Below, piece by piece: positions 1-38,080 of a DNA stretch of 38,080 nt (its first letter is position 1; each line of letters starts with the position of its first letter). The translations under genes and the position numbers were made by a program. Origin of the DNA: Selenomonadaceae bacterium (GTDB lineage Bacteria > Bacillota > Negativicutes > Selenomonadales > Selenomonadaceae); the NCBI GenBank assembly GCA_029338835.1, contig JAQYBD010000005.1, positions 1 to 38,080 of the forward strand, given 5' to 3'. The notes below the pieces were generated by a model. The model was not told the origin of the DNA. It was given only the letters and a program-made list of their open reading frames with translations, and ran no database searches.

Positions 1-656
1 GCATGGAGCGTATCGGAAAACTGGCCGGCCAGCGAATTCAGCAGCTGCCTTTGGAGGCGGGTGTTGTTGAGACAATCACCTTCAATCGATGCCATCCTTT
101 CAATCAGTTCACAGGCCGACACCATCGTGGCCATACGCACACAGCCGATGATTGTGACGTCATCCCTCAGATAGGAGCTGTACTGTGGAGAAAGCAGGAC
201 TTCCTTATCGACGAGATGGCCGACGCCTATAATATAGCGGGCCTGCCGCAATTTCTGGATGACCTGCTTGGCCGGCATGTCCTCATAGGCGATGATCTCG
301 AAATGGATATCGTTGATATGGTAATCGCGGCACATCTTCACCATGAGTTTGGCAAAGCGGTCATTGGAGTTGAAAATGTAGACTCGTTCGCCGGCAGGAA
401 TGTGCGAAAGGGCGATGAAAAACTCTGCTGTAGGCCTTAAGTCGAGTACGACGAGGGCTTCGGGCGGGATGAGGGAGAGCATTTTCTCCCGCTGTGTCAG
501 TGCGCATACATAGAGATCCGTGTCTTCGTGACCGGTAATGTTCGCACTGACCATACTACGTATGTAGACAGAGCCGCCGACAATCCGGCGTACGACGTGT
601 AATACTTCTGCGGCGTTGAGTTCGTTGCTGCCGGCAGCAATGATGCGAGTTGTCAT
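1..656 (-). CDS. Regulator-like protein, N-terminal part (runs off left edge)
   Basis: An open minus-strand frame begins at ATG 656-654 and continues uninterrupted to base 1, giving about 218 residues with no stop, so the C-terminus lies outside the window. A good ribosome site (AGAGGAAGG) ends 6-7 bases before the ATG. The protein starts MTTRIIAAGSNELNAAEVLH and alternates short beta-strand-like and helical stretches, as a soluble alpha/beta sensory domain would. No transmembrane segment or DNA-binding motif is visible in this part. It starts 16 bases after the LysR gene on the same strand, so the two are probably cotranscribed. I do not recognise the family with certainty. The N-terminal effector domain of a sigma-54-type activator is one guess, since the last visible residues look like a linker helix before a further domain. 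The existence of the gene is well supported; the function is not. Confidence 0.7.
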   Translation of the reverse strand, partial: MTTRIIAAGSNELNAAEVLHVVRRIVGGSVYIRSMVSANITGHEDTDLYVCALTQREKMLSLIPPEALVVLDLRPTAEFFIALSHIPAGERVYIFNSNDRFAKLMVKMCRDYHINDIHFEIIAYEDMPAKQVIQKLRQARYIIGVGHLVDKEVLLSPQYSSYLRDDVTIIGCVRMATMVSACELIERMASIEGDCLNNTRLQRQLLNSLAGQFSDTLH

Positions 657-672
657 GTGGATCCTTCCTCTC

Positions 673-1557
673 TCAACCATCATAAGATTCCTGTAGAAAT
701 GCATATAACTTTTCAGCGGCATGGGCAATCGTCCGTTTTTGTTTGCGTGCAATGGTCAATACGATGACCGGACTGTCAGCCAGAGGCACTTCTTTGACCA
801 TTTCGTTCTGGATGGCGCCGGACGGCAGGATGGCAATGCCGCTGCCCGAAATGATGAGACTGGCGATCATCTGAGGATATGTCGTTTCAAATATCGGACG
901 TTCCGTCAGATCTTGCTGCTGGAAGCAGTGATCGATGACCTGCCGGTAGCCGCAGGATTCAGGGGGCAGCAGGAGCAATTCCTGTCTCAAATCCTTGAAA
1001 TGAAGTTCCTGCCTGTGCGCAAGCAGATGGAATTGGGGAAGATAGGCGGAGAGGTGCTCCTGGTGAATGACTGCGCATTCCAGTGAAGGTTCTGCATCAA
1101 CTTCCTGCGGCAGGAGAGGAAGAAAGGCGAGATCAATCTGGTCTTCTTCCAGTGCGTGGCGCAACTCCTTGGTGTTGGCCTCAAGGAAACGGAACCGCAG
1201 CGTGGGATACATATTGTGAAATTTTGCCAGCAGGAACGAACTCACGGCTAAGCCGGTCAGTGGTGAAAGTCCGATCTGGATGATGCCGCTGGACAGATTC
1301 TTGAGTTCTGCGGCCTTCTGCGCGGCCAGCGAAATATCTTTCATGACGGTGCCCGCGTGCTGATAGAAAATCTTGCCTTCGCTCGTCAGGATGGCCTGCT
1401 TTTTATTGCGGTCAAACAGGACCAGTCCGAGTTCATCCTCCAGTTTCTTGATGGCTGTCGTGACGGACGGCTGGGAAACGTAGAGTTGTTCTGCGGCGCG
1501 CGTAAAACTCCCGGTGTTGCTGACCGCTAAAAAATATTCTAATTGTTTCAGTTCCAT
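673..1557 (-). CDS. LysR-family transcriptional regulator (AbgR/CynR-like)
   Basis: A 294-residue protein with the classic LysR layout: an N-terminal winged helix-turn-helix (about residues 1-60, with the stretch FTRAAEQLYVSQPSVTTAIK) followed by a two-lobed periplasmic-binding-like effector domain (about 90-290). The length is normal for the family. I chose ATG 1557 because GGAGG lies 7 bases upstream; a TTG six bases earlier is in frame but only 1 base from that site. The gene is divergent from the hydrolase/AbgA/carrier operon across 212 bases that hold a strong palindrome, which is the usual arrangement for a LysR activator and its target. E. coli abgR is likewise divergent from abgABT. 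The regulatory role is inferred from this layout and the inducer is unknown. Confidence 0.93.
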   Translation of the reverse strand: MELKQLEYFLAVSNTGSFTRAAEQLYVSQPSVTTAIKKLEDELGLVLFDRNKKQAILTSEGKIFYQHAGTVMKDISLAAQKAAELKNLSSGIIQIGLSPLTGLAVSSFLLAKFHNMYPTLRFRFLEANTKELRHALEEDQIDLAFLPLLPQEVDAEPSLECAVIHQEHLSAYLPQFHLLAHRQELHFKDLRQELLLLPPESCGYRQVIDHCFQQQDLTERPIFETTYPQMIASLIISGSGIAILPSGAIQNEMVKEVPLADSPVIVLTIARKQKRTIAHAAEKLYAFLQESYDG

Positions 1558-1680
1558 GACCAATCCTCCGGTAATGGTTTTGTTATGATGTTATTAGTAT
1601 AACAGGAGAACGGCTTATAATATAGACTTCACTCATTTATGATACCTCTTATTATTGACGTTTCCTATGATTTGATTCAA

Positions 1681-1701
1681 TCTATCTATAATATAGACAG
1701 A
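1681..1701. promoter_or_regulatory. 21-bp palindrome, candidate LysR operator
   Basis: TCTATCTATAATATAGACAG plus A forms an inverted repeat of ten base pairs around a central A with a single mismatch. Its core CTATAATATAG is perfect. A 12-base piece of it, TATAATATAGAC, recurs exactly at 1616-1627, 71 bases upstream. Both lie in the AT-rich gap between the divergent lysR gene and the hydrolase operon. A TATAAT at 1711-1716 could be the -10 of the operon, which would put the palindrome over a missing -35 box, as expected for a LysR-activated promoter. Another inverted repeat, GTTAT-N4-ATAAC, sits near 1591-1604 close to the lysR start. Confidence 0.6.
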
Positions 1702-1769
1702 AAATTCTATTATAATGAGTATATGAATTATGAAACGATAATAAATATAAATGGTAAGGGGGAGTCTTG

Positions 1770-3044
1770 ATGGCAAGAGAGCAAATTCTTCCGCAGGAAG
1801 ATCGTGACTGGATTAAGAGGATGTTTGCTCAGCTCGCTGAGATCGGGAAGACTGGGCATGGATATGAGCGCGTGGCATATACGCCGAACGACTGGCAGGC
1901 GAAGCAGCTGATCCGGGATGCCATGGAACAAGCTGGTCTTGTCGTCCATATGGATGCTGCGGGCAATCTCATCGGGCGCCTGGAAGGACGTCGGCCGGAG
2001 TTGCCGGCTGTTGTGACAGGGTCACATATCGATACGGTTCCTTCCGGAGGAAATTTTGATGGGTCAGTCGGAGTGATTGGTTCACTTTGTGCCATACGGA
2101 GAATTTTGCGGGAAGGGCGGCCGCTTCGTTCCATGGAATTATGGGTATTCGCCGGTCATGAATCCAGCCGTTTTGGCTTTGCGCATCTGGGCAGCCGCTC
2201 AATCTGTGGCTTTACCGAGACGGAAAAATGGAGCAAACTGGTTGACCGCTATGGAAAGACCATTCCGGAAGTCTTTCGGGAATGCGGTTTGGACTTTTCT
2301 CAGCTTGCTAGCTGTGAACGTGATTTTTCCCAGCTCGCGTCCTTTACAGAACTGCATATCGAACAGGGGCCGGTGCTTGAACAGCATCATACACCCATTG
2401 GTATCGTAACCGATATTGCAGCGCCCATCCGCCTGTCCGTACAGGTGAAGGGGATGGCTGCTCATTCCGGTACGACCCCGATGGACAATCGTCATGATGC
2501 GCTGGCCGCCGCTGCCCGCATGGTCCTTTCCGTGCGGGAACGGGCGCGTTCCTATGCGGAAGAAGGCATTGTCGGTACGGTGGGATATATGCAGGTCAAG
2601 CCCAATGCGATGAATATCATTCCTGGTGAAGTGGAGTTCTGGATCGATGTACGCGGGCGGGATTTTTCACGGACGAGCCATGTCATCGATCTCGTGCGTG
2701 CCGACCTCCTGAGCATTGCCAGAGAGGAAAAAATCAATGTATCCATTGACACAATTTCCGTCACTAAGCCCGTTCATCTGAACGATCATCTGATTCAACT
2801 GGCTGCCAGGATATGCGAAGAGAATCATATTCCCTATCTTAATATGGTGGGCGGCGGCGGACACGATACACAGGAAATTGCCCGCAGAATGCCGGCCGTC
2901 GTGTTGCATATTCCCTGCCGCAATGGCGTCAGTCACGCTCCTGATGAATTCACCAGTTTGGAAAGCATTTATTATGGCGTGAAAGCTTTGACGGCGCTGC
3001 TGGCTTGTCAGGCAAAAGCTGTTTCAATCGATGGTCTTGCATAA
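1770..3044 (+). CDS. M20-family Zn-dependent hydrolase (carbamoylase/allantoate amidohydrolase type)
   Basis: A 424-residue member of the hydantoinase/carbamoylase branch of M20 metallopeptidases, which cleave N-carbamoyl or amide bonds with two metals. Visible motifs: GSHIDTVPSGGNFDGSVGV (metal His and bridging Asp, near residues 87-99), HESSRFG (metal Glu, near 130), TELHIEQGPVLE (metal His, near 195), the small dimerisation lid domain from about 210 to 325, and SHAPDEF near the C-terminus (metal His). In this family the residue before the metal Glu is normally also Glu and is the catalytic base; here it is His. The start ATG 1770 follows a GGGGGAG site by 5 bases; a TTG directly before it is less likely. 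It is the first gene of a three-gene operon with abgA and a carrier. Substrate unknown. Confidence 0.88.
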   Translation: MAREQILPQEDRDWIKRMFAQLAEIGKTGHGYERVAYTPNDWQAKQLIRDAMEQAGLVVHMDAAGNLIGRLEGRRPELPAVVTGSHIDTVPSGGNFDGSVGVIGSLCAIRRILREGRPLRSMELWVFAGHESSRFGFAHLGSRSICGFTETEKWSKLVDRYGKTIPEVFRECGLDFSQLASCERDFSQLASFTELHIEQGPVLEQHHTPIGIVTDIAAPIRLSVQVKGMAAHSGTTPMDNRHDALAAAARMVLSVRERARSYAEEGIVGTVGYMQVKPNAMNIIPGEVEFWIDVRGRDFSRTSHVIDLVRADLLSIAREEKINVSIDTISVTKPVHLNDHLIQLAARICEENHIPYLNMVGGGGHDTQEIARRMPAVVLHIPCRNGVSHAPDEFTSLESIYYGVKALTALLACQAKAVSIDGLA

Positions 3045-3061
3045 GAGAGGAGAAGATGACA

Positions 3062-4384
3062 ATGGATATCCAGGAAACAATCATGAAGATGGCAGATGGC
3101 ATGAAAGATGGGCTCGTGACGCAGCGCCGCGATCTGCACATGCATCCGGAGCCAGCGTGGACAGAATTCCGTACGGCGGCGCTCGTGGCGGAGCAGCTGC
3201 ATGATCTCGGCTATGAGGTGCTGGCGGGCGAACAGGCCGTGGCCAAAGAATACATGATGGGTGTTCCGTCTGCCGAGGTCCTGGAGCAGTCACAGGCTCG
3301 CGCAATCCGTGAGGGTGCAGATCCTGCCTGGGTGAAGCGCATGCGGGGCGGCATGACCGGTGTCGTGGGCATCATGCATTTCAAGCAGCCCGGACCTGTC
3401 GTGGGCATACGCTTCGACATGGACTGCAACGACGTATCGGAAACGCAGGATGAGAAGCATCGCCCGAATGTCGAAGGCTTTGCCAGCCTGCATCCCGGTG
3501 CCATGCACGCCTGCGGCCACGATGGTCATACGACCGTGGGATTCGGGGTCGCCAAGATCCTGGCTTCGCTGAAGGATGAGTTGGCGGGAACCATCAAGTT
3601 GGTCTTCCAGCCGGCGGAGGAGGGTGTGCGTGGCGCCCGTGCCATGGTGGAACGCGGCGTGGTCGATGACGTGGATTTCATGATGGGCGCGCATTTCGGC
3701 TTCAAGATGAAGGAAACGGGCAGCATTGCCTGCAATGTAACAGGGTTCCTGGCCACGAGCAAATACGATGCCCATTATATCGGCAAGCCGGCTCATGCGG
3801 GAGCGGCACCGGAAAAGGGGAAGAATGCCCTGCTGGCTGCCGCCTGTGCAACGCTGAACCTGCATGCCATTTCCCGTCATTCGCAGGGCATCACCCGCAT
3901 CAATGTGGGACATCTTGAAGCCGGCAGCGGCCGCAACATCATCGGCGATACCGGCCTCATCAAGCTGGAGACACGCGGCGGCTCCAGTGCTATCAATCAT
4001 TATGTGGAAGAGGAGGCCCTGCGCATCATCAAGGCTGCTGCTGCCATGTACGATGTACAGTACAGGATTGAGCAGGTCGGCGGTGCAGCCGGTGGCAGCA
4101 ATTCGCCAAAGCTGGCCGCATATCTGATGCGTCAGGCCAAATCGCTTGGCATCTTCCATAAAATCGTGGATAAATGCCCGTTCGGAGCCAGCGAAGATTA
4201 TTCATACTTCATGGAACGCGTGCAGTCTCATGGCGGCCAGGCCGCGTACATGATGATTGGTGCAAATCTGGCTGCCGGTCATCATGATGCACATTTCGAC
4301 TTTGATGAAACCGCCCTGGTGTACTCTCTGAAAATGCTCGCCAGCTCGGCAGCCGGACTGCTTCTGGGGCAGTCGATGGAATGA
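3062..4384 (+). CDS. abgA: p-Aminobenzoyl-glutamate hydrolase subunit A-like M20 amidohydrolase
   Basis: A 440-residue M20D amidohydrolase that resembles E. coli AbgA over its full length, as far as I can recall that sequence. Shared features include the early VEFRTA/TEFRTAALVAEQLH region, the long insert before the metal site, FASLHPGAMHACGHDGH (metal ligands), QPAEEGVRGARAMV (catalytic and metal Glu pair intact), TRINVGHLEAGSGRN, and the C-terminal AAGHHDAHFDFDE. AbgA with AbgB cleaves p-aminobenzoyl-glutamate, a folate breakdown product; related enzymes act on N-acyl amino acids. AbgB is not seen here, so the true substrate may differ. The start is ATG 3062, 9 bases after AGGAG; ATG 3056 is an in-frame alternative with poor spacing. 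The gap to the preceding hydrolase gene is 17 bases, indicating one operon. Confidence 0.9.
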   Translation: MDIQETIMKMADGMKDGLVTQRRDLHMHPEPAWTEFRTAALVAEQLHDLGYEVLAGEQAVAKEYMMGVPSAEVLEQSQARAIREGADPAWVKRMRGGMTGVVGIMHFKQPGPVVGIRFDMDCNDVSETQDEKHRPNVEGFASLHPGAMHACGHDGHTTVGFGVAKILASLKDELAGTIKLVFQPAEEGVRGARAMVERGVVDDVDFMMGAHFGFKMKETGSIACNVTGFLATSKYDAHYIGKPAHAGAAPEKGKNALLAAACATLNLHAISRHSQGITRINVGHLEAGSGRNIIGDTGLIKLETRGGSSAINHYVEEEALRIIKAAAAMYDVQYRIEQVGGAAGGSNSPKLAAYLMRQAKSLGIFHKIVDKCPFGASEDYSYFMERVQSHGGQAAYMMIGANLAAGHHDAHFDFDETALVYSLKMLASSAAGLLLGQSME

Positions 4385-4414
4385 GAGGCATGATCCGATA
4401 AGAGGAGGATTTTT

Positions 4415-5665
4415 ATGATTATTGCAGGTATCGTTATCGTCATTGCGACCTTCGTTCTGATCGTCAAGAAATATGAAACTCGTTTTGTGCTGTTTATCTC
4501 CGGCATGCTGATGTGCCTGATTGGCGGTATGCTGTCGGCCGGCACGACGGCGTTCATCAAGGAATTCACCAACGCCGGCCTGGTGCCGACCATCTGCACC
4601 GTACTCGGCTTCAGCTATGTCATGGAATATACGGGTTGTTCCGCCCACATGGTCTACTGCATTTCCTCGGCACTGAAGCGTGTCCCCATCATCATCATAC
4701 CAGGTGCTGTCATTGTCACCTTTCTCGTGAACATCGCCCTGCCGAGCGCAGCTGGTTGTGCAGCGGCTGTCGGCGCACTCCTGATTCCGGCACTGATCCG
4801 CACGGGCGTGCATCCGGCTATGGCGGCATCGGCCGTATTCTTGGGAACCTGGGGCAGTACGATGAGTCCGGGTCTCATGTTCAATCCGCAGGTCGCCCAG
4901 CTGGCCGGGATGGATGTCATGAGTGTCATCGCGCTCTTTTCCCGCCAAGTACTGTTCGCGGCCGTGATTGCTGCGGTACTCCTGACGGTCATTGCCTGGG
5001 TGCGCAAAGAAAACAAGGGCTATGTAGCATCGAAAGATGTTGAGGACAGCAAGGACTTCCACGTTAATTATTTAAAGGCCGTCATGCCGGTCGTGCCGCT
5101 TGTGCTGCTGGTTCTTGGCAGCAAGCAGGTGGCTGTGATCCCGGAAATCTCAGTGCCGGTGGCCATGCTTGTCGGTGTTGCGCTCGGCATGCTCCTCGTG
5201 CGTCCGAATATCAAGGAGACAACCTGTAAGTTCTTCCGCGGTGTTGGCGACGGCATGTGTGATGTCGTGGGCCTGATTGCGGCAGCTGCCTGCTTTACAG
5301 CTGGTATGAAAGTCATCGGCCTTACGGATGCACTCATCGAGGCCATGAAGAGCTCGCAGCAGATTGCACAGGTTGCAGCTGCGTACGGTCCGTTCCTGAT
5401 CGGTGCAATCTCAGGCTCCGGCAACGCGGCGGCGCTAGCCTTTAATGGTGCGGTCACGCCGTTTGCGAATGAGTTCGGCTATGGTATCGCGGAACTCGGC
5501 TCCATGGCACAGATTGGTGCCGGACTCGGACGTTGCATGAGCCCGGTCGCCGGAGCCGGCATCATCTTGGCAAAGATGGCCGGTGTCAATCCGATGGAAC
5601 TGGCGAAACGCAATGCCATACCTACCATCGTGGCTGCGTTCGTGGTCATGATTACCCTACTGTAA
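4415..5665 (+). CDS. DcuC-like anaerobic C4-dicarboxylate/organic anion carrier
   Basis: A 416-residue, very hydrophobic integral membrane protein with about 10-12 helices and Gly/Ala/Ser-rich re-entrant stretches such as LPSAAGCAAAVGALLIP and GTWGSTMSPGLM, typical of the DcuC family of the ion-transporter superfamily. DcuC proteins move fumarate, succinate and related anions in anaerobes. The gene follows abgA by 30 bases with a strong AGGAGGA site before ATG 4415, and a terminator follows its stop. Its place after two amidohydrolases suggests it imports their substrate or exports a product, but that is inference. E. coli uses the unrelated AbgT at the equivalent position. The family call is fairly firm; the substrate is open. 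Confidence 0.82.
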   Translation: MIIAGIVIVIATFVLIVKKYETRFVLFISGMLMCLIGGMLSAGTTAFIKEFTNAGLVPTICTVLGFSYVMEYTGCSAHMVYCISSALKRVPIIIIPGAVIVTFLVNIALPSAAGCAAAVGALLIPALIRTGVHPAMAASAVFLGTWGSTMSPGLMFNPQVAQLAGMDVMSVIALFSRQVLFAAVIAAVLLTVIAWVRKENKGYVASKDVEDSKDFHVNYLKAVMPVVPLVLLVLGSKQVAVIPEISVPVAMLVGVALGMLLVRPNIKETTCKFFRGVGDGMCDVVGLIAAAACFTAGMKVIGLTDALIEAMKSSQQIAQVAAAYGPFLIGAISGSGNAAALAFNGAVTPFANEFGYGIAELGSMAQIGAGLGRCMSPVAGAGIILAKMAGVNPMELAKRNAIPTIVAAFVVMITLL

Positions 5666-5693
5666 GCACAGACAATCTTACCCGAACGATACA

Positions 5694-5725
5694 AAAAGGA
5701 AGTATCCGTACGGATACTTCCTTTT
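5694..5725. terminator. Bidirectional intrinsic terminator
   Basis: A perfect 32-base palindrome, AAAAGGAAGTATCCGT followed by its reverse complement, has A-rich and T-rich ends so it can act on both strands. It separates the DcuC-like gene (plus) from the convergent symporter gene (minus). Confidence 0.9.
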
Positions 5726-5750
5726 GTTATGCATGATTTTCGGTTTTTGC

Positions 5751-6971
5751 TCAGCCGTTGTGCGCAACCTTGGTGGCATGCTTTTTCTCTTCCTGATCCA
5801 TGACGATGGCGACAGCACCATCACCCGTGATGTTCAGGCAGGTACGGAACATATCGAGGACACGGTCGATACCGGCAACAAGTGCGAGACCTTCCATCGG
5901 GAGGTTGACGCTCTGCAGGACCATGGCGAGCAAGAGGAGACCCGCACCTGGCACACCGGCGGTACCAATGGAGGCGAGGGTACCGGTGAGGACGATCATG
6001 GCCATCTGGCCCATGGTCAGGTCAATGCCGAAGACATTGGCGACGAAGAGTGAGCAGACGCCCATGTAAAGAGCCGTACCATCCATGTTGATCGTGGCGC
6101 CGAGCGGCAGGACGAAGGACGATACATCGCGGGATACACCGAGTTTTTCCTGGCAGTTCTTCATGTTGACCGGCAGGGCAGCGGCGCTGGAGCAAGTCGT
6201 GAAGGCAATGAGCATCGCTTCGCTCATGCCACGGAAGAACTGCAGCGGCGTATGATTGCCCCAGATCTGTGCGAGCGAGGAATAAACACATACGGCATGG
6301 ATGATGCAGCCAACAGCAACGCAGGCGATGACGGAAATCAGCGGCAGCAAGACAGCCGGGCCGTTCTTGGCGACGACCGGCAGCAACAGGGCGAATACGC
6401 CGTATGGAGCGAACTGCATGACGATGCCGATGATCTTGTACGAGACTTCGGCGCAGGCATCGAAGAATTTGACGAGGAATTCTGCGCGTTCGCCGCCGAC
6501 CTTCAGGATGCCGACACCGACGAACAACGAGAAGACGATGACCGGCAGGATTTCAGCCTTGGCCATGGATGCGACCGGATTAGCAGGGATCATGGCGACG
6601 AATACCTGCATGATGGACGGTGCTTCCTTGACTTTGACAACGGCATCCGAGGTCATCTGGAGACCGACGCCCGGATGGACGAGACCGGCAATGCCAAAGC
6701 CGATGATGATGGCAATAGCCGTCGTGCAGAGGTAGAGTGCGATGGTCTTGAGACCGATGCGCCCGAGTTTCTTCGTATCGCCAAGGCTCGTCATGCCTAC
6801 GACGAGAGAGCAGAAGACCACCGGGACGATCATCATCTTGATGAGGTTGATGAAGATTGTGCCGATTGGAGCAATCCACCAGTTGATGAAAGGCAGGGCG
6901 GATTCTCCTACGATGAGACCGACAATGACAGATAAAATTAAGGAAATGAAGATTTTGATTGAGAGGTTCAT
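5751..6971 (-). CDS. Dicarboxylate/amino acid:cation symporter (GltP/GltT, DAACS family)
   Basis: A 406-residue membrane protein of the glutamate transporter fold. Visible family marks are the early helices (FISLILSVIVGLIVGE, NLIKMMIVPVVFCSLVVGM), the serine-rich hairpin TTCSSAAALPVNMKNCQE (hairpin 1), the unwound-helix signature PLGATINMDGTALY (NMDGT in TM7), and TLASIGTAGVPGAGL (hairpin 2). These form the substrate and sodium or proton sites. Likely substrates are glutamate, aspartate or C4-dicarboxylates. ATG 6971 has AGGAG 8 bases upstream; a GTG three codons earlier is in frame but overlaps that site. It is a single-gene unit with a strong promoter at 7038-7066 and a terminator shared with the convergent DcuC-like gene. 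Confidence 0.93.
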   Translation of the reverse strand: MNLSIKIFISLILSVIVGLIVGESALPFINWWIAPIGTIFINLIKMMIVPVVFCSLVVGMTSLGDTKKLGRIGLKTIALYLCTTAIAIIIGFGIAGLVHPGVGLQMTSDAVVKVKEAPSIMQVFVAMIPANPVASMAKAEILPVIVFSLFVGVGILKVGGERAEFLVKFFDACAEVSYKIIGIVMQFAPYGVFALLLPVVAKNGPAVLLPLISVIACVAVGCIIHAVCVYSSLAQIWGNHTPLQFFRGMSEAMLIAFTTCSSAAALPVNMKNCQEKLGVSRDVSSFVLPLGATINMDGTALYMGVCSLFVANVFGIDLTMGQMAMIVLTGTLASIGTAGVPGAGLLLLAMVLQSVNLPMEGLALVAGIDRVLDMFRTCLNITGDGAVAIVMDQEEKKHATKVAHNG

Positions 6972-7037
6972 AGAAATCACTCCTTTGTTGATGCATTAGT
7001 ATGAATTATGACGGTATCTCCTCATCTTTATGATTAA

Positions 7038-7066
7038 ATTATAGGAAAAAGCGCAGCTTTTGTCCA
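7038..7066 (-). promoter_or_regulatory. Promoter of the DAACS symporter gene
   Basis: Read on the minus strand, TGGACA (7066-7061) and TATAAT (7043-7038) are separated by 17 bases, a near-consensus sigma-A promoter. The expected start point leaves an untranslated leader of about 60 bases before ATG 6971. Confidence 0.75.
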
Positions 7067-7080
7067 TGAATGGAGACCAA

Positions 7081-7093
7081 GTATACGGTATAC
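7081..7093. repeat. GTATAC-G-GTATAC inverted repeat, possible operator
   Basis: A 13-base inverted repeat lies 15 bases upstream of the -35 box of the symporter gene. The position suits an activator site, but nothing here names the regulator. The rest of the stretch 7094-7217 shows no gene or clear signal. Confidence 0.35.
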
Positions 7094-7217
7094 ATAGGAA
7101 AACAGGCTGTGGCAGGTCAGGCCCTTACAGTCAGATGAGATGAATGATCAGATGAATCATAAATATGATAGATGTAAGGAATGCGGCAGCCTCTTCAAAA
7201 TAATTTTTCAGCATGGA

Positions 7218-7246
7218 TTGTTTTCTGTGTTGGGGTATGATATAAT
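7218..7246 (+). promoter_or_regulatory. Promoter of the rpsB-tsf operon
   Basis: TTGTTT and a perfect TATAAT (7241-7246) are 17 bases apart. They direct transcription toward rpsB with a leader of about 100 bases. Confidence 0.65.
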
Positions 7247-7268
7247 CGGTAGCGGTGTAAAAATAGCA

Positions 7269-7326
7269 CGCGATTCGATCGCCGCCCTGTGCCCTGAATG
7301 GGTGGTGCGGAGAAATGAAGATCGCG
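7269..7326 (+). promoter_or_regulatory. Structured rpsB leader, possible S2 autoregulatory element
   Basis: In the rpsB leader, CGCGAT (7269-7274) pairs with ATCGCG (7321-7326). Inside, CCGC (7282-7285) pairs with GCGG (7307-7310) and CCC (7292-7294) with GGG (7300-7302) around a TGAAT loop. The result is a nested hairpin just before the ribosome site. Ribosomal protein S2 is known to control its own operon in several bacteria through leader RNA. That this structure does so here is inference. Confidence 0.4.
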
Positions 7327-7352
7327 GAAGAAAAAACAGGAGGTGCACCAAC

Positions 7353-8078
7353 ATGGCAGTTATTTCCATGAAACAGTTACTTGAAGCAGGTGTCCACTTC
7401 GGACATCAGACGCGTCGTTGGAATCCGAAGATGGCAAAGTACATCTTCACGGAGCGCAACGGCATCTACATCATTGACCTGCAGAAGACGGTCAAGAAGG
7501 TTGATGAGGCTTATGCATTCCTGCGCAGCGTTGCAGAAGAAGGCAAGAGCGTTCTCTTCGTTGGCACGAAGAAGCAGGCACAGGAAGCCATCAAAGAAGA
7601 GGCTACGCGTGCAGGCCAGTTCTATGTCAATGAGCGTTGGCTTGGCGGCATGATGACGAACTTCCAGACGATCCAGAAGCGCATTGCCCGCCTGAAGGAA
7701 CTCGAAGCTATGGAAGCAGACGGCACGTTTGAAGTCCTCACGAAGAAAGAGGCCCAGGGTCTCCGTCACGAGATGGAGAAGCTCGAGAAGTACCTCGGCG
7801 GTATCAAAGAAATGAACAAGCTGCCGGGCGCACTCTTCATCGTCGACCCGCGCAAAGAGCGCATCGCCGTTGCTGAGGCTCGCAAGCTCAATATCCCTAT
7901 CGTTGCTATCGTTGATACGAACTGCGATCCGGATGAGATCGATTACGTTATCCCGGGCAACGACGACGCAATCCGCGCTGTCAAGCTCCTCACGGGCCGC
8001 ATGGCTGATGCTGTCCTCGAGGGTCGTCAGGGCGAAGATGGCGAAGCAGAAGCTGCAGAAGCTCCGGCTGCTGAGTAA
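7353..8078 (+). CDS. rpsB: 30S ribosomal protein S2
   Basis: A 241-residue S2 protein, a structural component of the small ribosomal subunit near the head-body junction. It opens [20 protein letters not shown], the standard S2 start, and keeps [29 protein letters not shown] and the C-terminal [20 protein letters not shown] signature. The acidic Ala/Glu-rich tail is common. ATG 7353 follows AGGAGGTG by 7 bases; longer in-frame readings upstream run through the promoter and leader and are not real. It is the first gene of an rpsB-tsf operon with strongly biased codons, as expected for high expression. Confidence 0.98.
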
Positions 8079-8099
8079 TCCATATCGAGAATAGACCGG

Positions 8100-8134
8100 G
8101 AGGGGTAAGGGAGTTATCCCTTGCTCCTCTTTTT
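8100..8134 (+). terminator. Attenuator hairpin between rpsB and tsf
   Basis: A 13-bp stem (GAGGGGTAAGGGA with its partner, two G-U pairs) with a GTTA loop is followed by five T residues. It has the form of an intrinsic terminator but lies inside the operon, so it would set the tsf:rpsB ratio by partial read-through, or act as a processing stem. Confidence 0.75.
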
Positions 8135-8154
8135 ATTTAGGAGGAATAAAACCA

Positions 8155-9024
8155 ATGGCAAAGATTACGGCTGCAATGGTAAAAGAGCTGCGCGAAACCA
8201 CTGGCGCAGGCATGATGGACTGCAAGAAAGCACTGACGGCTACGGACGGCGACAAGGCAAAGGCTATCGACTGGCTCCGTGAAAAGGGTATCTCGAAGGC
8301 TGAGAAGAAAGCTGACCGCATCGCTGCAGAAGGTGCTGTCGCTGCTTACATCAGCGAAGATGCTAAAGTCGGCGTCCTCGTTGAAGTCAATTGCGAGACG
8401 GACTTCGCTGCCGGCAATGAGCAGTTCCGCGCTCTGGTCGCTAAGGTTGCCAAGCACATCGCTGATACGAACCCGGCTGACCTCGATGCTCTGAACGCAA
8501 GCGAACTCGATGGCAAGACGGTAGCGGCTCTCGTTACGGAAGCCACGGCTACGATCGGCGAAAAGATTTCCCTGCGCCGCTTTGTCCGCTATGAGAGTGC
8601 AGGCCGTGTTGCCAGCTACATCCATATGGGCGGCAAGATCGGTGTCCTCGTTGACCTGACGGGCGGCGACGAAGAACTCGGCAAGGACGTTGCCATGCAG
8701 ATTGCAGCTGCTGCTCCGGCTGCCATTGACCGCGATGGCGTCGATGCTGCTGCTCTTGAGCATGAGAAGGAAGTCCTCCGCAAGCAGGCACTTGAGGAAG
8801 GCAAACCGGAAAAGATTGTTGAGCGCATGGTCGAAGGCCGCATCAACAAATACTACAAGGAAGTCTGCCTCAACGAGCAGATTTTCGTCAAGGATTCCGA
8901 CAAGACGGTCAAGGATATCCTCGGTGATGTCAAGGTAACGGCATTCACGCGCTATCAGCTCGGTGAAGGCATCGAGAAGAAGCAGGAGAACTTCGCTGCT
9001 GAAGTTGCTGCTCAGATGAAATAA
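8155..9024 (+). CDS. tsf: Translation elongation factor Ts
   Basis: A 289-residue EF-Ts, the nucleotide-exchange factor that recycles EF-Tu from its GDP to its GTP form in the cytoplasm. The N-terminal UBA-like domain (residues 1-55) includes LRETTGAGMMDCKKAL. The core contains the EF-Tu-contacting CETDFAAGNEQF near residue 80 and the later VRYESAGRVASYIHMGGKIG. The C-terminal EKIVERMVEGRINKYYKEV and QIFVKDSDKTVKDIL blocks are intact. AGGAGG lies 10 bases before ATG 8155. Pairing with rpsB is near universal in bacteria. Confidence 0.98.
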   Translation: MAKITAAMVKELRETTGAGMMDCKKALTATDGDKAKAIDWLREKGISKAEKKADRIAAEGAVAAYISEDAKVGVLVEVNCETDFAAGNEQFRALVAKVAKHIADTNPADLDALNASELDGKTVAALVTEATATIGEKISLRRFVRYESAGRVASYIHMGGKIGVLVDLTGGDEELGKDVAMQIAAAAPAAIDRDGVDAAALEHEKEVLRKQALEEGKPEKIVERMVEGRINKYYKEVCLNEQIFVKDSDKTVKDILGDVKVTAFTRYQLGEGIEKKQENFAAEVAAQMK

Positions 9025-9044
9025 TCGACTGGGAACGGTAGAAG

Positions 9045-9872
<828 letters not shown>

Positions 9873-9875
9873 CAG

Positions 9876-10433
9876 ATGACCAATGAGATTCTCGCGTCCC
9901 ATGAGGAACGCATGAAAAAAAGCATCGAAGCCCTCAAACATGAGTTTGCTTCCTTGCGCGCAGGCCGTGCTACGCCTTCGCTGCTTGATAAAGTGATGGT
10001 GAATTATTATGGCGCACCGACCCCTGTCAACCAGGTGGCCAAAGTCTCGGTGCCGGAACCACGTATGATCCTCATTCAGCCATGGGAGAAATCCATCCTG
10101 CATGACATCGAAGTGGCTATCATGAAGTCAGATCTCGGCCTGAACCCGAATTCCGATGGCACGGCCATCCGCCTGGCTATCCCGGCTCTGACGCAGGAAC
10201 GCCGCCAGGAACTCGTCAAAGCCGTCAACAAGAAGACGGAAGAGGCGAAGGTGGCACTGCGCAATGTGCGCCGCGATGGCAATGAAGAGTTCAAGAAACT
10301 CGAGAAAGCCAAAGAAATCACGGAAGATGAGTCGAAGCGTGGACAGGAAGCCATGCAGAAGCTTGTCGACAAGTACGTGAAACTGGCAGATAGTGCCAAG
10401 GCCGTCAAGGAGAAAGAGGTCATGGAAGTCTGA
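9876..10433 (+). CDS. frr: Ribosome recycling factor
   Basis: A 185-residue RRF, the normal family length. With EF-G it splits post-termination ribosomes. It shows the long three-helix bundle with highly charged helices, the conserved FASLRAGRATPSLLDKVMVNYYG block near residue 25-50, VPEPRMILIQPWEKSIL, and the C-terminal ITEDESKRGQEAMQKLVDKY. It starts 4 bases after the pyrH stop with GGAGG about 10 bases upstream. The downstream orphan PASTA gene begins 1 base after its stop, so translation is probably coupled. Confidence 0.98.
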   Translation: MTNEILASHEERMKKSIEALKHEFASLRAGRATPSLLDKVMVNYYGAPTPVNQVAKVSVPEPRMILIQPWEKSILHDIEVAIMKSDLGLNPNSDGTAIRLAIPALTQERRQELVKAVNKKTEEAKVALRNVRRDGNEEFKKLEKAKEITEDESKRGQEAMQKLVDKYVKLADSAKAVKEKEVMEV

Positions 10434-10434
10434 G

Positions 10435-10644
10435 ATGGTACCAGATGTGATGGGCCGTCCTCTTGACGAAGCAGAGCATATGCTCGCAGCAGCGGGATGT
10501 GCCTGGAAAACGGAAATTACACGCCCTACGCGTGATTTTTTCAAGACAGATGAACACTGTCTCTATGTCGTGCGGCAGAGGGATCTGCCGCAGGGCATCA
10601 TCATGCTTACCCTTGCGGCTAAGCAGAGAAAGGAGGCGAAATGA
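10435..10644 (+). CDS. Small orphan PASTA-like protein
   Basis: A 69-residue protein beginning MVPDVMGRPLDEAEHMLAAA. The pattern VPDVxGxxLDEAExxLxxAG, followed by a strand region reading YVVRQRDLPQGIIMLTLA, matches a single PASTA domain, the fold that senses peptidoglycan fragments in PknB-type kinases and some penicillin-binding proteins. Here it stands alone, with no signal peptide, membrane helix or catalytic domain, so it is presumably cytoplasmic. ATG 10435 lies 1 base after the frr stop, with a weak GGAAG 6 bases before it. A two-cluster ferredoxin gene follows after 3 bases. The domain call comes from pattern alone and the function is unknown. Confidence 0.75.
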   Translation: MVPDVMGRPLDEAEHMLAAAGCAWKTEITRPTRDFFKTDEHCLYVVRQRDLPQGIIMLTLAAKQRKEAK

Positions 10645-10647
10645 GTT

Positions 10648-10818
10648 ATGGCATACAAAATCACGGATGATTGCATTTCTTGCGGTTCCTGCGCTGCTAC
10701 TTGCCCGGTGGAGGCAATCAGCGAGGGTGCTGAGCACTACGAGATCGATGCAGACAAGTGCGTTGAGTGCGGTGCTTGCGCTGCCGGTTGCCCGGTATCC
10801 GCAATCGAAGCTCCTTGA
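10648..10818 (+). CDS. Clostridial-type 2[4Fe-4S] ferredoxin
   Basis: A 56-residue protein beginning MAYKITDDCISCGSCAATCP. It has two copies of the C-x2-C-x2-C-x3-C-P cluster motif (Cys near residues 9, 12, 15, 19 and again 38, 41, 44, 48), so it should bind two [4Fe-4S] clusters and carry electrons at low potential in the cytoplasm. ATG 10648 follows AAGGAGG by 9 bases. It lies directly after the PASTA-like gene and before uppS, with a terminator after its stop. IspG, encoded 4 kb downstream, needs such a donor, but a link is speculation. Confidence 0.95.
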   Translation: MAYKITDDCISCGSCAATCPVEAISEGAEHYEIDADKCVECGACAAGCPVSAIEAP

Positions 10819-10831
10819 TGCATGATGAGCG

Positions 10832-10862
10832 GCCCCTCTTATGAAAGTCGAGAGGGGCTTTT
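10832..10862 (+). terminator. Intrinsic terminator after the ferredoxin gene
   Basis: The stem is GCCCCTCT (10832-10839) with AGAGGGGC (10851-10858) and an 11-base loop, followed by a short T run. It lies before uppS, so some read-through or a separate uppS promoter must exist; I see no clear promoter in the 40 bases that follow. Confidence 0.75.
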
Positions 10863-10903
10863 CCTTATTGTGTAGGTATCCTCAGGATGGAGGACAAGCA
10901 AAG

Positions 10904-11692
10904 ATGTGGAAAAAGATATTTGGCGGCAAGGCGCAGTCCAGTCCGGAAGAAGATGCCAACCCGCTGTTTGATAGAATCAATTGGGAACGGCTGCCACGTC
11001 ATGTGGCCATCATCATGGATGGCAACGGGCGCTGGGCTCAGGGACAGGGACTCGTGCGGACGGCTGGACACAAGGCCGGTGTCAAGACGCTCAAGAATGT
11101 CCTGAAGACGGCCATTGATTTGCGCCTGGAAGCCCTGACCGTTTATGCGTTCTCGACCGAGAACTGGAAGCGTCCGCGTCCGGAAGTGGATTTCCTCATG
11201 AAGCTCTTTTCGGATTATCTCATCAAGGAGCTTGAGGAGATGAACGATTACAATGTGCGTATTCGCTTCATTGGCCGTAAGGATGGCATGCCGGAGCGTC
11301 TGCAGCAGCAAATGACGGCGGCAGAGGAACTCATGAAGGAGAATACAGGGATCCGGTTCAATGTGGCAGCGAATTACGGCGGGCAGGATGAGCTGCTGCG
11401 AGCTGCACGCAGCTTGGCGAGCCGTGCGGCAGCCGGGGAGATATCGCCGGAGGATATCGATGCGCAGCTCATGGAAGCTTCTCTTGATACGGCTGGCGAC
11501 CCGCCCGTTGATCTTGTCATCCGCACGAGCGGGGATCAGCGACTTTCGAATTTCCTGCTGTGGCAGTCTGCCTATGCCGAATTTTATTTTACTGATACGA
11601 ATTGGCCGGACTTTACGCCGGAATGCTTCGTAGATGCGATGGTTGAATTTGCCGGACGTGACCGGCGTTTTGGCGGTTTGAAGAATATTTGA
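10904..11692 (+). CDS. uppS: Undecaprenyl diphosphate synthase (cis-prenyltransferase)
   Basis: A 262-residue Z-type prenyltransferase that builds C55 undecaprenyl diphosphate, the lipid carrier for peptidoglycan and other envelope polymers, at the inner face of the membrane. Motifs are HVAIIMDGNGRWA (phosphate-binding Asp, near residue 27-40), GHKAGVKTLKNVL, TVYAFSTENWKRP, and the C-terminal RTSGDQRLSNFLLWQSAYAE, where the family more often has SGE. The N-terminal 25 residues extend beyond the E. coli protein. ATG 10904 has GGAGGA 9 bases upstream. It begins the uppS-cdsA-dxr-rseP-ispG-proS run. Confidence 0.97.
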   Translation: MWKKIFGGKAQSSPEEDANPLFDRINWERLPRHVAIIMDGNGRWAQGQGLVRTAGHKAGVKTLKNVLKTAIDLRLEALTVYAFSTENWKRPRPEVDFLMKLFSDYLIKELEEMNDYNVRIRFIGRKDGMPERLQQQMTAAEELMKENTGIRFNVAANYGGQDELLRAARSLASRAAAGEISPEDIDAQLMEASLDTAGDPPVDLVIRTSGDQRLSNFLLWQSAYAEFYFTDTNWPDFTPECFVDAMVEFAGRDRRFGGLKNI

Positions 11693-11716
11693 TTACATGA
11701 AGAGGAGCGTTTTGCT

Positions 11717-12547
11717 TTGCTTACTAGAATCATTACGGGCGTAATCGGCATCGTGCTGGCTGCGGTCGTCATCCAGATGGGAGGAGCTTTGTTTTCAGGC
11801 TTTGCCCTGTTGCTTTCCCTGCTGGCCTGGTTTGAATACACGCGGGCTTTTGCCCGGAAGGGGGAACGGTTGACGTTCCTTCTGGGACTCGTTGGCCTCG
11901 TTTTGCTCTGGGGATGTTCCTGGCTGGGCAATGCGGACGAGATACTTGCGGTCAGTACTGGTATCGTCCTGCTCGTTCTGCTGATGGCCGTTCTCCTGCA
12001 TGGTCGTGTTTCTTTTCCTGCTGCCTGCCTTTCTATCGGTGGCATCTTTTACTTCGGCTATCCGTTTGGCCACATGATCATGCTGCGTCTCCTTTACCCC
12101 GAGCAGGTGCTGGCTACGCCAGCGGGACCCATGGCCTTCGGCTGTGCGATGATCTGGGTCATGTTCCTCTGTACCTGGGCATCGGACACCTTTGCTTATT
12201 TCACGGGGTCTGCCATCGGCCGTCACAAACTCTGCAGCACCATCAGCCCCAACAAGACGATCGAGGGCTTCCTGGGCTCTGTCGTTGGTACGACTGCAGT
12301 CGGTGCAGGCCTGGGAATATTCTTTTCTTTGCCTCTTATCGAGATGGCCATCCTTGGTTTCTGCATCTCCATTGTGGCGACACTCGGCGATCTCGTGGAA
12401 TCCGTAGCCAAGCGCTATACGGGCATCAAGGATTCCGGCAATATCATCCCCGGTCATGGCGGCGTCTGGGACCGCTTTGATAGTGTGCTTTTTACGGCAC
12501 CGCTCGTGTATTATTTTGTGCTGCTTTCAGGCGTTGGCCTGAAATGA
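11717..12547 (+). CDS. cdsA: Phosphatidate cytidylyltransferase (CDP-DAG synthase)
   Basis: A 276-residue polytopic membrane enzyme that makes CDP-diacylglycerol from phosphatidate and CTP, the branch point of phospholipid synthesis. It has about 8 hydrophobic segments and the full CDS signature near the C-terminus, AKRYTGIKDSGNIIPGHGG followed by VWDRFDS. The start is TTG 11717, 9 bases after AGAGGAG; no ATG is available without losing the first membrane segment. It follows uppS by 24 bases and precedes dxr by 13 bases. Confidence 0.96.
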   Translation: MLTRIITGVIGIVLAAVVIQMGGALFSGFALLLSLLAWFEYTRAFARKGERLTFLLGLVGLVLLWGCSWLGNADEILAVSTGIVLLVLLMAVLLHGRVSFPAACLSIGGIFYFGYPFGHMIMLRLLYPEQVLATPAGPMAFGCAMIWVMFLCTWASDTFAYFTGSAIGRHKLCSTISPNKTIEGFLGSVVGTTAVGAGLGIFFSLPLIEMAILGFCISIVATLGDLVESVAKRYTGIKDSGNIIPGHGGVWDRFDSVLFTAPLVYYFVLLSGVGLK

Positions 12548-12560
12548 TGGAGGACAGGAT

Positions 12561-13709
12561 ATGAAAAATATTGCAGTCTTGGGTTCTACGGGATCAATCG
12601 GTACGCAGACTCTCGATGTGGTCCGTGGGCAGAAAGACTTATTCCATATTTCGGTACTGGCAGCGAATGCAAGCGATGAACTCCTGGAACAGCAGATACG
12701 CGAATTTTCCCCAGAGCTGGCTGTCTTAGCCGATGAGGCTGCTTATCGCCGTCTCAAGGAGCGCTATCATGGTCCGACACAGCTCATGGGTGGACGGCAG
12801 GCATTCGTGGACGCGGCAGCTTTTCCAGAGACGGATACGGTAGTCACTTCGATGATGGGGTTTGCTGGCTTGGAACCGACGATGAAAGCCCTTGATGCGA
12901 AAAAGGATATTGCTCTGGCAAATAAGGAAACCCTGGTGGTAGCCGGTGAAATCGTCATGCGCCGTGCGGCTCAGCAGGGCGTGTCCATCCTGCCCGTCGA
13001 CAGCGAACACTGTGCGTTTTTCCAGTGCCTGCAGGGCGAGAAGCGCGAGACTGTTGAGAAACTCCTGCTGACTTGTTCGGGAGGCCCTTTCCGCGGCAAG
13101 AAACGCGATGAACTCGTGGGCGCAACGAAAGCGCAAGTCCTTGCTCATCCGACTTGGAACATGGGACAGAAGATCACGGTGGATTCTGCTTCGCTTGTCA
13201 ACAAGGGTCTTGAGGTCATCGAAGCCAAATGGCTCTATGGTGTCTCGTATGATCAGATCCAGGTCGTGGTCCATCCGCAGAGCATCATCCATTCCATGGT
13301 CCAGTTCTGTGATGGTTCTGTCATTGCGCAGCTTGGCTGTCCCGACATGAAGCTGCCCATCCAGTATGCACTGACGTACCCGACGCGCCAGACCTCGGAC
13401 TTTGAGCGGCTGGACTTCTGGAAGCTCAAAGATCTGACCTTTGAACAGCCGGACATGGAAACGTTCAAAGGGCTGCGTTTTGCCTACGAAGCCGGGCGGA
13501 TGGGCGGTTCGATGCCTTGTGTGTTCAATGCGGCCAATGAGGTGGCCGTTGGAGCGTTCCTCAAAGGCGCCATCCATTTCCTGGACATCTATGACATCAT
13601 CGAGCAGACGATGCTGAAACGCGAATGCATCCTCGAGCCGACACTGGAGGAGCTGTTTGCAGAAGATGAATGGGCCCGTGCTTATGCGGCTTCCCTGTTG
13701 ACGAAATGA
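12561..13709 (+). CDS. dxr: 1-Deoxy-D-xylulose 5-phosphate reductoisomerase
   Basis: A 382-residue DXR that converts DXP to MEP with NADPH, the first committed step of the MEP isoprenoid pathway. The N-terminal Rossmann motif is AVLGSTGSIGTQTLDVVR (residues 5-22). The metal and substrate region has VDSEHCAFFQCLQGE near 150, SCSGGPFR-like LTCSGGPFRGKKRDEL near 180, and HPTWNMGQKITVDSASLVNKGLE near 205-230. The C-terminal helical domain is complete. Its product feeds the undecaprenyl carrier made by uppS upstream, and ispG of the same pathway lies two genes on. Confidence 0.98.
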   Translation: MKNIAVLGSTGSIGTQTLDVVRGQKDLFHISVLAANASDELLEQQIREFSPELAVLADEAAYRRLKERYHGPTQLMGGRQAFVDAAAFPETDTVVTSMMGFAGLEPTMKALDAKKDIALANKETLVVAGEIVMRRAAQQGVSILPVDSEHCAFFQCLQGEKRETVEKLLLTCSGGPFRGKKRDELVGATKAQVLAHPTWNMGQKITVDSASLVNKGLEVIEAKWLYGVSYDQIQVVVHPQSIIHSMVQFCDGSVIAQLGCPDMKLPIQYALTYPTRQTSDFERLDFWKLKDLTFEQPDMETFKGLRFAYEAGRMGGSMPCVFNAANEVAVGAFLKGAIHFLDIYDIIEQTMLKRECILEPTLEELFAEDEWARAYAASLLTK

Positions 13710-13755
13710 TCAGGATGGCGCAATCGATATCTTCTTGCAGAAGGATGGTGACTCA

Positions 13756-14793
13756 ATGGTATTGACAATTGCAGCGGCAATTTTTGTGTTTGGCCTGCTC
13801 GTGCTCGTGCATGAACTGGGTCATTTCATTACGGCTAAGATGACAGGCATGCGCGTCGATGAATTTGCCATTGGTTTTGGCCCGAAACTCGTAAGCTTCC
13901 AGCGTGGTGAGACGCGGTACTCTATCCGTGCCATTCCGCTTGGCGGCTTCAATGATATTGCCGGGATGGATCCGGAACAGAATACAGCGGGCAGCCGCGG
14001 GTATTGTGCCAAGCCTGTGGGCGCGCGCATGATCGTTATCCTCGCAGGTTCGTTCATGAATTTTGTCCTGCCGGTCATTCTGTTCTTTGGGATTTTCTTT
14101 TTTGCCGGTATCCGTACGCCGAGTACGGAGCCGGTCCTCGGTACGGTGCTGACGGGCAAGCCGGCAGCAGAAGCCGGCCTCAAGGACGGCGACCGTGTGC
14201 TGACCGTCAATGGGAATCCAGTCGCGACTTGGTCCGATTTTGTCAATGGCGTCAAGGATGAAGGCGGCGAACCCGTTGACCTCACCGTGGAACGCCAGGG
14301 GCAGCAACTGGATGTCACGGTGACACCTGCGTATGACAGCAGCGCGAAACGCGCCATGGTCGGTGTCATGGGAACGGTCAATACGCGCTATCCTGGATTC
14401 GTGGAATCCGTTTCACTGGCTTTCTATCAGACAGGCGCTATCATCTATGCCATGATGGCAGCCCTCGGCAAGATCCTCTTGGAGCTTTCCGGCGCGGAAC
14501 TGGCAGGCCCGATTGGCGTTGCGCAGATGGCTGGTGAGGTTGCGCAGATGGGATTCGTGCCGCTGCTGAATTTTGCAGCGTTCCTGAGCCTGAACCTCGG
14601 CATCATCAATCTGTTTCCCATTCCTGCACTCGATGGCGGCCACTTCTTGACGCTCTGTGTTGAGGCGGTGCGCGGCAAGCCGCTTAGTCCCAAAGCCCTG
14701 CAGTATGCGCAGAGTGTCGGCATCGTCCTCTTGATCCTGCTCATGGTATTGGCGACCAAGAATGATCTCGTGCGTGTCTTCGTGGGAGGATGA
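13756..14793 (+). CDS. rseP: Site-2 zinc metalloprotease RseP/RasP
   Basis: A 345-residue intramembrane protease. The first membrane helix carries the zinc motif HELGH (near residue 19). A single PDZ domain (about 120-200) contains GLKDGDRVLTVNGNPV. The last helices contain the third zinc ligand motif NLFPIPALDGGHF near residue 290. The family cleaves membrane-bound anti-sigma factors and leftover signal peptides. ATG 13756 is chosen because the hydrophobic helix starts at once and the upstream in-frame TTG has no ribosome site. It lies between dxr and ispG, a common order, and its stop falls within the ispG ribosome-site region. Confidence 0.96.
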   Translation: MVLTIAAAIFVFGLLVLVHELGHFITAKMTGMRVDEFAIGFGPKLVSFQRGETRYSIRAIPLGGFNDIAGMDPEQNTAGSRGYCAKPVGARMIVILAGSFMNFVLPVILFFGIFFFAGIRTPSTEPVLGTVLTGKPAAEAGLKDGDRVLTVNGNPVATWSDFVNGVKDEGGEPVDLTVERQGQQLDVTVTPAYDSSAKRAMVGVMGTVNTRYPGFVESVSLAFYQTGAIIYAMMAALGKILLELSGAELAGPIGVAQMAGEVAQMGFVPLLNFAAFLSLNLGIINLFPIPALDGGHFLTLCVEAVRGKPLSPKALQYAQSVGIVLLILLMVLATKNDLVRVFVGG

Positions 14794-14797
14794 TTTT

Positions 14798-15895
14798 ATG
14801 AAGGAAGTGAATGACTTGTTCAATAGAAAGATGACGAGACAGATTCACATCGGTTCCGTGGCCATTGGCGGCGGGGCTCCGATATCCGTCCAGTCCATGA
14901 CGAATACGAAAACCACGGATACCGAGGCGACGGTTGCGCAGATCCGTGCTTTGCAGGCCGCCGGCTGTGACATTGTGCGCCTGGCTGTGCCGGATATGGC
15001 GGCAGCTGAGAATCTCGGCAACATCATCCGTCAGGTGACAGTACCTCTTGTCGCCGATATCCATTTTGACTATAAGCTGGCACTGGAAGCCATCCATCAA
15101 GGGATTCACGCACTGCGGCTCAATCCTGGCAATATCGGTGGGGAGGAAAAAGTCAGGGCTGTTGTGCGCGCAGCTAAGGAAGCTCAGATTCCCATCCGCA
15201 TTGGCGTCAATGCGGGATCACTCGACAGGAAGATCCTCAAGAAGTACGGCGGCATCACTCCTGAAGCCCTGGTTGAATCGGCCATGGAACATGTGCGCAT
15301 CCTGGAGGATCTGGACTTCCACGATATGAAGATTTCTCTCAAAGCTCACGATGTGCCGTTGACGATTGCGGCATACCGTCTCATGAGCCAGACGGTCGAT
15401 TATCCGCTGCATCTCGGCATCACGGAGGCAGGTACCGTCAATACGGGAATCATCAAGTCTGCCGTCGGCATTGGCGCACTGCTGGCCGAGGGCATTGGCG
15501 ACACCTTCCGCATTTCGCTGACAGGGGATCCTGTGGTCGAAGTCCGTGTGGCCAATGAGATCCTCAAGTCCCTGGGACTCAAGGATTATGGCCCGACGCT
15601 GGTGGCTTGCCCGACTTGCGGACGCACCAGCATTGACCTGCCGGCTATCGCCGCCCTGGTAGAGGAAAAACTTGCGGGGATTGAAGACCCGATCGAGGTA
15701 GCCGTCATGGGCTGCGTGGTCAATGGACCGGGTGAAGCTCGTGGTGCGGATGTGGGCATCGCAGGCGGCAAGGGCGAAGGCCTGGTCTTCCGCAAAGGTG
15801 AGATCATCCGCAAGGTGCCGGAAGCAGACCTGGTACCAGAATTATTCAAAGAAATCGATGCAATATTGGAGGAACGCAAGAATGCGAGCAAGTAA
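14798..15895 (+). CDS. ispG: 4-Hydroxy-3-methylbut-2-enyl-diphosphate synthase
   Basis: A 365-residue [4Fe-4S] enzyme (GcpE) of the MEP pathway that turns MEcPP into HMBPP. The N-terminal TIM barrel shows VQSMTNTKTTDTEATVAQI and ADIHFDYKLAL. The C-terminal cluster domain shows CPTCGRTSIDL near residue 270 and MGCVVNGPGEAR near 305, which supply the three cluster Cys and the Glu ligand. ATG 14798 has GGGAGGA 7 bases upstream. It begins 4 bases after rseP and overlaps proS by 14 bases. Ferredoxin or flavodoxin supplies its electrons. Confidence 0.98.
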   Translation: MKEVNDLFNRKMTRQIHIGSVAIGGGAPISVQSMTNTKTTDTEATVAQIRALQAAGCDIVRLAVPDMAAAENLGNIIRQVTVPLVADIHFDYKLALEAIHQGIHALRLNPGNIGGEEKVRAVVRAAKEAQIPIRIGVNAGSLDRKILKKYGGITPEALVESAMEHVRILEDLDFHDMKISLKAHDVPLTIAAYRLMSQTVDYPLHLGITEAGTVNTGIIKSAVGIGALLAEGIGDTFRISLTGDPVVEVRVANEILKSLGLKDYGPTLVACPTCGRTSIDLPAIAALVEEKLAGIEDPIEVAVMGCVVNGPGEARGADVGIAGGKGEGLVFRKGEIIRKVPEADLVPELFKEIDAILEERKNASK

Positions 15896-17597
15896 TCTTT
15901 ACGCACCAACCCTTAGAAATACGCCGGCTGAGGCAGAAATTGCCAGCCATCAGCTCATGTACCGTGCCGGGATGATCCGTAAAACGGCCGGCGGCATGTA
16001 TACTTTCCTGCCGCTGGCCTGGCGTACAATCCGCAAGATCGAGCAGATCATCCGCGAGGAGATGGATGCAGCCGGTGGCCAGGAAATCATGATGCCAATC
16101 CTGCAGCCGGCGGAATTCTGGGAAGAAAGCGGCCGCTGGGGTGCCTATGGCGATGAGATGATGCGCATCAAGGATCGCCATGGCCGTGACTTCTGCCTGG
16201 GACCGACGCATGAGGAGATGATTACGGCTCTTGTACGCGACGAAGTACGCTCTTACAAGCAGCTGCCCTTGATGCTCTATCAGATCCAGGATAAATTCCG
16301 TGATGAGCGGCGTCCGCGCTTTGGCCTCATGCGCAGCCGGGAATTCATCATGAAAGATCTTTACTCTTTTGATAAAGATGTTGCGGGCATGAATGAATCG
16401 TATCAGAAGATGTACGATGCCTATACGAATATCTTTACACGCATGGGGCTGGAGTTCCGTCCGGTCGAGGCTGACAATGGTGCCATCGGCGGCGGTCATT
16501 CCCATGAGTTCACGGTCCTTGCCGATGCGGGCGAATCGAATATCGCCGTCTGCACGAAGTGTGATTATGCCGCCAGCGATGAAAAAGCTGAACTCAAGCC
16601 GCTGGATGCTCCGGCTGAAGAAGTACAGCCACTTGAGAAAGTCAGCACGCCGGGGACGAATACCATCGAAGCGCTCTGCGATTTCCTGCAGGTGCCGGCC
16701 GACAAGACCATCAAGGCTGTTGCTTATCAGACGGACAAGGACGAGCTGGTCCTTGCCTTCGTCCGCGGCGATCATGATGTCAATGAAGTCAAGGTCATCA
16801 ATCAGATTGAAGGCGCTCTTGATTTGCGCATGGCCGATGATGAAGCAATCCGTGCCGCTGGCGGTTGCCCTGGTTTCATGGGACCCATCGGCATCCGGAA
16901 GGGGACGCATGTACTCGTTGATGCCACGGTCATGAACATGTACAATGCTGTCACGGGTGCCAATGAGCCGGATGTCCACTACAAGAATGTCAATCCGCAG
17001 CGTGATTTCGACAAAGAGGCCATTGTCGTCACGGACCTCCGCATGGTCAAGGAAGGCGATCCGTGCCCGCACTGCGGCGCACCACTCAAGATGACGCGCG
17101 GCATCGAGGCCGGCCAGGTCTTCACGCTCGGCACGAAATACAGTCAGGCCATGGGAGCAACTTTCCTTGATGAGAACGGCAAGGAGCAGCCGCTGGTCAT
17201 GGGCTGCTACGGCATTGGTGTCGGTCGTACGATGGCTGCAGCGATCGAACAGAACAATGATGAACAGGGCATTGTCTGGCCGCGTGCCATCGCACCGTTC
17301 GAAGTGGTCATTGTCGCTGTCAATGCCAAGAAAGAGGAACAGCTTGCTTATGCGGAAGGCATTTATGAAGAATGCCGCAAGGCAGGCCTTGATGTCCTGC
17401 TGGATGACCGCAAGGAGCGTGCCGGTGTCAAATTCAAGGATTGCGACCTCATCGGTTATCCGGTCCGCGTGACCATCGGGCCGAAAGCGGTTGATGAGGA
17501 TGTCATCGAAGTCAAGGTACGCAAGACGGGGGAGGTTTACCATTTCAGTCGCGCTGATTATCTTGAAAACGTGCAGGAAATCCTGAAAAAACTTTAA
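15882..17597 (+). CDS. proS: Prolyl-tRNA synthetase (bacterial type with editing domain)
   Basis: A 571-residue class II synthetase that charges tRNA-Pro. Motif 2 lies in FRDERRPRFGLMRSREFIMKD, split here as DKFRDERRPRFGLMRSREF near residue 140, and motif 3 in GCYGIGVGRTMAAAIEQN near residue 440. The YbaK-like INS editing domain occupies about 225-390 and the anticodon-binding domain the last 110 residues. The start ATG 15882 overlaps the ispG end by 14 bases and has GGAGGAA upstream. A longer in-frame reading from within ispG lacks any family match. A strong terminator ends the transcription unit. Confidence 0.97.
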   Translation: MRASNLYAPTLRNTPAEAEIASHQLMYRAGMIRKTAGGMYTFLPLAWRTIRKIEQIIREEMDAAGGQEIMMPILQPAEFWEESGRWGAYGDEMMRIKDRHGRDFCLGPTHEEMITALVRDEVRSYKQLPLMLYQIQDKFRDERRPRFGLMRSREFIMKDLYSFDKDVAGMNESYQKMYDAYTNIFTRMGLEFRPVEADNGAIGGGHSHEFTVLADAGESNIAVCTKCDYAASDEKAELKPLDAPAEEVQPLEKVSTPGTNTIEALCDFLQVPADKTIKAVAYQTDKDELVLAFVRGDHDVNEVKVINQIEGALDLRMADDEAIRAAGGCPGFMGPIGIRKGTHVLVDATVMNMYNAVTGANEPDVHYKNVNPQRDFDKEAIVVTDLRMVKEGDPCPHCGAPLKMTRGIEAGQVFTLGTKYSQAMGATFLDENGKEQPLVMGCYGIGVGRTMAAAIEQNNDEQGIVWPRAIAPFEVVIVAVNAKKEEQLAYAEGIYEECRKAGLDVLLDDRKERAGVKFKDCDLIGYPVRVTIGPKAVDEDVIEVKVRKTGEVYHFSRADYLENVQEILKKL

Positions 17598-17621
17598 TCT
17601 ATATGTAAGCATGATTCCCTG

Positions 17622-17665
17622 AAAGGGGGTGCAGCAAACGACGGTTCGTTTGCTGCACCCCCTTT
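17622..17665. terminator. Bidirectional terminator between proS and the ABC cassette
   Basis: A perfect 20-bp stem (AAAGGGGGTGCAGCAAACGA and its complement) with a CGGT loop is flanked by A and T runs. It serves the convergent proS and ABC ATPase genes. Confidence 0.93.
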
Positions 17666-17683
17666 GTCTTGTAATGAGATGGC

Positions 17684-18457
17684 TTAAATGTAATATTCGG
17701 TTTTGTCTTCCGGCTTGAGGGAGAAGGCTTCAAAGACGCGGTCGCGTATATGCAGGAAATCCGGACTGGTACGATCGCGCTGCCCGTGCATATCGACGGG
17801 AATGATGGTTTTGATGTGTCCGGGATTGGGGGTCATGATGACGATGCGATCCGCCAGGACAACCGATTCATCGATATCGTGTGTCACGAAGATGATGGTC
17901 TTGTGCTGCTGGCGGCAGATGGAAGAAATCTCGTCCTGCAGTTTCATGCGCGTCAGTGCATCGAGTGCGGCAAAGGGTTCGTCCATGAACAGGATCTCTG
18001 GATCCACCGCCAGGGCACGGGCAATGGCTACGCGCTGCTGCATGCCGCCGGATAGCTCAGAAGGATGATGATGACGAAAATCCTGCAGACCCACGACTTC
18101 CAGATAGTGTTCTGCTATTTCATGGCGTTGCTCTGCAGGAATCTGCAGGCTTTCCAGCCCCAGCTCGACATTCTTTTCTACCGTCCGCCAGGGAAGCAGG
18201 CCATAATTCTGGAAAATCGTGACATTGCGGATCGTGGGAGCATGGACCGGTTTTCCTTCGATGGATACCGTTCCAGAGGTTACCTGATCGAATCCTGCGA
18301 GGATATTGAGCAGGGTACTCTTGCCACAGCCGGAAGGTCCGAGCAGACAGATGAATTCTCCTCGTTCAATCTGGAGGTCTACGTGGCTGAGTGCCTGGAA
18401 CACCTTGTCTTTTTGCCGGTAAGTACGGGATACGTCGCGAATATCGATATAGCTCAA
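17684..18457 (-). CDS. ABC transporter ATPase, SsuB/TauB/NrtD type
   Basis: A 257-residue nucleotide-binding subunit that powers import through the partner permease. Walker A is LLGPSGCGKSTLL (near residue 40), the Q-loop is within FQNYGLLPWRTV, the signature is ELSGGMQQRVAIARAL, Walker B is EILFMDEPFAALD, and the switch His is in IIFVTHDIDESV. The FQxxxLLPW form and the length are typical of sulfonate/taurine/nitrate importers. I chose TTG 18457, which has GGAGG 7 bases upstream; the longer in-frame reading overlaps the permease gene and adds nothing conserved. It is the last gene of a three-gene minus-strand operon. Substrate unknown. Confidence 0.9.
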   Translation of the reverse strand: MSYIDIRDVSRTYRQKDKVFQALSHVDLQIERGEFICLLGPSGCGKSTLLNILAGFDQVTSGTVSIEGKPVHAPTIRNVTIFQNYGLLPWRTVEKNVELGLESLQIPAEQRHEIAEHYLEVVGLQDFRHHHPSELSGGMQQRVAIARALAVDPEILFMDEPFAALDALTRMKLQDEISSICRQQHKTIIFVTHDIDESVVLADRIVIMTPNPGHIKTIIPVDMHGQRDRTSPDFLHIRDRVFEAFSLKPEDKTEYYI

Positions 18458-18458
18458 A

Positions 18459-19256
18459 TCAATTCCTCCTTTTATGCATGCCCCAGAGACGGCAGATGCG
18501 CTGTTCAATCAAACGGACGGTACTGTCGAGCAGGAGTCCCAGGATACCGATGGTCAGGATGGCTGCCATGAGCAGATCGGCACGCAGATTATTGCGGGCA
18601 TCGATGATCAGGAAGCCCAGGCCGGACTGCGCGCCAACCATCTCTCCGGCAACCAGGAATACCCAGGCTGTTCCCAGGGCGAGATGGAGTCCGGTAGCAA
18701 TGCGTGGGAAGATAGCGGGGAAGACAATCTTGGTCAGGATATGGGGCTGACGGATACCGAAGTTCCTTGCTACTTTCAGATAAACCGGGTCAATATCGCC
18801 TACAGCAGATACAGTGGCGAGGAGTACGGGGAAGAAGGCGGCGATGAAGATGATGACAAGTGCAGGCATTTCGCCGATGCCGAAGAATAAAACGATAAAA
18901 GGCAGCCAGGCCATCGGTGAGATCGGGCGGAGTACCTGGGCGATGGGATTGAGGAAAGCCCAGATTCCCTTATACCAGCCAAGGATCAGGCCAAGTGCCA
19001 TGGCGAGGAGGACCGAGGTGAGATAGCCAATCAGGAAGCGGCCCAGGCTGGCGGCGATATCCGCTGTCAGGACGCCGTCGTGCAGGAGTTCCTGGAATCC
19101 CGTCAGCGTATGGGATGGCGTGGGGAAGAGTGCCTCGTTCCAGCCGCCCAGCGTGGCTGTCAGCTGCCAGCTGACCAGGACGATGGCCAGAGCCCCGCAG
19201 ATATGAAGCAGATTTTTCATGATGTGTACACAACCTTTCCGGTAAAACCTTCTCAT
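18459..19256 (-). CDS. ABC transporter permease, SsuC/TauC type
   Basis: A 265-residue inner membrane protein with about six helices. The binding-protein-dependent permease EAA loop reads YLKVARNFGIRQPHILTKIV near residue 165-185, which docks the ATPase. Conserved neighbours are ISPMAWLPFIVLFFGIGE and GTAWVFLVAGEM. ATG 19256 forms an ATGA overlap with the stop of the binding-protein gene, suggesting coupled translation. ATG 19220 (MKNLLHICGA) is a real alternative that starts closer to the first helix, but its ribosome site is 13 bases away. The start is therefore uncertain. Confidence 0.9.
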   Translation of the reverse strand: MRRFYRKGCVHIMKNLLHICGALAIVLVSWQLTATLGGWNEALFPTPSHTLTGFQELLHDGVLTADIAASLGRFLIGYLTSVLLAMALGLILGWYKGIWAFLNPIAQVLRPISPMAWLPFIVLFFGIGEMPALVIIFIAAFFPVLLATVSAVGDIDPVYLKVARNFGIRQPHILTKIVFPAIFPRIATGLHLALGTAWVFLVAGEMVGAQSGLGFLIIDARNNLRADLLMAAILTIGILGLLLDSTVRLIEQRICRLWGMHKRRN

Positions 19257-20203
19257 TCCCATAATGTTGGATCGACGAATTCCTCGTATGACGGTGCGGA
19301 CTTGAGCAGAGCTTCTGCCTGCATCCGCTGGATCAATTCGTCATAAGCCGGTTTGCTCAGCATCAGGTCGTCATAAGAGATCCATTGCAGCGAGAGATCT
19401 AAGATCGGCCCTTTGGCTTTGAGGTACTTGAGGGCGATTTCCTTTTGTTTTTCCGGATGCTGGGTGAGATACTGTCCTGCTTCTTTGTATTCCTGTACCA
19501 TGGCATGGGCCAGTTCGTGATTCCCCTCTAAAAAATCGCCGTTGAAGACCAGGGCACAGCATACGCTGTCCGGCCATAACTCGCGGGTATCCGTTAAGAC
19601 TTTGCCGGTATCGAGTACTACGGATTTGGCTCCGAATGGTTCAGCTACGCAATAGCCGGCAATCTGTCCCTGGGCAAGGCCTGCAGGCATTTCTGGTGGT
19701 GACATCTCGACGACCGTGAGATCCTTTTCCGTCATGCCGTGTGCGGCCAGCAGCTGATCGAGCAGCAATTTGTGAGAAGACTGTTTGTGCGGGATGGCAA
19801 AGACCTTTCCCCGCAGATCTTCGACCCGGTGGATATCTTTGCCGACGATGATGGCATTGCCGTCTTTGTGACCAAGTGCTGCAGCCTGGAGCGGGATGCC
19901 CTGTTCTCGTGCTTTGACCGCGAGTTCGACGAGTACAGAAGCTCCGTCGACTTTGCCGGTATTCAAGGCATCCATGAGTTCTGGCCAGGAACCGTACTTG
20001 ATGAGTTCGATCTTTATTGGCCCATCTGGCGTCTCCAGTTCTTTTGCTGCAAAGAGCGGCAATGCGTGCGTGATGGGGAGATACGCGATGCGGATTGTCC
20101 GCACGCCGTTCTCGGCAGGGCGTGGCGTGGAAGGACTCTGCCCGCAGCCGGCAAGCAGCATCGTACTGATCAGGAAGACAAAAAGCAGGAGTAGTTTTTT
20201 CAT
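19253..20203 (-). CDS. Substrate-binding lipoprotein of the ABC importer (SsuA/NMT1-like)
   Basis: A 316-residue secreted lipoprotein. The signal peptide MKKLLLLFVFLISTMLLAGC ends in a lipobox (LAGC, Cys 20 would be lipidated). The mature part has the two-lobe SsuA/TauA/THI5-like fold, with IRIAYLPITHALPLFAAKEL after the leader, LPDLMDALN-type GSWPELMDALNTGKVDGA near residue 75-90, and AGYCVAEPFGA near 200, the typical hinge. This family binds sulfonates, nitrate, bicarbonate, pyrimidines and others, so the ligand cannot be named. AGAGGT lies 6 bases before ATG 20203. It is first in the operon, behind a near-consensus promoter. Confidence 0.9.
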   Translation of the reverse strand: MKKLLLLFVFLISTMLLAGCGQSPSTPRPAENGVRTIRIAYLPITHALPLFAAKELETPDGPIKIELIKYGSWPELMDALNTGKVDGASVLVELAVKAREQGIPLQAAALGHKDGNAIIVGKDIHRVEDLRGKVFAIPHKQSSHKLLLDQLLAAHGMTEKDLTVVEMSPPEMPAGLAQGQIAGYCVAEPFGAKSVVLDTGKVLTDTRELWPDSVCCALVFNGDFLEGNHELAHAMVQEYKEAGQYLTQHPEKQKEIALKYLKAKGPILDLSLQWISYDDLMLSKPAYDELIQRMQAEALLKSAPSYEEFVDPTLWE

Positions 20204-20229
20204 AAAGTACCTCTTGATGACAGTTTATT

Positions 20230-20248
20230 ACATATTAAACAGATATGT
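20230..20248. repeat. ACATAT-N7-ATATGT inverted repeat in the ABC operon leader
   Basis: The inverted repeat lies between the promoter at 20267-20295 and the binding-protein start codon, about 20 bases into the transcript. The place suits a repressor operator. No local regulator gene is evident. Confidence 0.4.
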
Positions 20249-20266
20249 ATTCACATAATTTACTCC

Positions 20267-20295
20267 ATCATAAATGAATTTTGTAAACTTGTCAA
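20267..20295 (-). promoter_or_regulatory. Promoter of the ABC importer operon
   Basis: On the minus strand TTGACA (20295-20290) and TATGAT (20272-20267) are 17 bases apart, one base short of full consensus. Confidence 0.8.
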
Positions 20296-20346
20296 TCAAA
20301 AATATTCCTGCTCTGTCGGATGGGATTTGCAGCTGCCCTTTCCAGG

Positions 20347-20404
20347 AACGGCAAAAAGGCTGCAGCCAAGCAAGAAATCGCTTGACTGCAGCCTTTTTGC
20401 CGTT
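20347..20404. terminator. Long bidirectional terminator-like hairpin
   Basis: AACGGCAAAAAGGCTGCAG and its exact complement flank a CAAGC/GCTTG extension with one mismatch and an 8-base loop, a 24-bp stem in all. The paired A5 and T5 tracts make it work as a terminator on either strand. It ends the DUF1858 gene (minus) and insulates the ABC promoter region. Confidence 0.85.
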
Positions 20405-20415
20405 ATGGATGAGAT

Positions 20416-20613
20416 TCAGGCGCCAACGACCGTATTGAGATCTTTGACGAGCTGATCGACATCGATGCCATGGGCCATAGCGCCCTGCTCGATGTTCTCG
20501 AAATGCGCCGCAGCGCAGCCGAGGCAGCCCATGCCGGCATTTACGAATACGTCAACCGTATCCGGGTACTTCTGGACAACTTCCAGAATGCTCATGTCTT
20601 TTGTGATAGCCAT
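20416..20613 (-). CDS. DUF1858 small protein
   Basis: A 65-residue cytoplasmic protein starting MAITKDMSILEVVQKYPDTV. The pattern of helix, GMGCLGCAAAH with a C-x2-C pair, and then ENIEQGAMAHGID followed by LVKDLN fits the DUF1858 family, small proteins found widely in anaerobes, often next to or fused with redox and hybrid-cluster proteins. The two Cys may form a disulfide or bind metal; the role is unknown. AGGAGG lies 7 bases before ATG 20613. A longer in-frame reading upstream passes through the promoter and is rejected. It is a single-gene unit between two terminators or promoters. Confidence 0.9.
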   Translation of the reverse strand: MAITKDMSILEVVQKYPDTVDVFVNAGMGCLGCAAAHFENIEQGAMAHGIDVDQLVKDLNTVVGA

Positions 20614-20630
20614 AAAGAAACCTCCTGTGA

Positions 20631-20640
20631 GTGATATCAC
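20631..20640. promoter_or_regulatory. GTGATATCAC palindrome near the DUF1858 ribosome site
   Basis: A perfect 10-base palindrome lies 5 bases upstream of the AGGAGG of the DUF1858 gene, within its short leader. It may be an operator or chance; it is short. Confidence 0.3.
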
Positions 20641-20673
20641 AATATACGTAGATGGGGTATATCCATCACAGGA

Positions 20674-20682
20674 ATTATAACA
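20674..20682 (-). promoter_or_regulatory. Extended -10 promoter of the DUF1858 gene
   Basis: On the minus strand TGTTATAAT is a perfect extended -10 (TGn-TATAAT) placed about 60 bases before ATG 20613. No good -35 box is seen, which extended -10 promoters do not require. Confidence 0.6.
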
Positions 20683-20800
20683 TATTTTCCTTTCCTGCAC
20701 TAGGGGATGCTGGCTTTTTCCAGGAAATCGCGTTAAAATAAAGAGCATATGCAGCGGGTGGGGATGCTTTCGACGTGTGCGACAGCAAGGAGTGTACGGA

Positions 20801-21637
20801 ATGAACAAGAAGTATGAAAGGCTTGCTAAATGCCTGGCAGCGGTCTTCCTGGTGATGGGGCTGGTATTGGCGGAATCTTTATGGATCCAGGAGAATCATC
20901 GGGCTGAGATGGCAGAGACGAGCAAAGCGGCTCCGGGAGATGGGCCCAACATCATGGTCCTCAATTACCATAAAGTCAGTGATGAGTTCCTTTCCCTGGC
21001 TATTGCCCCGTCAGATTTTGATTACCAGATGCGTTATCTGCGCGATCATGGGTATCATACGATTACACCGGATGAATTGTATGCGGCCTTGGCCGGCAAC
21101 GGGACCCTGCCTGAAAATCCCGTGTTGATCACTTTCGATGATGGCTACCAGGACAATTACGACTATGCGTATCCGATCCTCAAGAAATATGGGCTCAAGG
21201 GGACAATCTTCGTGGTCACGAGTTTCATGGGGACGCGCAAAGGATATCTGACCTGGGACGAATGCCGCGAGATGGAAAAGAACGGCATTGTCATCGAATC
21301 CCATACCGTTGACCATAAATCGATGACGGAACTCACGGACGATCAGCTGCGGGCGGAACTGGTCGAGTCCAAGAAAAAGGCGGAGGCGGAACTCGGTCAC
21401 CCTGTCGATTACATGGCATATCCGACGGGAGCCTATAACTTACACATTGCTCAGCTGGTGCGTGAGGCTGGCTACAAGGCGGCTTTCACCATCAAGTACG
21501 GCAGTGTGAATCAGGGCAGCAATATTTATGCGCTGGAACGCGTGCCGATTTTCCATACAGAGAATACAAACCGTTCCTTCCTGGAACGCATCCGTTATAC
21601 GCCGCTGTTCGCAAACTTGGGCTGGACCAAGCATTGA
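20801..21637 (+). CDS. Secreted or membrane-anchored polysaccharide deacetylase (CE4 family)
   Basis: A 278-residue protein with an N-terminal hydrophobic segment (about residues 10-27, LAAVFLVMGLVLAESLWI) that acts as a signal anchor or uncleaved signal. The CE4/NodB domain follows. Motif 1 is VLITFDDGYQDN (catalytic Asp and metal Asp), motif 2 is VIESHTVDHKSM (metal His pair), and motif 3 is MAYPTGAYN. The leading MVLNYHKVSD matches the PgaB/YadE-like subgroup that removes N-acetyl groups from extracellular polysaccharides or peptidoglycan. ATG 20801 has AAGGAG 8 bases upstream. It is monocistronic with its own terminator. The exact substrate cannot be told. Confidence 0.93.
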   Translation: MNKKYERLAKCLAAVFLVMGLVLAESLWIQENHRAEMAETSKAAPGDGPNIMVLNYHKVSDEFLSLAIAPSDFDYQMRYLRDHGYHTITPDELYAALAGNGTLPENPVLITFDDGYQDNYDYAYPILKKYGLKGTIFVVTSFMGTRKGYLTWDECREMEKNGIVIESHTVDHKSMTELTDDQLRAELVESKKKAEAELGHPVDYMAYPTGAYNLHIAQLVREAGYKAAFTIKYGSVNQGSNIYALERVPIFHTENTNRSFLERIRYTPLFANLGWTKH

Positions 21638-21646
21638 AGCAGCAGG

Positions 21647-21679
21647 AAGCAGTCATTTTTCCGAAAATGACTGCTTTTT
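21647..21679 (+). terminator. Intrinsic terminator after the deacetylase gene
   Basis: AAGCAGTCATTTT and its complement form a 13-bp stem around TCCG, followed by T residues. The inferred left end of the TnpB element begins directly after it. Confidence 0.9.
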
Positions 21680-21687
21680 ATCGAAAA

Positions 21688-21728
21688 CGCCGTAAAACCC
21701 CGTCCTTTTGGGCTGGGGATATAAGGCG
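21688..21728 (+). repeat. Left-end hairpin of the IS element
   Basis: CGCC (21688-21691) pairs with GGCG (21725-21728) and CCCC (21698-21701) with GGGG (21715-21718), an imperfect subterminal hairpin like those recognised at IS605-group left ends. Directly after it, GTCCGCC (21730-21736) pairs with GGCGGAC (21758-21764), enclosing a TTACGTAA palindrome. Confidence 0.65.
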
Positions 21729-21819
21729 TGTCCGCCGAATTTACGTAAGTAATTGAAGGCGGACAATTACTTTTTTACTCGTTTTGTGGTACAGTATTCT
21801 TAAGGAAGGAAGTGAGAAG

Positions 21820-22941
21820 ATGGAAAAGTACACTATGGGCTTCAAGTTCAGGATATATCCCAACAAGACACAACAGGAACTAATCAACCGTACCTTGGGT
21901 TGCTGCCGATTGGTGTACAACCATTTTCTTGCTATCCGCAGGGATGAATGGACTGCAAATCATAAATCTGTAACCTATAATCAGACCAGTGCTATGCTTA
22001 CTGATTTGAAACGGTATGAGGAATACAACTGGTTGAGGCAGGTGGACAGTATGGCGTTGCAGGAATCCCTAAAAAATCTCGACACAGCATATCAGAATTT
22101 CTTCAAGCACCAGTCAAGATACCCGCGCTTCAAGTCGAAGCATAACCATAGTCAGTCCTACCGCACAAGAAATCAGGGCAATGGCATCAGAATCGTAGAT
22201 AAGAGAATCAAACTTCCTAAAATTGGAGCTGTGAAAATCAAGCAGAGCCGCGTGTTTGAAGGGCGAATCTTAAATGCTACGGTCATTCGTACCGCTTCGG
22301 GGAAATATTTTGTTTCCCTTTGCGTGGAACTGGATAAGGAAATCTTGCTATGTGCCAATAGTGGCGGTGAAATAGGTATCGATGTTGGTCTTAAAGAGTT
22401 CTATTCGGATAGCAACGGAAATACAGTTGCCAATCCTAGAATTCTTAGACGGCTAACGAAAAAACTGGTCAGAGAGCAGAGAAAACTGTCTAGGAAAATG
22501 CCTAAATCCGTAAACCGAGGCAAGGCAAGAATCCGTGTAGCCAGAGTGCATGAGCGTATAACCAATATTCGCAAAGACTTTTTACATAAGACTTCTACCA
22601 TGCTGGTTCGACAGAATAAGACTATTGCCATTGAACGTCTGCAAATCAAGAATATGTTGAAGAACCACAAGCTGGCTCGTGCCATTTCCGATGTGAGCTG
22701 GTCAGAATTCTTCCGTCAGCTTGAATACAAGGCCGAATTGCACGGTGCAGAAGTTTTGCGTATAGATACGTTCTATCCTTCCAGTCAAACCTGTTCTGAA
22801 TGTGGGTATCAGAATACGGAAACTAAAAATCTTGGTGTCAGAGAGTGGATTTGCCCTAAATGTGGCTCGCACCATGACCGAGATACCAACGCCGCAGTAA
22901 ATATCCTGCGTAGAGCACTTGAAGAAAAGCAAATTGCCTAA
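21820..22941 (+). CDS. tnpB: TnpB RNA-guided nuclease of IS200/IS605 group
   Basis: A 373-residue TnpB, the transposon-encoded ancestor of Cas12 that cuts DNA guided by an RNA from the element's right end. The N-terminal helix-turn region starts MEKYTMGFKFRIYPNKTQQE. The split RuvC domain keeps all three acidic residues: Asp in EIGIDVGLKEF, Glu in IAIERLQIKNM, and Asp in HHDRDTNAAVNI. A four-Cys zinc knuckle (CSECG and CPKCG) lies between the last two. The protein is full length with no frameshift, so it is probably active. ATG 21820 is used; AAGGAAGG lies about 10 bases upstream. An in-frame TTG further upstream is less likely. Confidence 0.95.
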   Translation: MEKYTMGFKFRIYPNKTQQELINRTLGCCRLVYNHFLAIRRDEWTANHKSVTYNQTSAMLTDLKRYEEYNWLRQVDSMALQESLKNLDTAYQNFFKHQSRYPRFKSKHNHSQSYRTRNQGNGIRIVDKRIKLPKIGAVKIKQSRVFEGRILNATVIRTASGKYFVSLCVELDKEILLCANSGGEIGIDVGLKEFYSDSNGNTVANPRILRRLTKKLVREQRKLSRKMPKSVNRGKARIRVARVHERITNIRKDFLHKTSTMLVRQNKTIAIERLQIKNMLKNHKLARAISDVSWSEFFRQLEYKAELHGAEVLRIDTFYPSSQTCSECGYQNTETKNLGVREWICPKCGSHHDRDTNAAVNILRRALEEKQIA

Positions 22942-23072
22942 AGATAAATATGTACCGTGGGGCACACGGGAAATCACGCTTGGGGAGAACGTGTAAGTCG
23001 CTTTGGCTACGGTCAGAACGCTGTGTTCGTCGAACCAAGAATCCCCTGGATTTATCCATGGGGGAGTGTCAA
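22942..23072 (+). ncRNA. Candidate omega/reRNA guide scaffold at the IS right end
   Basis: The 131 bases after the tnpB stop are rich in hairpins. CCGTG (22955-22959) pairs with CACGG (22965-22969). At the end, CCCC-TGGAT (23043-23051) pairs with ATCCA-T-GGGG (23054-23063), followed by GAGTGTCAA. TnpB systems are known to use an RNA that ends at the element border and carries the next 16-20 flanking bases as guide. The 5' end probably lies inside tnpB and is not fixed here. The guide would then begin near 23073 (ATATCACGTATAGTTAAG). Confidence 0.65.
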
Positions 23073-23103
23073 ATATCACGTATAGTTAAGAAGGATTTTT
23101 CAC

Positions 23104-23132
23104 TTGCCAAAGCAGGAATTATCTGTTATAAA
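23104..23132 (+). promoter_or_regulatory. Promoter of the dcw cluster (mraZ)
   Basis: TTGCCA (23104-23109) and TATAAA (23127-23132) have a 17-base spacer, and a TG one base before the -10 makes it extended. It is only 31 bases from the right end of the IS element. Confidence 0.75.
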
Positions 23133-23146
23133 AAAGAATAGGTAAA

Positions 23147-23169
23147 GTGGCGAATTGTGGGGAAATGTG
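23147..23169 (+). promoter_or_regulatory. Three GTG repeats at 10-bp spacing, candidate MraZ operator
   Basis: GTG triplets start at 23147, 23157 and 23167, exactly one helical turn apart (GTGGCGAATT, GTGGGGAAAT, GTGTCATCTA), just downstream of the expected start point. MraZ is known to bind tandem G-rich repeats of this kind in front of its own operon, so autoregulation is likely. Confidence 0.65.
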
Positions 23170-23200
23170 TCATCTATTGACGGAAAGGTGGGAGGACAGG

Positions 23201-23638
23201 ATGTTTTTGGGAGAATATGCCCATACGATCGATGCCAAGGGACGTGTCATCCTGCCTGCTGATTTTCGCCAGGAACTCGGTGTCTCGTTCATCATCACGA
23301 AAGGCCTGGATCGCTGCCTGTTCTTGTATGGACAGCAGGCCTGGGAAGAACTGGCAGCAAAATTGCGCGCGTTGCCGCTGGCAAAGCCGGAGGCAAGGGC
23401 TATCGTGCGCTTCTTCTTCTCCGGTGCCAGGACGCTGGAATGCGATAAGCAGGGACGTTTCCTCGTGCCTGCGAATCTGCGGGCGTATGCTGGCGTTGCC
23501 TTGCGTCAGAATGTCGTATTGACGGGGGCGGATAACCGCATTGAAGTTTGGAGCAAAGAGCAGTGGGTGCGTTACAACAGTGAAGTAGAGCCGGATGTGA
23601 CCGCGATAGCAGCATCACTTTCGGAACTGGGGATTTGA
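23201..23638 (+). CDS. mraZ: MraZ transcriptional regulator
   Basis: A 145-residue protein with two AbrB-like swapped-hairpin domains, each with the Asp-x3-Gly-Arg-hydrophobic signature: TIDAKGRVILPADFRQEL near residue 10 and ECDKQGRFLVPANLRAY near residue 80. MraZ forms ring-shaped oligomers and controls the division and cell-wall cluster. ATG 23201 has GGGAGGA about 5 bases upstream; longer upstream readings run through the operator. It is the first gene of the cluster, as usual. Confidence 0.97.
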   Translation: MFLGEYAHTIDAKGRVILPADFRQELGVSFIITKGLDRCLFLYGQQAWEELAAKLRALPLAKPEARAIVRFFFSGARTLECDKQGRFLVPANLRAYAGVALRQNVVLTGADNRIEVWSKEQWVRYNSEVEPDVTAIAASLSELGI

Positions 23639-23699
23639 ATCCGGTGATATCGTTGCAGCAGGGTTTGTAGTAGCAGTAGTAGCAGATGGAGGCAGGAGC

Positions 23700-24695
23700 G
23701 TGGAGTTTCATCATATCAGCGTTATGCTGGAAGAGACAGTCAGGGGGCTGGTGACCAATCCGGCAGGTATCTATGTGGACTGTACCCTGGGAGGAGCTGG
23801 TCACTCTCACCGTATAGCAGAACTCCTGTCACCGGCTGGGCGCATCATCGGCATCGACCAGGATGAGGAAGCTATTGCGGCTGCCCGTGAACGCCTGCGG
23901 GATGTTGCCTGCCGTGTGGACATCGTACACAGCAATTTTTCTCATCTCGAAGAAATCCTGCAGCGAGAGGACGCTCCCTTTGTCGATGGCATCGTCTTTG
24001 ACCTTGGCGTGTCGTCGCATCAGATTGATACAGTGGAACGCGGTTTTTCTTATATGCATGATGCGCCTCTCGATATGCGCATGGATCCGGAAGCTTCTTT
24101 TTCTGCTTACGATGTTGTCAATACTTACAGTGAGCAGGAACTCGACCGCATCTTCCATGATTACGGTGAGGAACGCTGGGGGCGCCGCATTGCCCAGTTC
24201 ATCGTCAAGGCGCGTGCTGAAAGGCCAGTGAAGACAACGGGGGAACTGGTCGATATCATCTGCAAGGCTGTGCCGAAGGCAGTGCGCCAGTCTGCGGGTG
24301 GTCATCCGGCCAAGCGCATCTTCCAGGCCATCCGCATCGAGGTGAATGATGAACTCGGCATCCTGGAACAGGCTTTCCGCACGGCTGTCCGTCATTTGAA
24401 GCCGGGCGGACGTCTGGCTATCATTACGTTCCATTCACTGGAAGACCGCATTGCCAAAAGGACTTTGAAGGAAATGGCGAGCGGCTGTATCTGTCCGCCG
24501 GAATTGCCGGTGTGTGTCTGCCATCACAAGCCGGAGATCCGGCTGCTCGGCAAGCCCATCAAGGCCACGAGTGAAGAGCTGGTCCACAATTCACGAGCGA
24601 AGAGTGCCAAGCTGCGCCTGGCAGAAAAATTGCCGATAGCGGCAGGGGATGATAAAAAGGAGGCGAAAGATCATGCTGGCAAGACAGGAAGATGA
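23700..24695 (+). CDS. rsmH: 16S rRNA m4C1402 methyltransferase RsmH
   Basis: A 331-residue SAM-dependent methyltransferase that N4-methylates C1402 in the decoding site of 16S rRNA. Motifs are YVDCTLGGAGHSHRI (SAM loop, near residue 28), IGIDQDEEAIAAARERL, FDLGVSSHQIDTVERGFSY near 105, and the C-terminal RLAIITFHSLEDRIAKR. It starts with GTG 23700, 7 bases after GGAGG. The protein is about 20 residues longer than typical because of a charged tail (AAGDDKKEAKDHAGKTGR) that overlaps ftsL by 23 bases. Two copies of GTAGTAGCA lie in the short gap after mraZ. Confidence 0.97.
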   Translation: MEFHHISVMLEETVRGLVTNPAGIYVDCTLGGAGHSHRIAELLSPAGRIIGIDQDEEAIAAARERLRDVACRVDIVHSNFSHLEEILQREDAPFVDGIVFDLGVSSHQIDTVERGFSYMHDAPLDMRMDPEASFSAYDVVNTYSEQELDRIFHDYGEERWGRRIAQFIVKARAERPVKTTGELVDIICKAVPKAVRQSAGGHPAKRIFQAIRIEVNDELGILEQAFRTAVRHLKPGGRLAIITFHSLEDRIAKRTLKEMASGCICPPELPVCVCHHKPEIRLLGKPIKATSEELVHNSRAKSAKLRLAEKLPIAAGDDKKEAKDHAGKTGR

Positions 24696-25053
24696 ATATG
24701 AACGTCATGCACATGAATCGTATACGGCTGAACTCCCTCCTGCATCCTCCGTGCCGGAATCTCCTGGGATCCGCAAGGTCCTCAATACATCACTGCGCTC
24801 GCATTGCCAGATCCTTTTCCTGGTCATCGCTGTGCTGGCCATGCTGGTGACGATCGGTAGCGGCATCGGTGCGAGCCGTGGGTATAAACTTGTCGAGACA
24901 CAGCAGAAAGCAGAGCAGCTGGAGCAGGAGAATGAACGGCTGAACGTCGAGATTGCCAAGCTCAAGAACCCGCAGCGGATCAAGTCGATTGCAGAAAGCC
25001 AGCTTAATATGCAGGTTCCCAAGAAAACGTATTTTGCACATGAAAGTAAATAA
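24673..25053 (+). CDS. ftsL: Cell division protein FtsL
   Basis: A 126-residue bitopic membrane protein. A cytoplasmic tail of about 45 residues is followed by one transmembrane helix (ILFLVIAVLAMLVTIGSGIG) and then a coiled coil (VETQQKAEQLEQENERLNVE) ending in a short tail. This order and its place after rsmH identify FtsL, which with FtsB/DivIC and FtsQ activates the septal synthase. Sequence identity in this family is low, so context carries weight. ATG 24673 has AAGGAGG 9 bases upstream. Confidence 0.88.
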   Translation: MLARQEDEYERHAHESYTAELPPASSVPESPGIRKVLNTSLRSHCQILFLVIAVLAMLVTIGSGIGASRGYKLVETQQKAEQLEQENERLNVEIAKLKNPQRIKSIAESQLNMQVPKKTYFAHESK

Positions 25054-25280
25054 GAGGGGACGATATGTTCCGCTCCATCCTATAGAGAGGCTGCCTGGCA
25101 AGCAGCTTCTTTTCATTCCGCAGGCTGTTTCCAACAGGAAAAACACTTTTTAAGATTTTGCTGTACTCCTGGGAATACTGATGTGGATGGAAATAAAAAA
25201 GGCCTATAAAATTTTTTCGATACGGTTTATAATAGTGTACGGCCCGCATCGTTCAGGCAGGGCCTTGAGGAGGAAATCAG
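25054..25280 (+). other. Gap between ftsL and murE with no gene; terminator and candidate promoter
   Basis: In many relatives a penicillin-binding protein gene (ftsI/pbpB/spoVD) sits here. This 227-base stretch has stops in all plus frames and nothing I recognise as an ftsI remnant. It holds a hairpin with T run (25087-25113), a small CTGTT/AACAG hairpin near 25131-25136, and a TATAAT at 25228-25233 that could be a -10 for murE, though no good -35 box is seen. Confidence 0.7.
25087..25113 (+). terminator. Probable terminator after ftsL
   Basis: GAGGCTGC (25087-25094) pairs with GCAGCTTC (25102-25109) with one G-U pair and a 7-base loop, then four T residues. It is of moderate strength. Confidence 0.6.
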
Positions 25281-26777
25281 ATGAAAACAATCGGTCAGCT
25301 GGCAGCACTGGTAAAAGGTGCTGCCATAACGGGAAATCCAGATACAGGGATCACGGGCATCGAACACGATTCGCGCAAAGTGGGAAAAGGCACACTCTTT
25401 GTCTGTATCCCCGGTGTACATGTCGATGGTCATACCTTCATTCCACAGGCAGTGGCCGCCGGGGCAAAGGCTATCCTGACGACGCGCACCGACGTCATGG
25501 CACCAGAGGGCGTAGCTGTCCTCCGGGTACCGGAACTGCAGACGGCACTCGATACGATTGTGCCGTTCTTCCATGATTATCCGGCACGCACGATGCGCGT
25601 CATCGGCATCACCGGCACGAACGGCAAGACGACGACGAGCTATATCACGCGCGCTATCCTGCGCGCAGCCGGTTATAAAGTTGGCCTGATCGGTACCATC
25701 CAGATCATGATTGAAGATGAAGTGCTGCCTATCCACAATACGACGCCGGATGTCGTAGAACTCCAGCATACTCTGGCCATGATGCGCGATAAAGGCATGG
25801 ATTATGTCGTCATGGAGGTCTCGTCTCATGCCCTTGATCAGAATCGTGTGGCTGGTATCGAATTTGATACAGCGGTCTTTACGAATCTGACGCAGGATCA
25901 TCTGGATTATCACAAGACGCTTGAGAATTATAAGCTGGCCAAGGCCAAGCTCTTTGATCATGTTTCCGAGCAGGGGACGAAACAGGGCAAGACAGCCGTC
26001 ATCAATATCGATGATGCTGCCGGAGCGACGATGCTCGAACACGCGAAATGCGCGCATCTGACGTATGCCATCGAGCAGGATGCGGATCTGCGCGCTACGG
26101 ATATCCTCGTCCATGCAAACGGTGCAGAGTTTGTACTCCATCACAAGAGCTTCGGTGAGATGGCACTGAAGCTCCATATCACGGGCATCTTCAATGTCTA
26201 CAATGTCATGAGTGCCGTTGGCGCAGCTCTGGCGGAACACATCGATGCAGCAGTCATCAAGGAGACGCTCGAGGCATTCACGGCTGTGCCGGGGCGCTTT
26301 GAACTCGTCAAGGCAGGCCAGGATTTTTCCATTATCGTCGATTACGCACATACGCCGGATGGTGTGGAAAATGTCCTCAAGACGGCACGCAAGATTGCCA
26401 AGCGGCGCATTATTGCCGTCTTTGGCTGCGGCGGCGACCGTGACCGCACCAAACGCCCCATCATGGGGCGCCTGGCTGCAGAGCTGGCCGATGTTGTCAT
26501 TGCGACGTCCGATAATCCGCGTACGGAGGATCCGGATTTCATCCTGAGCCAGGTGGAAGCTGGTGTCAAGGAGGCCATTGGCACCAAACATCATGAGAAG
26601 ATCACCGATCGCCGCCAGGCAATCTTCCGTGCCGTTGAGCTGGCACAGAAAGATGATATTGTCGTCATACTTGGCAAAGGCCACGAAAATTATCAGATCC
26701 TCAAGGATAAGACCATCCATTTTGATGACAAGGAAGTGGCCCGCGATGCTGTGGCTGCAAAGAAGGGAGAACACTGA
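25281..26777 (+). CDS. murE: UDP-MurNAc-tripeptide synthetase MurE, meso-DAP type
   Basis: A 498-residue Mur ligase that adds the third stem residue to UDP-MurNAc-L-Ala-D-Glu in the cytoplasm. The ATP loop is GITGTNGKTTTS near residue 112; the central domain has SSHALDQNRVAGIEFD and NLTQDHLDYH; the C-terminal domain has GCGGDRDRTKRP. The specificity loop reads SDNPRTEDP, and DNPR is the known mark of enzymes that use meso-diaminopimelate rather than lysine. This fits a Gram-negative-staining Firmicute. GAGGAGG lies about 8 bases before ATG 25281. The murF start overlaps the stop by one base. Confidence 0.98.
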   Translation: MKTIGQLAALVKGAAITGNPDTGITGIEHDSRKVGKGTLFVCIPGVHVDGHTFIPQAVAAGAKAILTTRTDVMAPEGVAVLRVPELQTALDTIVPFFHDYPARTMRVIGITGTNGKTTTSYITRAILRAAGYKVGLIGTIQIMIEDEVLPIHNTTPDVVELQHTLAMMRDKGMDYVVMEVSSHALDQNRVAGIEFDTAVFTNLTQDHLDYHKTLENYKLAKAKLFDHVSEQGTKQGKTAVINIDDAAGATMLEHAKCAHLTYAIEQDADLRATDILVHANGAEFVLHHKSFGEMALKLHITGIFNVYNVMSAVGAALAEHIDAAVIKETLEAFTAVPGRFELVKAGQDFSIIVDYAHTPDGVENVLKTARKIAKRRIIAVFGCGGDRDRTKRPIMGRLAAELADVVIATSDNPRTEDPDFILSQVEAGVKEAIGTKHHEKITDRRQAIFRAVELAQKDDIVVILGKGHENYQILKDKTIHFDDKEVARDAVAAKKGEH

Positions 26778-28150
26778 TGCCAGCATTTACGCTTGATGAG
26801 GTGCGCGAGGCCACGGGTGCCAGCGTTTATCGGGAAGAAGCCGAATCCTTTACGGATATTGTGACGGATACACGCAAGATTACGCCAGGAGTCTTATTCC
26901 TGGCATTCAAGGGCGAGCGCTTCAATGGAGAAGATTTTGTACGCGATGCCATTGCGAAAGGTGCAAATGGCATCATGGTCAGCACGGCCTGCCCGCGGGA
27001 GATCCTGGCTGGTCTCAAGGCTACTGTGCTGGTCGTACCGGATACGCTCCGGGCCTATCAAGAGCTTGCGCATGCCTGGCGTATGCATTTCAAGATCCCT
27101 GTTGTTGCCATTACAGGATCCAATGGCAAGACGACAACGAAGGATCTTACCGCAGCTGTCCTGTCGGCTCGTGGACCGGTACTCAAGACGCAGGCAAATT
27201 TCAATAATGAAATCGGGCTGCCGTTGACGCTTTTGGGGCTGCGCAAGGAACATACGGCTGCCGTCGTCGAGATCGGCATGCGCGGCCTGCATCAGATTGA
27301 AGCCATGGCTCCGCTGGCTGCGCCTTCTGTCGGCATCGTGACGAATGTCGGTGAGACACATCTGGAACTCCTGGGATCCATTGAGAACATTGCCAAAGCA
27401 AAGTCTGAACTCGTGGAAGCGATTCCCGAGGGCGGTGTCGTTGTCCTCAATGCAGATAATCCGTATGTGGCTGCCATGCGTCAGCAGGCAGCTCCTGGCG
27501 TGCGCGTGCTGACTTTTGGCATCGATCAGCCGGCTGATGTGCGTGGCGCGGACATCGAGACGGTGGATGGTCATACGACGAAGTTCCATGTCCTCTGGAA
27601 GGGCCGCACGTATGACTATACGGTTGCCATGGTGGGGCGCCATAATGTCTGCAACGCACTGGCGGCCATTGCTGCCGGTTTTGCCCTGGGACTGACGCCA
27701 GAAGAAGCGGCAGCAGGTCTCAAGAATCTTGAAGCGACGAAAATGCGCTTTGAGGTGGAAGACATCAAAGGATATCATATTGTCAACGATGCCTATAATG
27801 CGAGCCCTATGTCAATGACAGCAGCTATCAATACGTTGTCGGAACTTGTTTCCGGGCGCAAGATTGCTGTCATGGGCGATATGCTGGAGCTGGGACGTGT
27901 TTCCGTGGAGGCACACAAGAAGGTAGGCCGTGAGCTGGCTGAACATGGTTTTACGGCTGTGGTCACGCGCGGCGAGATGGGTCGATATATCGCGGAAGGT
28001 GCCAGGGAAAGCGGCATGGAGGCCGTCTTCCCCTGCGATTCCCATGAGGAGGCGGGCCGGTGCCTGCACGAAATCCTGCAGCCTGGCGATACCCTGCTGT
28101 TCAAGGGGTCGCGCGGCATGCAGATGGAAAAGATCATCGACCTGCTTTAA
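26777..28150 (+). CDS. murF: UDP-MurNAc-pentapeptide synthetase MurF
   Basis: A 457-residue Mur ligase that adds D-Ala-D-Ala to the tripeptide precursor. The N-terminal domain has TDTRKITPGVLFLAFKGERF, typical of MurF. The ATP loop is AITGSNGKTTTKDL near residue 112, followed by NFNNEIGLPLTLL. The C-terminal domain has NDAYNASPMSMTAAI and the MGDMLELG motif. Start and murE stop overlap as TGATG, so translation is coupled. Its dipeptide substrate comes from ddl, encoded 5 kb downstream in the same cluster. Confidence 0.98.
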   Translation: MPAFTLDEVREATGASVYREEAESFTDIVTDTRKITPGVLFLAFKGERFNGEDFVRDAIAKGANGIMVSTACPREILAGLKATVLVVPDTLRAYQELAHAWRMHFKIPVVAITGSNGKTTTKDLTAAVLSARGPVLKTQANFNNEIGLPLTLLGLRKEHTAAVVEIGMRGLHQIEAMAPLAAPSVGIVTNVGETHLELLGSIENIAKAKSELVEAIPEGGVVVLNADNPYVAAMRQQAAPGVRVLTFGIDQPADVRGADIETVDGHTTKFHVLWKGRTYDYTVAMVGRHNVCNALAAIAAGFALGLTPEEAAAGLKNLEATKMRFEVEDIKGYHIVNDAYNASPMSMTAAINTLSELVSGRKIAVMGDMLELGRVSVEAHKKVGRELAEHGFTAVVTRGEMGRYIAEGARESGMEAVFPCDSHEEAGRCLHEILQPGDTLLFKGSRGMQMEKIIDLL

Positions 28151-28199
28151 GCGTTATGGCCGGTGAGGGAGCAAAATAAGAGAGTGGAGACGTTATAAG

Positions 28200-29153
28200 T
28201 TGGAAAGCATCATCATTGCGGCTGCTGTTGCCGCCGGATTCGTCTTGCTGACGGGACCGTTTTTCATACCAGAGCTGCATAAACTCAAGTTTGGCCAGAG
28301 TATCCGGGAAGAAGGGCCAAAGAGCCATCAGGCCAAGAGCGGTACCCCGACGATGGGTGGTATCATGATCATCTTTGGGCTTACGATCGGTACGGTCGTG
28401 GCAGCGCCGCTTTCAGCGGCGGTCCTGCTGGCTCTTTTCATCACGCTGGGACATTTCCTGCTGGGGTTCCTCGATGACTATATCAAGGTGGTCAAGAAAC
28501 GCAACCTGGGCCTCAAAGCCAAGCAGAAACTGCTGGGGCAGATCTTCATCGCGATTGTGACCATGGTGGTCGGTACGAGAGTCCTGGGGATTGATACCAG
28601 CATCTGGATTCCTGTGGCCAATGTCAATCTGGATATCGGCGTTGGTTACTATTTCCTCGTTCTCTTTGTCCTGGTAGGCACAAGCAATGCCGTCAATCTG
28701 ACGGATGGCCTGGATGGCCTGGCTTCTGGTACGGTCGCTATTGCTGCCAGTGCTTATGCACTGGTCTGCTATCTGACGGGTCACCCGGACCTCTCTATTT
28801 TCTGCATTGCCATGGCGGCTGCCTGCCTGGCTTTCCTGCGCTTCAATGCGAATCCCGCCAAAGTGTTCATGGGCGATACCGGTTCACTGGCTCTCGGCGG
28901 TGCCATTGCTGCGGCGGGCATCCTCACACATACGGAAGTCTTGTTGGCTGTCATTGGCTTCGTGTTCGTTTGCGAAGCACTGTCGGTCATCATCCAGGTC
29001 ATTTCCTTCAAGACGACGGGCAAACGCGTATTCCGCATGAGTCCAATCCACCATCATTTCGAACTTGGTGGCTGGAAAGAGACAAAGGTGGTCTTTGTTT
29101 TCTGGATGGCGGGATTGGCGGCCAGTGTCGTTGGTCTCATGATGATGCCGTAA
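28200..29153 (+). CDS. mraY: Phospho-MurNAc-pentapeptide transferase MraY
   Basis: A 317-residue enzyme with about ten membrane helices that transfers phospho-MurNAc-pentapeptide to undecaprenyl phosphate, making lipid I. Motifs are TPTMGGIMII near residue 43, FLDDYIKVVKKRNLGL (Mg-binding Asp pair), NAVNLTDGLDGLASG near 165, FMGDTGSLALGG near 225, and the His-rich loop SPIHHHFELGG. The start is TTG 28200 with GGAG 10 bases upstream. Length and layout are normal. Confidence 0.98.
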   Translation: MESIIIAAAVAAGFVLLTGPFFIPELHKLKFGQSIREEGPKSHQAKSGTPTMGGIMIIFGLTIGTVVAAPLSAAVLLALFITLGHFLLGFLDDYIKVVKKRNLGLKAKQKLLGQIFIAIVTMVVGTRVLGIDTSIWIPVANVNLDIGVGYYFLVLFVLVGTSNAVNLTDGLDGLASGTVAIAASAYALVCYLTGHPDLSIFCIAMAAACLAFLRFNANPAKVFMGDTGSLALGGAIAAAGILTHTEVLLAVIGFVFVCEALSVIIQVISFKTTGKRVFRMSPIHHHFELGGWKETKVVFVFWMAGLAASVVGLMMMP

Positions 29154-29201
29154 GTGAGCAGGGAGTCAGATCGCATTTTGTAATATCCGGGAGGATTCAT
29201 C

Positions 29202-30599
29202 ATGGAATTGGATTGGAATCAAAAGCATGTCTTGGTCATCGGTGCAGGGATCAGCGGGTTTGCCGCTGCCCGCCTGGCACGCCGCTTTGGTGCAGACGTT
29301 ACGTTGAGCGATGCGAAGACAGAAGCAGAATTAGCAAAGCTTGGCGATGATTTTTCCAAGCTGCGTGAAGTTGGTGTAAAACTGGTTTTCGGGCCACAGC
29401 AGGAGTCGATGCTCGATGGAATCGAACTGGTTATCGTTTCTCCGGCCGTACCGGTCCGGATTCCCTTGCTGCAGGCCGCTTATGCACGCCATATCCGGGT
29501 CATGAGTGAAGTGGAACTCGCTTACGATATTGCGGAGTCGCCGATTTGCGCTGTAACGGGCACGAATGGCAAGACGACGACGACAACACTGCTTGGCTTA
29601 TTGCTCAAGACACACTATGCGAAGGTCGGTGTCGGCGGCAATATCGGTGTGCCGCTTTCTGAAGTGGCTCTTGACACCGGGAAGGGCGGCTGCATTGCGG
29701 CAGAAATCTCCAGTTACCAGATGGAGGCTACAGAGGATTTTCATCCGCATGTCGCAGCTGTCCTCAATGTGACGCCAGATCATATCGTGCGCCATGGCTC
29801 CATGGAGGTCTATCAGGCTATGAAAGAGCGGATCTTTGCGGAGCAGACGCCCGAAGATTACCTGGTACTCAACTGCGATGATGAGCGTACGCGCGGCATG
29901 AAGGATCGGGCGAAAGCCCGGGTTTGCTTCTTCAGCCGCCGGCAGGAGCTTGAAGAAGGTGCTTTCATCCGTGGTGATATACGCGATGGCCTTCTGGTCA
30001 TACGCTGGGATGGCAGGGAATATGAACTTTGCCGCACGAATGAACTCGGCATCAAAGGTGCGCATAATGTGGAGAATGCTCTGGCAGCAGTCGCTTCGGC
30101 GTTCCTGGCTGGTTGTGAGCCCGCTGCGATGGTGCCGGTACTCAAGGCGTTCAAAGGAGTCGAGCATCGCATCGAATATGTGACGACCATCGATGGCGTC
30201 CCGTACTACAATGATTCCAAAGCGACGAATACAGATTCTGCTATCAAGGCTCTGGAGACCTTTGACGGACACATCATCCTGCTGGCAGGCGGTGATGATA
30301 AGATGACGGATCTCACGGATTTCATGAAGCTGGTTTGTGAACGCGTGGATGAACTCATCCTCATCGGCAAGGCTGCTGCACGTTTCTATGAGGCGGCGGT
30401 AGCGAGCGGTTTCCCCGAAGCCCATATCTATGCAGCGGGGTATTCGATGGAGAAGGCTGTGGAGCTTGCTCATGCACTGGCAAAAGAACCGGATGTCGTA
30501 TTGCTTTCGCCGGCTTGTGCAAGTTTTGACATGTACCATGGCATGGCAGAGCGCGGGCGTGATTTCAAGCGCCTGGTTCGCCTTTATGAACAGAATTGA
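29202..30599 (+). CDS. murD: UDP-MurNAc-L-alanine:D-glutamate ligase MurD
   Basis: A 465-residue Mur ligase that adds D-Glu to UDP-MurNAc-L-Ala. The N-terminal Rossmann part is VLVIGAGISGFAAARLARRF, the ATP loop is AVTGTNGKTTTTTLL near residue 113, then EISSYQMEATEDF, NVTPDHIVRHGSM, the central GVEHRIEYV, and YYNDSKATNTDSAIKAL near 340. GGGAGG lies just before ATG 29202. ftsW, which commonly follows murD in such clusters, is absent; murG follows after 15 bases. Confidence 0.98.
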   Translation: MELDWNQKHVLVIGAGISGFAAARLARRFGADVTLSDAKTEAELAKLGDDFSKLREVGVKLVFGPQQESMLDGIELVIVSPAVPVRIPLLQAAYARHIRVMSEVELAYDIAESPICAVTGTNGKTTTTTLLGLLLKTHYAKVGVGGNIGVPLSEVALDTGKGGCIAAEISSYQMEATEDFHPHVAAVLNVTPDHIVRHGSMEVYQAMKERIFAEQTPEDYLVLNCDDERTRGMKDRAKARVCFFSRRQELEEGAFIRGDIRDGLLVIRWDGREYELCRTNELGIKGAHNVENALAAVASAFLAGCEPAAMVPVLKAFKGVEHRIEYVTTIDGVPYYNDSKATNTDSAIKALETFDGHIILLAGGDDKMTDLTDFMKLVCERVDELILIGKAAARFYEAAVASGFPEAHIYAAGYSMEKAVELAHALAKEPDVVLLSPACASFDMYHGMAERGRDFKRLVRLYEQN

Positions 30600-30614
30600 C
30601 CGGAGGGGATCATC

Positions 30615-31733
30615 TTGAACATCATCGTTTCCGGCGGTGGTACGGGAGGGCATATTTACCCGGCCATCACCATCATACGCACGATACAGCAGCGCGTACC
30701 AGATGCCAGATTCCTTTATGTCGGCACCAGGCGTGGCTTGGAAGCCGATATCATCCCGAAGGAGGGACTGCCCTTCACGACCGTTGATATCCAGGGCTTT
30801 GAGCGTCATCTGACGCCAGAGAATCTGCTGCGCGCCGGTCGTGCCATGATTGGGGTGGCCAAGGCTGCGCGCATCGTGCGCAGCTTCCATCCCGATGTTG
30901 CAGTCGGTACCGGCGGATACGTCTGTGGCCCTATCCTGCTGGCAGCCAGCCTCATGCATATCCCGACCCTCATACAGGAACAGAATGTCGTGCCGGGTAT
31001 CACGAATAAACTCTTGTCGCGCTTCGTGACCAGGATTGCAGCAGGGACAAAAGAGGCCATGCGACATTTCCCACAGGATAAAGTGGTCTTCACGGGCAAT
31101 CCCATCCGCAGCGAAGTCCTGTCTGCTCAGCGTGAAGACGGCGCAGCAGTTTTTGGCCTGGATCCCGCCAAATTGACCGTACTGGTCTCCGGCGGCAGCC
31201 GTGGTGCCCGCGCCATCAATCGGGCTATGATCGGCGTGCTTTCTCATGCTGCACATCATCCTGAGGTCCAATTCCTGCATGTGACAGGAAAGAACGAATA
31301 TGAGGATGTACTCGCTCGTCTCGCAAAGGCAGGTGTGGAACTGGCGAAGTGTCCGCATATCCTGGTAAAGCCGTATCTTTACAATATGCCACAGGCCATG
31401 GCCGCCGCAGATCTGGCCGTATTCCGTGCCGGAGCGACTGGCCTGGCAGAACTTACGGCTCGTGGCATCCCGTCTGTCCTGATCCCTTATCCCTATGCGG
31501 CAGAGAATCATCAGGAACACAATGCCAGAGCCTTGGAAGAAGCAGGGGCTGCAAGGATGATCCTGAATAAGGATCTGACGTCGGAGACGCTCAGTGCTGT
31601 TTTGACGGAACTTTTGAGTGAACCGCAAAAGCTTCGCGATATGGCTGTGGCCAGCAAGCAGCTGGGCAGGCCGCAGGCGGCTGCTGATATCGCGGATCTC
31701 GTACTCGATCTAGCTAGAAAAGGACAAAGGTGA
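30615..31733 (+). CDS. murG: Lipid II synthase MurG (GT28 glycosyltransferase)
   Basis: A 372-residue GT-B glycosyltransferase that adds GlcNAc from UDP-GlcNAc to lipid I at the inner membrane surface. The first glycine loop is SGGGTGGHIYPAITI near residue 5; later come GGYVCGPILLAA, HEQN-like LIQEQNVVPGITNKLL, the second loop VSGGSRGARAIN near 190, and the donor-binding RAGATGLAELTARGIPSVLIPYP near 270. The start is TTG 30615, with GGAGG about 8 bases upstream. Its end overlaps the proposed murC start. Confidence 0.98.
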   Translation: MNIIVSGGGTGGHIYPAITIIRTIQQRVPDARFLYVGTRRGLEADIIPKEGLPFTTVDIQGFERHLTPENLLRAGRAMIGVAKAARIVRSFHPDVAVGTGGYVCGPILLAASLMHIPTLIQEQNVVPGITNKLLSRFVTRIAAGTKEAMRHFPQDKVVFTGNPIRSEVLSAQREDGAAVFGLDPAKLTVLVSGGSRGARAINRAMIGVLSHAAHHPEVQFLHVTGKNEYEDVLARLAKAGVELAKCPHILVKPYLYNMPQAMAAADLAVFRAGATGLAELTARGIPSVLIPYPYAAENHQEHNARALEEAGAARMILNKDLTSETLSAVLTELLSEPQKLRDMAVASKQLGRPQAAADIADLVLDLARKGQR

Positions 31734-33133
31734 TTGGCGTGCATAAAGAGTTGAAAGAGCTGAAAGGGATCAAGAAAATTCATTTTGTCGGCATTGGCGG
31801 TGCAGGCATGAGTCCGTTGGCCAAGATGATGATTGAACTTGGCTATGAAGTCTCCGGTTCTGACCGGGAGGATTCTGGCATCATTGAGAAACTGCGCCAA
31901 ATGGGAGCCAGGATTTCACTGGGCGGCCAGAAAGCGGAGAATGTGCGCGGCGCCGATGCCATTGTCGTTTCCACGGCTATCCCGTTTGATAATCCGGAAG
32001 TCCTGGCTGCCAAAGACCTCGGCATCACGAAACTCCACCGTTCGGACATCAATGCAGCGCTTGTCAATGAATACAAGGGCATCGCGGTAGCGGGGGCACA
32101 TGGCAAGACGACGACGACTTCTATGCTGGGGGTGGCTTTGACGCACGCTGGGGCATCCCCGTCGGTCGTTGTTGGCGGTGAAGTACCGGATCTCGGCACG
32201 AATGCGCAGCTCGGTGAAAGTGACTATCTTGTATCCGAGGCCGATGAGAGCGATGGTTCTTTCTTGAAGCTTCGTCCGCACATTGCCGTTGTCACGAATG
32301 TGGAAGATGATCATATGGATCATTATGGCACGATGGAAAACATCATCAAGGCTTTTACGCAGTTCATCCAGAATGTTGACCGTGAAACCGGCTATGCAGT
32401 CATCTGTTTTGACAACGACAATCTGCGCCGCATGTCGAAGACACTGGACCGCAAGTATCTTTCCTATGCGATTGATCATGACGCTGATTATCGTGCCAAG
32501 AATATCACGCACAGTGGTACGGGCATTTCCTTTGATGTATTCCATGGGGAAGAAGAGCTTGGCCATGTCAATCTCAATATTCCTGGCAAGCACAATGTCC
32601 TTGATGCCATGGCCTGCATTGTCACAGGCCTTTCCCTCGGCGTGAGCTTCGAGAAAATAGCAGCTGGCCTGGCAGCTTTTCATGGTGCCAAGCGGCGGTT
32701 CCAGACGAAGGGCCGTGTGAATGGTGTCTGGGTGGTCGATGATTATGCACATCATCCGACTGAGATTGCAGCTACGCTCAAGGCTGCGAAAGAGACATCG
32801 CCCCAGCGCCTGATCTGTGTGTTCCAGCCGCATCGCTATTCCCGTACGCAGCTCTTGCATGAGGAATTCGGCAAGGCTTTCGTTTCAGCGGATGTGCTTT
32901 TTGTCACGGATGTCTATGCAGCTGGGGAAGCCCCTATCCCTGGAATCAGCGGAAAGACCATTGTCGACGAAGTTCGCCGCCAGGCGGGTCAGACGGTTCA
33001 TTATATCGAGGACCGTCAGGAAATTGCTGCCGACCTGAAAGAATTTGTGCAGCCGGGAGACCTGGTCATCACCATGGGGGCTGGCAATATCTATCAGACC
33101 GGCGAAGAGCTTGTCGCACTGCTGCAGAAATGA
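31730..33133 (+). CDS. murC: UDP-MurNAc:L-alanine ligase MurC
   Basis: A 467-residue Mur ligase that adds the first L-Ala. The N-terminal loop is IHFVGIGGAGMSPLAKMM, the ATP loop AGAHGKTTTTSMLG near residue 120, followed by SEADESDGSFL and NVEDDHMDHYGTM. The central and C-terminal blocks HNVLDAMACI, VVDDYAHHPTEI and FQPHRYSRT are intact. The GTG 31730 start gives a GTGA overlap with the murG stop; GTG 31739 is an equally possible start with AAAGGTG upstream. murB, a frequent neighbour, is not present after it. Confidence 0.97.
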   Translation: MIGVHKELKELKGIKKIHFVGIGGAGMSPLAKMMIELGYEVSGSDREDSGIIEKLRQMGARISLGGQKAENVRGADAIVVSTAIPFDNPEVLAAKDLGITKLHRSDINAALVNEYKGIAVAGAHGKTTTTSMLGVALTHAGASPSVVVGGEVPDLGTNAQLGESDYLVSEADESDGSFLKLRPHIAVVTNVEDDHMDHYGTMENIIKAFTQFIQNVDRETGYAVICFDNDNLRRMSKTLDRKYLSYAIDHDADYRAKNITHSGTGISFDVFHGEEELGHVNLNIPGKHNVLDAMACIVTGLSLGVSFEKIAAGLAAFHGAKRRFQTKGRVNGVWVVDDYAHHPTEIAATLKAAKETSPQRLICVFQPHRYSRTQLLHEEFGKAFVSADVLFVTDVYAAGEAPIPGISGKTIVDEVRRQAGQTVHYIEDRQEIAADLKEFVQPGDLVITMGAGNIYQTGEELVALLQK

Positions 33134-33158
33134 GAATCGAAAAAGGAGTTTATACGCG

Positions 33159-34097
33159 ATGAATCAGAAAAAAATCGTTGTTGTCATGGGTGGCCCTTCC
33201 ACGGAAGCGGAGATTTCCCGTCAGACTGGCACGGCTATCTTGAAGGCCCTGCAGTCGAAAGGCTATCATGCTGAGGGCATGGAACTCAATCCGCCGACTT
33301 TTGCTGAAGATATCAGGAAGAGTGGCTGTGCCATTGTATTCAATGCCTTGCATGGCAAATTCGGTGAAGACGGTGTCCTGCAGGGAACCTTGGATATGCT
33401 CGGCATTCCCTATACAGGGTCGGGCGTACTTGCGGCAGCAATCACTATGGATAAGGCGGCTTCCAAGCGCGTTTTTGTTGCTGAGGGGATTTCGACACCG
33501 CGTTCGCATACGTATTATCGATATGAGATGAAGCGCGATCTTGCTGGCGAGATTGAGCGAGAATTCTCTTTGCCCGTCGTGGTCAAAGCAGCATCGCAGG
33601 GCTCCAGTATCGGTGTCTACATTGTTGAGACCAAGGACAAGCTGCAGGAGTCCCTGCAGGAAGCCTTCACGTACAACGATGAAGTACTTGTCGAAGAGTT
33701 TATCCGTGGCCGGGAGCTGACGGTAGCGGTCTGGGGCAATGAGGAACAGAAAGAGGCATTCCCCATCATCGAGATCACGACGACCTCAGGGCGTTATGAC
33801 TATGAGAGCAAGTACACAAAAGGAGCATCTACGCACATCATCCCCGCACGCGTGTCCCCTGAGAAGACGAAGGAAATCCAGGAACTGGCAATCAAGACTT
33901 TTACGGCTTGCGGTTGCAGCGGCGTGGCTCGTGTCGATATGATGCTAAGCGAAGATGAGAAACCGTATGTCATTGAGGTCAATTCCGTGCCAGGCATGAC
34001 GGAGCTGTCTCTGGTTCCTGATGCGGGACGGGCTATGGGCATTGAATTCCCTGAGCTTTGTGAGCGCATACTGGAGATGGCAGGTTTCAAGGACTGA
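33159..34097 (+). CDS. ddl: D-alanine--D-alanine ligase
   Basis: A 312-residue ATP-grasp enzyme that makes the D-Ala-D-Ala dipeptide used by MurF. It starts VVVMGGPSTEAEISRQTG, the typical N-terminal loop, and has NALHGKFGEDGVLQG near residue 63, PYTGSGVLAAAITMDKAASK, VVKAASQGSSIGVYIV (ATP-grasp loop, near 150), and the metal-binding VIEVNSVPGMTELSLVP near 270. The serine and tyrosine form of the active site implies normal D-Ala-D-Ala (not D-Lac) synthesis, though that is inference. ATG 33159 has AAGGAG 10 bases upstream. A terminator follows. Confidence 0.97.
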   Translation: MNQKKIVVVMGGPSTEAEISRQTGTAILKALQSKGYHAEGMELNPPTFAEDIRKSGCAIVFNALHGKFGEDGVLQGTLDMLGIPYTGSGVLAAAITMDKAASKRVFVAEGISTPRSHTYYRYEMKRDLAGEIEREFSLPVVVKAASQGSSIGVYIVETKDKLQESLQEAFTYNDEVLVEEFIRGRELTVAVWGNEEQKEAFPIIEITTTSGRYDYESKYTKGASTHIIPARVSPEKTKEIQELAIKTFTACGCSGVARVDMMLSEDEKPYVIEVNSVPGMTELSLVPDAGRAMGIEFPELCERILEMAGFKD

Positions 34098-34113
34098 TTG
34101 TCTTGCGGCAGTC

Positions 34114-34148
34114 AACGCCGGACACTTTGCGTTGTCCGGCGTTTTTTT
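34114..34148 (+). terminator. Intrinsic terminator splitting the dcw cluster after ddl
   Basis: A perfect 11-bp stem, AACGCCGGACA with TGTCCGGCGTT, has an 8-base loop and runs straight into seven T residues. It ends only about 20 bases before ftsQ starts, with no clear promoter between, so ftsQ-ftsZ expression may depend on read-through. Confidence 0.92.
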
Positions 34149-34168
34149 GAACAAAGGGGGAACGGGAG

Positions 34169-34942
34169 TTGAAAGAACAAGAGCATAAGAAACACAGGAG
34201 TTTTCGGCGTCTTTTGAAGGGACTTCTGTTCCTATTTGCCTGTGGGGTCATCATGGCAATCATCATCTATACGCCGCTTTTTACTCTGCAGCACGTGGAG
34301 ATCCATGGCAATACCTATCTGACGGAAGAACAGATCACTGCCATCGGGCGGATCCACAAGGGAGAGCCTCTTTTTCAATTGCAGACCGATGTTGTAGCGC
34401 AGAATCTCATGCATGATTTGCGTGTGGAATCCGCTGTTGTACGGCGCCGTCTGCCGGATACCGTGGAGATTGAGGTATCTGAGCGCAAACCTGTGGCAAC
34501 GATGGCCTGTGACTACGGATATCTGGACCTCGATCGCAACGGAAAAGTCCTGTCTGTGTACAAGAATCTGCATAATGTCCCCATCCCGCTGATTACAGGC
34601 ATGGAACTCACGGGGCTTTACGTCGGCGACGATGTAAGTGATGAATACGTCCGGGATGTCCTGTATTTCCTGAACCATCTCAATGTGGATACGCTGAATC
34701 AGATATCTGAAATCAATATCGCACGACCGGATGCGGTCGTGGCTTACACGAATGGCTCGGTGGAAATCCGTTTGGGGAAAATGGAGCGGCTGGATGAGAA
34801 AGCCAGTTTGACCGATGATTTTGTCAGCGATCTCAAAACGAGTCGCCATATCATCGAGTATGTGGATTTCAGCTATGAAGCCCCTTTCATCCGCATGAAA
34901 AACATGCCCTCTGATAATGAAAATGAAGGAGACCAACCATGA
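34169..34942 (+). CDS. ftsQ: Cell division protein FtsQ/DivIB
   Basis: A 257-residue bitopic protein. A basic cytoplasmic tail (KHRSFRRLLKG) is followed by one membrane helix (about residues 18-38), a POTRA domain beginning LQHVEIHGNTYLTEEQI, then the FtsQ beta domain with RRRLPDTVEIEVSERKPVA and DLDRNGKVLSV. It links FtsL/FtsB to the divisome outside the membrane. The start is TTG 34169 after AAAGGGGGAA. Its stop overlaps the next gene as ATGA. Confidence 0.94.
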   Translation: MKEQEHKKHRSFRRLLKGLLFLFACGVIMAIIIYTPLFTLQHVEIHGNTYLTEEQITAIGRIHKGEPLFQLQTDVVAQNLMHDLRVESAVVRRRLPDTVEIEVSERKPVATMACDYGYLDLDRNGKVLSVYKNLHNVPIPLITGMELTGLYVGDDVSDEYVRDVLYFLNHLNVDTLNQISEINIARPDAVVAYTNGSVEIRLGKMERLDEKASLTDDFVSDLKTSRHIIEYVDFSYEAPFIRMKNMPSDNENEGDQP

Positions 34943-35634
34943 TCAAGATCCGTAAAGGCAGCTGGTCTGTTGCTTGTGTCTGTATGGTACTCGGGTTTAT
35001 GCTGGCCGTACAGTTCCGCACAACGCAGGATATGAAATCTTCTGTTCCGTACCAGCGTGTCGAGGATATTTCAGAACGTTTGCTGGCGACAGAAAAGGAA
35101 CGGGATGTACTGAAAGAAGAGGTACAGAGACTGCAATCCGGTCAGAGCAACCCTGCCGATGCACAGCAGGAAGAATGGCGCATCCTGTCGGGGACGACGG
35201 CGGTGGAAGGAGAAGGTGTCATCGTGCGGCTCGATGATAGCACGGCGGCTTCCAAAGCAGGGGACAATCCCAATCTATATCTCATCCATGACGATGACCT
35301 CTTGCGTGTCATCAATGAATTGCGGGCAGCTGGGGCTGAAGCGATTTCCATCAATGGGCAACGCCTAGTCGGCACTTCAGAAATCCGTTGTGCGGGTCCG
35401 ACGCTTTCCGTCAACAATGTGCGTTCAGCTCCGCCTTTCGTGATCCATGCCATTGGTGACAAGGGAACGCTTGAGAATTCTCTCAAGATGCGTGGCGGCG
35501 TGGCAGAAACCTTGAAGGTCTGGGGCATCAAACTCGAAGTGGAGACGAGTGATGCTGTTTATGTACCACCGTATAAAGGGGCTTTCAGGCATACCTATGC
35601 GCATGAGACGGCAGAGAGGGAGGAAGACAAATGA
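34939..35634 (+). CDS. DUF881 (YlxW/YlxX-like) membrane-anchored protein
   Basis: A 231-residue protein with one N-terminal membrane helix (about residues 8-26), a short coiled coil (ERLLATEKERDVLKEEVQRL), and the DUF881 domain showing EGEGVIVRLDD, LIHDDDLLRVINELRAAGAE and AISINGQRLVGTSEIRC. In Bacillus, two such genes lie between ftsQ and ftsA. The function is unsettled; a role near the division or envelope machinery is inferred from location. It overlaps ftsQ and the next gene by ATGA, so all three are translated in series. Confidence 0.92.
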   Translation: MIKIRKGSWSVACVCMVLGFMLAVQFRTTQDMKSSVPYQRVEDISERLLATEKERDVLKEEVQRLQSGQSNPADAQQEEWRILSGTTAVEGEGVIVRLDDSTAASKAGDNPNLYLIHDDDLLRVINELRAAGAEAISINGQRLVGTSEIRCAGPTLSVNNVRSAPPFVIHAIGDKGTLENSLKMRGGVAETLKVWGIKLEVETSDAVYVPPYKGAFRHTYAHETAEREEDK

Positions 35635-35981
35635 TATTGCCCATCCTTGGCCTGCTGGCAGGCTTGCTCCTGGGGTATTTTTGCCCTGTATTGATTCCTT
35701 TTGCATATGCAAAATTATTTTCAGTTGCCTTGCTGGCTGCGCTGGATGCTGTATTTGGCGGTCTGCGTGCAGTGGCAGCAGATACCTTCGATCAGGCTGT
35801 ATTCATCAGCGGGTTCTTTACAAATGCCTTGATGGCAGCTTTTCTGGTATTCATTGGCGATCGCTTGGGGATAGATCTTTATTATGTGGCATTGTTGGCA
35901 TTCGGTTTTCGTATTTTTAAGAATATGGCTGTTTTGCGGCGCCATATTCTCAAGAAAAAAGAGAAAAACGAGTCTGCATGA
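35631..35981 (+). CDS. sbp: Small basic protein Sbp (DUF1290)
   Basis: A 116-residue membrane protein with about three hydrophobic segments and a basic C-terminal tail (RRHILKKKEKNESA). The DUF1290 pattern is clear in FSVALLAALDAVFGGLRAVA and FFTNALMAAFLVFIGDRLG. The family sits between ftsQ and ftsZ in many Firmicutes and its function is unknown. It starts in an ATGA overlap with the DUF881 gene. In Bacillus ftsA would follow; here it does not. Confidence 0.93.
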   Translation: MILPILGLLAGLLLGYFCPVLIPFAYAKLFSVALLAALDAVFGGLRAVAADTFDQAVFISGFFTNALMAAFLVFIGDRLGIDLYYVALLAFGFRIFKNMAVLRRHILKKKEKNESA

Positions 35982-36139
35982 TAAAATTTTGTTTTGCCGA
36001 GGTATGAAAATTGTTGTTCGCTATAGCATTCAGCATGAAATGATGGTAAACTGGTAGAGGTACAATGTTTTGCTTAAACGGATGACTGCCTGATGATTTC
36101 TCAGGTATTACAAGATATTTCGTGATGGGGGTTAACGCT

Positions 36140-37252
36140 GTGTTTGAATTGGATGACAATGGGTTGGATCAACTGGCCAAAATCAAAGTAATCGGTGTGG
36201 GCGGTGGCGGCAGCAATGCGGTCAACCGCATGATCAATCTCGGCCTGCAGGGTGTCGAGTTCATTGCTGTAAATACAGATGCACAGGCATTGCTGAAATC
36301 TCTGGCGCCAAAGCGCATGCAGATCGGCGAGAAGCTGACGCGTGGCCTCGGTGCAGGCGCACAGCCGGAAATCGGCCAGAAAGCGGCAGAGGAGAGCCGT
36401 GATGATATCCTGGATACGCTTCGCGGTGCTGATATGGTCTTTGTCACAGCTGGCATGGGCGGTGGCACTGGTACGGGGGCTGCGCCAGTTGTAGCAGAAT
36501 GTGCGAGAGAGATTGGTGCCTTGACGGTTGGCGTAGTGACGCGTCCGTTCTCTTTTGAAGGCATGAAGCGCCGCCGTAATGCGGAATCTGGCATTGAGAA
36601 TCTCAAGAAGCATGTCGATACAATCATTACCATCCCCAATGATCGCCTTATGCAGGTCGTTGACAAGAAAACGCCAATCACGCAGGCATTCAGCATTGCT
36701 GATGATGTCCTGCGTCAGGGTGTCAAGGGGATTTCGGATCTTATTGCTTTGCCGGGACTCATCAACCTTGACTTTGCTGATGTCAAAAGTATCATGAGCA
36801 ATGCAGGGTCTGCTTTGATGGGCATTGGTGAGGCTTCGGGCGAGAATGCCGCTGTGGAGGCGGCCAAGGCAGCTATCGCTTCGCCGTTGCTCGAGACGAG
36901 CATCGATGGTGCACGTGGTGTCCTGCTGAATGTTACTGGTGCAGAAGAAAATCTCAGCATGTTTGAGGTCACAGAGGCGTCGGAAGCCATCGAGAAAGCT
37001 GCTGATGCTCAGGCCAACATCATTTGGGGTGCTTCTATCGATAACTCCATGGGGGATACGGTGCGTGTCACGGTCATCGCTACGGGGTTCGATGCACCAG
37101 AAGAGACTGTAGGTATCCAGGAGCAGCAGAACGCTCCATCTCAGCCATCTGCAAATCCGCAGCAACATCCTGCTGGTGCAGATAAAACGATTGGCAGTAC
37201 CGTCGGATCTGACAGCTTCATTGACATACCTGTTTGGATGCGTCGCAAATAA
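36140..37252 (+). CDS. ftsZ: Cell division protein FtsZ
   Basis: A 370-residue tubulin-like GTPase that forms the Z ring. The N-terminal [17 protein letters not shown] starts the GTP-binding domain, the tubulin signature is [18 protein letters not shown] near residue 100, the T7 synergy loop lies in [13 protein letters not shown] near 205, and a short Gln/Pro-rich linker ends in the conserved tail DIPVWMRRK that binds partners such as SepF. I chose GTG 36140, 8 bases after GGGGG; it gives [10 protein letters not shown], the usual FtsZ opening. Upstream in-frame ATG/GTG codons overlap that site. The 158-base gap after sbp has no gene. Confidence 0.98.
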
Positions 37253-37266
37253 ATTTAAAAAAGTAG

Positions 37267-37295
37267 TTGACAAGTGCGGGAATGACAGCTATAAT
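37267..37295 (+). promoter_or_regulatory. Consensus promoter of the tRNA pair
   Basis: TTGACA (37267-37272) and TATAAT (37290-37295) are 17 bases apart, a full sigma-A consensus, about 33 bases before tRNA-Tyr. Confidence 0.92.
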
Positions 37296-37327
37296 AAATA
37301 CTGTTCTTGACGCACTTGTTGAGAAAT

Positions 37328-37413
37328 GGGTAGGTGCCCGAGTGGTTAAAGGGAACAGACTGTAAATCTGTCATCTTCGGATTACGATGGTTCGAATCCA
37401 TCCCTGCCCACCA
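37328..37413 (+). tRNA. tRNA-Tyr (GTA)
   Basis: An 86-nt class II tRNA with a long variable arm. The acceptor stem is GGGTAGG with CCTGCCC (one G-T pair), the anticodon GTA lies in CAGACTGTAAATCTG, the T loop is GGTTCGAATCC, and the 3' CCA is encoded. Confidence 0.97.
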
Positions 37414-37419
37414 TTTTTC

Positions 37420-37496
37420 GGCGGCATAGCTCAGTTGGCTAGAGCATGCGGTTCATACCCGCAGTGTCCGGAGTTCAAATCTCTGTGCCGCCACCA
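37420..37496 (+). tRNA. tRNA-Met (CAT), elongator type
   Basis: A 77-nt tRNA with acceptor stem GGCGGCA/TGCCGCC, anticodon CAT in GCGGTTCATACCCGC, and encoded CCA. The G1-C72 pair and the lack of three G-C pairs next to the anticodon loop argue against initiator; it closely resembles Bacillus elongator tRNA-Met as I recall it. A lysidine-modified tRNA-Ile2 is the less likely alternative. Confidence 0.92.
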
Positions 37497-37511
37497 TTTT
37501 TTTGAGTGTAT

Positions 37512-37552
37512 AAGCCTGTCAGGTTGGATGTTCCAATTTGACAGGCTTTTTG
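37512..37552 (+). terminator. Terminator of the tRNA unit
   Basis: AAGCCTGTCAGGTTGGA pairs with TCCAATTTGACAGGCTT (two G-T pairs) around TGT, followed by T residues. It separates the tRNAs from the rRNA promoters. No gene is seen from here to the 16S start. Confidence 0.92.
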
Positions 37553-37609
37553 CTATGGTATGAATATATTGCTGGAAGACTGTTTCTTGGAAAATGTTAA
37601 AAAAGGGTG

Positions 37610-37638
37610 TTGACAAACGATGCATTATCCTGTATCAT
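37610..37638 (+). promoter_or_regulatory. rRNA operon promoter P1
   Basis: TTGACA (37610-37615) and TATCAT (37633-37638) have a 17-base spacer. Confidence 0.8.
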
Positions 37639-37743
37639 AATACAAGTCGCTGAGAGATATGGCCACCACGAACGAGCGTCTGGAAGGACAGCCGGGTGAG
37701 TGGAAATCTACTCGGGACGCTTGAAAAAAGAAATAAAAACTTC

Positions 37744-37772
37744 TTGACAAGCGGAACGAGCTGCGATATAAT
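37744..37772 (+). promoter_or_regulatory. rRNA operon promoter P2
   Basis: TTGACA (37744-37749) and TATAAT (37767-37772) have a 17-base spacer, a full consensus 134 bases downstream of P1. Tandem promoters are usual for rRNA operons. Confidence 0.92.
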
Positions 37773-38000
37773 AAATGAGTCGCTTGAAGCGAGAGCTTCG
37801 AAAGACAACAAGTTGTTCTTTGAAAACTAAACAATGCAACATGAATCATTTGTGATTCAAGCCAGATGTTAAAAAAACATCGATTGATTATGAACATAAG
37901 CAATCGGCAATTTCTTTGCTGACCTGTCCAAGAGCCATCAAGGCGATTGGAAGCAGGCAGTAACCAAAGATAATTAGAGCCAATCAAGGCTTTCCTAAAT
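37773..38000 (+). other. rRNA leader with boxA-like antitermination site
   Basis: The leader contains a small hairpin, GAAGC-GAGA-GCTTC, near 37786-37799 (boxB-like position) and TGTTCTTTGAAAAC at 37814-37827, the boxA-type sequence common in Firmicute rRNA leaders. Other parts would pair with sequence after 16S for processing. No coding sequence is seen. Confidence 0.65.
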
Positions 38001-38080
38001 TTTATGGAGAGTTTGATCCTGGCTCAGGACGAACGCTGGCGGCGTGCTTAACACATGCAAGTCGTACGAGGGGATTTGAA
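38001..38080 (+). rRNA. 16S ribosomal RNA, first 80 bases
   Basis: The sequence contains GAGAGTTTGATCCTGGCTCA, the universal 27F site, followed by GACGAACGCTGGCGGCGTGC and the CATGCAAGTCG block. The gene runs off the right edge. The mature 5' end is placed at TTTATGGAGAG by analogy and is accurate to a few bases. Confidence 0.98.

Follow-up and report, generated by a model that had tools for sequence, protein, structure and literature searches.

The catalytic hallmark of the M20 carbamoylase-type family is a glutamate, which acts as the general base (position 130 in the numbering used here). We describe a homologue in which His occupies this position, the GHE protein, encoded in a stretch of 38,080 nucleotides from a Selenomonadaceae bacterium (GCA_029338835.1, contig JAQYBD010000005.1), the whole of which is called the window below. 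Among described systems, E. coli allantoate amidohydrolase AllC (PDB 1z2l, 2imo, 4pxd) resembles the GHE protein in fold, metal ligands and substrate-contact residues, but AllC has Glu where the GHE protein has His130. A. thaliana ureidoglycolate hydrolase, UAH (4pxb, 4pxe), is both its best phmmer match (244 bits) and its first Foldseek match (35% identity); the wild type (4pxe) has a Glu base, and the substrate complex (4pxb) has Ala. With the G. stearothermophilus L-N-carbamoylase (3n5f) and other TIGR01879 proteins, the GHE protein shares the family model, which it passes, and the dimerisation domain, but these proteins have a Glu base and an SGA loop where the GHE protein has GGG.

His130 and the catalytic glutamate

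The GHE protein (424 amino acids, 1770..3044, + strand) is encoded by an ORF that is open from the ATG at 1770 to the stop codon ending at 3044; a TTG at 1767 directly precedes the ATG. It contains the Pfam domains Peptidase_M20 (PF01546, 71.5 bits, cut-off 24.6) and M20_dimer (PF07687, 26.7 bits, cut-off 21) and passes the NCBIfam family model TIGR01879 (368.1 bits, cut-off 204). Its structure model (mean pLDDT 96.5) shows the ordinary family fold and superposes on 4pxd with an rmsd of 1.8 across 409 residues (Z 52.5). The five metal-ligand residues of the family (His, Asp, Glu, His, His) are all present as H86, D97, E131, H196 and H389, in agreement with the initial annotation, which had considered the other metal ligands intact. 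In solved relatives, these residues bind the metals.

The general-base Glu of the family is absent, and His130 stands in its place. The motif GHESSRFG (residues 129–136) is encoded at 2154..2177 (+) by the codons GGT CAT GAA TCC AGC CGT TTT GGC, with the CAT of His130 at 2157–2159 and the codon of the metal ligand Glu131 at 2160–2162. The initial annotation had read the codons GGT CAT GAA TCC and the resulting motif correctly but had placed them a few bases off, at 2150–2176.

Does His130 fall at the catalytic position? In phmmer alignments with solved structures, it matches the first of the two adjacent Glu residues (EE) of 4pxe and 3n5f. This residue is Glu in 4pxe and 1z2l and Ala in two complexes, 4pxb (ureidoglycolate with the A. 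thaliana enzyme) and 4pxd (allantoate with the E. coli enzyme); the substrate complex of yeast beta-alanine synthase (2v8h) is titled as the mutant E159A. Since relatives crystallised with substrate have Ala there, the position of His130 is the catalytic one. Whole-genome searches in the family, the class and the phylum yielded 165 rows for alignment, of which 164 were counted once a duplicate had been dropped. At position 130, 160 of these rows have Glu, three have His and one has Ser; H86, D97, H196 and H389 are invariant (164/164), and position 131 is E in 163/164 and D in 1/164. Thus, the proposed replacement of the catalytic Glu by His is borne out both by phmmer and by the 164-row alignment, in which His130 does align with the catalytic Glu rather than beside it. 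Since His130 replaces the general-base Glu, we regard the GHE protein as a homologue of the M20 hydantoinase/carbamoylase family and not as an established member of its catalytic class.

The two other His proteins come from G065, a genome of the same family but another genus (62% identity to the GHE protein), and from G610, which belongs to another family of the class (55%). Both orthologues carry the same FAGHESSRFGFAHLGS, which rules out a misalignment as well as a sequencing error; the initial annotation had argued against a single base error, since two changes separate CAT from a Glu codon. Silent differences surround the motif in these genomes and the frame is open over 424 codons, so the probability that an error, a misalignment or a pseudogene accounts for the His is practically nil. 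As the swap is found again in two further genomes, with the same genes beside it, it reflects a real variant of a putative enzyme and not an error.

The His clade and its co-occurring changes

The three His proteins are monophyletic (SH-aLRT 100 in the 164-row tree), and the clade is recovered at 100/100 in 36-row trees computed with and without 11 clade-marking columns. The initial annotation had proposed to check whether HESSRFG defines a clade and had named a distinct subgroup as one option; both are supported, FAGHESSRFGFAHLGS being common to all three members. The branch of the clade is long (0.81 in the 164-row tree, 1.0 in the 36-row tree). Between the window and G065 proteins, 152 of the 238 identical residues are encoded by different codons, which argues that the GHE protein is under purifying selection; the synonymous distance between the two genes is saturated.

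How widespread is the His form? The window protein was searched against 189 family genomes; 398 phylum genomes were searched, as were 300 and 324 class genomes in overlapping samples. No further member of the clade was found in the 398 phylum genomes or, with the G610 protein as query (E<=1e-125), in the 324 class genomes. The distribution is patchy, since the same-genus sisters G040 and G041 lack the His form; their best matches are Glu-type (41–42% identity). Viral or mobile spread was considered and rejected: viral contigs contained no match to the G610 protein and none to the His-motif pattern. Compared by identity, motifs aside, the highest value in plasmid records was 39% among the best 20 of 1237 matches listed, and in phage records identities were at most 34.8% among the best 5 of 12 matches listed.

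The G065 His-type gene (L038 4919-5069) is without the first ~30 residues: homology starts at query residue 31, and there is no usual start codon before the ATG at 4919. This shortening may be due to an assembly join or to a real truncation.

Several residues changed together with position 130. All three His proteins have (i) S361G, with Gly in 0/160 Glu rows (Ser in 160/160); (ii) A363G, with Gly in 0/160 (Ala in 154); (iii) F380H, with His in 0/160 (Phe in 152/160, the usual residue of Glu-type TIGR01879 proteins); and (iv) T139H, with His in 0/160 (Thr in 83). Positions 361 and 363 sit in the SGAGHD loop, which carries H365. M378V, Cys107 and Trp125 are also common to the three proteins and each occurs in 0/160 Glu rows, while Ile220 and Ser99, again present in all three, occur in 1/160 and 2/160. 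Besides the metal ligands, Q199, H232, N282, R295, H365 and D366 are kept throughout the clade. The co-occurring changes S361G, A363G, F380H and T139H, together with the conserved locus described below, go beyond the initial annotation.

A local rebuild of this size on a long clade branch could also mean that the protein is active but catalyses another reaction, in which His130 would be a metal ligand, an acid, or the base for a non-hydrolytic step (lyase, transfer or synthesis). We consider this quite unlikely, because the usual residues of the metal site and of substrate contact have not changed, as one would expect if the family's own chemistry were kept, and because no gene of the locus points to any particular other reaction.

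The single Ser row is the L123 protein, from genome G581 of the same class (gene at L205 3694-4941, − strand), which reads AASESSRF around the catalytic-base position. L123 has Gly363; Ser361 and Phe380 are retained, while Asn282 and Thr236 are gone. Gly363 is thus found in 4/4 non-Glu rows and in none of the 160 Glu rows, and it may have a single origin in the former. Trees holding L123 and the His clade together are not rejected (p-AU 0.374), and the two are united in 34% of bootstrap trees (36-row tree). As this sister position is neither shown nor rejected, we do not claim a second independent loss of the Glu. By eye, ABC-transporter-like ORFs lie upstream of the L123 gene (L205), and likewise of a Glu-type gene in L068.

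The locus and the allantoin question

A LysR-type regulator (673..1563, −; Pfam HTH_1 and LysR_substrate) is divergent from the GHE gene and shares 56% and 46% identity with its counterparts at the G065 and G610 loci. Downstream, at 4415..5665 (+), lies a DcuC_1-type transporter of the C4-dicarboxylate carrier family (NF037994, 366 bits, cut-off 100); it is 79% identical to the G065 DcuC, 69% to that of G610, and 47% to the DcuC proteins at Glu-type loci of G040 and G041. An orphan gene of ~290 amino acids (3..656, −) starts at 656 and runs off the end of the contig at base 1; it was recognised by its reading frame, a three-way alignment and 52% identity to the G610 protein. Complete copies are found at L038 5944-6804 and L066 6331-7230 (both +), next to the LysR or His gene. 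LysR, the DcuC-type transporter and the orphan gene are therefore present at all three His loci. The G065 and G610 copies of the orphan protein match no Pfam family above its cut-off and no NCBIfam model except one far below its cut-off; the structure model (mean pLDDT 59) gave neither a confident fold nor a Foldseek match at E<=0.001.

An exact 12-base direct repeat, TATAATATAGAC, occurs at 1616-1627 and 1687-1698, within the intergenic region that separates the His-type gene from its divergent LysR neighbour, and is a possible regulator-binding site. Further away, at 17684-20203 (−), three ORFs resemble by eye a nitrate/sulfonate/taurine-type ABC transporter (ATPase, permease and binding lipoprotein).

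A second M20 amidohydrolase, AbgA-like (3056..4384, +, start at 3056 or 3062; TIGR01891, 289.5 bits, cut-off 153.75), stands between the GHE gene and the DcuC gene in the window only; no AbgA-like gene was found near the His-type gene of G065 or G610 within the stretch examined. At the search thresholds used, 37 family genomes have both a carbamoylase-type and an AbgA-like gene; in 22 of them, the window included, the two lie <=4 kb apart, a recurrent two-M20 module.

Could the GHE protein have lost all or nearly all of its activity and be kept, with metal and ligand still bound, for a binding, sensing or regulatory role, for instance as the partner of the AbgA-like protein? The catalytic Glu is absent, Ala at the same residue traps substrate in relatives, and L123, which has Ser130 and is also without Asn282, shows that copies in this family may lose the base as they decay or shift. 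However, every metal ligand and the other compared conserved polar residues are kept, and simple decay is unlikely because the rest of the active site is conserved. The fixation of His139, His380, Gly361 and Gly363 in three diverged proteins likewise exceeds mere loss, the gene has its own transporter and regulator alongside, and neither of the other two loci has the proposed AbgA-like partner within the stretch examined. We therefore find such a role doubtful, although it is the most credible of the alternatives.

Around the GHE gene, where the ORFs were read by eye and in part scanned with profiles, we recognised none of the allantoin genes. Contig C38 of the same genome, however, encodes a canonical Glu-type paralogue (CEESSRF) together with an allantoinase nearby (370.2 bits to TIGR03178, cut-off 357.85), a protein of the Asp/Glu/hydantoin racemase family, an MFS transporter and an IclR regulator. 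This region (L206 1092-6890) is a likely allantoin catabolism cluster of the window's own genome. Since the canonical Glu paralogue lies beside the allantoinase, the His protein is probably not the allantoate amidohydrolase of its genome.

The GHE protein might nevertheless hydrolyse allantoate or N-carbamoyl amino acids in the ordinary way, with a residue next to His130 as the base and His130 itself incidental. It passes TIGR01879 and also, by one bit, the 'allantoate amidohydrolase' model NF006771 (400 bits, cut-off 399), a loose subfamily model that the G610 protein (415.1) and the Glu paralogue (448.3) pass as well. Against this, the GHE protein scores far below the cut-offs of the AllC equivalog TIGR03176 (281.9 vs 597.75 bits) and of the N-carbamyl-L-glutamate amidohydrolase ErtE, NF058540 (377.3 vs 520), the canonical paralogue sits beside the allantoinase in the same genome, and His130 is fixed in the clade. 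An ordinary hydrolase is thus very improbable.

A candidate imidazole base

What, then, might His130 do? On sequence grounds, the GHE protein is most likely a conserved, selected variant that would still be a metallohydrolase with His130 as its base. The full reading we prefer, to which we give a probability of about 0.45, is that of a conserved M20 subgroup in which His130 acts as the general base of an active di-metal hydrolase, with an N-substituted dicarboxylate imported by DcuC as the substrate. The carboxylate base of the M20 hydantoinase/carbamoylase family would have been exchanged for His130, whose imidazole would take a proton from metal-bound water; the metal-activated water would then attack a carbamoyl- or acyl-type bond. 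Metal-activated hydrolysis is proposed because the metal site and the contact residues are conserved. Gly361 and Gly363 in the His365 loop, His139 and His380 may be compensating adjustments around His130. A DcuC-type transporter at the locus suggests a dicarboxylate, and the substrate could accordingly be a dicarboxylic N-substituted amino acid brought in by this protein, not allantoate.

Against this di-metal hydrolase reading, exchange of the catalytic Glu for Ala holds substrate in crystals of relatives, so that turnover may simply cease without the carboxylate, and the His clade comprises three genomes only. A possible precedent comes from the LAS zinc peptidases (lysostaphin and D-Ala-D-Ala metallopeptidases), in which Glu and His may both serve as the base beside a metal-bound water; these enzymes have one metal and a fold unrelated to M20. 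Passages of PMC4102407 do not confirm this precedent. No M20 enzyme with a His base came up among the listed results of literature searches or in passages of PMC10952681 and PMC4102407, a weak negative.

We see about even odds that an M20 lineage swapped its carboxylate base for an imidazole, rebuilt the surroundings (His acquired at 130, 139 and 380, Gly at 361 and 363) and took on a new substrate or reaction in a small DcuC/LysR pathway with an uncharacterised partner protein. For annotation, the locus carries a warning: the GHE protein passes an 'allantoate amidohydrolase' model by a single bit in a genome that has another, canonical candidate. If the His form is indeed natural and selected, it would show that the active site of a family defined by its Glu can run on another base, and the His clade would be a natural test case for which residues can act as the base in di-metal hydrolases.
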